From: Lichtheimia corymbifera B2541
Taxonomy: Eukaryota > Mucoromycota > Mucoromycetes > Mucorales > Lichtheimiaceae
Direction of reading: 5' to 3'
NCBI GenBank assembly: GCA_000697475.1
Contig: JNEU01001021.1
Location: 1-64,000, forward strand
DNA: 64,000 nucleotides
Shown here: positions 1 to 64,000 of the stretch, piece after piece
Position numbering within the stretch: position 1 is the first letter of the stretch
How the letters are laid out: each line of letters opens with the position of its first letter
Translations under genes and position numbers: made by a program
The notes under the pieces: generated by a model
Told to the model about the DNA's origin: nothing
Databases searched by the model: none
Seen by the model: only the letters and a program-made list of their open reading frames with translations

Positions 1-244
1 TCTGTGGAACGGCTTATCACTAAGACACTACATGTGCTGCAATGACCCACTCACCGCACACACACGCACATCACCAAATAAGAGTTGCTTTGCTTATTCC
101 ATATCGGTTTATATGTTGCTTTTATTTACCTGCAACGTTACGTTACGCTTGGAAGTGTGTTGAAAGATGGGTTTCATTTTTTGGATATTTGAAGGTGTAA
201 CGCATGAGCATGTATATAGTGTAACATATCATTTGCTTGCTAGA

Positions 245-820
245 TGGCCTCCCTTTGACACGCCATTGCACTTTTATCACCTTTATTCATGTAAAACGAT
301 TAACGAAATTACATTCTCAACCATCCATCGCTATTGATTATCGCTATATTCTTCAAATGAAAGCGATTTATTATCAGTAGGGAAAGGGGAGTGAGCAAAG
401 ACTGTAAATCTAATGCGTCATTGTGATGCGAGAAAAAGGATCCTTCCTTTGAGAATCGTTGGGGTAGAGTGGGGGAGGGTTGCAAAAGATAAAAGTAATC
501 TAATGCGTCATTGTGATGATGGTAGAAAAAAGAGGTTTCCTTTGACAACATGAAAAAGAAAACGCCCTCGTATTATGAGACATCCACCTGACATGTGATG
601 CAGCTGCCTTTCGGTGATCCCCTTTTTCTTGACACACCCATGCACTTCCATCAAATTGATCCATGTAATGCGGTTAACGAAATATCATTGAGAATAATCC
701 ACCTTCGCTGGTTACTGCCACGTTCTTCAATTGAGAGCGACCATTTATTATTAGGGGAAGGCTCAGCTAACAACGAGCGTAATTTGATACATCATTATGA
801 CGTGAGTTTTTTTTTTGGGG
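245..820. repeat. Diverged direct repeats upstream of the Fanzor gene
   Basis: Two diverged copies of a roughly 150-bp segment lie at about 250-397 and 620-765. They share, in the same order, a TTTGACACGCC/TTGACACACCC start, TGCACTT, ATTCATGTAAAACGATTAACGAAAT / ATCCATGTAATGCGGTTAACGAAAT-like cores, TTCTTCAA, and TTTATTAT followed by a GGGGA-rich end. A shorter motif, AATCTAATGCGTCATTGTG, occurs at 407 and 497 and in weaker form near 777. Alignment is by eye. The block could be a promoter-proximal duplication or the degenerate 5' end of a mobile element. Confidence 0.55.
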
Positions 821-903
821 GCTCCATACAAAGGGCTATATGGGCGCATATGTAGCATCATTTTCATTTTCATAGTACATTTTCTTTTTCAATCTTTATC
901 CTT

Positions 904-3900
904 ATGATAACACGTGAAACTATCGAACATGCAATTGCTTCCATGGTTCATGAACGAGCCAAAAACTCGTTACGCACTATTTTATCGCGACGGAATTTAC
1001 AAGCGAACGACATTACTGACGAACATCTTGCGCAAGCCAAGTCCTCATCTACAATTGACACAGATTGTCAAAACACAGTCAACGCACTATCTAAGCGTGA
1101 TCGAGCTCCACGTCATTTATACACCCATATCGACAATGTCCTTGGTGTCAATGAAGGAACAACGAGCAACAGTATCAACAAAGACGGACAGCTAAAGAGC
1201 AATATCTTCGACTGGATCGCAAGCTTGCAGATTGCTGAGATGTTCCGAGACGAGATTAATCGACTTACGCTGGATATGATCCACATGGACAGAGTACAAA
1301 GTGCCCATCGGGCCATTACGGTTCCATTCAAGAGCGTGTTAAAAGGTAGTAGCAAATTGTGATTGCTTATACTATGTCTCATTAATATGTGTCAGATGCC
1401 GATGATATCTCTGGAATCGTGACAACATTGGAGGCGACAGCCAAAATATGTACCGATCTTTATCATGACATGTGCAAAGTGATCCATTTGAACATGATCT
1501 CATATGCAACTATGAACAATCCTGAGTCGACCAAGATCAACGTCCAGCAGCTTCATTTGAACATCGACGACAACAGCATCCTCCATCAACGATTCTTTTC
1601 TTCTAATCCTCTTGTATCAGACGATACCAAATTGATGTTCAGCCTCCAACACGTGCAATACATATACACAAATTATTTCGGGCAAGGATCACGGGGCTCA
1701 ACTCATCATAGATACCCTATATGGAAACAAGTCATGGTAAGAAATGGTCATGTCTACTCAACAGGATGAATGTTTATTGATTTGAAACGTAGGATAATAA
1801 TCCAGGCTCATATACAATCCATGTATCAACCGCCACCGCTACCGATGTCATACAACGGTTGTCTACAAATATCGAAAACATGTATGCTAGCGCGAATACT
1901 ACAAGGAAGTTGCTGCGTTCGGTGGTTGGTCTACTTCTCAAGCTTCAACTTGGTGATAGTTCGGATCATACGGAGCTTTCTGCTGATGATATCTATCCTG
2001 TTCACCGCGCAATGGATGACATGTATCCTGTTTACCAAGCAATGGATGATATGTATCCTTTTTATCCGTCGACGAATAACGATTACCATGTGTATCATCA
2101 GCCTGACGATGTTTACCCCGTTTATCAAGTGCGTGATGACGAAGTCGATACAACTGCCGACATGTTCGCCGATTTGCAAGTGGAAGCTACAGACGTCGAC
2201 AAGGTTGAAACAAAGAAACCGTCCAGGAAATCAAGACGCAACGCTGTTCGCAGTAGAATCTGGGCAGCCAAAAAGGAACTGGAGAAGTTAAAGAATGCAA
2301 AGACACCAACCGCCTCACAAATCAAGAAGAAATCAGCAGCCGAAGACCGATTAGCGAGATTAGAAACTGAAATGCGTGAATTGCAGGACGAAGTAAGTTT
2401 CAAGACATGATATGATCGGTCGTATTTGTAACATATAATTCGTATTAGGCTAAGGAGGCGACAATGACTCAGCCCATCGCCAAGGAAGAGAGGACTCTAA
2501 CCATTGCCAAGGATGAGAAGACCAAGAAACAAGGAAGAAGCCGTGAGCAGACAAAAAAGAGAAACCATATCACTGGCTTATTGGTGAAGATATGCCTCCA
2601 AGAGGAAGATATTCAAGAAGACCAGGTCAACATGATATGGGAGCAACCGGAAGATCTGACCAGACAAGAAATTGATGCTATCATAGTCATATACAACAAT
2701 ATTCGACCTTTCGTACGTCATATCTATCCATCCAAGTGTTCAATCGCATCACAAGTGCCATTTCAAGTGTTGGCGAATGCCATCCTTAAGTCGGCGAAAG
2801 ATACATCAAATATGCGAGCGATCGTGCCACATTCTTCTTCTGGTACCGTGCATGCTTTGCATATTACAGCGGGATCTCTCTACGAGAATATCAAAGACAA
2901 TCTCCCACAAGACCGACAAGGTATCAACAGCACGAAAACGGCGATGTCGCGCCCAGATGACATGTTTTCATTGGTGTTTTCCACTGAAAAGATCAAGCAA
3001 AAATGTGATGCATACAAGTTGGAGTGGATCTACCGTATTGTCATGGTATCCAACGGGTTGGCTCGCTTAATAGGCAAGGTCCGTGACACATCCAAGCTTG
3101 CCCCGGAATACAAAGCAGCGAAGTTTGTTCCAACAACAATGGAGGGATCAAAACAACATCTTGAATCGCACCTCGAAGAGCTCTCAAGTAAACGTCGACA
3201 AATGATTGAATCAGCAGACGCATCAAAAGCAGAATTACAGTCGAAAAAGGATGTTCTTCAACGCATTCGACATGAGCCATCAAACGATTACCAGATGATC
3301 CGTGATATGAAGCAAGAGTGCCATGATCTACAATTCAAGCTTGTTGATACGGATGAAAATCTCCGGATTAACAAGAAAGAGATTGGAATATGTAAAAGGG
3401 TTAGTAGAAACGTCAAGTATATTTTGGAGATGTGCTTATATGTGCAAATAGTCATTGAATTCCAAAGCGGCTAAGAAGGATGGACCGGAGATGGATAAAA
3501 TCGTTTTATCATCTGAAAATAGAACCTGTCTGGCACCTGCTCACCTGGTGGACCTATCTCAGCTACGAAGTGAAGGACAGCAATGGGATTCGCAGGTGTA
3601 GATTACGGCTTTCATACGCTCGCTACAATTGTACCAATGACAGAGATACAAGCAAAGTATCACCTTGACTTATTGACGTCCGATCAACCACCTGAACATT
3701 TCACTTGTTTACCCAAAGCCCTCACACTGGAATCAGAAACCATCTTTACCTTCACGGGTGAACGAGAAAGAGCACGCAAGCTTGAGTACAAAAAGAAGCA
3801 CGTAAGTACAGTCATTGAAAACATTTATGCTTTGTGTACTAATTTCCCTGTAGACTGATGATGGAAAGGAGGTTTTGGAACGGGAGCAATCATTGTCACA

Positions 3901-4546
3901 ATATTCATTCAGAACGGCATCGAATAAGAATGAGGTGCACAAAGCTTATGAGGTAAGAATTACCTTCTACGCCCATAGCATCAAATAATACTTACACATC
4001 CCAAAGATCAACAATGAACACCGGAAGCGGATTAGAGATATTTACAACAGTCCATTCATGAAACGATCAAGTCGTCGACGGGAATTCCAAGAGAAAAAAT
4101 GGAAGGATCGGCTTTTAGCCAGAGAACGCAAAACCATTAAGAAGACATTGGAGAACACATTACCCAAAGGACAAAAATGGACAACGCCGCCGATCTACAT
4201 GATAGGTCATGCAGGAATGGGGTTCGGGTCCCGCATCAAGGGTTTCCGACGATATGGTGGAAAGTGGATGCGGAAAACCCATGCGAGATATTCACCAGTT
4301 GCCATAGTAAACGAGTATCGTACTTCACAGGTGTGCGGATACTGTGGCTGTCAGGTTGTTCGTCCGCTCAGCAACAACAAAAAGCGTTCAAATGGTGCCT
4401 GCCAATGCATAAACCCGCGGTGTATCTCTTTCAAAAACAGGCATGCCACCAATGGACGTGATCAAATGGCGGCAGCGAACATTTTGGTAAAAGGATTGGC
4501 ACGAGTTGAGAATATTAAGATTCCACCCTTGGAACTTAGTCTTTAG
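904..4546 (+). CDS. Fanzor (eukaryotic TnpB-family RNA-guided nuclease homologue), frame-disrupted
   Basis: Exons by splice consensus and phase: 904-1345, 1396-1736, 1793-2392, 2449-3399, 3452 to about 3590, about 3591-3801, 3854-3952, 4007-4546; all introns are 50-56 nt. The product is about 1,100 residues. The C-terminal third is a RuvC/zinc-ribbon nuclease. RuvC-I is GVDYGFHTLAT (Asp near residue 827). A Fanzor-typical SRIKGFRRYGGKW block and the shifted catalytic Glu in AIVNEYRTSQ (near 1030) follow. A zinc ribbon (CGYCG ... CQCINPRC) and RuvC-III NGRDQMAAANIL complete it. The N-terminal 780 residues hold acidic YPVY repeats (about 325-379) and two lysine/glutamate-rich coiled coils. TnpB/Fanzor proteins are known to cut DNA guided by an omega RNA encoded beside the gene; activity here is inferred. 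Exon 5 and the RuvC-I exon are in different frames and meet at 3574-3597. Either one base is missing there, or an alternative 189-nt intron (3392-3580) is used. Many introns argue for long residence in a eukaryote. Confidence 0.85.
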
Positions 4547-4550
4547 GTAA

Positions 4551-4570
4551 CTTGTTATATATATAACAAG
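4551..4570. other. Perfect 20-bp palindrome directly after the Fanzor stop codon
   Basis: CTTGTTATAT followed by ATATAACAAG forms a perfect palindrome beginning four bases after the TAG stop. In TnpB/Fanzor loci the guide (omega) RNA normally overlaps or follows the 3' end of the gene. This hairpin could therefore be part of that RNA, a 3'-end processing signal, or chance AT-rich symmetry. The palindrome is seen directly; its role is inferred. Confidence 0.5.
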
Positions 4571-5850
4571 CAAAAGAATGATAATCATAGCTAACCCGTC
4601 ACTCTTTTGGATTTAATATGCATACAGTCTACGAACAACCAATGTCTTGATCATCACCACAGTATTTCCTTGCGACGATCTCCATGACTTTACCATGCTT
4701 TGTCAACCATTTGGTACAACAGCAGTGCTTGTATAATCATTCACGGATCCTCTCTAAATCTCTCCGTGTTTTTACTCATGGTCACTCTCTTTCAAATGCA
4801 TTCCTCTCTCAAGGCGACCCACACGTGATACCTTCTCATTCACGAACATTTAATGAAAGCTCGAGTATCAATCATTGTCATTAGTTACTCTATCATTTAT
4901 CCATTGTCGAATCATATAATCATCATTGTATCATCCGTTTATTGTCATTTCTTGCAACAAAACAATATTACCACATGTACCACCCATTGATGACTAGTGC
5001 CTTAAAAGGATAGAAGTTGATATGGAAGCTAAAGCAGAGATCGATGTGGTAACTGGCTGGCTTCATGCAAGGAGCGTTTCATTGGACCTTTTTTGGTCAT
5101 ACATCTTCTCATCAATTAATTTTCGTAGTACTGCTTACATTTCCCCATCGTTTATTAGGCAAGGGGAAGAAGTATCTCTGTTTGGGAACGTTTCTTCTTC
5201 ACGCTGACGCTCTTGCCTTTTCAAGGAATCCTTCTCGATATATGTGGAAATTATAGCCTGTGTACACGTTTGCTATAGCAGCAAAATTGTCAATAATGGG
5301 TGGGGATAGAGGATGAAAGCACATAAAGGAACAACGCCATATTGAATATTTCCATCAGACAAAAAAGCTCTCTAACCAAATAACCCCTCAACGCTATGCA
5401 TCCTCCCATTTTATCTATTGAAACTTAACATCAATAGTATTATTGCGTATGTCACAATCAGCATGAGGATGAAGGTTTATACTGCTGTAATTGTATCGAC
5501 TTCTGTATTCTACATGTCCAAATGAATCCCCTCTATGAATACACCATGATCCATCCAATGATAGTCTTCACTCTTTCTCCCAATTGTTCGCTTTGTCGAT
5601 GGTGTCTCTACGCGAAACCACAAATCGATGACTGGATATCCTCTCCGATTTTCCCTGCCTCATCCTCATCATTGTCATGAACACTTTTCCTAACCCCGAA
5701 CACCGTTCCTCTCTCTCTCTTTTCCACTTCAGCTGATAATAAATCTTGATGATTTCCAATTATAATCCGTGTATCTATGACTTGGGATAACGGGGATGTG
5801 GTGTGCTAACTAATGCCAACAGGGTTATATACAAATGATCGGGAATAAGC
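4571..5850. other. Intergenic, no gene seen
   Basis: This stretch has only short chance reading frames in all frames, AT-rich sequence and no recognisable RNA gene. It separates the Fanzor locus from decayed minus-strand coding sequence. No terminal inverted repeat that would close a mobile element around the Fanzor gene could be recognised by eye. Confidence 0.4.
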
Positions 5851-5879
5851 TCGGATAATTCTCCTTCACGTGGATAAGA

Positions 5880-7500
5880 ACACAAGCACAGCCTTACCTT
5901 TGTAAACATTTTCAGACGCAATTAACCTTCCGTCGACCTTGGTATCCTTTGAAAGTCGACTTATTTCAGATAATTGCATCCCAGCAGGGTCCACGTGTTC
6001 ACACTTACCATCGGATTGCTTGATATATTTGATTCATAGGCCGTCTTTGGCATTGCTGATCCACACCCAGAATTTTTTCTTGAATAAGACCATGAATGTT
6101 GTTTCCTTTAAAGTAGAAGATATTAATGCCTTGCTGAATCATCAAAATCTTGTGGTCTTCCTTACCCTCATGATTATGCTTGCAGTTGAATCCATATTGT
6201 ACCACTTAACTGAATAGTGTGCACGCTCATCGCCTATGCAATCGAGTCTATAAGCCGTAAAACCCTTGATCGTAACATGTATTGGGATTGAGTCCGTGTT
6301 GGCGTTGCTTCGTTTGACGTACAAATCTTCATTTGATCCTTGTCGATAAATGACCTTGGGTACTCATTGCTGTATCGAAACGTAGTCTTAAGCGGTAGGA
6401 CTTTTGAAAGGCTTGTAGCTGAAGGCATGTTGATCAAGTATGTATTGTTGCTATGTGCTTTGATTCGAGTGTTGTATATGATCCGTGGATGATTGTAAGA
6501 CATTTTTGCACAAGCACATGATCCGCCGGCCTTCGTTTTATCCACATGACATGATCCGCCCTTCCTTCTGATGACTTGGCAAGTAACCACAACCGACATC
6601 CCATGATCCGATCGTGTTATCGAATACTCCAAGGTACTGAGGGTGTATAAATCCATTGAATGAAACCAGATTTGAATAAACGTTGCTGCATGCGATTACA
6701 AAGGATGTGTGTGATAGCTGACATGAGGAAGCAGTTGAATGGGTAAGGATGCAAGTTTTGGTGGACAATTGATGAACACGATAGGTGGAATCTGGTCCAT
6801 ATATGCGATTGAGAGATAAGAAAACCGAAACGTGATAAGAATCCGGGGCTGCTATTGACTTTGTTGATCATTGCTGGTCTTCCTCATTCAATCTTATAAT
6901 TGTTGCCCTGTATCCGGGTTTCATATTCGGTTGACTTGGTCATGCACATGTTTGATCCCCTCGATATCCAATCCGGAAGTAGTTTTTCTCATCCTTGTTG
7001 CCTTACATTGACCCAGTAGCCGTTTCTAATCCATCACCGCAAATCGTCGTCAGGTATCCATGCAATCATTTGTCGATGCTAGCTGTTTTGGCGCTTGTCT
7101 CGATTTCAATAACGTAAAATGATCCCATGATGTAGCTGGATATAGCATCAATGTCGATGAAGTTGTCGAAAAACTCCTTCTTTGTCATCTTCTGGATACG
7201 CTGTGATCAAATACCATCCCGAACTCGTGTAATGCATCCAGTGTTGATAAAGTGCCATGATCACAAATGAAGGTAACGTGTCGTGCAGCTTCACTACATT
7301 CAATCATTAGCCCTTCTTTGCTAACACATCAGCGTATCCTTTTTGTTACCTGAATACCAAACATCGAAAACGAATATACGTCGCTGTCGCGTCCCAACTA
7401 TATTCGAAATATCGATCTGCGTCATATGACGTGAGTTGATTGCCACTATCGTGTGATCTCATTTTTACCTTGGTAAATGGTTCGTATCCGTTATAAAACC
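5880..7500 (-). pseudogene. Fragments of a decayed, unidentified minus-strand gene
   Basis: Short reading frames on the minus strand look protein-like rather than random but are broken by stops. At about 7060-7190 one frame reads EFFDNFIDIDAISSYIMG followed by a stop. At 6234-6656 a 140-codon frame includes PLKTTFRYSNEYPRSF. Several minus-strand GTAAG donor-like sites lie between them, which fits old exons. I do not recognise a family and give no function. The alternative is that these are chance frames in AT-rich DNA. Confidence 0.3.
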
Positions 7501-8293
7501 TTGCTATTGGTGTATTGAAGGAACGATTGATGTGTGTAATGAATAAAGCTGTTGGATATCATCTTGAACACGTTGCAGTATTACGCCAGGAATACCAGAC
7601 GTCTTGAAAGCCAGTTGCTATGGATCAACGGCGTTGAATGTGAGGCGAGAACATAGTCGTCGGTTGTCTTCATTGAGTTCTGAATCGCAATGCAGATGTC
7701 GCACTGGTGCCTGTGAGCTATGTCATGGTAGAAGAGATTGTACAGGTTGAGTGAGAAGCGTGGAGGTGAAAGAGAGAGACAACCAAAATGAGCGCAACCA
7801 CCCAACCTCCTTTTTTCAGCAACAACGTTACACACAAGTCACCTGTTACAGTGGCGCAATAGCACCAATAATCATCACATTCATGTAATAGGCTATAGTT
7901 GTCAACATTTGTCTATCATTATCTCTATAATAGATATCAATACGACTTTTTGTAATCATCACTAATATCATCAACTTCTCCTAAATCTATTTCATCTGCA
8001 AGGTCCATCCATCTTCCGTAGAAAGGCGACTCGATTTAAATCAACCAGCTTTGACAGGAAATGGTCTCAAAGTGCATTCGGACCCTCTATCCTAAGGATT
8101 TTGATCTGTAACATTCCCAGCACAGCATAAACATCATTATATGGATCATAAATTCATCGCTTGGAATACCTTGATGAATAAATTACATAGTTCAATGATC
8201 CATTTCCTTTTACGATACAACGAGAGTTAGACGCAATAGCATAGTATATGTCACATAGTCTTTCGACGGACTTCGTGGAATGTCGCAAGGTCG

Positions 8294-8960
8294 CTATTTT
8301 CTGGCCAGGTGGTTAACAGCGTCCGTCAAAAGCAATTTGAACATCCCTTGAAACGTACCATGTACTATACCAGGCCGCAATGCATTGTAAGCCTCTAGCA
8401 CACTCAGGAACCCAAATAATTCATTCGGGTGATTGTGTTGGTTTGGAGCCGATGAATGTCTGTTCCGGCCATAAAACGAACCTCTCCCACATAGATAGAG
8501 CCATTTCCTACCAGGTCCATACACGCTGCCACCATTCACTTTGAAAAAATGTGTACAAGGGTCCAATCAATTAAAGACATCTGGTTTCAAAATACCGCTG
8601 GTGTACCAGGCACATTCGAAAGCGCCTCATAAATCACTTGACTTCCCCTACTGCATCCAACTCTTTGTGAATTTTTGATATCAACCTATGTTCACGACCA
8701 ATCATGACAATATATTCAAGGCAACAACCGTAAATATTATTCATAATATCCAAGGGCGTGTCGTATCGTGCACATAAGACATCGATCCACCAATAGCTGT
8801 CAGGATGATCTTTGAGCATCCAAAGTAATGTATCTGGTTTTTTTTAGGTAGCATGGAAACAGGCTTCACTGGTTGTCCTTTTTCGTCATCCACACATTCA
8901 CCAATCTCATTTCTGTAGTACTAGTGTTTTCTTAGAGGTACCAAAGGTGTGACAATGTGT
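8294..8960 (-). pseudogene. Broken HET-domain (heterokaryon incompatibility-like) gene
   Basis: Reading down the minus strand, pieces in shifting frames resemble one HET domain. First comes RNEIGECVDDEKGQP (about 8910), then TLLWMLKDHPDSYWWIDVLC with ARYDTPLDIMNNIYGCC (8830-8720), which matches the HET block with WIDxLC and the IYxxC segment. Next is WWQRVWTW, a stop, then EMALSMWERFVLW (about 8540-8470), matching the HET motif RVWTxQE. Last is PNELFGFLSVLEAYNALRPG (about 8440-8370). Lesions seen are a TAG before the first piece, a frame change in an eight-A run near 8842, stops between the second and third pieces, the TAG where the motif normally has Gln, and another frame change near 8450. 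HET proteins trigger cell death after non-self fusion in ascomycetes; this copy cannot encode a full protein. Confidence 0.6.
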
Positions 8961-9299
8961 AGTAAAAGGAAGGGATGCTTTTCGGTTCATTGATCCTTTT
9001 GATCGTCTGCTTTTGATGATGTGAGTCAGCGACAGGCCGCATAATTTGCAAAAAAGCATTGTGTTGGGGCTACATAAATGTAACTCGAGAAACCATCCAA
9101 CTAATCACTTCGCTCGTAAACGTCGATTTGGTGTGGAGGGATTATCATTAGGGCAAAAGAATGCATCGGGGAAAAGCATGCATAGGATTGTTGGCTGCAG
9201 GATCAATGTGTAACCATGGGGAAAGTAATAGTTCATTGGATGGAGAAGCTCACTGTACCATCCACTTACCACCACACCCGCACCCATCCACTATCGTTC

Positions 9300-12200
9300 A
9301 TCGCTTTAGTTAATTATAAAAGTGTTGCATGTGAAAAGGCGTGCAGCCATTGAATTGACGCGTTTTGTTGAAAGAAGAAAGGTGTCCCCTGATATGGATG
9401 CTCATGCTCTCTCCAAAGTTAAAGCCAAGGATTCAAATGTATGACCATAACCCATCCATCACCCATTCCTCCAAACGCTCCTCTGGTATGAGGATACCGA
9501 ACCTTCTTGTTACCGTACTCATTTGCCTTTATCCTTTCAGCCTACGCGTCTGTATCCTTGCTTCGTTTTCTCACTCATCTCATATAATGAAGAAGTTGCG
9601 ATGACTCGCTGCTGATACGATCAACGTGTTCGTGTGCTAAAAAGCGTCTCCCACTTTATTGTTGTTGTGCAGCCTACATGTCCATGTCTATTCTACCACC
9701 GAAAACGCGAAGGCTGTAGATCTATCTCTTTGCTGCTGCTGGTCATTGTCAACTAGCCCAATAGCAATGGCAACCAAGAAGTAAAGCGGGTAGTCATTAA
9801 AAGCGTCTTGGTGCAAAAACAGTGGGAAAACTGCGAAAAGAGATAAGAGTGTACGAAGCGTGTCTGCTAATTGTAAATGGAGTCGTGAATTACATTGTCG
9901 TCGTCTTCGTCAATGAATCGTTGAATTGGTGAGGCGATAAAGCCAAGCGAGTAAAGTAATAAGAAAAGCTGTTTGTGTCGTGGAATGGAAAAAGGGGGAG
10001 GATTTTTAGTTTGTCGGGGCTTACGTTGCCATGCGCATAAGGAAGATCGTGGCACCACCAACGATCCCTATCATCTTACAGTCAGTTACACAGCAGCTAC
10101 AACCATCATCTTTGTATGCATATCCACGCTATCAAGTGCCACTTCACGTCCATCTATCTATCTTTGTCTCATATCGATTTGCCCATTGTATACCTTCTTG
10201 TAATTAAAGATAGATCGAAAGGATGCTTTTAAGAAAAGTGATTTGTTGAACTCAGGAACGAATGCTTGGTATTCATTTGAATATTTTATCGGCTTCAATT
10301 ACTTGTAGGATATGATCATGTATCATTCGTCTACTCACCCACCACCATCCACACATCCCCTATCGTTTTCACAACGTGTGAAAAGGTGTGTTGTAGCCAT
10401 CATCCCATTATCTTTTCACGGTATTGCACGGATAAAATGCCACCTCTCATCCACCCATTTGCCTTTGCACAATCCATGCCCGAAGGATAACCGGTGGTTG
10501 ATCATGCTGTAGTCATATTATTTATGTGTGTATGGTGGTCTACCGGGAAACAAAGTTAATCGAAAATACTGGAAAGTTGTGGCAATGCATCACATGTAAA
10601 TGTTAAAGGAAATGTGTTGGAAAGGATTATACGATCATGTGGCTTCATCAACAGTAAAGAGGTGTAGGCGACAACAATGCAAATGTCTTTGGAAGATCCC
10701 AGAGATTTGTGCAATGCTGATACCTTTTTTTGTGAGAAAGCAGCCAACTCCATAACTCCTCACGTGACCCTTATTATTTTTATAATATGGTAGGTGGATT
10801 CCATAAGATATTTAATAAACAAGAAAACGCTGACGATTACATTGTTCTGATGTATGTATGTCACTGTGCCATTATTCCGCTCGGTATTTGATCATTGTCA
10901 ACGCCCATCATAAGACTGGTAAAGTACTTGTAGAAGATGCCATTCACGTCATCCATGTTATCCCGTATTTGGATAGTTGGTAAGCACCATAAGGCAAATG
11001 CAGTGGTAGCATATCACCTGAGTCCTTTTCATCCGATCCTGTAGTGGTGGTTCCTTAGCCATCGCAATGTGATCATAGCAGCCCATATTAATCCTTGAAT
11101 CCCGAAATGTTGTAATCGTTGGTAGTGATCATGCGTTGTTTGTCGACCCGATTCTGATATGCTGTGTTCAGTAATTGGTTGACGCTCGTACTACCGTTAT
11201 AAGATCCACGTCACTCAAAATACACCAGCCAAGCTACAAAAGTATGGTTAATGGAATCCTGCTTGCCAATGTGGGATCAAGACCTCCTTTACCTTGATAA
11301 ACGGGAGCATCGTCAAAGAAGTCTTTTGTAACGGTATCCAACCAAGCGACTATTGCATAACGATTCGTGATAGTGTTGATATGTTGAGCCGTAACTTCGT
11401 CTTCAGGTAGTCGAGATAAACCTTGCAAATCCAGAAATATGATCCTGATCTCCAGAATAACGCTGTTGGGTGGGTATGATAAACCAGATGGCTGATGGGA
11501 TGGAATATTGATCGATAGAGATGTACACCTTCAACTGTTATTAGGAGATATCTTGACAATGGATATTGATTTTGGTGCTCGTCGTTTCATTGTTTGTGGT
11601 GTCATTGCTGCCCTCAATCAAGTAATTGTCGTTGCCAAGCAACCGAATCCCAACCTCAAGTGTCCCTGGCGCTGATTGTACTTATCATCCAATCACAAAG
11701 GTAGTTCTCGGCGTCCTTATCCAGTTGAAGTGTCCAAGATGAAATTTCCGGTCAAGATAGATTGGTGTTGTTACGTATGCGGAAAACCTCCAAGAGGGTT
11801 CAGTGCGTTTACTTGATTAACTGGACTTTCATCTTTTCCAATGATGCATACAGAGTGTGTTGATGTAGACGCTTATCGCTCCCCACTAAGCAGGCGATTT
11901 CTTGCACAACCCATGTCAATAGCGTTTTCCTCGTTATCCACCTCGTTTTGCAGGAAAATTGATCGTAAAGGTTGGTCCTTATAAAAAGACCCCGTGCTCT
12001 ATAACCGAAATAATCGATACCGTAAGTGATTGGAGCCTGCATTCGACATCCTTTTCCTTGACATTACCTTTATTGTCATCATACAGCTTTTATCCATGCC
12101 ATGCCCCATGTTATCGATAAAAGCCTGCTTGGTGTTGATAGAGAGCCACATCACTTGCAGCTGTTGTAGTCATCCATCCAGTCCATCCTTCCTTATGTCG

Positions 12201-12960
12201 ACCTTGCTCAAGTCCGTGTGGGAACATGGAACGATAGATTGAAAAATTTCTCGAAAATAGCCGATTTCTTGACAATGGCAAGTTGTCGTTGCTATGGTAT
12301 CCATCGCAATTGCTCATTTCATCCATATCCACCTTCGCGTTGGTGTAGCAATAGAGATGAGAGAATGATACATGTAAATAAAGATGTGGTGTCAAATTAT
12401 GCAACCTGACGACGTTGACAAATGGTTACAGCTCCAGACAACTACAACTTACCGATGAGTCGCTATTGCTCTTCAATGCACGGAGTCGTTCAGACGTATC
12501 CATGTTGTTCAATACAAAGGGTTGTTAAATAACTGCAATGCATCATGTTGGCTGAACAAAGAGTTGGTGCGTGATCATATCGAGTATTCGCGTGTCGTGT
12601 TGATGTAGTTGGTTGCCATTGCCACATCAATGAGCGGTAAAGAATAGAGATGGAGACCATATATTGCTCATGCCTTAAAGGAAACAAGAAAAAGAAAGTC
12701 TGCTGGTTGGGTAGTTGTGTCCTTCACAGCGGGGCTTGACCTCCATAAATATATGTTCACGGTCAGAGTATCTATCACATTACACACACATGCACATCCA
12801 TAAATCCAGCACAGATACTATGTGGAAGCTAAATCACGATGAAGGATAAAAGTTTTATACAGCGAATATCTGATGATGGGTACGGTGGTAATTCTCTGAT
12901 CACTAATGTAAGATCAATGTTGGGGATACTATTGCATCATGATAATAAATCCGTATACCA
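9300..12960. other. Gene-poor DNA with decayed coding fragments
   Basis: There is no frame longer than about 100 codons. Two minus-strand frames look protein-like: 11234-11440 (contains RYAIVAWLDTVTKDFFDD) and 11809-12042 (contains TLLTWVVQEIACLVGSDK). They are interrupted and unassigned. They could be remnants of the same decayed gene or genes as at 5.9-7.5 kb. No transposase, reverse transcriptase or RNA gene was recognised. Confidence 0.3.
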
Positions 12961-12972
12961 CTAATCTTCTTG

Positions 12973-14737
12973 CTATTCTGGGCGTTTTTCCATGAATGCT
13001 CGTACAGCTTCTTGGTCAGCAAAGTCATCATCCGCCGCTTCCCAACCGAGAACACTATTCTTGACCGATCCCTTGGCTTTAGTATCATCAATGATGCTAG
13101 ATCCTGTAGACTTATGTTTCTTTTTGGCAGGGACTTTGCTGTGCTCTCTGGAAGTGACTTCTTTGCCAGGTGTCGACATTGTGACAGGATTCTTTGTGCG
13201 GTTATCCACATGAGTTGTCTCCGATTTCTTGACAGATCTTGTGGACATTGTTTTTGGTACAGTGGGTTGATGTTCTGAACGAGATGTCTGCTTCTGTGAT
13301 ACTTTGGTTGTTGTTTTCACTGGTAAGGTTGACTTTACCGGTGATTGGGGAGCTTTAGGTGATACTTTGGTTGTTGTTTTCACTGGTAAGGTTGACTTTA
13401 CCGGTGATTGGGAAGCTTTAGGTGATGCTTTAGTCGGTGTTGTTTTTGGTCGGGATGGCGTTGTGGGGACGATGTTGTCAGCTGCAGTTAATACTGCTCG
13501 TTGTTGTAAAGGCTGGGATGGCGTTGTGGGGACGATGTTGTCAGCTGCAGTTAATACTGCTCGTTGTTGTAAAGGCTGGGATGGCGTTGTGGGGACGATG
13601 TTGTCAGCTGCAGTTAATACTGCTCGTTGTTGTAAAGGCTGGGATGGCGTTGTGGGGACGATGTTGTCAGCTGCAGTTAATACTGCTCGTTGTTGTAAAG
13701 GCTGGGATGGCGTTGTGGGGACGATGTTGTCAGCTGCAGTTAATACTGCTCGTTGTTGTAAAGGCTGGGATGGCGTTGTGGGGACGATGTTGTCAGCTGC
13801 AGTTAATACTGCTCGTTGTTGTAAAGGCTGGGATGGCGTTGTGGGGACGATGTTGTCAGCTGCAGTTAATACTGCTCGTTGTTGTAAAGGCTGGGATGGC
13901 GTTGTGGGGACGATGTTGTCAGCTGCAGTTAATACTGCTCGTTGTTGTAAAGGCTGGGATGGCGTTGTGGGGACGATGTTGTCAGCTGCAGTTAATACTG
14001 CTCGTTGTTGTAAAGGTTGGATGGTGGTGGGGGTATTATCGGTTGTAGCTGGTACTGTTCGCGACTGCGGCGATTGGATGGTTGTGGATGATGCCCGTTG
14101 TGATGAAGGTGATGGTAGTGGATTTGGTTGGGTGCCCTGGATTCTGAAGTAGTTTCCAAATGATGAAAAGCATTGGTTGGCTGCATTCTCTTTTGCTTTG
14201 GTCATTGCCTATATGGTACGACGAGTGTTGCATTAGCGTGTCGTGAAGATGGGTAATATGATCATCCACTTACCGTTTGGATTGCAATGTTCTTTGATCC
14301 TGCACCTTCGACAGCAGCGCTACCATACGCCTAGTATTCGACTTAATGTTATATCTAATTCGCCATCTATATATTCGTTTACCTCGTGCGTGCAGTCCTT
14401 TACAGTGATCGACATCTTCATGGTGTACATGCTGTCGAATCGGTTGTTCTTTTTCTCGAGCTGTTCTAATGAGTGGTATGATCAATATTTCAACAATGAA
14501 AGTAACTCACATAGTTTTCCTTGATACTATCGACTTTTGCTGACCATTGTAAGCTACCAAAGACTTCATCTGCTTTCCTTTTCAAGACATCGTAAGGTAT
14601 ACTCTGGAATGTTTTCCCTACAGTTCACTATTAAGAAACGAGTAATGCCAAACGAAATGAAGGCAAGTACCTTTCCATTCAAAGCTTTCGATTTCGTGTG
14701 TGTCAGCATAGCGATCAAGGAGTTCGAAATTGACCAT
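12973..14737 (-). CDS. Rad52/Rad22-like recombination protein with repeat-rich tail
   Basis: Exons on the minus strand: 14737-14671, 14617-14511, 14460-14383, 14330-14274, 14208-12973; 514 residues. All junctions are GT-AG and keep frame. Start chosen: CACAATGG context, just before MVNFELLDRYAD. Residues of about 20-128 match the Rad52 DNA-binding core in order. A helix DVLKRKADEVFGSLQWSAKV corresponds to the family's LANEMFGxNGW segment. Beta strands follow: RFDSMYTMKMSITVKDCTHE, then AYGSAAVEG. The final helix AMTKAKENAANQCFSSFGNYF corresponds to ARKEAVTDGLKRALxxFGN. Rad52 anneals single-stranded DNA and loads recombinase during break repair; this role is inferred from family. Residues of about 166-355 are nine 21-residue repeats, then two SPVKSTLPVKTTTKVS repeats and a basic/acidic C-terminus. 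The tail is Pro/Thr/Lys-rich and probably disordered. Rad59-like paralogues cannot be excluded. Confidence 0.75.
13452..14020 (-). repeat. Coding minisatellite, nine 63-bp units
   Basis: Nine tandem 63-bp units inside the last exon of the Rad52-like gene look identical base for base by eye. Each encodes 21 residues beginning QPLQQRAVL and ending IVPTTPS. Because 63 is a multiple of three and the units lack stops, long antisense frames are also open across the array; these are shadows. The lack of differences between units points to recent expansion or homogenisation. Confidence 0.95.
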
Positions 14738-15179
14738 TGTGAAAGAAAAGAAGGAGTAAAGGATCAACAACAAAACATCACGTACGCGCATGAATCTTTT
14801 AACATAGGCCCCTCTCCGCGACACTATCAATTACGATACCATCAATTTCTTTATTTTGATGCCTGCAACCCTTTTTCCTTGTCCTTGTCCTTTCTCTATG
14901 ATCATATCATCAAACTATTCACCAGCGTGGGATGGCGACGTCTTTTCTCGTGTTACGTGTTTATCAAATGTCGTATGTTACGGGAGTCACGTGAGCACGT
15001 GCCATGATATTCGGTTTCTCTGTTAGCATAGGTCAATGTCTCTCCTTGTATATTTATCCTTTGGTTTCTCTCTCGATTCCAGTAATATGTTCAAGCCGTC
15101 GTTCGTAGTATAATAAAGAATCATCATATTATCTTGCAGTAAAGATCTCTATCACTTATTGACCCCCACACTCTTCTTC

Positions 15180-16950
15180 TACTATTGCATGAGCATGGAA
15201 TCTATGATGTACCAATGACATGCCGTCCTTATCTCCTGCTCCGGGAGTCAGTACATTCATGCATGAAGTATAGTCCTCCTTACATCTGGCTATGTGGGTC
15301 GAGCATGATGACACACCGCTCTCATACATGCTACTGTATGCATAAACAACAGTTTTTTTTTCTACGAAGGGCTATGTGGGTCCGTGTGTGCGTAGCAAAA
15401 TTGCCATTTCTCTTTTTTTCGCCTCGTTAATCGAGATACGTTGGTACATGTGCTGACCTGCACACACTTTCCTTTTCCTCGTGCTACATGAGCTACGGAT
15501 CGATGCATAGATAATAACGCGCCACCTTGTATCATAGCCCTGTGTCAATGTTCATGCATAAACAATAGCCTTTTTTTCCTGAACGGTCATACGGGCGAGA
15601 TGTAGATGTAGACTTTTCCTATTTTGCTTTCGCTGTTCGCGAATAGCTTTTGTTTACATACCGACCCCCAATAGTTCCTTTTTTTTTGTGCGTGAGCCTG
15701 GAATCCATGACTTAACAATGACGCGCCACCCCTATCTCCTATGTACTATGTGAACAATGCATTCATGCGTCAAGTATAGATTTTTTCTTACACCTGGTGT
15801 TGTTGGCTGAGATTCAGACAATGACACGGTGTTATTGTTCTTGCTATCGGGTACTCACTTTCCTTTTGCCTTAGTCAATGAGCTATGGAACCATGCATCA
15901 GAAATGATACGCCCCATACCCCATATGGCAACAATAGCTTGTGTTTCTACGCGGGTCATATGGGTCAAGATGTAGATTTCGACATATTTTGTTTACACAC
16001 TTAACCACCCCCCCCAACCACTCCTTTTTTTGTGCATGCGTCTAATATCCACGAGCTATGTAACAATGGTACGCCACTCTTAATCTTCTACTCTGTGAAT
16101 CAATGCATTCCTTACACCTGGCTATCTGGGCCGAGAATCATACAATGACACGCTGTTTTTTTTTTGGTTGTTGTTCAGGTACTCGCATCCCTTTTCCCAT
16201 GGTCAATGAGCCAAAAATCCATGGGCCTAGATGTAGCTGTAAACATTTACTTTTTTTTCTCTCGCTACTGGGATAATCTTTGTTTATGTGTTGACCCCCC
16301 ACAATCCTTTTTCCCGAGCATGAACCTGGAATCCATGATTCAACAATGACATACCACCCTTATCTCGTAGCTCCGTAAACCAATGGATTCATGCATCAGC
16401 AATAGTGTTTCTTGTTGGGATTCCGTGTTTGTGGTGGGGGGAGATTGACCCCTAGCATTTTAACACGGCGTGTTTTTTTTTTCTTGGCATCCTTTGATTC
16501 ATGCAGTGACCTTTACACATTTCCGTAACGCCTTGACACCAGTCGTTTATGGATCAACAATGACACATCCTCGCTTGCCTTCTTCTCACAAAGCAATGGT
16601 GGATCATCAATAACGTTTTCTTCCTCCAACTTGTAGTCATTGGAAGCACTTTCCTCTTGTCGTCACTCGTGACAATATGAATTTGTGTATTCCCTATTGC
16701 TTATCTCCTCCTCCTAAACCAATGAGGGACCAACAATGACATTTTTTTCTGTTTGTACACGCGACCATGTAGGTCGAGGCATACTTTTCGACTCATGTTG
16801 TCTCCCGCCTGTCACTCGTGATGCTCTTGAATTCATGCATTCATCCCCAACAAATATTATTTTTTACCCTTATCTTGTGCTTCTGCGAGGGATCCGATAG
16901 GTGCGATAAAGTTGACTCATTGTTTTTTTTTTCTGTACCCTCTGATGCTG
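15180..16950. repeat. Degenerate direct repeats
   Basis: A motif of the form TGAGC-TGGAATCCATGA-TCAACAATGACACGCCACC-CTATCTC recurs near 15189, 15488, 15694, 15890, 16037 and 16318. It is often followed by ATTCATGCATCAA-AATAG and CTTACACCTGGCTATGTGGG, then a poly-T run. Spacing is irregular, at about 150-300 bp. Shorter echoes (ATGGATCAACAATGACA) continue to about 16740. Units are strongly diverged, so this is an old non-coding array. No reading frame of note. Confidence 0.6.
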
Positions 16951-17029
16951 TGAGGATTGATGCATGAATGACGGAATGGTTTTTCTGGCGCCTTCCGCGG
17001 GACCACCGTGCTCATCGAGAAATGATATA

Positions 17030-18722
17030 TAATATTGCAAACGCTCCCTATCTCACGCTCCTTTAACTTCCATCTCTATTCTGGCCACACACACACACAC
17101 ACACAAATCGTCTTCGGGGGTTCGTATTGCTGGCTCATTCAAGTTATGCTTCTTCCATGTACTCATTGCAACCATGTCATTGTAGCTGGCCACCCTTATC
17201 AAGCGTCTTCCCGCCATCTCTGGCCCTTGTGCCTTCTGTTGCTGCTCTCAAGTCCCAAGTCCCAATGCCATTAGCTCTTGTCACTCGCCTCCGCAACTTC
17301 CCCTTTCCCACTCTTATCCACGTAAGCTTATCGTGTTGGTCTCATGTGTCTACTTGGTTATGCTGACATCTCATGTTAGGAGGGATAAAACCTCGGCACA
17401 GCCACCACCACCGAAGCCCTCCCCTAACCACGGAGAAGCAACGGATGTAGGGTATACCCCTGCGTTCCCTCGGGGTATGTAATGGTATTTGGCTATTGTG
17501 ATCTTTCATTGTTGATACTAACAACATTCTTTTACTATGGTTCTTGTTCCGTGATCTCTTTGACCTTCGTTTCCTTTTACTTTTGTGGATTACTTCATCT
17601 TATCAACATTCAATTATTTTAATAATAAAGATAGTTACACGCTAATGATGACATGTGTTGCATGCGGACACTATAACATGCATTTTCTTCTCTCTCTCGT
17701 TACCGGAGATCAAGCAAATAGGTTGTTTGATTTGTCGGGGACAAGGTGCGTGAGTGTGGATGAGAAACAATTAGCTCATACTACGTAATCATCTCCTGCA
17801 AAGAACAAGAGAGAAAGAGCGGTGCGGGGGGAAATATAATCATCACCAGCACACTACTATGATGGCATTATTCCGCGCTCGGCCCCCTGTTCCCTTGCCC
17901 CATTTCCTCTTAGCGCTACAGTAACCTATACCACACATACACCTGCTCAGCTTTATCTGTGGGTCGGTTCGATCCGCGTTATTGGGTCCAACAGGATCAT
18001 TCCTAATCTTTTCCATATTGACACCTGCTGTTGTTCACGGTTAAATGGTTCCACCTTTAAAATGTAGCATTCTCTCATGTGTGCTACATGATAAGTCTCA
18101 TCTAGGAAATGTAACGTGGCAGGTTTGCATATTTGTGTGTTGGAGTTGCAAGCGTTGGCTGAGTGATTGATTTGTCAGATCAGCCTCATCCCCTGGTAAT
18201 GAGATAACAGGTCAGCAGTAGCAAACCGGAGTTCGCGCCGAATATCTTGCAGCATCTCACACAAAAAACCCCATGGAATAAATGATCCAAGAACGGTAAC
18301 AATCACACACGTAAAAAGTCTTGGCGATGTGATACCATTTCCACGTATTCGAAACAATTCAGATCAAAAAATTGTGTGTGTATGTGTGTGTGTATTTTCC
18401 ATTCTGTGTGCTATGTACAAAGGGGTGTGTGTGTGTGTGCGTGTGTGTCAGAGTAGCTGGCCAGCTAGCAGAGGGAATAATTCGTTCATATATACGGAGA
18501 ACAACATAAGAAGAAATGATACAATCCAGCAAAGAAAAAAAAAAGGAAAACGAAACAAGGTGAAAACAACGGGGCGAGCATAAAAGGGTTGATGTGCGTA
18601 TGATGAAAAGGACAAAGGAAAGGATATGGGAAGATGCTTGTGAATGTGTGTGTGTATATATGAGAAGAGATCAAATGATGCAAAAAGTGTTGTATGTGTG
18701 TGTGTGTGGTGGTGGGTCGTGC
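17030..18722. other. Intergenic with TG/CA microsatellites
   Basis: No gene is seen. CA repeats lie at about 17086-17105 and TG repeats at about 18373-18394 and 18424-18448. The 3' part is purine-rich and probably holds the 3' untranslated region of the neighbouring minus-strand zinc-finger gene. Confidence 0.45.
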
Positions 18723-20183
18723 CTAGTCAGTGGCATCTTGCAAATCTTCATCTTCTTCTGCATTGTTTTGCAAGACCCAACCAACCTTCCATGGGCGTCC
18801 ACATGTCCAATATTTGGGTGTGCATACAAAGCCTTCGATATCTTCATCCGGATCAACATGGCCATCTGGTCGAGACCGAATCATTTGCTCAATATGTTGC
18901 ATAGCCTTGCGTTTTTCCTCCTTGCAAAAGACCCAGCGACAATTACGGCATACGCATCCTCCACTCTTGTTGTATCTATTAGAGATCGTACGGATTAGTA
19001 AGCCATTGTGGATTACAAAGATGATGATTAATGATTACCTTAAGCCACACTTGTTGCAAAGATAGACAAACTTCCTGCCTTTGTCATTGTAAACAGAACT
19101 GGTTGGGAAAGGCCAATTGAATGCTTTACGCATACATCCATCAGACGACTCCTGGCAAGCTTGGCAAGGTCCCTTGACACGAGAAGGTCTTCCAGCAGGT
19201 GGTGATCTTTTTCTCAATGCAGGTTGCTGCTGTTGCTGCTGCTCTTGTGGTGATGAGTGATCCTTGTTGCTTTGTACAGAGGGTTGTGGTGTTGGTGATG
19301 TGGATTGTGATGATGTTGATTGATCAGCATGATCGATCCATGGTCGTCTTCGAATCTCCCTAAGGCGTTTTTCTTGCTCATCTTCAGCGCTGACTTCAGT
19401 ATAATCATCATCAGCATCATCATCTTCTTCCGAAGAATGGTAATGTTGCCTTGAAGAAGCTGCTACTCGGGGTATGTCAATGTGAGTGGATTTTCTTGCA
19501 GCAGTGGAAGTAGTAGTAGAACGCTTGAATGAAGGACGATTTTGGATTGCCAAACGTTGACGACGTCTTGGTTGTTGTTCACTACGAGCTTGGGCAACAC
19601 GTTTTCTCAAGGCCGTAAGCAATGATTCACCACATATCACACGGGAAGTGCAGGCCATTCCACAACAATTAGTCAACTTGCACTCTGGGCACATTGGTGC
19701 TTGGTCATGAGATGATGATGAAGAAGCAGGAGAAGCTGACATGCGTGCTGCTGCTGCTGATGATGTTGTTGAAGCTGGAAAGAAAGGATGCGATCGCACA
19801 TCAAGCTGAAACACTACACTTTTGTCGACAGCGCTAGCTTGAATAGCGTCCTTGACAGCAGGTGGTGATCGATGGGGCGTTGATTTACGGATCGAGTGAT
19901 AGGGTGTGCTGCTAGGCTGTGCCACATCAAGTTGCATAGCTGTCATGATGGGGGATCCAGTTGATTCTTCTTCATCCTCTTCGCTGTCGTGCATCAGCTC
20001 CGGTGGTGATGGCATCGATGTGGGTTGATGACGATGAAAGGCACTGCGTGGTTTGGTAGTTTCGTTGTTCGTATAGATCGGATGATGGTGTGGGTGGTGA
20101 TGTTGATGATCAGGTTGCTGTGGTGAATGTTGATGAGATGTAAGGTTGTAAGCGGTTGATACGTTGATGGCTGACAGATCCAT
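18723..20183 (-). CDS. GATA-like zinc-finger protein
   Basis: Two exons: 20183-19039 and 18975-18723 (63-nt GT-AG intron that splits an Arg codon inside the finger); 465 residues. The C-terminal finger runs from GPCQACQ near residue 341 to CNKCGLRYNKSGG near 390, the signature of GATA fingers (CxxC ... CNxCGL). It continues into CVCRNCRWVFC. The loop between the two cysteine pairs is 32 residues instead of the usual 17-18. A second cysteine cluster (CPECKLTNCCGMAC) lies near residue 165. The rest is His/Ser/Gln-rich, acidic (SSEEDDDADDDYTE) and basic, consistent with a nuclear regulator. DNA binding is inferred and weakened by the long loop. Confidence 0.75.
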
Positions 20184-23100
20184 TTTCTTTAGAAAAGAGG
20201 AAAGAGAAATGTGTCAATGATCTGTTACAGTTGTGAAGGAGAAAAAAGGATCACACACCGCTGCTGTGTGTGCACATGGAGAAAAAGAAATATGCAGATG
20301 CGTTACAAATAAAATGGATGTGCATGTGTGTGGGTGTCGCAGATCCACTTTCCATATCATTATGCAACATCTTTGTCATCATCCGCACCCGCAGCAATAG
20401 AGGTGTGTGTATGTGTGTGTAAAGGGAAAATGTCTATATAGGTACTCACATGTAAAGAGAGTAAGCGAGAACAACATGAATTGTTGAACAAGAATAAGAT
20501 GGGGAATGACGAGCACGCCACTCTTATATATGTCGTAACATGCGCCTGATTTTTTTAGGCAGATCAAGATATTTCTTTACGGTTTTAACCACCTACCGGA
20601 AAAGGCGGGTCTTCGGGGCGGCTGACTTGCCGCGTTACACGGACGGGTAAACATGTCCCTTTGCTTTTCTCGATCTTCGACATGCGGAGCCCTGCCCAGC
20701 ACGTTTCTCATCCATCATCCATTATCCTTTCTTTCTCTCCAATATCCCTTTCTATATGACGTTTTCAGGGGGTCCATGTATGATCCAACCTACATGATCT
20801 ACTACCGACAATAAACCTATCTCAGCTTTGATTCGAAACAGCGAATGAAATAGTGTCTCGGTACGGCACCCAATCTCTTACTCGGGTAAATGCAGCAATG
20901 AACGGCAAATCATTTACATGCAAATGTCGATTTGCAGCTTGATCCCTTATCCTGTTCACCGGAGCACATTTTATTGCCCATGCATCACACGGCGGGCATG
21001 CATTGTGTTGATGAATATGTGTCACTATTCCCTGCCTAGTTGCCCTGATTGAATTATATCCACCGACATGGCATCTATTAGTAAGGCGGGGGGTTATTGA
21101 AGCCTTGGATCAAAAAAAGGCACTTAATCGTCATCAACCTTCCATTATGGGGGTGTTCGAGCCACACGGGCCGTCCACTATCCTCCAGTGTTATTGGCTG
21201 GCAGTCATGATTTGCCGTTTGCTTAGTCGGTACCAATTTTGCCATCCCGCAATGCCACGTTTTTATTCGATGGAACGTTTCACTTGGCAAACGATTAGAC
21301 ATAAAACATACCTTTGACGCTTTACATCATCCCTACCTTGATCAGCCCCCCTTCCACCCCCAAACGTACCATTGAGCGCAGCCCCACTGTGTGTATCAGC
21401 CTCAATCGAATCTCGGTAGAACAAAGATCTAGCATTTTCACAAAGATAAAAAGGTTATAATCAACCCCAGTTTATTTGATATTCCCTTGTTACATGCTGC
21501 TGTACCCCTCTTTTACTCCTTGCTATTGAAATCAGATCAGACACATATTCAGCAGACAAACCTTTTCCCGATAAGTAACTATGGTCGAAAATATTTGTCC
21601 CGCTTTTCGGCAGAAACTGACCGCTTGACAGCATTTTATCTCGTATTGAGAACCATGGGCTTTTTTGATCCGCGACAAGCATTTTCGGTACACGGCGCCG
21701 GTTATGTTCCAAAGTGCTCGGTCCTTAATTTTACCGCCTCATATCCCATCACTCATCCAACATCCATGCTTGGCGTATCCTTAAGGCACACACACGCACA
21801 CATCAACGATCAACCACGTAGGCCATGGTTACTTTAAAAAGAGGGGGAATACGTTTTCCCTCCAAATTGGGATAGCATCGCGGTTTACGGATGATTGATT
21901 CATACATCCATCATATCCGTGCTCCATGGATGATCATGGATCACACTTTGTTCTTCCGCTGTTTGTTGGTTGAACTTTGTAATTAGTAATCCCTTATACT
22001 GATACATGCATCAAATCATCCGTTTACTGTAGGCGGTCTTTTTTTTGACTCAACGCCTCTCTCCTCCTCCCTTGATCTATGGATCATCCTTCTCGACTCG
22101 GCTATTTGCCCTTCGAAACATGTTTCTCTCTTTTGCTGTTTCTGGTAAAATTTTTGGGTCAAACTTTAGATTTGTCATGCAGATCTATCAGCATGCCCAT
22201 ATATATATGCATGTGGCGGTGTAAAATGGCGTGCTGGTATCCATTACTGATGATTGATGAGATCTATGTATGCATCCATGTTACGTGTGTACCTTTAAAG
22301 CGGGAGCATATTGGGTATATCTTGGGGGGTGCAAATGGTTGCAGATCATGTGTTACGTTTTGCCACGCAGCAGTAATCACAACCAGTTTTCCCATTACCA
22401 CGCACTTTTTACCTTTATTGCCAACAAATGGAACGGCAAGATTGGATGGTGAGAGGTTGAAAAAAAAAAGGTTTGTGCGTTGTGCGTGTGTGTATTATAC
22501 ACCGGCATTGGGTTGCAAGGTAATTTGTGATCGTGTATCTTGTGGTTTCTTGGCAACATTTATTCCCTATCGGTGCGCCCCGGCCAATGGATGATCTCCC
22601 TCTTTCTTTCAATTACATGGGTTTATTGCCATCTATTATAAGAGATCATGAAATGCCAAGTATGCCGTTTCCAAAAAGTCGTTGCTCAAATCTAAGTGTG
22701 ATGGGTATCCATGGAAACGAAAAGGAGAAAGTTGGCTGCGGAACGTTAGCACTTTAGGTAAGCGTCACAATAACATCACCACGTGTATCTGTGTTAAGGT
22801 TTTTGTGCATGTGGGCACGCTTGTTATGTGCGAGTACACTCACACACAAGCACCCAGGTAATGGAACATGGAGCAACTTCCAATCATGTATGTATATGCA
22901 CTAGCGTAATGCTGATAGTTTGATATACGAGCCATCTTATAATTGAGTCTTACTATACCAAGCAAGTGTATGGAAATAAGGTGACGGATTTAATCAACGT
23001 CAAGATGACAACAGGCTCAGCTTACCATTTCCATGTTTACTTGGGACAAGCGGTGACGAGGATGATGATGCTGATGATGAGATGGCTATCATTAGATGCT

Positions 23101-23411
23101 GCAATGCATTAAGGGAGATTAAACATATTTTAAGGCACACGCGTTCTGAGAATTAAACGAAATTGGAAACAAATATCGTTGGCTTGATGACGTTCAAGAT
23201 CTCGATTCAATGGCAGTCGTTGTCTTTTACGTGTGTGTTTTTTTTATAGGCAACCCAGCAATGCGGAATCCGAGTACAAAGCACAGCACAGAAAAGAAGT
23301 ATCACGCTAACTCGCGAAAGTTACAAGCTAAATTTACAAGGCACGCCACCTTTTTCTTCCTTTTCCTTTTTCTTTACTTTCCTTTCCTTCCACACGCCTC
23401 ATTCATATATA
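20184..23411. other. Long intergenic region, no gene seen
   Basis: This is a 3.2-kb gap between divergent genes. The longest frames (22079-22594, 21487-21837) have no recognisable domain, use rare-looking codons and are rich in short repeats, so they are treated as chance. The last 150 bases before the Skt5-like start are CT-rich, like other promoters in the window. No tRNA or rRNA was recognised. Confidence 0.4.
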
Positions 23412-25181
23412 ATGGATGCACCAGCACCACCCACATCAATGCCACTACCACCACCTCCACCTCCTCCACCACATCATCTTTCTCCACCTAATAATGAATT
23501 GCCCACAGTCGTTTTGGAAGGAGAGCAACAACAACAACAACAACTTCCTACTCGCACGTCCTCTGTTTCACCCATGCCAACACCGCCACAACCGCCACCC
23601 AAAGGACCAGAGGATAATAGTCCAGTAATGCAGCAACAACAACAACAACAGCAGCAATTCTACATTGGTGGCAACAGTGCACCTACATCCCCAGCCACTT
23701 CTTCGACTTCTCCTCGTGCAATGACACCCAGTTCTCGAAGTTCATCTTATGTTGCTTTGCCCACGTCCCTTAATCCCGACCAATTGCTCGACCATTCTCA
23801 TTTGAAACCTGGTGCTCAAGCGTCGTTACTGTCCTATGCTCAGACTATCAACATGTATCGAGAAAATGCCAAAAAGACCAACAGCCCTGAAGTACAGTGC
23901 GACTTTGCCGTGTTTATGGTGGAAGCTGCCAAGTCCTCTACGGATGAACAGGAGCGTTTGGAATATCTGAATGAAGCTGAAAAGTTACTCAAGCAATTAT
24001 CATCACGCGGTCATGCCGAGTCGCAATATTATCTTGGCAACTTGTATGCAACGGGCCTCATTAGCAAAAAGGGCAAGAACGAAGACAAGGCATTTTCCCT
24101 CTTTGTGCAAGCCACCAAACATCATCATCCCGATGCTGCTTATCGGTAAGTTTGGATTTGGGATAGATCAAAGATCATGCGTGCGTGCGTGCGTGTGTGT
24201 GGGAGAATGGAATCTACCACCTTTCTTTTTACTTGCACAACATACACACACACACATGATGGGTGTTTGGTGCCGGGATGAAGAGGAGGAAGAAGAAGAA
24301 AACAACGTGCCACATATGCATAGTTCGGTCTATAGTTACACAGCGTTTTATTTTTGTTCTAGTGCCGCCAAGTGCTACGAAGAAGGTGTGGGTTGTCGTA
24401 GGGATTATTCCAAGGCTATTCAATTTTACAAGTAAGTGTGTCATTGTACTTTAAAGAAAGAAAGGGATAGATGATATTGATGTAATGATGCATTTATGAT
24501 AGGAAAGCAGCAACCCAAAATCATCCAGCGGCAATGTTTAGGTTGGGCATGGCACACGTGAATGGTGAAATGGGCATGTCGAAAAATGCACGGGAAGGTG
24601 TAAAGTGGCTCAAGACGGCAACCGAAGCAGCAACCGTTGAATTTCCTGATGCCGTATACGAATTGGCAGTGTTACACGAGAAGGGTATCGACAATGTGGT
24701 ATTTGTGGATGCGGATTATGCAGTATCATTATACGCCAGAGCAGCTGAAGATCTCAACCACGCACAATCTGCCTTTCGCCTGGGTCAATGCTACGAATAT
24801 GGCAAGCTCAACTGCAAGCAAGATCCAGCACTGTCCATTCATTACTATACCATCGCTGCTCAACAAGGCCACCGAGAAGCTTGTTTTGCATTGACAGCTT
24901 GGTACCTTGTTGGTTCACCAGGAATTCTGCCACAATCGGATGAACAAGCTTACGTATGGGCAAGACAAGCGGCTGAAAAGGAGCTACCAAAGGCCGAGTA
25001 TGCAGTTGGCTACTTTACAGAAGTTGGCATTGGCACTGTCAAAAACCCAAATGAGGCGATGGAGTGGTACAAACGTGCTGCAGAACATGGAGACAAACGT
25101 GCCATTCAACGATTACAAGGCAAGGTGGATGGCCAAAAGATGTCCAAAAAGAAGAATGGTGATGACTGCACCATCATGTAA
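23412..25181 (+). CDS. SKT5: Skt5/Chs4-like chitin synthase activator, Sel1 repeats
   Basis: Exons 23412-24145, 24363-24431, 24503-25181; 493 residues. The N-terminal 130 residues are low complexity (poly-Pro, poly-Gln, Ser/Thr). From about residue 190 there is a run of Sel1/TPR-like repeats (e.g. AESQYYLGNLYATG, SAFRLGQCYEYG, AEYAVGYFTEVGIG, AMEWYKRAAEHGD). The protein ends in CTIM, a CaaX prenylation box, as in yeast Chs4 (which ends CVIM). In yeast Chs4 recruits and activates chitin synthase III at the plasma membrane; the same role is inferred here for cell-wall chitin. Domain order, length class and prenylation box together support the call. The first intron (217 nt) is long for the window. 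Confidence 0.85.
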
Positions 25182-26119
25182 GATACCGATGAACGACCGA
25201 AGTCCATGACACATTTACACTGCATCTCTTGCTTTTTTTTTATAAACATTGCACTGCACTCAACATTTTATTTTACCACGCACACACCACACAACACACA
25301 CATACATACACGCCAAAACACAATACACATGTATCACCACCATCACCACCATCACCATGATCAAGAGTATCCCCCTACACACGCACACACACATTACATT
25401 TGTCAACTACAACACCACATGTATTACACGCACACATTACAACATATACATAAAAAAAGAATCAATGATGAGCATGATGTCGATCCCGATGATGTTTAAA
25501 TATAGAGCTGCAGGGTAGAACATAAACAATCTCATGCCAGCAATTTGCCCGGCGATCATGCATTATGTTGCTCTGTTTAAACTCTCCAACGACGACGATC
25601 AATCGCCGCTCAACCATCCACAGCATTTTATCATGACTATCTGAGACCAAGCATAAAAGTATAAGCATAGGTGGGACAAAGCGGTGTGAACAACCTCTCC
25701 GAGACAACTTGACGATGTTTATCCGTTAGCTGCAATGACTTGCATTTGAATTACACACATGTATCCCAGCAGAGTGGACTGAGTCAAAAGTGTTTGGGTT
25801 GTATGAGGTCTATCTATCTAACTTGTATTGACGGAAAGGAAGCAGGAGAAAAAAGATTGGGGGTTTACGTGGGGGTTTGACCCTTTTTTTCTCTCTTTTT
25901 TCGGAGAACTTGGGATTTTCTTCTTTCACTTTTCATTTTCGCCCTTTGTTCTCTCTTTAACCCTGTTGTGGTTGCTCTCTCTTTTTTTTCTTTTTGTCTC
26001 TTTCTCTCTCCCACGCACACACACACACATACATACACCTACCACTTTCCATATACGCCACCACATACCCACATAGATCATACGAATATAAAACATCAAC
26101 ACACCACATTTATGAGACG
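25182..26119. promoter_or_regulatory. Intergenic region with CA-rich 3' end and CT-rich promoter tract
   Basis: CA-rich sequence at about 25270-25440 follows the Skt5-like gene. From about 25880 to 26015 the plus strand is strongly pyrimidine-rich (long T and CT runs) just upstream of the next start codon, a common arrangement in fungal promoters. No specific factor site was identified. Confidence 0.35.
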
Positions 26120-29100
26120 ATGAGCAAAGAAGCATTTGTTACTCAGTTGAGTTTCCACTTTTCCCCAGCTTCTGGGCACATCCTTCCATTACAAACGATA
26201 CGAGAACGGATACGTGGGATATGGGAATCCTTAACTTGGCCCATTGTGAAACGGATCTTGAAAGCTGATCTGGCTGTCACGATACTGTTTGCGCTTCTTC
26301 TTGTCGAACCCATTCGAGAACGTGCAGAATACGGGATCATTTTAGCACAGGTGGCTGCTGAATTCATACACCCCGCAAAATCATATGGGGCTCTGGGAGA
26401 GGTATATTCGATTGGTTCCATTGTTGTTGTTGTGGGTGGTGGTCGATTTGTTTGGTCTATAATTACTGATGTGTTGATGCTGTGTGCAAACATTTACCCT
26501 TTTTTTTTTTCTTCCGCCCAAGCGTACCTTTAGGATATTGCATTTGGCACGGTCATGTGCAGTGTTGCCACTGGTTGGTCACTACTCGGCATTTACTGTG
26601 CATCCCTGGTACGAGTGCCTGATAGTACTGATCTAGCCCAAACCAAAGTGTGTGCCGTCCTTGCATGTTTTCTCTTCATCGGTGCCTTTTGTTTGAACTT
26701 TTTACGTGCTCGAGTGGATCAAGCCAACTTGGGAGGTAAAGTATAACATCCCCCATTTCATTCGACAACGACAACAACAACGATGTGGGTGAATGTAATA
26801 TAATCAACCCTTGGATGATCGTTTGTTCTGTGTCTCTCTCTCCTGACGATCTCTTTGTACTCAGGGGTTCTTTTGCATTTGCTTTTGCTTTATTAGGAAT
26901 GTTATCAGCGACTATTCTGGTCATCACCTTGACAGGTGCGGTTCGTGATCAACAATACGATCCAACGGCAGTGGTAAAATACAACATGACATGGCATGAT
27001 CTCCTTTTTCAGCTTGGCTGACTTTTTATTCAATAGCTGCAGGATTATATTCCTATTCTGGGAGCATTTGTACTTGTATTTCTCATTTGTGTATTGGTGT
27101 GGCCCGAGAACAGCACCTGCATTTACGTGCAGCAATTAATCAAGACGATCGAAACCTTTGATGGCATAGCTCAACGGCAAGTCGACAGCTTTTTACATTC
27201 CAACAAGGCTCCGCGTGAGCAATCGGTCTATCCTTCCCGAAGCAGTCAAGTCGAACCATTGCCGGTAGTACAGCGCACGCTTGAATCTCTTTTGCAAACC
27301 TTGGTTGAAAAGAAACGGGTCGTCCGACGCGAAGTGACATTTAGTGCAGTAGCTCCTCGCGATGTCAGTGAAATCACCAGGCTCATGAAAAAGATGCGGG
27401 TGCCTCTTCAAGGAATTGGTCTTAGTCGCACCATCGAGGACAACATGCGAAAGGCACTTACACGTCGCCACATTGCCAATCGACTCAAGAAATTTGCAAC
27501 ATTGGACAGTCTTGATCCTATCAGCAATCCTGCAGCCGATCCGCGTGCCAGTTATAGTGGTCAAAGCTTTTCGACGGTGGGATCCGATAATCCATGTTGG
27601 ACCAGTGATGATGATGAGGATGATGATGATGATGCAAGTACAGTGAGCTCCAGCAGTAGTAGTACCTGCAGCAGCAGCAGCAGCAGTATCGGGTCACGAG
27701 GAACTCATGATGACAACAATGACGACGATCTTATGCGACCTTCAACATCGACACAACAAACCAAGATCCCATCACCCTATGAGGAAACTGGTGCTCCCAA
27801 TGAAAAGGAGGTGGATGACAGCAGTGATGATGATGAGGAGGAGAAGGACCATGATCCAAAAGCAGGTGTAAGGGATGATGATGACGATCATGGCCATGGC
27901 AACGGCTTTTTTACTCCTGAGCATATCACAATCACCTTACCACCTGAATCGCCCAATGTATGGCGACGTGAATATGATGAAATACTTGAAACTGTGCGAC
28001 CCATTTATCGTGAATTGTCACAAGCATGTTCCACAGCAGCCTATGAATCAACCTTACGACTGAATCGAATGCAGCGTGGTGGATGGGGACGTACTATACG
28101 CCATATCGTGGGTAAAGGTCCATCTGATGAAGAATATGCACGAGATCATGACCCCTCTGTACCCTTGTTGAAGGCGATCCGAAGATTTGACAGCCATCGA
28201 CTCACGGGTTTACAACGACTCTATCACGAGGATGTCCCACGTCGTATTTTATTCATGTTGCTCCATTTCCAATTCAATCTACGTGGCTATGCGGAACGTG
28301 TATATACGCTATCATCGCTTGTTTACGAGATGGATCAAGTGCGCACCCGTCGTCGTGTATGGTTACCACACATGTCGTTACGTAAATGGCTTGGCCGCAA
28401 AAACGATCAGGAGGATGTCGGTCTTGATCCACCAGCACAAATAGTGGAGACGCATGTATACGAATCAGCTGGATTACAACGCTCACTTTCACGTCGTGCA
28501 ACCACCCTCCTCAATGAAATGGAAGCCCTTCCTGATCTTGCCGAACCCATGCGTGGTCAAGTCCCGGCACCCAATGACAGCAGCAGCAATTTACAGCAAC
28601 GCAAACGACAAAGTAGTAATGGTGGTGGTATGGCTCCACCTCGATTTGATCCCACCGTCATGTATCATGATCCTGATGTTGCCTATCCAACTACGCGTAC
28701 ACAGCGTGCTTTTTATACATGCTGGCAATTCTGTAAAGCAAATCTCTACTCGGCTGATACCACCTTTGCTGTTCGTGCATGCATTGTTCTTATGGCGCTC
28801 ACACTCCCAGCCTTTTTGGATGAATCGATCGATTGGTATAATCGTGCGCGTGGTCAATGGGCTGCTGTGGTTGCATTGGTGTGGATGGGTCCATCGGTCG
28901 GAAGTAACTTTTTCGGGTAAGCGTTCAAGCATGGGATCGGATCGGGATGTTGTTGTTGACGTTGACAGCTGTTGTTGACACACACAATGCTTGTTTTAGG
29001 TTGATGGTACGCACAGTCGGTACATTTATCGGAGCCATCTGTTCCTTGTTGATTTGGGAAATCAGCCGAACCAATAAAGCTGCCATGGTCATCTTGGTGT

Positions 29101-30133
29101 TTGTATTCAATCTCCCCTGGTGGCTCGTGTACCTGAATGGCAAGTTTTGGAAGGCGACTGGTTTGTTTAGTCTGATCACCACTTCTATTAGTAAGTGTGT
29201 CTGTCTCATTTTAATCTTATCTTGAACCACCCCCCAAGAAACCTAACCTTGTATCACTCTAGTTGTCGGATATGCGTATCACTACAAGATGTCCGGTGCT
29301 GGTATTTCTGTATACGAGGTGACTTATGAACGAACCATTTCAGTCCTTGCTGGTGTTCTTGCCGCCTTGGTGATCAGCGTGTTTCCCTATCCACGTACAG
29401 GCCGTGTTGAATTACGACATCGTATCTCACGCACTTTGGGTGACGTGGCTGCTCTTTATTCATCATTTCTTGCCTTATTACTCAAGAATTCACGTCGTGA
29501 TGAAAATGTACGCAAGGAGAATCGAAAGGTGTTTCGCTGTGTGGCTGCAGATATTCGAAAGCAAATCAAAGGTGCCCTTGTATTACTAGAACAAAGCCGT
29601 TTCGAACCTGCATTACGAGGTGTATTTCAGGAACACAAATATCTGCAGATCCTTCAAGTATTGGAAAACATGGTGAATCTGATGATTGATATGGAACATG
29701 CACTTGAACGTATTCATGAACACTGGCGATTGGATTTGGTTCGAAATACCTGGAAGGAGCGAAAGAATGCGGCAAGTATTAAAGGGGTAGTGGTGGTGAT
29801 GGTATCCTGGCAACAACATTAACGCGTGTTTGTTTAATATAGATTGCATCATTTCTTACTGCCCTGCATTTGGGTGCCAATGCATTAAGCAACAAATCAC
29901 CATTGCCGCCTTATATCCTACGACCCACTCGAGCAAGACGCATCCTCACCAACAAGGCACGCTTGATACCCAACTTGATGCCTGAGCATTTGGCCGATCC
30001 AGAATATACTTATTACAGCGCCTATTTGATGAGCTCAGAACAGCTTGCCGTCGAAATCGAACTGCTCATATCCACCATTCGAGATCTTGTTGGTCCTGAT
30101 AGTGTCAGCGTTTGGTTAGATTACAGACATTAG
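26120..30133 (+). CDS. Large ArAE/BRE4-type (FUSC-like) membrane protein
   Basis: Exons 26120-26401, 26534-26735, 26897-26973, 27037-28916, 29000-29190, 29263-29786, 29843-30133; 1,148 residues, all phases consistent. A first hydrophobic bundle lies in exons 1-4 (e.g. ADLAVTILFALLLVEP, VCAVLACFLFIGAFCLNF, GMLSATILVITLTGAV, FVLVFLICVLVW). A long cytosolic-type region follows with an acidic Asp/Glu/Ser stretch (genomic 27600-27890). A second bundle (about 28740-29400) includes VRACIVLMALTLPAF and AMVILVFVFNLPWWLVYL, then a soluble tail. Two bundles flanking a long loop match the fungal family of aromatic-acid-exporter-like proteins that includes yeast BRE4. Substrate unknown. The third exon's acceptor was chosen at the TTATTAG before GAATG; a nearer acceptor breaks frame. 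Confidence 0.75.
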
Positions 30134-30885
30134 ATGACTCCCCCTTATTCTACTCTCTTATGTATTGTATCTTTTTTCATTTCTCCCACTCCACAGCATT
30201 TTTACCGCATATATCCTTTTCATATATAAAAAAAAGGTGGCTGTGTATACGTGCCACACACATCATCATCAACATACCAACAAGGTTTAAATTTGTACAC
30301 ATCTCTGGATGCATGGATCGCTGTCGATCCCTCTCTCTTTCTTTCTTTCCTTCCCGGGATTTTTTTCACAAGAGAGTGTATGTGTGTTTTGAAAACCTTT
30401 GTTTTATGTATAAAAGTTGTACAATTCATTAGGATTGGGGTGTGTTATACTTGGACAATGCGTGCATTAACTTTCGACAAAGCAAATGGGGTAAAAAGAA
30501 AAAAAGTAAGATGCAAGAGACAAACACAGGAAATGGGTGCATCATGTGTTTTGGTAGAGGGGGTAAAAATATGCTTGATATGCCTTTGGGTGTTGTGATA
30601 TGATTTGTTTTTACAATGCAAAATGGTGGTGCGATGTTGTGCTGAGAGTGTGCTTTTTTGTTCATGTGTCTGAAACCCAAACTTGCCCGTTCATGTTGAT
30701 AAAAAGTGCATGTGCTTGCTTGTTGGCATGCGTGAGTGAAATTTTTTTCATGTAAGTGTAACCCGTCGTAGCCCATTCATGTTGATAAAAAGTGCATGTG
30801 CTTGCTTGTTGGCATGCGTGAGTGAAATTTTTTTCATGTATGTGTAACCCGTCGTAGCCCATTCATGCTGGATGTGATTGCTGAA
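30134..30885. other. Convergent intergenic region with an 86-bp direct repeat
   Basis: This is the 3' region between convergent genes. Two copies of an 86-bp unit lie at 30691-30776 and 30777-30862, nearly identical, and the first bases of a third start at 30863. The unit contains GATAAAAAGTGCATGTGC and ATTTTTTTCATGTA. No gene seen. Confidence 0.85.
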
Positions 30886-32259
30886 TCAAGCGCTCAATAA
30901 CAATGGTGATAATGGAGGAGTAGCCGGGGGTGTGGAAGACCGTCCAGCGGTAGTAGTAGGTGAAGAAGGTGGGGTTGTTGTAGTAGCTGTTGTAGCTGTT
31001 GTAGCTGTTGTGGGAGGAGTAGTGTCATTGTCATCTTCTGTTGTTGCGTTGACTTGACTGAGTCTGATCGATGTAGTTGTCTGGATGGAGCTGGTATCAT
31101 TGTTATCAGCAGAAGTGAGTCGTCTCTTTGACGTGGTGGTGGTGGTGGGCTGCTGCAATTCGCCATTGTCCTCATTAGCATCCACTTGTTTGAGTCGTTT
31201 CTTGGGAATACTGGGCTGCGAACTATCATCATCCACTTGATCGAAGCTTCTCTTGGACGTAGTAGTAGCATTAATATCATTTTCCGCAGCGCTTTCTTGA
31301 TTGAGTCGTCTTCTGGAAGCAGCAGGTTGTGATGCATCATCACCATCCACTTGATCAAAACTCCTCTTGGAAGATGTGGACTTTACTACATCAACCACTG
31401 GTTGCAATAGTGTGGGCTGCAATACGTCATTGCCATTGTTTGCAAAACTTGATTCTCTCGTTGTGTTGATTGAAGGCTGCTCAAAGGCTGCATCAATAAA
31501 TGATTGTGTCGTGGTATTGGTTGTGGTATATTGGTGATGATGATGACCATTTTCTCGCTCCTCTTCTTCTTCTGCCAGCGGTGATGGCGTTGGTGTATCA
31601 TGAGAGAGCAAGGTAGGGGTATCATCGTAAGAAGACCACGGCCATGGATCACATGTTAGCGGTTGTTGCTGCGGCTCAGAATCAGGGTCTTGCAAGTACA
31701 ACCAATCATTGACATTTGAAGAAGTTGAGGATGTTGCAGTCGCAGCAGCATTTGTAGTAGTAGTAGTTGTAGTAGTAGCAATAGAAGAAAGTGTATTGCT
31801 CCTGCTGCTGCTGCTGTCATCACTTGTAAGTATAGGTGCTGGAGTAGGTATACTCAAGGGAGATGATGGCTCCTGCTGAGCTGTGTTTGAGTGAGACACA
31901 TCTTGCTGGTGTTGTTGAAAGCAAAGTCGTTCTTCATGCTCTTGTATCGTGTTCAACATACTATAGCATAGAAGAGGAAAAGGAAGAGGGGGGTTTGTTT
32001 TATTAAGACCATCACATAACTATGCGTGTCAAAATGTGTGTGTGTGTGCGTGTGTATGTTGTGGAAAACAAGGAAACCAGCGTGATAAAGAGAGAGAGAG
32101 AGAGAAAAGAGCAAAAGCATGAACATGAATTTACCTTTTGGCCAAGACGAATTTGTGAAGTGAGACCTCTCGCCTGGGACGAGATCTCGGTGGATGCATT
32201 TTGCAGTGGGAGGCAGCTGTTAGACGCCGTAAGAGGGGATCGGTCGATGCGAAATCCAT
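30886..32259 (-). CDS. Disordered protein with KRSFDQVD repeats, unknown function
   Basis: Two exons: 32259-32135 and 31960-30886; 399 residues; 174-nt intron. The N-terminus is compact and basic (MDFASTDPLLRRLTA, then REVSLHKFVLAK) and may be the conserved part. The rest is Ser/Thr/Gln/Asp-rich. About residues 215-320 hold imperfect repeats, each with KRSFDQVDxDD or KRRL and basic KKRLKQVD/RRRLNQE segments that look like nuclear localisation signals. I do not recognise the family. A nuclear regulatory protein is a guess from composition only. The upstream exon is supported by frame continuity and splice sites. Confidence 0.6.
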
Positions 32260-32999
32260 GATTGTAAGGGGAAAGAAAGGCGGAAAAAAGAAATCGGAAG
32301 AGGGGGGAACACAAATGATTGCGAAAAGGGGACTAAAAAAATATCCACACCAATCATCTCGCTCCTTGCATCCTGTGACACCCTTTTTGTGTAACGACTT
32401 GCTTAGAAATCTTTTTGTGGATGTGCATCGTACCTAAAATCCCCATCGTAAATACGTTGGTTTCGGCATCATCTGCATTATGGATCACATACACACACGC
32501 ACACACGCGTGCACACAAGCAACGCACAGACCACCATCCATTTAAATCCTGGGTTTTCTTTTTGTGTATCTGACGAAAACTGAAAAGAGAAAAATGCAGC
32601 TCACTCTCTCACTCACAGCTTTCTCTTTAGCCCCCTTCAGTGATCCTTCTCCTTGCTTTGCTCACTCATGCAGCAACTCGCATGCATTTCAATGTGTGTG
32701 CCTATTACTCATTCTCGCTGTTACTGTCTATCACTCCTTATACGATGGCTATGAGTATACATAAGAAAAGAGGACCCTGAGGGATGTGCATATCACATTG
32801 ACGTATGTATGTATGTATGCTGCTGTGATACGAGGATTGAACAAAAACAAAACAAACCATGATCGAATCCATACCCAAAATAGGAAGTAAACCTTGTTTT
32901 GATCAGAGGCATCAAAGATCCATGGAGACATATAGCGATAGAAAGAAAGTATATTGTTGCTGTGAAGATGATATGTGTATGTACATGACTAAGCTACTT
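32260..32999. other. Intergenic, no gene seen
   Basis: Holds CA/CG microsatellite-like sequence near 32490-32530 and the presumed promoter of the disordered protein and 3' region of the aspartic protease. No coding signal stands out on either strand. Confidence 0.4.
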
Positions 33000-34665
33000 T
33001 TACAGAGAATGGGTGAACAAAACGATAAAGCAAGTAACGAATAGTAGCAAATGAGGAGAGAACTGGAGAATGGATTGGGTTGCCAAAGATTCCGAGTTGT
33101 TTGACGAGGAAGAAGAGGATGACGATGATGTTGATGAACCGCCACCACCACCATTACCATCATTGCCGTTGCCTGTGTTACTGTTGCCACTGCCAGAGAC
33201 GCCATTCACACTTCCTTGGACACCATTAGCAGCTGCAATACCCACTCGATTTTGGCCCATGTCAAATACAAGGTAAGCACTACGAAGCATGGAATCACCC
33301 ACAAGTAACATGCTGGATCCAACGCCGCTGCTGCCACTGGAGCTGCCAAGAGGAGCAATGCCAAGCATACAAGCGGATGCGTTTTGAGCTGAATTCGTAT
33401 CGAGAGGAATGACCAATGCTGAAGCTGGGACACTGAGCACCACGGGTGAACTTGAAGGTTCTGACGTTTGGGACATGTGCAGTTCGACATTGGCAGACGA
33501 TTGAGCCACGGAGCAATCCACCAGCAAGACACCCGATTGACGATCCAATTTGAAGCCATCGGAGCCACCCGCGATGCGACTGGCGACATCAAGTGCCATG
33601 CGGGTAGGAAGATAGGTTAATGTAGTGCCAGTATCAAGAATAAAAGCTGCTGCTGAGGATTGGGAGGATGTCTGTCGTTTTGTGTGCTGTCCTCTGAGCT
33701 GCTGCATAAATCCAAAATCGTCATCACCGCTACCAAAGATGGAGGAGGATTGTCGACCCAGGTTATATGTTTTATCATTGTCACCAGGTGTATTCTTGAC
33801 GGCAATGGCTTGACCATAGACCATCCAATAATAATAACCATTGCTGGAGGGGGATAAGCTTGACGTAAGTTGGGCTACAGGTAGGTAATGCAAATCGCCG
33901 GTATATTTGCTCTGGTCCACGCCACCAAATATAATCTCACCCGCCCATCCTTGTTGATCACCACGATTCATATACACTGAAAACACTGGGTCTTGAATGA
34001 TCTTATTCTTGGCCAAGTTGAATACAAATGGATTGTAATTCTTTTCATTTTGATTCTGTGCAGCCGTCAATTGTGGATATCCAAGTCCCAAAATCCCATT
34101 GGCCTTTACGGTGGACTGATTGTTGGTGGCTGTCAGGATGCTTTCCGTGGTCGTGGCAAGTCCAAATTGCTGATTGGGAACACTGGCACCTGCTACAGTC
34201 ACTGTATCAGTCGCATAAGTGCCATTCACACTACCTATGCCGTATTGGATCCCAAATCGCTCATGATGATCATTAAACGTCGATGACTCGGACTCTTTGA
34301 ATCCACCAAATGGACATTCACGACGAGGACATTCACTGGATGGCACCCATAAATCCGCACTATATATATATTTTAGTTTCATATTGTTATGTATCCCCAT
34401 TTACATACCTTCCAGTGTCAAGTGTCACTGTAAAGTTTTGTGGTGGTGTGCCAATTCCAACAGATACCAAGTACTGTGATCCTTGGTCGTTGTACAATGG
34501 CGTGCTAAAAGGATCCCTCTTGTCAAATTGCTGTACTAAGGGTGCTGCTGATTTACGCATCAAGGGTAGGCGCAATAATGGTGGTGGTGGATCGACATCA
34601 TTGTGGATCGCCGTAGCTGTGGTAGCAGCAATTAAACCCAATGAAAGTATGGAAGGGATCATCAT
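33000..34665 (-). CDS. Secreted GPI-anchored aspartic protease (pepsin family A1)
   Basis: Exons 34665-34409 and 34359-33000; 538 residues; 49-nt intron inside the first active-site motif. It has a signal peptide (MMIPSILSLGLIAATTATA), then a short pro-segment ending in FDKRD, a likely Kex2-type site. The first catalytic motif is TLDTGSADLWVPS, the second ILDTGTTLTYLP. A Ser/Asn/Gly-rich stalk and a C-terminal hydrophobic tail (LLLFVTCFIVLF) fit GPI anchoring, as in yapsins. Expected to cleave peptides at the cell surface or wall. An insertion of about 30 residues (NLGRQSSSIFGSGDDDFG, then QLRGQHTKRQTSSQ) precedes the second aspartate; it contains KR and could be a processing loop, as in yapsins. 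It is followed upstream by a paralogue. Confidence 0.9.
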
Positions 34666-34927
34666 TATCGTATGTATGTACACGCAACAACAAAGAAAAA
34701 AGACGAAAGAAAATATTTGTTAAAACAAGCACATACATGCAAACAAGATATCAAATGTTAGAGAAATGGGGCCCACCTGACTGAAACCGAAACCACCGAG
34801 ATCTGCAAAATATGCCGAGACATATGAAGAAACCGCAGTAAATGCCACATACAATGTGAATAATGTAGTATAGTAATACACTTTATGAGTACTGATACAT
34901 GCTGTGTCACTGTTACTAGAGAGAGAT

Positions 34928-34930
<3 letters not shown>

Positions 34931-34969
<39 letters not shown>
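34931..34969. repeat. GA microsatellite
   Basis: Uninterrupted GA dinucleotide repeat of about 39 bases, preceded by a shorter AG run. It lies in the 350-bp gap between the two aspartic protease genes. Confidence 0.95.
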
Positions 34970-34971
<2 letters not shown>

Positions 34972-35017
34972 AATCGTGTATGAGTGAGAGGAAGAAAGGG
35001 AAGGTGCGTGGTGTTCA

Positions 35018-36650
35018 TTATTGAAGAAGCAAGGCTGCCATTATGGATGCTGTAACGGTACCCAATGCCACCATATTGGATGAGAAACCAGAAGCTGCGC
35101 TTTCATCTTGATGATCCATTGAAATGATTTTGCCGTGAATGTCATCATCACCATCATTGTTGCCAGGTTGAGCAGTGGCAGATGGATTGGCATCAGTTGG
35201 ATTGGCTGAAGAAGATGCATTGTTGCTACTAGCAGTGGGAGCAGCAGCGGCATCGGCAGCAGAGCCAGAGGTGTGAATAGCGGGTGCGAGGCTGACAGTA
35301 TTCTTTTCCATATTGTAAACAGCGTACATTGAACGTAATGATGCTTCACCGATGATCCATGTCTCGCCGTCGGTGAGGCCCGTTCCAGAAACTGTGATAC
35401 CAAACATGCATGATTTTGCTGTATCAAGATAATCGGTGTCGATGGGAATGACAAGTTGCGAAACAGGTGTGCTGATAACGACAGGTTGATCTACCTTGTT
35501 GCTAGTGGAGGTGCTGATCTCAAAATTGACCGTTTTATCTTTTTGTTTGGCAATGCTACAATCGACACGGTAGACGCTGTTGGTTGCATCAAATGCATAT
35601 TTGCCAGCTCCTGCAACAGCCTTCACAATGCCGTCAGCATACTTTTTAGGGACCATGGTCAATGTGGTGCCGGTGTCAAGAATGAATCCTGCATTGGATG
35701 GTAATGCGACTTCATAGCCACTCGCCTTGATGCCTTGACCTGGCACGGTCCAATATAAATAGGTACCCGATGACGATCCCTTTTTGCCGCTGCCGACATT
35801 AGGTTTCACAAGATAGCCCGACGTATCATAATCAACCACTGGTACGGCTTGCAACGCTCCCTTGTATTTGGTCTTGTCTTCACCACCAAACATGATTTCA
35901 CCCGTAAGGCCATAGGCAAACATCTCATTCAGGTAAATGGAAAATACTGGATCTTGAAGTGTCTTTGCAAGGTTAAAAACAAAAGGAGTATCATCCTTCA
36001 CGCCACGTACGGTGTTCAAACCTGGGTATCCAAGACCCATAATGCCATTGGATTGCTCTCCACTGTTGACCATGCCGAGAATATCCTTGGTCGAAGATAC
36101 AAGAGCCACCTTTTGCTTGTCAACCTTGGCATTGCCAACAGTAACAGTATCAATGCCATAGACACCTTTGGCTTGACCAATGCCGTATTCAATTGAAAAT
36201 GGGTCCGTAAGCTTTTGATATGTAGAGGAACGGCTTGCATCGAATCGTTCGTAGGGGCATTGTGTAGGTGAACAACCTGTTGATGGAATCCACAATTCGG
36301 CGCTGTTGTTGTTGTTGTTGCAATAAAAGTCAATTCTCCATTATGACCGTTTTCATTGTTATTGTTGTGTGTGTGTACCTGCCAGTATCCAGAGTCAAAT
36401 TAAACTTTTGAGCGGGTGTACCAACGCCGATCTCGACCATGTATTCACGTCCAACAGCGTTATACAAGGCTGTTTTATCTGCTCGCTTTTCTAGCATGCC
36501 ACGCTTGAGATGAGCCAATTGTCCATTCTCGTTTCGAACAAGTGGTAAACGGATGACATTGTTGTTCTTTTCAGTAACCGGAAGGACAGCTGCTGCATCG
36601 GCACCCAAAAAGACACCCAGTGTTGCAAGTGCAATGCAAGACAAACGCAT
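35018..36650 (-). CDS. Second secreted GPI-anchored aspartic protease (A1)
   Basis: Exons 36650-36379 and 36302-35018; 518 residues. The intron again splits the Ser codon of the first active-site motif (LDTGSAELWIPS), the same position as in the neighbour, so the two are tandem duplicates. It has a signal peptide MRLSCIALATLGVFLGADAA, LEKR Kex2-like site before the mature start, and second motif FILDTGTTLTMVP. The tail has a Ser/Ala/Pro/Asn-rich stalk, acidic NDGDDDIHG and hydrophobic MVALGTVTASIMAALLLQ, fitting GPI anchoring. The yapsin-type insertion before the second aspartate is shorter than in the neighbour, suggesting specialised processing or substrate range. Confidence 0.92.
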
Positions 36651-37005
36651 GATAATAAAAATGAATGGAATGGATAAAAGGACTGGGAAGGGTTGTGAGG
36701 GGGAATTAAAGAGAGGGTAGAAAAAAAAAGTGAGAGAGAAAGAGGGAAAAAGACGTGGTGTACAATTGTTGTATTATTCAATAAATGCAATCACTCGGTT
36801 TTCAAGCGGAGGATGGCTAGCACAAAGGCAGTTACCATATGTAGCCGTGCGATATTCGCTGGTATCACGTCCAATTCTCGGTATATACACAGATTCCATC
36901 ACATCATCTTGAACCCAAATAAATCGTTTGTGCGTGTGTGTGTTGCCATGAAATGTCTTTTTGTTTTAAAAATAGAAGAAACGCAAATCATCAACTGTCT
37001 ATTAT
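36651..37005. other. Intergenic, no gene seen
   Basis: A 355-base gap between co-directional minus-strand genes. It is purine-rich on the plus strand near 36700-36760, i.e. a CT-rich promoter tract for the aspartic protease on the minus strand. Confidence 0.4.
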
Positions 37006-37698
37006 CTAATCCGTGCGCACCTTGAGATCAGAAAGGTCAGCCTGTTGACCGGCAATCAAACCACGGGGACTGGCACGCTCAAATGCTCTATAATGAATCA
37101 TTAGTATCATCAACATCCTGTTGCATTAAATTCAAAAGAAACTTACTCGGGATAACGCATGCGATAGATAGGAGCACGTTGAGCATCTTGAGCAATGAGT
37201 CTGTTGTGTGTGGTCCCCGATTATATTAGAATCGTGGTAAATCTTTCCAGACATTCTATTCATGTCATACCTGTATTCCGCGAGCTTTTCAGCTTGAGCC
37301 AAAGCTTCATTGCTAAGGCTATCCATCTTTTCCGAGGAGGTCATAAGGCCTTCGATCCACTTGGTGAACAAGTGCTTGTTGTCCTATTGCATACATGTAT
37401 CAATATCCACACCCTTTCGTACTCCACAACCTCTTTTATACCTCAGAGCTGTTATCGAAACGAAGCCAAAGAGCACCAGCAGCAACGGCGATCACGGTGT
37501 TTCTCCAAATGCTAGAGTTGAAGGCTGTTGTTTTTTGTTTACAATGTCAGCGTTTGGCGATTGGGGACGGGATAAAAACAAGTACAGGATCGATTGCTCA
37601 CATTCTTCAGGAAAAGATTCACCGGCTTGCTTAGTAGCATAAGTACGACGAGCAATGGCGGCACGGGATGCTGCAGTACGTGCGGTCGAAAAGAACAT
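37006..37698 (-). CDS. Mitochondrial complex I accessory subunit (17.8 kDa-like)
   Basis: Five exons: 37698-37602, 37524-37442, 37383-37271, 37200-37147, 37087-37006; 142 residues, every junction in frame. The N-terminus (MFFSTARTAASRAAIARRTYA) is a mitochondrial presequence rich in Arg/Ala/Ser. One membrane segment follows (NTVIAVAAGALWLRF), then a helical region and the C-terminal block RMRYPEAFERASPRGL, GQQADLSDLKV. The single membrane span and that C-terminal block resemble the fungal NADH:ubiquinone oxidoreductase subunit described in Neurospora as 17.8 kDa. The family assignment is from memory of this pattern; another small inner-membrane protein is possible. Five exons in a 690-base gene is dense. 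Confidence 0.6.
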
Positions 37699-38201
37699 TT
37701 TGGTGAGTGGGGAGGGTGGAAGGTTGAGGCCTTTTTTTCGTCGCTGAAAGAAGCACAACAGTGTTGTTGCTACTCTACGACCTGGTGGCAACTCCGATTA
37801 ACGTCATCAATGAGGCCGTCGTGGTGGCAACCATCACCCCATTGTATCCTCATCATACATATACAACCATTAATAAATAGGATAGGCGGATAATTATAAT
37901 GGCACGTTAGCGTATGTCTTTTCTTAATACATTATCATCATTCCTGCTCACGTGGGTCGTATTGCATAAAATGTTTTTCAAACCTCTGAACTCCATTGCT
38001 ACCTATCATGCACTGCTCTAAGCTCTTACTATCACAAGACGGGTAATGAATGACATGTGGAAAATGTTGAATATGTACAGTTTATAATCTAGTAAGAGAA
38101 ACGGTAATGTGCAAGGAAAAAAGATTTGGGATGGCAAAATAATTCTATCAGTAAGGTGCTACATCATCGCCCATGTAAAAGTGTATAAAAGGTGTATAAC
38201 A
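37699..38201. other. Intergenic, no gene seen
   Basis: A 500-base gap between two minus-strand genes. AT-rich, with no coding or RNA signal recognised. Confidence 0.4.
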
Positions 38202-40159
38202 TTAGCTGATGCCCAGAGAACGTTTGCTGAACTCGTATACAGCATAGCTGATACTGACCGATGGAACCACCTAAAAGTAATTGATGAACGTTTAGACACA
38301 CACATGCCATCCAAATAGTCATCCTCCCCCACATCAACATACCTTGAAAAGAGTAGGTCCCAATCCTTTATAAAATCCTCGAACTCCATCAGCTTGAAAA
38401 GTTTTCCTCGCAGCATCGAAGGCCGAAGAATAGTGATGTGGATGACCTGGTGTGCCTTGAGCTTGTAACCTAAGATAATATTACCAGCTTCAGTAAACAC
38501 ATGTCCCTTCTCCTTTGTTTTCCATCCATTTCCTTACCTTGTCCTGACAAGATTAAGTGGGTAAACAGTTGTGGCACCAATTGAGCCACTCACCATACCA
38601 CATGCCCATAGTACCAATACGTTGGGTAAAAAGTCATTGTTGTTGCCGCCGCCTTTCCGCTTGTCGCCTTGGGTTTGCATATAATTCAAGTAGGTCACTT
38701 TGAGCGTTTCATAAATACCTAACAATGATATTAATATTTGCCATCCATGCCCATCCATTCTTTATGACTTACCCATATCCAAAGCTTGATATGGAAAAAC
38801 ACCAAGCAAACCAAGTGTGAGACCTGGCCAAAATGCCCTGATGCCTTGAGCACGATACATGGCTTTGGCAGTATTCAGTACAAAGAATCGATCAGCAGTT
38901 GCATTGGTCGTAACACTTTTTGCAGCAGTGGTGGTGGTGGTAGCAGCAGCAGCAGCAACTTGTTGTTGTTGTCCTTTGGTAGACATGATGCGTGTTTTTA
39001 GCGTCTCAACAGGATAAATGCAAAACTGTGAGCATAAACCAGCGACACCACCAGCAACAAATCGAGCACCAACAGGGATGGCATTCTTATCTTCAACACC
39101 GGTAAACTGAGCAAGCAAGGTTTTGGCTGTTTCAAACACATAAAACTTGATGGCTGATTCGGGGATGATCTTAATGACATTGAGACCATTGCCAACAAAG
39201 AAAGCACGGAAGCCTCCTTGTGCATAAATAGCACGTACAGCGCCTACAATGGATGTGGAAGGGGCTGCACGACAAGTAGCGCCATCAGGCCTTGGTGATG
39301 TTTGAGTGATCAAGTACACCTTGAGTCGATCCAAAGGAGCAGTACATGTACGTGAGACGGCACCAGCAATACCACCCGCTGCCAAGTACTTGTATGCATT
39401 CTGAGCCGCTTCGTCCGTGTGCGAAAATGCCACTTCAGCATCTTGAGTCAACTGTGTGGATGTCTGATAATATTGGTAGATCTCGCGTAACGTGGTTTGT
39501 TGTGGCAATAACTAATGGGTTGTCTTAGCAACGCGCTTGAACATCATCCCCATTTGGGTACTTACCAATAAGAAATCACGCCAATCTTGGAAATCAATGT
39601 ATCCATTGCCCTCTATTTACATATATCCTTAATCTCTTCATGCCTTTATCCAATATAAATCCCTGATCTTACCAGTATCAATAGCATGAATGAATTCATC
39701 GAGTTCTTCCTTGGTGACGCGGATGCCAGCTGCCCTGAGTGCTGATTCAAGATCACTTGCTCGAAGCACATGATCACCCGAAGTATTGATTTGAGAGAAA
39801 AGGTCCCAGAGCTCTTTTTCTTTTTCCAACACGTATGCCCTGAATTCATCATAGTCGATTGCTCCATCACGTGCTGTATCACATTTGGCCAACAAGTCGG
39901 TTGCGTAGCGTGTGTGTGCTGGCAAGTGGGTCAACTTTAGAAATCCACGTAGAATGGCATCCGCATCGAGAAGGCCGGTGCCATTGCTGTCGAGTGAGTC
40001 AAAGAGGCTCCTGATACGACGTTCACGTTCTCCAGCTTTTTCGTCATAATAAGGGTGGTGGCCACCATTACTACTACTGTTGCTACTGTCACCAAGGCTG
40101 CCACCTCCTCCTGCTGCTGCTGTTGCTGCTCCTCCTCCTTGTTCTTCTCCTATTGACAT
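38202..40159 (-). CDS. Calcium-regulated mitochondrial carrier (SLC25A24/Sal1-type)
   Basis: Six exons: 40159-39673, 39612-39566, 39511-38773, 38718-38538, 38469-38343, 38270-38202; 549 residues, all in frame. The N-terminal half holds EF-hands: DSLDSNGTGLLDAD, KCDTARDGAIDYDEF, a weak third, and IDTGEGNGYIDFQDW (split by two introns). The C-terminal half has three carrier repeats with signatures PLDRLK, PVETLK and PLNLVR. The layout matches short Ca-binding carriers that exchange ATP-Mg for phosphate across the inner mitochondrial membrane. The calcium-sensing half faces the intermembrane space. A Gly/Ser-rich 40-residue start and a Gln/Ala/Thr loop (genomic 38890-38980) are lineage-specific additions. 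Substrate is inferred from family. Confidence 0.9.
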
Positions 40160-41416
40160 GGTATATGCTGAATGGTGGTGGTGGCAGTCGATTCAAGAGT
40201 AGCCAATGGGGTGTTGCAGGAACACGTTGTTTGGGTGAATGGAAAGAGTGGAGTGGAATCGAGTTGCGGAACTGGTTGAGTGTTTTGTTTTTCTTTGTTT
40301 TTGCGCGCTTAAAGCCGCACACACATGCACACACAAAGCGCTAAAAGAGAGAGAGGGGGAAAAAGAGAAAAAGACAATACAAGAAGACCTTGAATATATG
40401 ATTCACCAGATAGCGACAAGACAAAATTTGATAGTGGAGAGTAGCCCGTCGTCGTCGTCGTCGTCGTCACCTAAATCTAAACCCACTACCACTACCGCCG
40501 CTCTAATGATAAAGAATATGATGATGATACCTTGTCGCGCGTGAGCAATAACATGTTCCTGATCCATGACAGCTCCCATTTGGGCTGCCCCACTTCCCAT
40601 AAACATCTCTCTCCTCAGCAGTCGCCTAAATTCTACAGACACAACATCCCACAAAGTACTCATTTCATCCAATGTGACACACCCGGGTCACGTCGTTAGT
40701 TGCTCATGTGAGATCTTAACCCATCAATATACGACAAAAAAAGGAGCACAAATGCTTCACTGTTTACATTTCTCCTTTAGCATACACACATACACAAAGG
40801 AGTCAATCCTCTCCATTCATGGTTTTTGTGGTTATCCATCACGTCAAGCATCAAATTCCCGAGAGATAGCACTATATGCCGATGGATCTACATGTTGCCA
40901 TGGCAGCAGAACAACATAGAGATGAGGGATGGTGGCAGGAGCCACATGTTCTTTTTCAAGCAGGGGTGACCTTTATAACAACACGCCATCATTCGGGGCA
41001 TTTACATGGTCTGTGTGTTGATAGAGTGTTCTTACGCGTGTTGTTAGATATATATGTATCCATGCGCAACACACTACATTGCAGTTTCACAGACATTGTA
41101 CTTATGAAGATGCATCTATCGGAAAAAAGTGTCATGCATTCGGCTGTACTTTGGTTTGCATCGAATGAGTCAAGCAAGTTAGCCGGAAACAATCGGGCCA
41201 TTGGAAATCGGAGCTGAGGTTGATCCATAAGGGCCATGATGTTGGCCCATTGGGTCCCACAAAACCAAAACAAGAAACAGATTTTTTTTTCTTTCCTTGC
41301 ATGCTTTCTTCTTTTTCTTTCTCCCTTTTCTTCTCCACAGTTTAATTCTTTCTCTCTCCCCATTCAACCGCACTTTGTTTCCCTTTTCACCACCCACCGA
41401 TTATTGAACGACGAGA
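40160..41416. promoter_or_regulatory. Divergent promoter region between the carrier and MDM34
   Basis: This is 1.26 kb between divergently transcribed mitochondrial genes. The last 120 bases before the MDM34 start are strongly CT-rich (runs of T and C from about 41280). A GTC microsatellite lies near 40448-40470. No gene recognised. Confidence 0.4.
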
Positions 41417-42890
41417 ATGGCCTTTCGGTTCAACTGGCCCGAATTCGATGCCGGCTTCTATGATGAAGCTAAAATACAACTGGAAACGGCTCTCAACAAA
41501 GGCAACAAGCCGAAAAATATTGTCGACCACATTACTGTCAAAGAATTACACATGGGTAGCAAGGTAATTAACACCACCAGCGCGTAAACATGACGACTTA
41601 TCAGCATGGGTGTAATAGCCACCAGAGCTTGAAATCCTTGAAGTGGGCGAGCTTACAACGGACAAGTTCCGTGGCATTTTTAAACTCACTTATGCAGGCG
41701 ATGCATACATTGTTTTGCAAACCAAAGTGCAGGTGAGAAAGGGCTTCATTGAACCTTGTCTATAACAATTCCTAACGACAATGTAGGCAAATCCAATGCA
41801 TAATAAGCAACCATCCGATCCACGACAACGTCTCTTTCGACCCGGTATTCTTGCAGCTGACAAACCATTGGTGGTTCCAATGCTTTTGCGGATTAGCGAT
41901 TTGAAACTACGAGGCATTGTGGTGTTGGTAGTGTCCAAAACGAAGGGCATTACCCTTGTGTTCAAGAACGATCCATTAGAGAGTATCATCATCAGTTCAA
42001 CTTTTGACAGCGTCACGAGCGTGCGAAACTTTTTACAACGCGAGATTGAAAAGCAGCTGCGTAAACTCTTCCAAGAGGATCTGCCGGTCATGATTCACAA
42101 CCTTAGCGTGCGCCATCTTCAAACAAAGCAGGAGCAACAGGAACAACAAGAACGTGCATCCGCTTGCAGCAGCAGCAGCAGCAGTATTGGTAGTCAAACA
42201 CCAATGTCCGTCAATGGTCTTCCAACACCACCACCACCTTTATCCTCTTCATCATCATCATCCATGTTTATCGATGACGATGATCGATTATCATCCCTTT
42301 CATGTTCTTTGCCACAAACGCCAGCCGATACTGAATTCTTTGAGATGCCACCTCCTTACATACCACAAGACTTTGCCGATCTTTATCCTACTGTGATGGA
42401 CAAGCCTTCATACGGTGGTGGTGGTGGTGCACTTGGCTTGCGAACCTCTTTACCATCATCCTACTGCACATCCGAACATGATACCTATAGCCAGTGCATG
42501 TCCTTGATGGAATATGGATCGCTGTGTAGTGAGGATTCCAGTCGCAGCAGTATCATGGCAGCATCCACCAGTATCTATGACGATGATCCTGAGAATGCAC
42601 CATGGTATGTGATGGAAGGTCCCGAGATCCCATCCTTGGTGGCACTGGATGCATCGGCTGAACTTGTTCCAAGCTTTCCACAAGAGATTGTTTTACGCCC
42701 TACAGAAAATGGTCTTGCAGCACGGCTGGCCCAGTTGACAAGCACCCATCATACTCTTTCATTATTGTCACCTGCGGTTGCACACTCTATTTGTCGAAGT
42801 TCACCGCATAATACCATGGTAGCTACTCGACAACGAAGACGTCGTAACAAGGTGCCCAAACGTCGCATCATTCGGTTATCAGGATTCTAA
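41417..42890 (+). CDS. MDM34: MDM34, ERMES complex subunit
   Basis: Exons 41417-41563, 41619-41732, 41787-42890; 454 residues. The start [19 protein letters not shown], the block [20 protein letters not shown] with [12 protein letters not shown] and the segment [20 protein letters not shown] are characteristic of fungal Mdm34. The SMP lipid-binding domain covers about residues 1-205. ERMES tethers ER to mitochondria and carries phospholipids between them; Mdm34 sits on the outer mitochondrial membrane. The C-terminal half is low complexity and ends in a basic [23 protein letters not shown] is absent from animals and plants, which supports a fungal source. Confidence 0.95.
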
Positions 42891-43151
42891 TCCTACTAGA
42901 AACTCACACACACACACATAGTTGCATATTCTCTAACACACCACCTTTATCCGCTCTCCCTCTTCTCATTGATTCGATCCAATTGTGTACATAATACCCC
43001 CTTCTTTCCAAAAACCATCATGCTATTTTTTTTTGAAAATATATATGCCTTGTTCAAATATCAATGATGATGATGATGTCAAATGTGTCGGTGTGTATTT
43101 GATCGCATAGCAACGCGTTTATTTCCTTTTTCCCTTTGTTCCTTTGCCAAC

Positions 43152-44317
43152 ATGTCACTCTTTTCTAAAGTTGTCCGATGCATGCGCACGATTGCACCCC
43201 TCGAGTTGGCTGATACTACGTGGGATAACGTTGGCATCCTTGTAGGCAAGTACTGGATTGTGTTGTGGTGCTCTTGATGGGGGGGGCTAACGCCGTGTTC
43301 TTTAGAGCCTCCATTCCCTGCCACCCACTCGAACAAGGTCTTTTTGACCATTGATTTGACACCCCAGGTGCTCGATGAGGCGCTCTCTGATCCTTCTGTA
43401 AGTATAGAGCTTGGGTACTGAAGAGGAGACAGCTTCTTACTGTTGTTGTACGCGTCAAAAGATTGGTGCCATTGTTGCATATCACCCTCCTATTTTCCGT
43501 GCCATGAAGCGTTTGACTCAAGATGATGTAAAGCAAAGTATGGTAACCAAAGCTATTGCACGTGGTATTGGTATCTATTCTCCACACACGGCCTGTGACA
43601 ATTGCGTGGATGGTGGTAAGTAAAGGAGTTGGAAGGATAGCATTGGAACAAGGTGCTTACAACGTCGGTATAGTCAACGACTGGCTTGCTAGCGGTTTGG
43701 GCAAAGGGAATGTGCAAACCATTATTCCAGCTCAAGATCCTCCAGAAGGTAAGTAATGGATATCAATACATGACGCATACAATACTGAGGAGTGTGATTG
43801 GAATAGGTCAAGAACAAGCAGGCACCGGTCGTGTCTTTACATATGATACTCCTACTCCTATTTCGACTGTCATTGAGAATGTCAAGAAGCATATTGGATT
43901 GCCCTATTGTAAGTAGGAACTGCGTAATATGATTGAGACTTTTTTGCTAACATGTTGCCAGTACGTGTTGCTGAGGCTTCCAAGGATCACGTAATTCAGA
44001 CCGTGGCTATTTGTGCTGGTTCAGGCTCATCGGTGCTTAACCCTGTCAAGGCGGATCTGTTTTTGACGGGCGAGATGGGACATCATGATGTCTTGGCTGC
44101 TGTAGCTCAAGGCACGAGTGTCATTTTGTGTATGTATACTTGCAATGGTGATGATGACATGACTTTTACTCATATTATATTTATAGGTGAACATTCCAAC
44201 ACTGAACGTGGATATCTGAGTGCTGTTCTCAAGGATAAGCTCCAATCCATGCTACAACAGGATGGTATTCAAGTGGTAGTGAGTCAAGTAGATAAGGACC
44301 CATTGGTGATCCAATAA
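43152..44317 (+). CDS. NIF3: NIF3-like (GTP cyclohydrolase 1 type 2/NIF3 family) protein
   Basis: Seven exons: 43152-43245, 43306-43397, 43462-43615, 43674-43748, 43807-43908, 43962-44129, 44187-44317; 271 residues. Family blocks in order: DTTWDNVGILVEPP, VAYHPPIFRAMKRLT, GIYSPHTACDN, VNDWLASGLG, ICAGSGSSVL, FLTGEMGHHD and CEHSNTERGYL. The His, Asp and Glu residues in these blocks form the two-metal site known in the family. Biochemical role is unsettled, a conserved metal-dependent hydrolase-like fold. The first intron uses a GC donor (GCAAGT); the conserved VEPP junction forces it. It lies 260 bases after MDM34 on the same strand and converges on the uS8m gene. Confidence 0.92.
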
Positions 44318-44487
44318 ACCCATGTTTGGGATTCATCTAAACTTTTTTATTATATAAACAAGAGAGAGTGTGTGTGATGTGACGAACAATTACAATGAGG
44401 ATGGTGAACAATGGCTGAGTTTTGGTAATGGTGGGGGTGGGTGGGTGAGGGAGTTGTTGTTGTTGTGATGTTTGATGGAAAAGATGT

Positions 44488-44949
44488 TTAAGATGCACGG
44501 CAAAGGATCTCACCACCCACGTTCTTCTTGATAGCTTCTTGAATCTCGAGGACACCACGGTTCGTGTTCATGACAGCAATTTCACCTGGTTGAAGGGGCT
44601 TGATGAACTTTGCACGACGACCACTAGCAATTTGCTTCATTTCAGTGACAGAAAACGTGACCTTTTTGGATGGCTTGCTGACAACAGACAACTGGGAGAG
44701 GGTGGGTGAATTATCCTTGTACTTGAGAGACAACCAAAGACGACGGGTAGCCACGTTTTCATTGGTGGTGGGGGTATACTCGGCATCAGGGCCCTGGTGA
44801 TTGCCACGCACAACCGACGACAAGAAACCTTCACGATACAAAATGTTGGCGATCGCCAAGTTCATTTTCGTCTCAGGAATGGCAATCGACTGCAAACGTG
44901 ATCGGAAGCCGTTTTGGATACGGGCGCATAAATCGTAGACTCGTGGCAT
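44488..44949 (-). CDS. MRPS8: Mitochondrial ribosomal protein uS8 (MRPS8)
   Basis: A single-exon frame of 153 residues. The start MPRVYDLCARIQNGFRSR and NLAIANILYREGFLSSV match the uS8 N-terminal domain (bacterial S8 has a similar helix then KxLxxEGFI). The end KKNVGGEILCRAS matches the C-terminal GGEILCxVW-type block. uS8 binds small-subunit rRNA helix 21 and organises the central domain; here in the mitochondrial ribosome. No clear presequence is seen, which is usual for this protein in fungi. Confidence 0.88.
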   Translation of the reverse strand: MPRVYDLCARIQNGFRSRLQSIAIPETKMNLAIANILYREGFLSSVVRGNHQGPDAEYTPTTNENVATRRLWLSLKYKDNSPTLSQLSVVSKPSKKVTFSVTEMKQIASGRRAKFIKPLQPGEIAVMNTNRGVLEIQEAIKKNVGGEILCRAS

Positions 44950-45118
44950 TTAGGGTCGCTGTTGTTGTTTTTTTTCCAACAAAGAGAGAGAGTGTGTGGA
45001 TATCAAGTATGGAAATCAGCATCAGCCGCCCAGACATCTCGCTCTTTTTATTCCCTCCCGTGTGACTGGTGATAATGGAAGGTGGTGGACACTATTCGAC
45101 TATGTATGACAACTATCA

Positions 45119-46501
45119 TCATTGCAACATGGCTAAACTCTCGCCGTCATTATAAATCAAAAGATTGGTCGTATCCTTGGGCAAATTGGAAAGCTTATCA
45201 CGAGTAGCAAGATCGAGAATCTTTTGCTTGATTTTCTTGGGATCCACGGGTTGTGTGCCATTATTCTCAGCCATGCTCACAAAGTAAGCAGCCAGACCAG
45301 CCACATGAGGAGAAGCCATGGATGTACCACTGATCGTGTTGGTTGAATCAGGACCACTATTCCATATACTGAGAATATTTTCACCAGGAGCGAACACATC
45401 GACACAAGGACCATGATTACTGAAATAAGCTCTTTCGTCACGGATGTTTGATGCACCCACAGTGATGGCATTCTCAGCACCAGCAGGTGAGTATTGACAA
45501 GCATTGCGATTATCATTACCAGCTGCCACTGAGAACACCATGCCACTCTTGACAGCTTCATTCACAGCCATATTGAGCGCATTGGATCGTCCACCACCCA
45601 AACTCATATTGGCAACTGAGCCCTTGTACTTGTGACCAGCACGTGATGCATCCAATTGATGTTGCTCAGTGGCCCAATTCACACCTGCCAAGACACCAGA
45701 CATGCTACCAGAACCATTGGATCGTAATACTTTGACAGCCACAGGTCGTGCTTTCTTGGCCACACCAAACCGTTTACCAGCAATGGTACCAGCACAGTGA
45801 GATCCATGCCCGTTGCCATCTTCATCGGCTTCATTTTCAGGGATGGTGATACCCCACTCAGCACGGCCTTCAAAATCATGGTGCTTGACATTGATGCCAG
45901 TATCAATCACGTAAACTTTGACGTCTTCTCCACCTTGGCCCTTGTGTGGATATTTGTTGAAGGTGCTCAGACTCAATGCATTACGATGTGAAATACGTGC
46001 AAGGCCCCAAGGTGCATTACGCTGCATTTCGGAAGTATATACCATCGAATCATGCTCCACATACGCAACCTATTAACATAAAGTTAGGAGATTTTTTTCT
46101 TGCTACTGCTATTGTGGTGATATACTTGCATCAGGCGATCGTCGAATGTGTTCAAGCGTCTCGGATGAAAACTTGCCACTATATCCACGCCATGTTGGGC
46201 TGTCATACGTGTATTGGATACCCATCAGCGCCTCGCTATCCAAGAAATAGTCGTTGTGCGCCTTGCCAGGGATGGATGACATATCACTCACCCACGAACA
46301 ATGGCCTAACGCTTGTGTCGAATCCACATGGTCTTTGAGGACAACAATGTACGAGTCGGAAATCGCTTCACCTTCCATAGGCATATGAAGAGGGGCTAGC
46401 CCAAGATCATTGTCGTGAACAGGAATAAAGGATGCAGTGGCATGTGAAGAAGCTACAAGAAGGATTGCACTTGATATCCAAAAAGTCAATTTGTTGGTCA
46501 T
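45119..46501 (-). CDS. Secreted proteinase K-type subtilase (S8A)
   Basis: Exons 46501-46130 and 46069-45119; 440 residues. Signal peptide MTNKLTFWISSAILLVASS, then an inhibitor I9 propeptide (SYIVVLKDHVDS ... FSSETLEHIRRSPD). The catalytic triad is in order: Asp in VYVIDTGINV (near 180), His in GHGSHCAGT, Ser in GTSMASPHVAG, with oxyanion Asn in AAGNDNRNAC. Length and organisation match fungal secreted proteases such as proteinase K and vacuolar Prb1. The intron has a GC donor (GCAAGT): with it HIRRSPD joins VAYVEHDS in frame, the canonical end of the propeptide; a GT donor four bases later would break the frame. Likely nutritional protease. Confidence 0.92.
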
Positions 46502-46767
46502 GTTGATATAAAAGTGAAAGAGATGCGTTGTACCGGAACGCAAACAAGTTTATTAAAAGCTGTGTATGTTGTGTGTAAATTCACCTTGTATGTGTTGTGC
46601 GTAGAAAATCGCCGGTATGTGAAAAAGATGATAGGTTGATGATATTGCATGTGTGTATGTGTGTGCGTGTATATGAGTGAATAAGAAGCGGGAAAAGACT
46701 ATAATACACACACAACCCCAAAATGTATCACCATCAAGTATTTACAGGCTCTGTTGATGTTGATTAA

Positions 46768-48663
46768 TCAAGCACCAGCTTGTGGTTGATGTTCCACCAT
46801 CGTGTTCTCGGATGATCGACGACGTGCAAGACCCAGCATTCTGGTACCACCCGTTTGGAAGCCCTTGACGATATTTTCGATTGAACGATTCTTGGTCTCA
46901 GGAAGCATGAAAAAGGTAAACAACCATGCGAGCAAGCAGATGCCTGCAAAAATGGCAAAGGAGTAGCCCTCGATACCAGCAAAGATCACCGGGAATACTT
47001 GACCAACCACAAAGTTCATGGCCCAATTGACACCCGTGGCAATAGCACCCACCGAAGAATTAGCATACGTGGGTGTAAGTTCAGAGGTGATCATCTATAA
47101 TGCATAGCATGTGAAAATCAGGTTATGTTTATATTCTGTATGCACGGACATGTTGCACTTACCCAAGGGATTGGACCAATGCCAATAGCAAACGACGCCA
47201 CATACATGAACACCGATACCACCAACAAGGCTGGTTGGTTGCAAGCATAGCCCACAACAAGTAGTACTGAAAATAGACATGCACCACCTTCTGCAATAAG
47301 CAAGAGCGGTCGACGACCCATACGATCAACAAGATACACGGCTCCAATGGTGACCACAAAGTTGACTCCATTCGTAGCAATAGCCATGTACTTTGACATG
47401 GTTAAATCGAATGCTGATGCGAAGATATTGGTCGAATAGTACATCACGGCATTCATACCTAACCAAGAAAATGCCATTAGATTTGGTTTCCCTGCAAGGA
47501 GTTGTATAGCATACCTGACAATTGTTGGATTGCGTGATGCATAAAGACCACAAGTGAGATACGTCGAATTACAGGATCGCGGAAAATCTGGATAATGTTC
47601 ATGGGCTTGTGCACACCACCGCTTGGATCACCGGTTTCTACAGGCACTGTCTCTCCCGTTGGTACTGGATTGATCATGGTATCATTATCCACACTCGTGC
47701 GTGGTACATCAGGGTGTATTTTTTGCTGTTCATTGGCATCCAAGGTGTCGGTAGGTAAGGCGTTGTGGTTATTATTGGCTTCATTGATTTCTTCCATTGA
47801 CCATTTGCCACTCAAGATCTTTTCAGCATTTTCCGGATGCTGGAGTACACTTTTTGCGCGCATGGTACCCACTTGACCTTCAACAATTTCGTAAAACTCA
47901 TTTTGGATGATAGCATCCTTGCCACGAAGGCGTTGTAATGATGCGCGTGCTTCTTCAAGTCGGCTATCGGATACCAACCATCGCGGTGATTCAACACACG
48001 TTGTCATGAGCATCGCTTGTATAATAGCCGGTACACCCACAATGGCGAAATTGATACGCCAATAGGGTACTGAAGAGGTAGGCAAGCCAATAATCGCTGA
48101 TAGCAAAATGCCAATCACAATTAAAAATCTACATTCCACGCGTGAGTAAAGATATATCTATACGGGATTTTGAATACAACAACGTACTGGTTCATAGCAC
48201 CCATAGCACCTCGAGCACGAATACTTGATGTCTCGCCAATGTAGGTGGGAATCGCTAGTGATCCTAGACCACATGAAAGACCACAAAGAATGCGTCCAAT
48301 GATAAACATGGCCACGTTGACTGAGAGACCCAATAGTAATCCACCAATGATCCAACCAAGCGTGTTCCATATAATGGCTTTTTTACGACCCAATTTGGTT
48401 TGTATCCAGCCGCCACATACGCCGCCTACAAGACCACCAACGCAAAATGAGGCCACTGCAAAACCCCACAATGACGTGCCCATTGGTATACAATCGGGCA
48501 ATACGGGTGTCGCTAATCGTCGCATCCCTGTTGGGCATTGGTGTGTTACATCACCTGGTAGGTTGGCACATCCGATGGTCCATCCATTAGAGAATGACCC
48601 AATGCACGCCACAAGCACACAGTACACCATGTACTTTGGCGTCTTGACTTGACGGGAATCCAT
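46768..48663 (-). CDS. MFS sugar transporter (SP family)
   Basis: Four exons: 48663-48188, 48128-47515, 47458-47163, 47094-46768; 570 residues. Twelve hydrophobic segments are expected. Signature motifs are GRKKAIIWNTLGW after segment 2, ESPRWLV at the start of the central loop, DRMGRRPLLL after segment 8 and PETKNRSIE after segment 12. These define the sugar porter family of proton symporters or facilitators at the plasma membrane. The central loop is long (about 130 residues, acidic and Asn-rich), much longer than in typical hexose carriers. Hexose is the most likely substrate class, but this cannot be read from sequence. The first intron donor (GTACGT) was chosen because it gives MNQFLIVIGILL. 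Confidence 0.9.
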
Positions 48664-49569
48664 AGATGTGTGTAAATAAGAAGAACAATGAAAATGAGAG
48701 GTGGAGAAACGCAATAATAGGAAAAAGAGACGATCTCGTCATTGCTTGTTTATCACACACATTACGCCATTGTTCTAACTGAAACCCAAGCTCGGACAAT
48801 AATGATGCATATGCATCATGCTGCTTCATCCACCATGGATCAGGCTTTTAGTAAGATGCCAGCAGCAGTAACAGCGTGAATGGCTTTACGGGCTCTTTAG
48901 CACGATTGTGTTCATAAAGTGAAGGGTCATGTACATATGTGTCAAGAAACGCCAGTGGCGCAATGAACAAAGTGTGGAGCGTTGTTTGCATCTCGTGACG
49001 GAGAGTTTAAATTCAAGGATATCATGAAGGAGCCAAGTATAGCTCTACAGTGATTTACACTCACAAAGTTGGGATCATTTTACTATATGAGCGAAGCCTG
49101 ATGATAATAGTGGCACTGAATGTGTCCAGTGCGTGTGATAAATAACCTCCATATGATGGCACGATCATCATCACAAGGCGTGTAACGATACTGCATCATG
49201 CAGGGTGCTGTTTGTTTGTAGCACAGTCGCCGCCACCTTCTCCATTTCTCATTTCCTTTTACGTATTGGCTTCCGTAACATGGCAACGTTCTCAAATGGT
49301 TGTACCAACCAGCTGGTTTACTAGGGTCTCTAAACGCTCATTTTCATAGCTTGGACTCATTTTTGGCAATAATGGATCTTGATAAGCTATTCATTGGTGA
49401 TGATTTGTTCCACGATCATATGATTTGATGGCGCTGGGTGCGAATAAAGAATGATGCATTTGTGCGCGTATGCTCGTTCCCATGCCAACATGGGTCGCTA
49501 CTATATTACTAATTTGAGGGAGAAACTACTATAGCTGATTTCATATTTAATAAAAGTAATAAGAGTGGA
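48664..49569. other. Intergenic, no gene seen
   Basis: A 900-base gap between co-directional minus-strand genes. No coding or RNA signal recognised. Confidence 0.4.
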
Positions 49570-50638
49570 TCATTGATACACCTTGACAGATCTAATGCGC
49601 CAGTAAGCTTCAGGCAACGGAGCATTTCTAACATAATCGACACAAGAATAGCCTGGGCAATCTTGGTGAAATTCGTCAGGTTGACCAGCCCAATCACCAC
49701 AAAACGTAAGGTTGATAATGATACGCAGGTCATGAAATGCGGTAGCATTGCAATGAATACCATCAAATGGGAACAATGCAGCTGGCCGATAATGATAATC
49801 AGCCCACCAACGGCTTGGTTCCAATATGGGTGTATTCTCCTCAATGTCATCTGGGATCTGGCTGCGGTCAAAAAACCAGCTTTGGATGCCTTCATGGTCT
49901 ATTTGAAGGGCAAAAACACCACCTCCACGCTTGTTAAACTTGCGACCATATGAATGACTTAATTTGTGCTCCACAGTGCATCCTTGATGGGGCTGTTGAC
50001 CCGGGGAGTTGAGCTGGCATTTAGATGTAAGAACATGACCTGTTGGCTTTGGTATATGTTGATTTATGCTTCGACCAATTTCACATGCTTGGCCGGTGTG
50101 TAAGGTGATCAGGTTTCGCTTTTGTAAATTCACACCTTCCACAACCTTAATACTGTAATTGAGTATATACATGTACACAATGCACCATGTTGTCCCAGGC
50201 CCTTACATCAATTTCACCTCCGTTAGGCCAGTCTGGACCATTGAGCCATATTGCAGGCCATGTACCACAGCCAGCTGGCATGTGCTCTACATCAAATAGG
50301 AAAAGACCCTGATTATAGGTGGTATCCGATTGTAGACGAATGGATGATCGCCCTTTTGCTGATGCTGCACCTGATTTAATCACCACAATATCATCATCCT
50401 CATCCTCGTCAAAATCTATCAAACCGAGCCTTGTCGCTGTATGCTGATCCACATAGTCCACAAAGCCGTGTGTTGGATCAGGGGAACTGAAAAAAGAGAA
50501 ACCATCAAAAAATGATGGACCTTGATGGGTTGTCTTTAATTGCCAAGAACGTGCATGTGTTGTTGTCGTTGTAGTCAACAATAGTAATCCCAATACTGCG
50601 AGGATCAAGGATGGTGAAGAACGTGCCATGGATTGCAT
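49570..50638 (-). CDS. Secreted GH16 family beta-glucanase
   Basis: Exons 50638-50207 and 50145-49570; 335 residues. A signal peptide follows MARSSPSLILAVLGLLLL. The catalytic signature is GTWPAIWLNGPDWPNGGEID joining VVEGVNL across the intron, giving ExDxxE (both catalytic Glu near residues 142 and 147). Downstream are GCTVEHK and the conserved end NLTFCGDWAG ... CPGYSCVDYV. This matches fungal GH16 endoglucanases acting on beta-1,3 or mixed-linkage glucans. Role: wall remodelling or food polysaccharide breakdown. It forms a cluster of secreted or uptake functions with the subtilase and the transporter; no evidence of joint control was seen. Confidence 0.9.
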
Positions 50639-52676
50639 TGCAAGGGAAAAGCAGCAGCTTGATGATTATTTACTGCACCTCTCCTCTTTATTACATCCGC
50701 TATAGTTTTCAATAATGCCGTAATTGAAGCCTTGTTGGTCACTTTTTACATAACGGGCTTTACCAGCAGCATTGCATGATTAAATGGGAGGAGAGTGAGA
50801 ATGTGTAAGAGGAGGTGGAGAAGGACTTGTCCCCTTTCCATCATTATCACTGCATTGATTGAGCAGTGAAAGAGAATGGTCATATGAATGCACCCAGATT
50901 GAGCAAGACCCCTTTGTTCGCATGAAAAGCTTGTTCCAAAAAAAGACTTGTTTATTTACCGTGCCTCACTCATCCCACACCACAGTCCCTTGCTTTGACG
51001 ACGACAAGGACGACGCCTCATTACTATACCATCACAACACACACACGCCATCATCATCCTAGCACCCTCACATGCAACCACATTCACATCCCCCCAGAAT
51101 GGCTCATTCACCACACTCATCACCCAACAACCCCTTGTTCCGTTTCCCCCTTTCTCTTTCCAGCCCTGGAAATTTTACTCCTCCAGGCATGATCCTTGAT
51201 TAAAAAATAGGATCAACCTGATTGTGTTGCTCCTTGTCATCATGGTAACCGTTTTACGGTCCAAAACGTGGGTATGTCTCTGAATGCGATTCTTGTGCAT
51301 GCGTGTTGTACGAGAAGGAGTCTCCGCACGCACGCACACACACATACACGCATACACATAGCGGCAGCAACAACACCACCACACCCAGCAATGTGTCTTT
51401 CGCATGCATATTGCTATCAACACGAGCTTTACTATTGAGCAATTATGGTTGGTGGATGACAATTAAAAAAGGCAACCACCATGACTGGCATGTTCATCGG
51501 TGGCTCTCTCGAATGAGGAGATCAACCGATGCTTATTTTTGTAATGCATGTGCGTATTGATCTGCATGAGTGCGTGTTTGCTGATGTCGATAGATGCCTA
51601 ATAACGGTTGTCATCCGCACGCACAGAGGATATTATATGCGTCTATATTTCCAAATTTTCGGTGATGCGTTGTTTCTGCACCTGTCACTATCATGTCAAA
51701 TGTTGGCCATATGTCATCACGCCATGTTTTTACCTTTACTCACAGACAACGGATTCTCAGGAGCAAAAGTAATAAACTCTCTCTTCTCGTTTCCATGGAT
51801 ACGACGTGCATGTAGGATGGATATGGATGAGTAGTTCAAATCACAATGGGATTGTAGCATCAGCAAACGATGATCATAACCACTCTCTCCCTTGTGCCTG
51901 AAGAGGAGCATGATGATGATGCTGCTGCTGCTGCGTGTGGGATAGCATGTGGGTTTCCTTAAACCCTGGAATAGGAAAGAAGAAAACTGGTCTGTTCATC
52001 GCAGTAAGTGGGGTGTGCCTTAGTTTGCCACCCCTTAGATTAGACTAAGTCGATCTTTTGGACACAGAGAATGATCACAATATATCGAAAGAGCTTGTAT
52101 GTATCGGAACCTCCGCTTTGAAATAAGGGTAATGGTATGCAGGAAGAGGAGTGGATGGATGCAATGCCGGTAAGATCGGCACATGACCTTCATATGGAAA
52201 TCCTACGCGTGTACACAAGAAGCCGATCTGTTGCAAAATGAACCCTTTGCGTGTGTGCTACACAACAAACACAAAGCATAGACGCGGTTTGCCTCATTCT
52301 CTCACTCTTTTTTGTGACACACACACTTATAGCATGCTCGTCGATCTGCAGCACATAATGGTAAGACGTGTGCTTCTCCTTGGGTGGTTGAATAACCGAT
52401 CATATCCTAAAGCAGTATCCATGTGCAAGCTAAAGCCGTCTGGAAGGGTGAGCAATGTGCACACACCAAATCTGGCATCCGTGCTAATTCCCTTCCCCCC
52501 ACTCGTTCAGTGCGCATTATTTACCCCCACTTTTTATCTTCCCACCCCCCACATCATGACTCTTTCACTTTAACCATCCCCCCAAGCATTATCATCCCTT
52601 TCTCCTTCCTTATCCCCCTAACTGCCTTTTTCCTTCATATACTCTTTTCCACGCCCACGCCCTCGTTTTTGTGAAA
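50639..52676. other. Long intergenic region, no gene seen
   Basis: A 2-kb gap between divergent genes. Short frames around 51170-51560 are CA/TG-rich shadows. The region just before the kinase gene (52480-52670) is CT-rich. Confidence 0.4.
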
Positions 52677-52685
52677 TATAAAAAG
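52677..52685 (+). promoter_or_regulatory. Candidate TATA box for the kinase gene
   Basis: TATAAAAAG lies about 90 bases before the start codon, following a CT-rich tract, a normal spacing for a fungal core promoter. Consensus match only. Confidence 0.4.
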
Positions 52686-52771
52686 AACCACCATGATATC
52701 CATTTCACCTCCTCTTTTTCCTCGCTCTCAATTTGCATTACGCTATACCACACACACATACACATACAGCA

Positions 52772-53861
52772 ATGGTTCACCAGACCTTTCCGCTCGGCAC
52801 ACGTATCAACAACTATGAAATCGTCAATGTTTTGGGCGAAGGTGCCTATGGCCAAGTTTATCTTGCCAAAGATATCCATACTCGTCGGCTATATGCAATC
52901 AAGTCACTTCGGCAACAACGGCTAGATGAACGGCAAAGAGCTTTTCAACGCACCGAAATTGGGCTGCATTCGAAATTATCTGGCCATCCACACATTATTC
53001 AACTTGAGCGTGTCATTCGGGAACCCGAGCGATGGACCCATGTTGTGCTCGAATATGGGCCTGAAGGCGATTTGTTTTCAGCTATCACAGAACGTGACAT
53101 TTATGTCGGCAATCATGCATTGATTCGTCATGTATTCCTTCAGCTTATTGACGCTGTCAGCTATTGCCATCAACAAGGTGTATATCATCGCGATTTGAAA
53201 CCTGAAAACATCCTCGTCTTTGATAATGGTCGTACTGTAAAACTCGCTGATTTTGGACTTGCAACAACTGAACCCATTACCAGTGATTATGGTTGTGGAA
53301 GCACATTTTATTTTTCACCTGGTACGTGCATATAAATATCTATAGCGGATGATGATGATGATGCTAACGATGATGTCTTATAAAAAGAATGCCAGGGCGA
53401 TCTTAGAAAAACAAGCAGCCAGAGACGATCAGCAGCACGAGTTGGATATGCAACTGCCCCTAATGACGTATGGGCACTGGGTGTGATTCTCATCAACCTT
53501 GCAGCAGGCCGTAACCCCTGGCGACAGGCGTCGTTGACCGACGAGACATTTTGCGCTTATTTGGCCGACCCAAACTTTTTGCTAAAGATCCTGCCCATCT
53601 CCCGTGAACTGAACCAGATCCTCAAACGCATCTTTTGTGTCGATCCTCTACGTCGCATCAGCCTTGACGAATTGCGTGAACGAATCAAGAGGTGTAAGCA
53701 CTTTACTCGAACTCCTCAAGTAGAACGACTTGAATCCAGACCCCGCCTCTCTGTGAACAGCAGCATTCCAAAGGTTGTTCTTCCTCCTTCACCACCAGCT
53801 TCTCCTCGACACTCTTCTTCATGGAAACAACATCATGCAAAGGCAACAACTGCACAGGTTC

Positions 53862-53893
<32 letters not shown>

Positions 53894-53977
53894 CGGCTTA
53901 CGACACCACCCGTGTCGCAGGATAAAGCTGTTGACGATGATGCTTTACTTCAAAACTTGTTGGCACTGCGTGTCTAA
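52772..53977 (+). CDS. Serine/threonine protein kinase, Ran1/Vhs1-like
   Basis: Exons 52772-53321 and 53388-53977; 379 residues. Kinase landmarks: glycine loop LGEGAYGQVYLAKD, lysine in YAIKSL, catalytic loop YHRDLKPENI, DFGLATTEP, and the SPE motif in YFSPECQGD split by the intron; then DVWALGVILINLAAGRNPW. The activation segment with YGCGSTFYFSPE and the GRNPW motif resemble the fission yeast Ran1/Pat1 and budding yeast Sks1/Vhs1 kinases. The tail after residue 300 is Ser/Pro-rich with a poly-Gln run (genomic 53863-53893). Ran1-type kinases restrain meiosis or sense nutrients; this specific role is a guess. Confidence 0.88.
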
Positions 53978-55900
53978 AACAACAACACTATCCATTATCC
54001 ACTCGACGTTTTCTTTACAATCAAGCAACAAAACACACTCACTCAACGCACGCAATACTTCATTCATTATCAACAACAACTAGCTGACAATGTAGATTCG
54101 TTGTCCACCACAACCATACCATTCTTGCACACACACACCCTCATCATCATCATCATCATCTTATGTGTTATTGGCCTTCTTCTTTTTGTTTATAGTTTCT
54201 TATGCTTTATCGTGTATTCGCACTTGTTACGCTTCTTTTTCTGCTCTATCTATGTATATGTCATTCGAACCCTCTTGCTTCATATCATTTCCCCTTATTC
54301 CCCGCCTCCTTTTTGTATCATTTCCTTCATCGATCTTCTTCTTCAATTGCCACCTTATGTACATCTTTCTTCCTTGTCTGTCAATCACAGGTTTTATCCT
54401 TTACAATTGTGCATATCAATCACCATCAATCAAATATATCTTATCTCATTTTGCAAGCAAGCAACCTTTTACATCATATACTTGAATCGCTTCTTGAATG
54501 GTAAAGAGGGGTGGTAACTCAAAAGGGAGATACTAGTGGAATCGGGATATGCAGGTGTACTACAGCAGCATGATGAGAAGCGGCATAGCCCAACCTACCC
54601 ACCCATTAGTATCCATGATGTCAGTGTGATAACACGCAAATCCAATTGCTCAGTTTGGTTTACGACGCGTCGTGCAGTAAAAGGAACGCCCACCACATGC
54701 ATTTAGACGCCCAGATTGACAAACACACGACACATATCAATAGAGCGTCATCAAACATTAAACATTGGGTCATAAACATCACTGATGAATGTGGTATATG
54801 ATAGTACTACTGAGGACAATAATATCAGTACTAGTGAATCAGATACTCCTTTTGTGTGGAGATATAAAGGATGTGTGCTTTGTTGTGAGTGTAACATGTC
54901 ATTGGTTCACTTGAACACTTTCTTATTAAGGTGCACGCTGCATAATTCTCTCTCTGGGGGAGAAGCAAATATTGGGGGTGAGTGAACAGGGGTGAGAGAG
55001 AGAGAGCGCGCGTAAATAGGTTATAACCATACGCGGCAAGAGACAGTGATATTTCAATTTGGGGGCGGTTCTCTCTATTTCTCCCTCAACAAGCACGGGT
55101 ATGGATATCCTAGACATTAATGAATCCTCAAATCACAGCACTTGAGCCACCACGTTTTGTATTTCTCTCATCGGAGTATTGGGCTTAATGGCTTCATTTC
55201 AAAAAGGTCGTTGCACCCCATCATATCCCACCAATAATATAACCCATCCAAAGTCAGAAAAGAGCCGCCAATAATGTAAACCAATGTTGCATACCATCAT
55301 TGTATCATTCCATGCCTATGAACGTTTCAAGAGATCCAGACCAAAGAGATATCCTTTATTGTCCCAAACATGCTCAGCATCATTGTATGTACCCAACTTC
55401 TAAGCTCCGCATAATATCCTCATCATCAACGAAGGCACACAATGAGTTTCAGAATCACGAAAAGTCGGCTGATACTACATATAATATCGTATTAATACAT
55501 TTGCAAATGAAGTCTCTGTTCCATTACCTACATTGTAGTGCTATCAACCATGCAAATTGCTATACGGCTCCTCGTGGTACATTGAGCAACCCGTTTCACT
55601 TGCTTAATGAAATTCCTTCTTGCTTGATAAAAGTCCATTTGACATGTCACACTTGTAATGACGTGCTGAGTGTCATCCATGCTTGTGTCACTCATCCACC
55701 ACAGTGCCATCGATGAAATGACATGTAGCACACGCGGGAATTCGGCTTGTCGAGAAAACGTCCAAGGCGTTCGTACAGGTACTTGGGAAGTGATATCCAC
55801 ACGATGGGGGGCTTAGAAAACAGAATTGCCATTGCACCGACAACAACGTTGGTGTGATGATCCACCCGGGAAAGAGACGAACGTCAAGTAGCTGATCCCA
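53978..55900. other. Intergenic, no gene seen
   Basis: The T-rich 3' region of the kinase gene is followed by AT-rich DNA without coding signal. It marks the start of the repeat-dominated end of the window. Confidence 0.4.
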
Positions 55901-55999
55901 TAATTTGAAGCGGTAGCTGACAATCACAGCCTGAATATGATAAGAGTCCTGATGTCTTGCTGCAGGGATATCCATCCGAAATCGAATTGCGAATGATAG

Positions 56000-57960
56000 C
56001 TTCATGACCTATGGATGTACACATTACTAACTGCTCTTTCGAGACATGGGACGGCACTTAGCACAAAGCCATACCTGAATTGAAGATGCCCGGTGCCATC
56101 CAAGAGTATGTAATCGTTGTCTGCTGCTTGTTGCTGATATAATCCAAGTACTAGAGACATGTGTTGGAACGAGAACCGCCCGACAATCGAATAAATGCTG
56201 ATGACACCAAAGAGATGTATGTCGCTGATATGATCCACTCATAGATGAAGTGTGCTGGGAAATGCCCATCGCAGAGGACGAGAACCACTAGATGATGACA
56301 TAAAGCTTACTGGCTTCCAAGGATATGAACATTGCTGCTTGTTGCTCGTTGTTGACATGGTCATTTGATAAGAGATGTCTGTTGGCAGATGCTCTTTCAA
56401 AGCGATAGCGTATACTTGGCAAGGAAATCCTGCAGGCAATCGAATAAAAAAGATGGAGCCCTTGGTAGTCTGTCGTACGAGCAGAGGATGCATAATCAAG
56501 CTGAAGCAGCACCATGAGTCGCACCGGTAGCCGCTAACAGAACGTAGAGAATGCAGTATAATGGCATCCTTGACGTGCTGCCGTGATGTAATAATAGTAC
56601 AGCTGAAAGAGAACCTGCCATCATATTTCTTATATAAGTGCACTTGAAGGCAACAAATCCCAGAATGAACTTTTACCTTGGGTATTTCTCAACAGCGTTC
56701 TTGCTTCCAATAACCACATCTTCATTTCATTCATATTGTCTTGCTGCTGTTTCATTGTAAGGCTCGTCAATTAACAGGTCTTGCTTTGTTGATCCAATAC
56801 CACATACGTACAAGTGAAACATGTGCCGCAGCGTTGTTGCTTTGAGATCAATATCTTGTTACTGCCACAACCACCATAATCCAACGTGTTCAAGCTATAA
56901 TAATTGCAAGGTAAGACAACAAGGACATCATTCAGTTCTCGTGTCAACATACCCAAAGTAACTATGTGTTGGGGACCTCTCCTGGAAGACAACCATGGAA
57001 ACAATACACGCGACACACAACGGGCTCCTTGGACCTTGTAGAAACGAGAAAACAGCAAACTACGTGTAAATATTGGTACCACAACCTGCAACTTGAACAA
57101 TAAAGTAATGCAGCGATTGAACGTACAAGTTGTATTGCCATGGAGACTTGGGTTGGATGATGGGTGGAGTGTGCGCGTACGTGTTGCCAATGGAAAGCGT
57201 CGCCATCAACCACACCTGTTCGCCCATTGACACTCTGCATTGAAAGTAACAATGGCAGCAGTCAATGCTCCGTACTTTGTTAATGGAGTTAGTCTTACCT
57301 TGTGTTGTGAAGCGAGAAAGGGGAAGAAGGGGTGTCTTTGTCCTCCCTTTGGCTGTCCTCTGTGCACTACACGCCACCCCGCTTGCAACTGTTACCACTG
57401 TGAATATGTACCCCAACAATGCCCTATGAATTGGGTGAATAAGACTAGCCACTGGTGGAGCATAGTCCTCATAATTAAGCAATACATGATGGTTTTACTG
57501 TGGTCAGGAGGTGGCATCATTAGGTCCGTGCGGCATTATTATAAATGAATCAGTTTTATGCAGCTCACCCTAACGTGGATGGATTACGTGATATATACAT
57601 ACGCATGTATACCAATTACTTGATACACATTTATTATTGGAAGTTGTTTACTTATGTATCTTCCTAAGGGCAATCATCAACAGTATCCATTGTGCAGCAA
57701 CCTGTCAAAGACGTGATTGTGCAACCACAACGTGCCATTTCACTCAGCTCTCCACCTTTCCGTTAATGCAGCCGACACCATCCACTAGGAGCAAGCAACT
57801 CCATCATGCTACAGCATATGTATATAAAACATAAATGTACCTGTATCTATAAACTTTACAATGAAGCGTTGGGGTCTTTCATAGAACAAAGTTGCTCGTC
57901 GGGGCCGAAAGCATCTTGTCTAGAAGTTTCACGATTGAGGTGGCCAATCTCGGGGGCGTT
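56000..57960 (-). repeat. Left copy of a diverged inverted duplication
   Basis: Read on the minus strand, this block matches the plus strand at about 60690-62900 in the same order. Shared anchors include a GCACGGACCTA segment (57530 and 61099), CCCCTTCTTC followed by CAAGGTAAG (57310 and 61318), TCAATCGCTGCA (57110 and 61515), CTTCAAGTGCACT (56640 and 61998), CAGCACGTCAAG (56570 and 62064), TGTTAGCGG and a TCTTTGGTGTC array unit (56200). It is interrupted by stops in all frames; no protein family was recognised. Confidence 0.7.
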
Positions 57961-58850
57961 CCCGTCCATCCATTATCTCTTATATATTTGGGCCGTTCGC
58001 ATTCAAAAGTTCTCATAATGAAGCATATGATTTTTAAATGAATGTAATTGATCAGCATGACTTAGAGAACCTTCTTACCAAGTTTCAAGTTCGAGTGTGG
58101 GTATCCCAAGGTGATTCATAGTAATTGACAGTTCATGGATTTGGACGGGTGCGGAATTTCCGTCGGTCATAATGAATCCCACATTATGCCGTCCCATTCA
58201 AGATTTTCAAATGAAGCATGAGGTCTTTATGAGAACGAAAATGATCAGCATGCCTGCGAGCACCTTGTGTGAAAATTTCATCTTTGAGAAAGGGAATCTC
58301 GAGCCATGGGGCCGTCCAACCTACATATATTCACGTGCGTTCATCGCCGGACGCCCGCATCAAAGTTCTCATAATGAAGCGTATGGTTTTTATTTGAATG
58401 GAGTTGATCAGCATGTCGCATCCCACCGTCTGACCAAGTGTCACATTGGGGATGGACAATTGCGGGGGTGTGCATTATGTACCCTACTTGCGTTCCGTCC
58501 GTCCATCGTCTCCCTTATATTTGGACCGTCGGATTCAGTGAAACATCATAATGAACCATGCGGTTTTTAAATGAATGGAGTTGATCAGCATGACGGAGAG
58601 AACCTGCTTACCAAGTTTCATGATCGAAATGGGCAATCCCAAGCTAATTCATAGTAAATGGCGTTCCAATGAAATCGGCCAGACACGGAAATTCCGTCCG
58701 TCATAGTAAGCCCCACATTATATCCTCCCATTCCAAATTTTCATTATGAAGCATGGGCTCTTTATTAATACAAAGTTGATTAGCATGCACGAAATCATCT
58801 TCTGACCAAGTTTGAGGGAAAAGTGAGCAATATCAAGATCATGGATCATT
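57855..58850 (+). repeat. Degenerate tandem array with ATGAAGC and GATCAGCATG motifs
   Basis: A core of the form ATAATGAAGCATGTGGTTTT, AAATGAATGGAGTT, GATCAGCATG recurs near 57860, 58013, 58206, 58370, 58548 and 58741. It is followed in most units by CTTACCAAGTTTCA-like sequence. Spacing is about 150-195 bp. The first unit is the same family as the arms of the 60.4-kb foldback. Confidence 0.75.
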
Positions 58851-58859
58851 TTACAGTGT

Positions 58860-60440
58860 GCATGGATTTGTATGGCAGTGCCTGACCTATTTAATTTCCA
58901 GCTCTTCCACTCCCACTTATCTACTCTTCTCCCCATTCTCAACTGTTGGTGCATTCAAGTACAACCACAACCTGCGAACGATTGTCCTGCTTCAACCCAT
59001 TATGTCAATCCTACAACTGTACTTATCCCATGGTTTTTGTCTGAATGGCACACTCCATGACGTGTGCACTCCACTACAACACCCGCGTTTCTTGACACTC
59101 CACCTTCGCTTATACAATCCTCTGCCACAACCAAACGCAACAGCAGTTACCATTAGCAGGGTCTTTTACTCCATTGTCTCAAGTCACTTGCAGCAACTTG
59201 CCTTAAAGCCTTTTTCATGTCAACAACAGACAGTCATTGTACAGATGCAGCTTTATTTACGTGCAGCAACTTGCTTTAACACCAGTGGATGGGATGCCAT
59301 ATCAACTATCAAGTATGCCGCAATACATGTAATGTTCTCCTGATCGAGTTGCGATGGAAAATGACCAAGCAAGCGATTGACCAACAGCAATGGATATGGA
59401 TGGATGGATGTAATCAGCCGCAGTGACGAGAAAGAGATCCTGGGATGTTGCTCTGGTTACTTGGCGCGTCGTCAGCAGGAACGAAGGATTCTATCATGTG
59501 GATACGGCTGAGGAGGAGGATGGATAGCATGGAATTGACGAAGGGGCTTGTATCTTTGACAAGAGGTGTTTTACAGCCATGGACGATATGGAATACTCGA
59601 ATCAAATTACGCACCAGCAATTTCCAATCATGAATTAAGGATGTTTATGACGGCAGCAACCTAGCATACAATGACACAGTTATCTCTGTTGCCCTCTATG
59701 TGATTTACCCGTATCTTATTCAATCGTATTATTTACTTGATAAGCATCCGCACTACTATGTCTTATTTTTCGACTTGTTCATTGAAGGAAAATTGGGTTC
59801 AACATGATAATAAGGAGGATATCTTGCCATCAGCTCATATGTGCGTGGTGTGGATCACACGGTTGGTTTCTGGATTGAAAGGGGGAAATATGTAGTAACT
59901 TGAGGTCGGAAAGTGAGATTGGATCATTTACACTATTGTATGTACCGAGATGCCTTTGTCCTTTTGCGATAGTGTACATTCGTTTAAGCTTCCTGGTCCT
60001 CATGATCATAGACGAAAGTCAATGGCATATATCAAACACCTGTATTGCAAAGACAATAAATTCAGAGCGAGGGTGCCCTGCATGTACAGTGCTTGTTATA
60101 TCAGCTTGGTTCATTGTAAGCTTATTTCATCATGCGCAGGAAAGTGAGCTGTGATAGAATTTGGTACAAGAACATGGGCATACCATGCTTACCTACTATA
60201 AGTTTCAGCTAACGCTGACTATGCAGCCTTGTATAATAGCGAACGATTCCATCGGGCTATCATAGGCGGACCTTACTATAGCCGTATAGTGGATGGAGTT
60301 ACTTCATGCATCTTCCACCAATAGGATCGGCCCTTTTAACTCCAGCCCACTTGCTAGTTACATAAACACGTCCCTCTGCATCTTCCGTTCTATTACATCT
60401 AGCAACTTTACAATGAACAAACACCACTTTCCATATAGCA
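58860..60440. other. Intergenic between repeats, no gene seen
   Basis: A plus-strand frame of 161 codons (58858-59343) is Leu/Thr/His-rich without a recognisable domain and is treated as unproven. No RNA gene recognised. Confidence 0.3.
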
Positions 60441-60813
60441 CCACGCTTACAGCATATGGAAAACATAAAAGCGCCTGTATCTCTTAACTTTACAATGAAG
60501 CGTGGGGTCTTCAATCGAACAAAGTTGCTCGTCGGGGTGAAGCTCACCTTGGGTGCAAGTTTCACGATCAACCTCTGATTCACCCAATGTCAACACCAGC
60601 CTCGTCGAAAAAAAATTCAAGAGGTCGACCCACGATCCACTTTGGCTGGTGGTGACATTGCGAAAACTTGGATCGGCGAGCCTGATCGTGAAACTTGCAC
60701 CCAAGGTGCGCTTGACCCCGCCGCGCAACTTTGTTCGATTGAAGACCCCCTGTTTCATTGTAAGATTTAGAAATACAGGCGCCTTTATGTTTTACAGATG
60801 CAGTAAGCGTGAT
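60441..60813. repeat. Foldback element: near-perfect inverted repeat
   Basis: Arms at about 60441-60601 and 60644-60813 are reverse complements with few differences, around a centre of about 42 bases. Each arm contains AACATAAA, GCGCCTGTAT, TTACAATGAA, GTCTTCAATCGAACAAAGTTG and CCTTGGGTGCAAGTTTCACGATCA in order. The arms belong to the 57.86-kb repeat family. Confidence 0.9.
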
Positions 60814-62900
60814 GGAGTTGCTTTCTCCAGTGAATGGTGTCCGCTGCATTAATGGAAAGATGGAGAGCTGAGTGAAATGGCACGTGGTGGTTACACACAC
60901 GCGTGGTTGGCAGGTTTCTGCACAAATGGGATGGTTGTTGCCTTTGGAAGGTACGTAAGCATCATCCGATAATGCGTCTCTATCAAGGTGAAGGTTTATA
61001 CGCGCATATATCACACATGGATCCATACATGGAATGCATTCACGATGGGCGTTGGGCGTGGAACTGCATAAAATGATTTAAGCTGCATTGATGCGCACGG
61101 ACCTACTGTAATTGGCGCCGCCTCTTGCCACAGTGAACTTATACATAGCTTGACTATGAGGGCAATACTCAATTGAAGTCTTCAATGGTGGTCATCATTA
61201 TTGATCCAAATGTATAGGATATAACTGGTGTACATGAGTCATATTCACAATGGTAACTGCAGTAGCGGGGTGGGGGAGGAGTGCACAAATTGAGAACAAG
61301 TGGGCGAAGACAAAGATCCCCTTCTTCTCCTTTCCCTCTTCACAAAGCAAGGTAAGCTTGTCTCCATTAATGAACTACAGCGCATTAACCCCTATCACTC
61401 TCTTCAATGCAAGACCTCGATGGGTGAACAGGCGGTCAATGGCGGCACTTTCAGCTACAACAAGTAGGGGAGCGATCTAACCATGACTCAAGCTTCCATT
61501 CCAGTGCAAAAGGTACAGTCAATCGCTGCAGCTCTTTTATTATTCAAGTTGGACATCGTGGTACTAAATTTCGCGTGTAGATTGCTGTTCTCTCGTATAT
61601 ACAAGATCTAATGGGGGCGTCGCGTGTATTCATTCCCGGGTTGTCCACAACAAGAAGTCCTTACATTGCCTCCTTCGGGTATGTTGACAAGAAGACGCGT
61701 TTGTATTGGTTTTCCTTATTATCTCACATTGTGTTCATGGTAGACAGAACTTGTTGGCTGAGGATATCTATTGGCAGTAACAAGATATGAATCTCAAAGC
61801 AAGAACGCTGCAGGATTGGCTCAATGGTATGCATGGTATTGGATCTACAAAGCAGGGCCAGTTAATTAACGATCCTTACAATGAACAGCAGCAGCAGCAC
61901 ATACTGGATCCCATGGATACAAGGTTGTTTGCAAGCATCAAGAAATGGTATTGGGCATACCAGAAGGTAATGTGATTATATAAGGATCTATCAACTTCAA
62001 GTGCACTGATGAAAGAAATAGAATGGCACAGACTCTCTTTCGGACGATATTATCGTTATCACAGCAGCACGTCAAGGGATGGAGTGTACTGTCTTAAGGG
62101 GGAAGGCCACGGTGTGTTAGCGGAAATCATGTTCGGCTCATGGTGCGACTTCGGTTTAAAAATGCATCCCCTGATCGATATTGGAGAACAACGTATATGC
62201 TCCACCCTTTGCAGGGCTATACGTTACTCGACTTGGAGAGATGGTGGTTATCTTCATGGCAACGTGGCTGGACCCACGGCAAGTGGTTGTCAAAGTCAGC
62301 TGGGGAGGGGCTCATATGGGTCACCTAAAACCGGCGTTTTGATGCCACGTTCCTCCGGGAGGCTAGAAGGCAGTGCGGGTGCTTCATTTCATGGCTGTGC
62401 GCTTTATTATTACTTTACATCTTGATGGTCTACTGGTTCCAAGCCTGCGTGATGATTGGGTAATTCTGGTATGTATGATTATGATGATTTCTAAAAAAAA
62501 CTTTGCTGAAATGTCTGGTATTATTTAGAGAGACCACTGCAGGGAGCTACTTGTCTTTGGGTGCTTTGGAGTTTACAAGATCACAGCTGTGTGATTGCTA
62601 AGTATTGTTGGGTGGGATTGGAAAACTTCGTTTACCGTGCATCTTTTATATGTAGGTGAGCCATGTCAGCCATAAGGAAAGCGTTTATATCTTTTGGTGT
62701 CGTCAATCTTTATTCGATTTCTGGTGGTTGGTTACCAAGCAACGGGCGATTTATCTGAAGGGTGTCAGCCAATGCACGTCTCTTGCGGGTGGATTGTATC
62801 ATTCAACAAGCAACAGTATACATATCGTTGGTATCATATCAAGCTTTATCACATCATTTGGTGCTTCCCGTTATCGGCAATTCGGTGCACATCCTGAAAT
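60690..62900 (+). repeat. Right copy of the diverged inverted duplication
   Basis: This is the plus-strand counterpart of the 56.0-57.96 kb block (anchors listed there). Its left end is the right arm of the foldback, and its right end runs into the 125-bp repeat array. Several GTAAG/CAG-like sites are conserved between copies, hinting at a former spliced gene, but frames are broken. Confidence 0.7.
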
Positions 62901-64000
62901 GAAGGTCTCTTATCGATTGATCATGTCAGCAACAAGGAGGAAGTTGTATATCTTTGGTGTCAGCAAACTTTTGATCTCTGGTGGTTCGGGTTATTGGCCA
63001 ATTGGTTTCAAGAGCATTCAGCAGCGCACTTATCTTACGGGTGTGTCACATCAGCAGCAGGCAACGATGGTTACATGCCTTTTGGTGCTATCAAGGTTTA
63101 TCGATCGCTCAAAGAATTCGTCGTCAAGTTTCGCCCCCTCTTTTGGAGATTCACTAGTATGTATAGCTTTGGATACATATACAAGTGCCATTAATTAACA
63201 AGCTTCACAACGAAACAGCAGCAGCGCAAATATGGATGGAATGGAGATACAGTTCTGATTTGAAGGAAGGATGCTATTGAGAAGTACCACAAGGTAAGAG
63301 TGTTCATTATGGGGTGTGTCGCATGCAAGTGCACTAACGATGGAAGATATGTAATGACAGGGTCAAGAAGGCTTTTCGTTGGTTATATCACCGGAGCCTT
63401 TTACATTTCCTTTGTGTGCATCTGCAACAACAAGCAGCAACTTCTATATCTTTCGGTATCGTCAAGGTTTATCTCGTCCAATTGTGGTTCTGGTCGTCGA
63501 CAATTCTTTGATGGATATTCAGCTACGCATGCATGTTATCGGTGGATCATATCAGCAACTAGCACAAGAAGCAGCAACAATGTGCAACAGAATCCATACC
63601 TTTAGTGTCAACAACATTCACTCGATTCCCTTTGGGTTTTCATCATTGGCCAATTACTTTCATCAAAAGCATCCTACAGCGTACATCTCTTATGGGTGTA
63701 TCACATCAGCAGCAAGCTACAATGTGTGTGTGTCTTTTGGTGTTATCAACGTCTATCGAGCGCGCAAGGCAGCCGTCATCAAGCAACGCTCCTTCCTCTG
63801 GAATAACGACTATCAGTTTATTGCATGGGCATCTCTGCAGCAAGGAAACCGGCTTTGGGTGTGCGTAGCATCAAGCATTCTAGATTTCCATATGGCCTTG
63901 GCTAAGTGTTGTTACCTCTATCTCAAAGATACACTAGTTATATGCGCATTCATAGGTCGATCATTCATCAAGGCATATTTTTACATACTCTTTGGTGCCA
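62640..64000 (+). repeat. Degenerate tandem array, period about 125 bp, to the window end
   Basis: Units start near 62660, 62800, 62926 and 63050, and again from about 63410, 63540 and 63690. Each has CATCAGCAACAAG-like, then TCTTTTGGTGTCATCAA-GTTTATCGA, CTCTGGTGGTT, TTATTGGCCAATT and CTTATCTTACGGGTGT. One unit is also present in inverted orientation near 56200. Units are diverged; frames stay partly open, giving similar peptides (GVSHQQQATM, CLLVLS) in two places. Confidence 0.7.

Follow-up and report, generated by a model that had tools for sequence, protein, structure and literature searches.

A frame-broken gene for a probable Fanzor-type RuvC nuclease of very large size in Lichtheimia corymbifera

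The window analysed here comprises 64,000 nucleotides at the start of contig C330 of Lichtheimia corymbifera B2541, and the genome searched holds 34.98 Mb in 432 contigs. A split gene of seven exons and six introns lies on the forward strand at 904–4546, opening with an ATG at 904 and closing with a TAG stop that ends at 4546 (Table 1). The introns are all of the GT-AG type and measure 50–56 nt each. With a break in the reading frame masked, the predicted protein has about 1,107 residues; approximately 820 of these precede RuvC-I, 778 of them encoded by exons 1–4, which agrees with the large size and the N-terminal part of roughly 780 residues proposed in the initial annotation.

Table 1. Coordinates of the features of the split gene and of the adjoining repeat in the window.
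Feature	Position	Strand	Remarks
Partial dispersed repeat adjoining the gene	1..816	+	contig begins inside the repeat
Exon 1	904..1345	+	147 aa, open frame; aligns to C317 exon 1
Intron 1	1346..1395	+	50 nt, GT-AG; phase 1 in window and C317, at most one aligned residue apart
Exon 2	1396..1736	+	39% identical to C317 over 113 aa
Intron 2	1737..1792	+	56 nt, GT-AG; matches C317 intron
Exon 3	1793..2392	+	charged, linker-like
Intron 3	2393..2448	+	56 nt, GT-AG; matches C317 intron
Exon 4	2449..3399	+	conserved domain, then charged stretch; 31% identical to C317 over 291 aa
Intron 4	3400..3451	+	52 nt, GT-AG; matches C317 intron
Exon 5	3452..3801	+	pre-RuvC segment, then frame break, then RuvC-I
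Reading-frame overlap holding the break	3574..3598	+	two frames out of register in window; continuous in C317
RuvC-I, GVDYGFHT	3595..3618	+	D codon 3601–3603, after the frame break; same in C317
Intron 5	3802..3853	+	52 nt, GT-AG; matches C317 intron
Exon 6	3854..3952	+	shared with C317
Intron 6	3953..4006	+	54 nt, GT-AG; matches C317 intron
Exon 7	4007..4546	+	RuvC-II/III and zinc ribbon, stop TAG; 49% identical to C317
Clade motif GHAGMGFGSRIKGFRRYGGKW	4205..4267	+	GxGxGSxIKGFxRxGGxW invariant in 8/8 rows of alignment A4
NEYRTSQ, displaced glutamate	4310..4330	+	E codon 4313–4315
Four-cysteine ribbon, CxxC...CxxxxC	4334..4423	+	four Cys invariant in 8/8 rows of A4
RuvC-III, NGRDQMAAANI	4451..4483	+	RD aligned with NRD of SpuFz1 and PpFz1

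A paralogue on the minus strand of contig C317, whose introns measure 43–58 nt, splices to a single, fully open frame of 1165 aa, so that function can be tested directly on it. Over 1087 aligned residue pairs, 393 (36%) are identical between the window protein and this paralogue. The intron phases agree in six of six cases, and the positions coincide exactly in five and, for the first intron, to within one aligned residue. The recurrence of these phases and positions in an open paralogue is the strongest argument for the six-intron model, and the earlier description of an intron-rich gene is borne out. A segment of 368 bp located ~110 bp upstream of the start codon of the paralogue (L018:7813–8180, contig C317) matches its own reverse complement at ~80% identity and is possibly a foldback element.

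Exon 3 contains three coding repeats of 30 nt (1985–2074), and the charged stretch of exon 4 ahead of RuvC-I looks coiled-coil-like when judged by eye. A search with the exon-4 alignment matched two proteins, one of them the window's own, and exon 4 is 65% identical to P0015, which comes from a different public contig. Scanning of the N-terminal exons gave no Pfam match above cut-off, the nearest being Nsp1_C with C317 exon 4 (19.9 bits against a required 24.1). In the first protein search, exon 7 alone as the query matched only itself.

Within exon 5, the frame coming from upstream is open up to a TAG at 3599–3601 and the frame carrying RuvC-I is open from just after a TGA at 3571–3573; the two overlap out of register. 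The C317 counterpart is one continuous frame without a gap (the first part ends at 4882 and the RuvC part begins at 4881). Since the frame breaks just before RuvC-I, the window copy as read probably cannot make the full enzyme. A programmed frameshift was considered and rejected, no slippery heptamer being found by eye in the overlap. Splice solutions around the break were also sought with donors from 3300 on, and 24 were listed, of GT-AG or GC-AG type and 111–294 nt long, that open the frame. Each solution found, however, would delete most or all of a 44-residue segment upstream of the break that is coding in C317 and 54% identical to it, and for this reason the seventh small intron of the initial annotation is not favoured; a frame break, whether real or an assembly artefact, is the better interpretation. 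It is quite unlikely that a long extra or replaced intron splices past the break to give a shorter, working protein, which would come near the original view: candidates such as 3392–3580 (189 nt) and 3470–3580 (111 nt, GC donor) do restore an open frame, but they are longer than any intron of the window gene or of C317 and would cost the conserved segment. That the break arose in assembly, and that the window copy is an intact gene for the full enzyme of ~1,107 residues, is a possibility we regard as doubtful yet worth keeping in view, as the frame is open in all the remaining exons, canonical splice sites bound the six introns, the active-site motifs are retained and exon 4 has its relative elsewhere; against it, the letters at the break contain no long homopolymer.

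Fanzors are eukaryotic RNA-guided nucleases and are of interest to genome engineers. The motifs previously named for this gene, i.e., RuvC-I, the NEYRTSQ glutamate, the four-cysteine ribbon and RuvC-III, were all recovered (Table 1). A Fanzor/TnpB motif was given in 2013 as D-X(125,275)-[TS][TS]XX-[C4 ribbon]-X(5,50)-RD (PMC3627910), and the window protein follows it with 204 residues from D to TS, a CxxC...CxxxxC ribbon and 11 residues to RD. When the 64-kb window is translated in all six frames, the TS-C4-RD motif has a single occurrence, at the 904–4546 gene, and 50,000 shuffles of the last 285 residues produced the ribbon motif once and the ribbon together with the glutamate not at all. 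The glutamate aligns with that of LLDEYKTSSVC in SpuFz1 and of LIDEFRTSSFC in PpFz1 and sits six residues before the first CxxC (E-YRTSQV-C), in keeping with the glutamate part of the Fanzor fingerprint. According to passages of PMC10711439, this fingerprint combines a near-exclusive DPG at RuvC-I with the displaced glutamate; RuvC-I reads DYG in the window and in C317. Of the rearranged catalytic site claimed earlier, the displaced glutamate therefore stands, while RuvC-I departs from DPG, and the SRIKG...GGKW block falls outside the published fingerprint passages and instead marks a clade of its own. Published Fanzor sizes reach about 800 aa (PMC10711439) and most Fanzor1 proteins have 600–700 aa (PMC11423790), and both full-length proteins here exceed the Fanzor1 range of ~600–800 aa. 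By eye, VSNG in exon 4 (TNHG in C317) is a possible degenerate counterpart of the Fanzor1 WED TDG motif.

The Pfam profile PF07282 (TNB) scored exon 7 at 19.8 bits, under its cut-off of 26.3, and the DPG relative L024 at 28.9; in a search of the genome at E 0.001 it gave five matches, from which the 904–4546 gene was absent. Searched against the PDB, a profile built from five C-termini of this genome had PpFz1 (E 5.7e-7) and SpuFz1 (7.1e-7) as its top two hits, and without the DPG relatives SpuFz1 still came first (E 0.0074), with PpFz1 at rank 5. In Foldseek, ranks 1–6 of 89 were all PpFz1 or SpuFz1, as weak matches, and in the VIA rows of the fold comparison other Cas12 families stood at similar Z. 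Overall, a Fanzor1 takes the first rank in the profile searches and, weakly, in the fold comparison, with a modest lead over Cas12 proteins.

PpFz1 originates from Parasitella parasitica, a mucoralean fungus. This protein (PDB 9CF0–9CF3) is the top fold match of the window protein, weakly, and the two align at the glutamate before the ribbon, at the four-cysteine ribbon and at RD. A RuvC insertion domain, FRI, is described for PpFz1 in a passage of PMC11423790, whereas the window clade is characterised by its GSxIKGFxRxGG block, DYG and ~1,100–1,165 aa. The E and RD of SpuFz1 (Spizellomyces punctatus, PDB 8GKH), whose catalytic triad is given as D383/E541/D606 (PMC10432273), likewise align with those of the window, but its chain has ~600 residues as opposed to ~1,107 and 1165. 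The same paper describes complete SpuFz1 genes as flanked by 30-nt inverted repeats; none were recognised at the window gene.

Alignment A4 consists of the window, C317 and C106 together with five outside rows, P0005–P0009, which are fragments; P0010, P0011 and P0012, in which the clade motif is present, and P0002–P0004 and P0013, which are of the outgroup kind, were dropped beforehand. The R after S in the window's clade motif is T in C317 and C106. Among clade members, the RuvC-I aspartate and the full length are readable only in the window and C317. In the tree, a clade of the window, C317, C106 and P0005–P0009 was supported at 99/100, whereas the deep forks received low support (49/63), with Cas12f, C363 and P0013 on long branches. 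DPG is found in the relatives L024 (C362), L029 (C326) and P0004. An hhalign comparison of the window clade with P0004, P0003, P0002 and L022, a set related to DPG proteins of this genome, gave E 1.4e-15, as against 1.6e-4 for a mixed set of P0013 (DPG), L027 (DIG), L028 (DFG) and L026. Given the existence of DPG relatives and this difference, DYG is probably a change that arose inside a DPG-related group. L022, an open reading frame on C415, differs very little, as judged by eye, from P0003 of Lichtheimia corymbifera JMRC:FSU:9682. Two further TnpB-like open reading frames, L027:3155–4582 (C364) and L028:3540–4841 (C281), combine a displaced glutamate with D-I-G or D-F-G, off the DPG fingerprint, and L028 has TDG upstream as well. 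Viral contigs yielded 40 pattern matches for relatives, none of which was confirmed.

A search of the genome with the C-terminal exon at E up to 1 identified nine places, namely the window, C317, C106, C264 and C314, and the more distant C415, C419, C362 and C326 (E 0.23). The first 3.8 kb of C106 and C264 are 99.7% identical, and the two may be one locus assembled twice. C314 is a relic with a stop, and C396 holds a further 5' half that ends at or just into exon 4 and has a 23-nt deletion in exon 1; its dN/dS against C317 is about 0.42. For exon 7, C317 and C106 differ with a dN of 0.022 and a dS of 0.236; between the window and C317, synonymous sites are saturated and dN/dS has no value. Divergence between C317 and C106 is mosaic (introns 0/96, exon 6 0/90, exon 7 35/567, 3' flank 3/99), as after gene conversion, and the low value of the 3' flank, which had resembled a guide-RNA signal, was therefore set aside.

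The dispersed repeat at 1–816 has 29 matching stretches genome-wide, itself included. All seven of the other copies that reach this point carry on with shared sequence, while in the window copy the Fanzor locus takes its place. On C317 and C106 the junction with the repeat lies 3' of the gene, 137 and 103 nt beyond the stop codon. Because the repeat adjoins the gene and a truncated copy (C396) and a relic (C314) exist, the family looks, from its sequence, like a mobile or duplicated and decaying one and not a conserved host gene, which goes against the original impression of a domesticated member. No terminal inverted repeats or target-site duplications were recognised in 1–7000, the contig starting at position 1, and the DNA at 4200–5500 had no other match in the genome at the sensitivity of that search. 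A subtelomeric position found no support, exact TTAGGG x3 being absent from the assembly; contigs that end in the dispersed repeat may reflect assembly limits. Farther into the window, 16383–17635 matches the repeat's distal part at ~90–95% identity, 1–816 being the proximal part, and 15154–15823 and 16251–16411 are diverged pieces of it (about 75%).

Taken together, the order and spacing of the motifs, the six introns shared with C317, the ranks in the PDB profile and Foldseek searches, the low exon-7 dN/dS of C317 against C106 (in a mosaic of divergence), the motif-bearing relatives in Helicostylum pulchrum and the adjoining repeat and decayed copies make it probable that the locus is a gene for a Fanzor-type RuvC nuclease of the TnpB superfamily, in a frame-broken copy, and that it belongs to a distinct clade whose two members with a readable full length are very large. 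Descent from TnpBs with D-hydrophobic-G and a displaced glutamate, outside the DPG lineage of Fanzors, would account for DYG in the window and C317, and passages of PMC10711439 report a separate clade of that kind; we consider such descent unlikely in view of the hhalign values, which favour the DPG-related set, and of the first rank of a Fanzor1 in both PDB profile searches, with the deep forks of the tree at the support given above. It is also improbable that the clade has ceased to be a guided nuclease and become a DNA-binding or structural derivative. Strong divergence and very long additional N-terminal parts would fit such a change, as would the RN that replaces RD in P0007 and the absence of the glutamate and part of the ribbon in P0010, P0012 (both from H. 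pulchrum) and P0011; yet four of the five outside rows of A4 retain E, C4 and RD, as do the window, C317 and C106, and exon-7 dN/dS is low, albeit in a mosaic of divergence.

For a Fanzor-type enzyme, comparison with SpuFz1 and PpFz1, as described in parts of PMC10432273 and PMC11423790, suggests that a working protein would bind an omega or re-RNA transcribed from the element's 3' end, that the RNA-bearing protein would cut matching double-stranded DNA through the D-E-D RuvC site with two metal ions, and that cutting would help the element carrying the gene to persist. RNA guidance, cutting of double-stranded DNA and mobile-element status are what we infer from these analogies. Folds of two 3' regions were not better than those of shuffles, and Rfam gave no match in the window. 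An AT-rich perfect palindrome of 20 nt, CTTGTTATATATATAACAAG, lies at 4551–4570, just past the stop codon.

Fanzors in such fungi are already known, since passages of PMC3627910 list Fanzor1 families from Rhizopus (4), Phycomyces (3) and Mucor (10). These families (ROr, PBl and MCi) resemble the window gene in being of the Fanzor1 type and belong to transposable elements carried by related fungi; for MCi-2 a 6-kb shared 3' region is described. Among the matches listed in our search of mainly open-access literature, no paper was plainly on this clade, and nothing paired Fanzor with Lichtheimia or TnpB with Mucoromycota. We tentatively suggest, at somewhat less than even confidence, that fungi of the Mucor order harbour a clade of giant Fanzor-like nucleases not described before, marked by a GxGxGSxIKGFxRxGGxW block, by D-Y-G at RuvC-I and by lengths above 1,100 aa in the two members that can be read to their full extent. 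Were this clade active, the Fanzor lineage would not be bounded by the DPG fingerprint or by 600–800 aa, and partners, or another mode of guide-RNA use, could come with the long N-terminal region and the coiled-coil-like part. Genes of this kind could escape surveys that select by DPG, by Pfam cut-off or by length.

Eight other open reading frames of the window were scanned, and six matched common families, among them proteases, a kinase and a mitochondrial carrier. On the minus strand, a 411-aa open frame, which had no Pfam match at E 1e-5, encloses a tandem array of near-identical 63-bp units (SQPLQQRAVLTAADNIVPTTP) at 13296–14051. Two adjacent aspartyl protease genes (PF00026), likely a tandem pair, occupy 33000–36340 on the minus strand.
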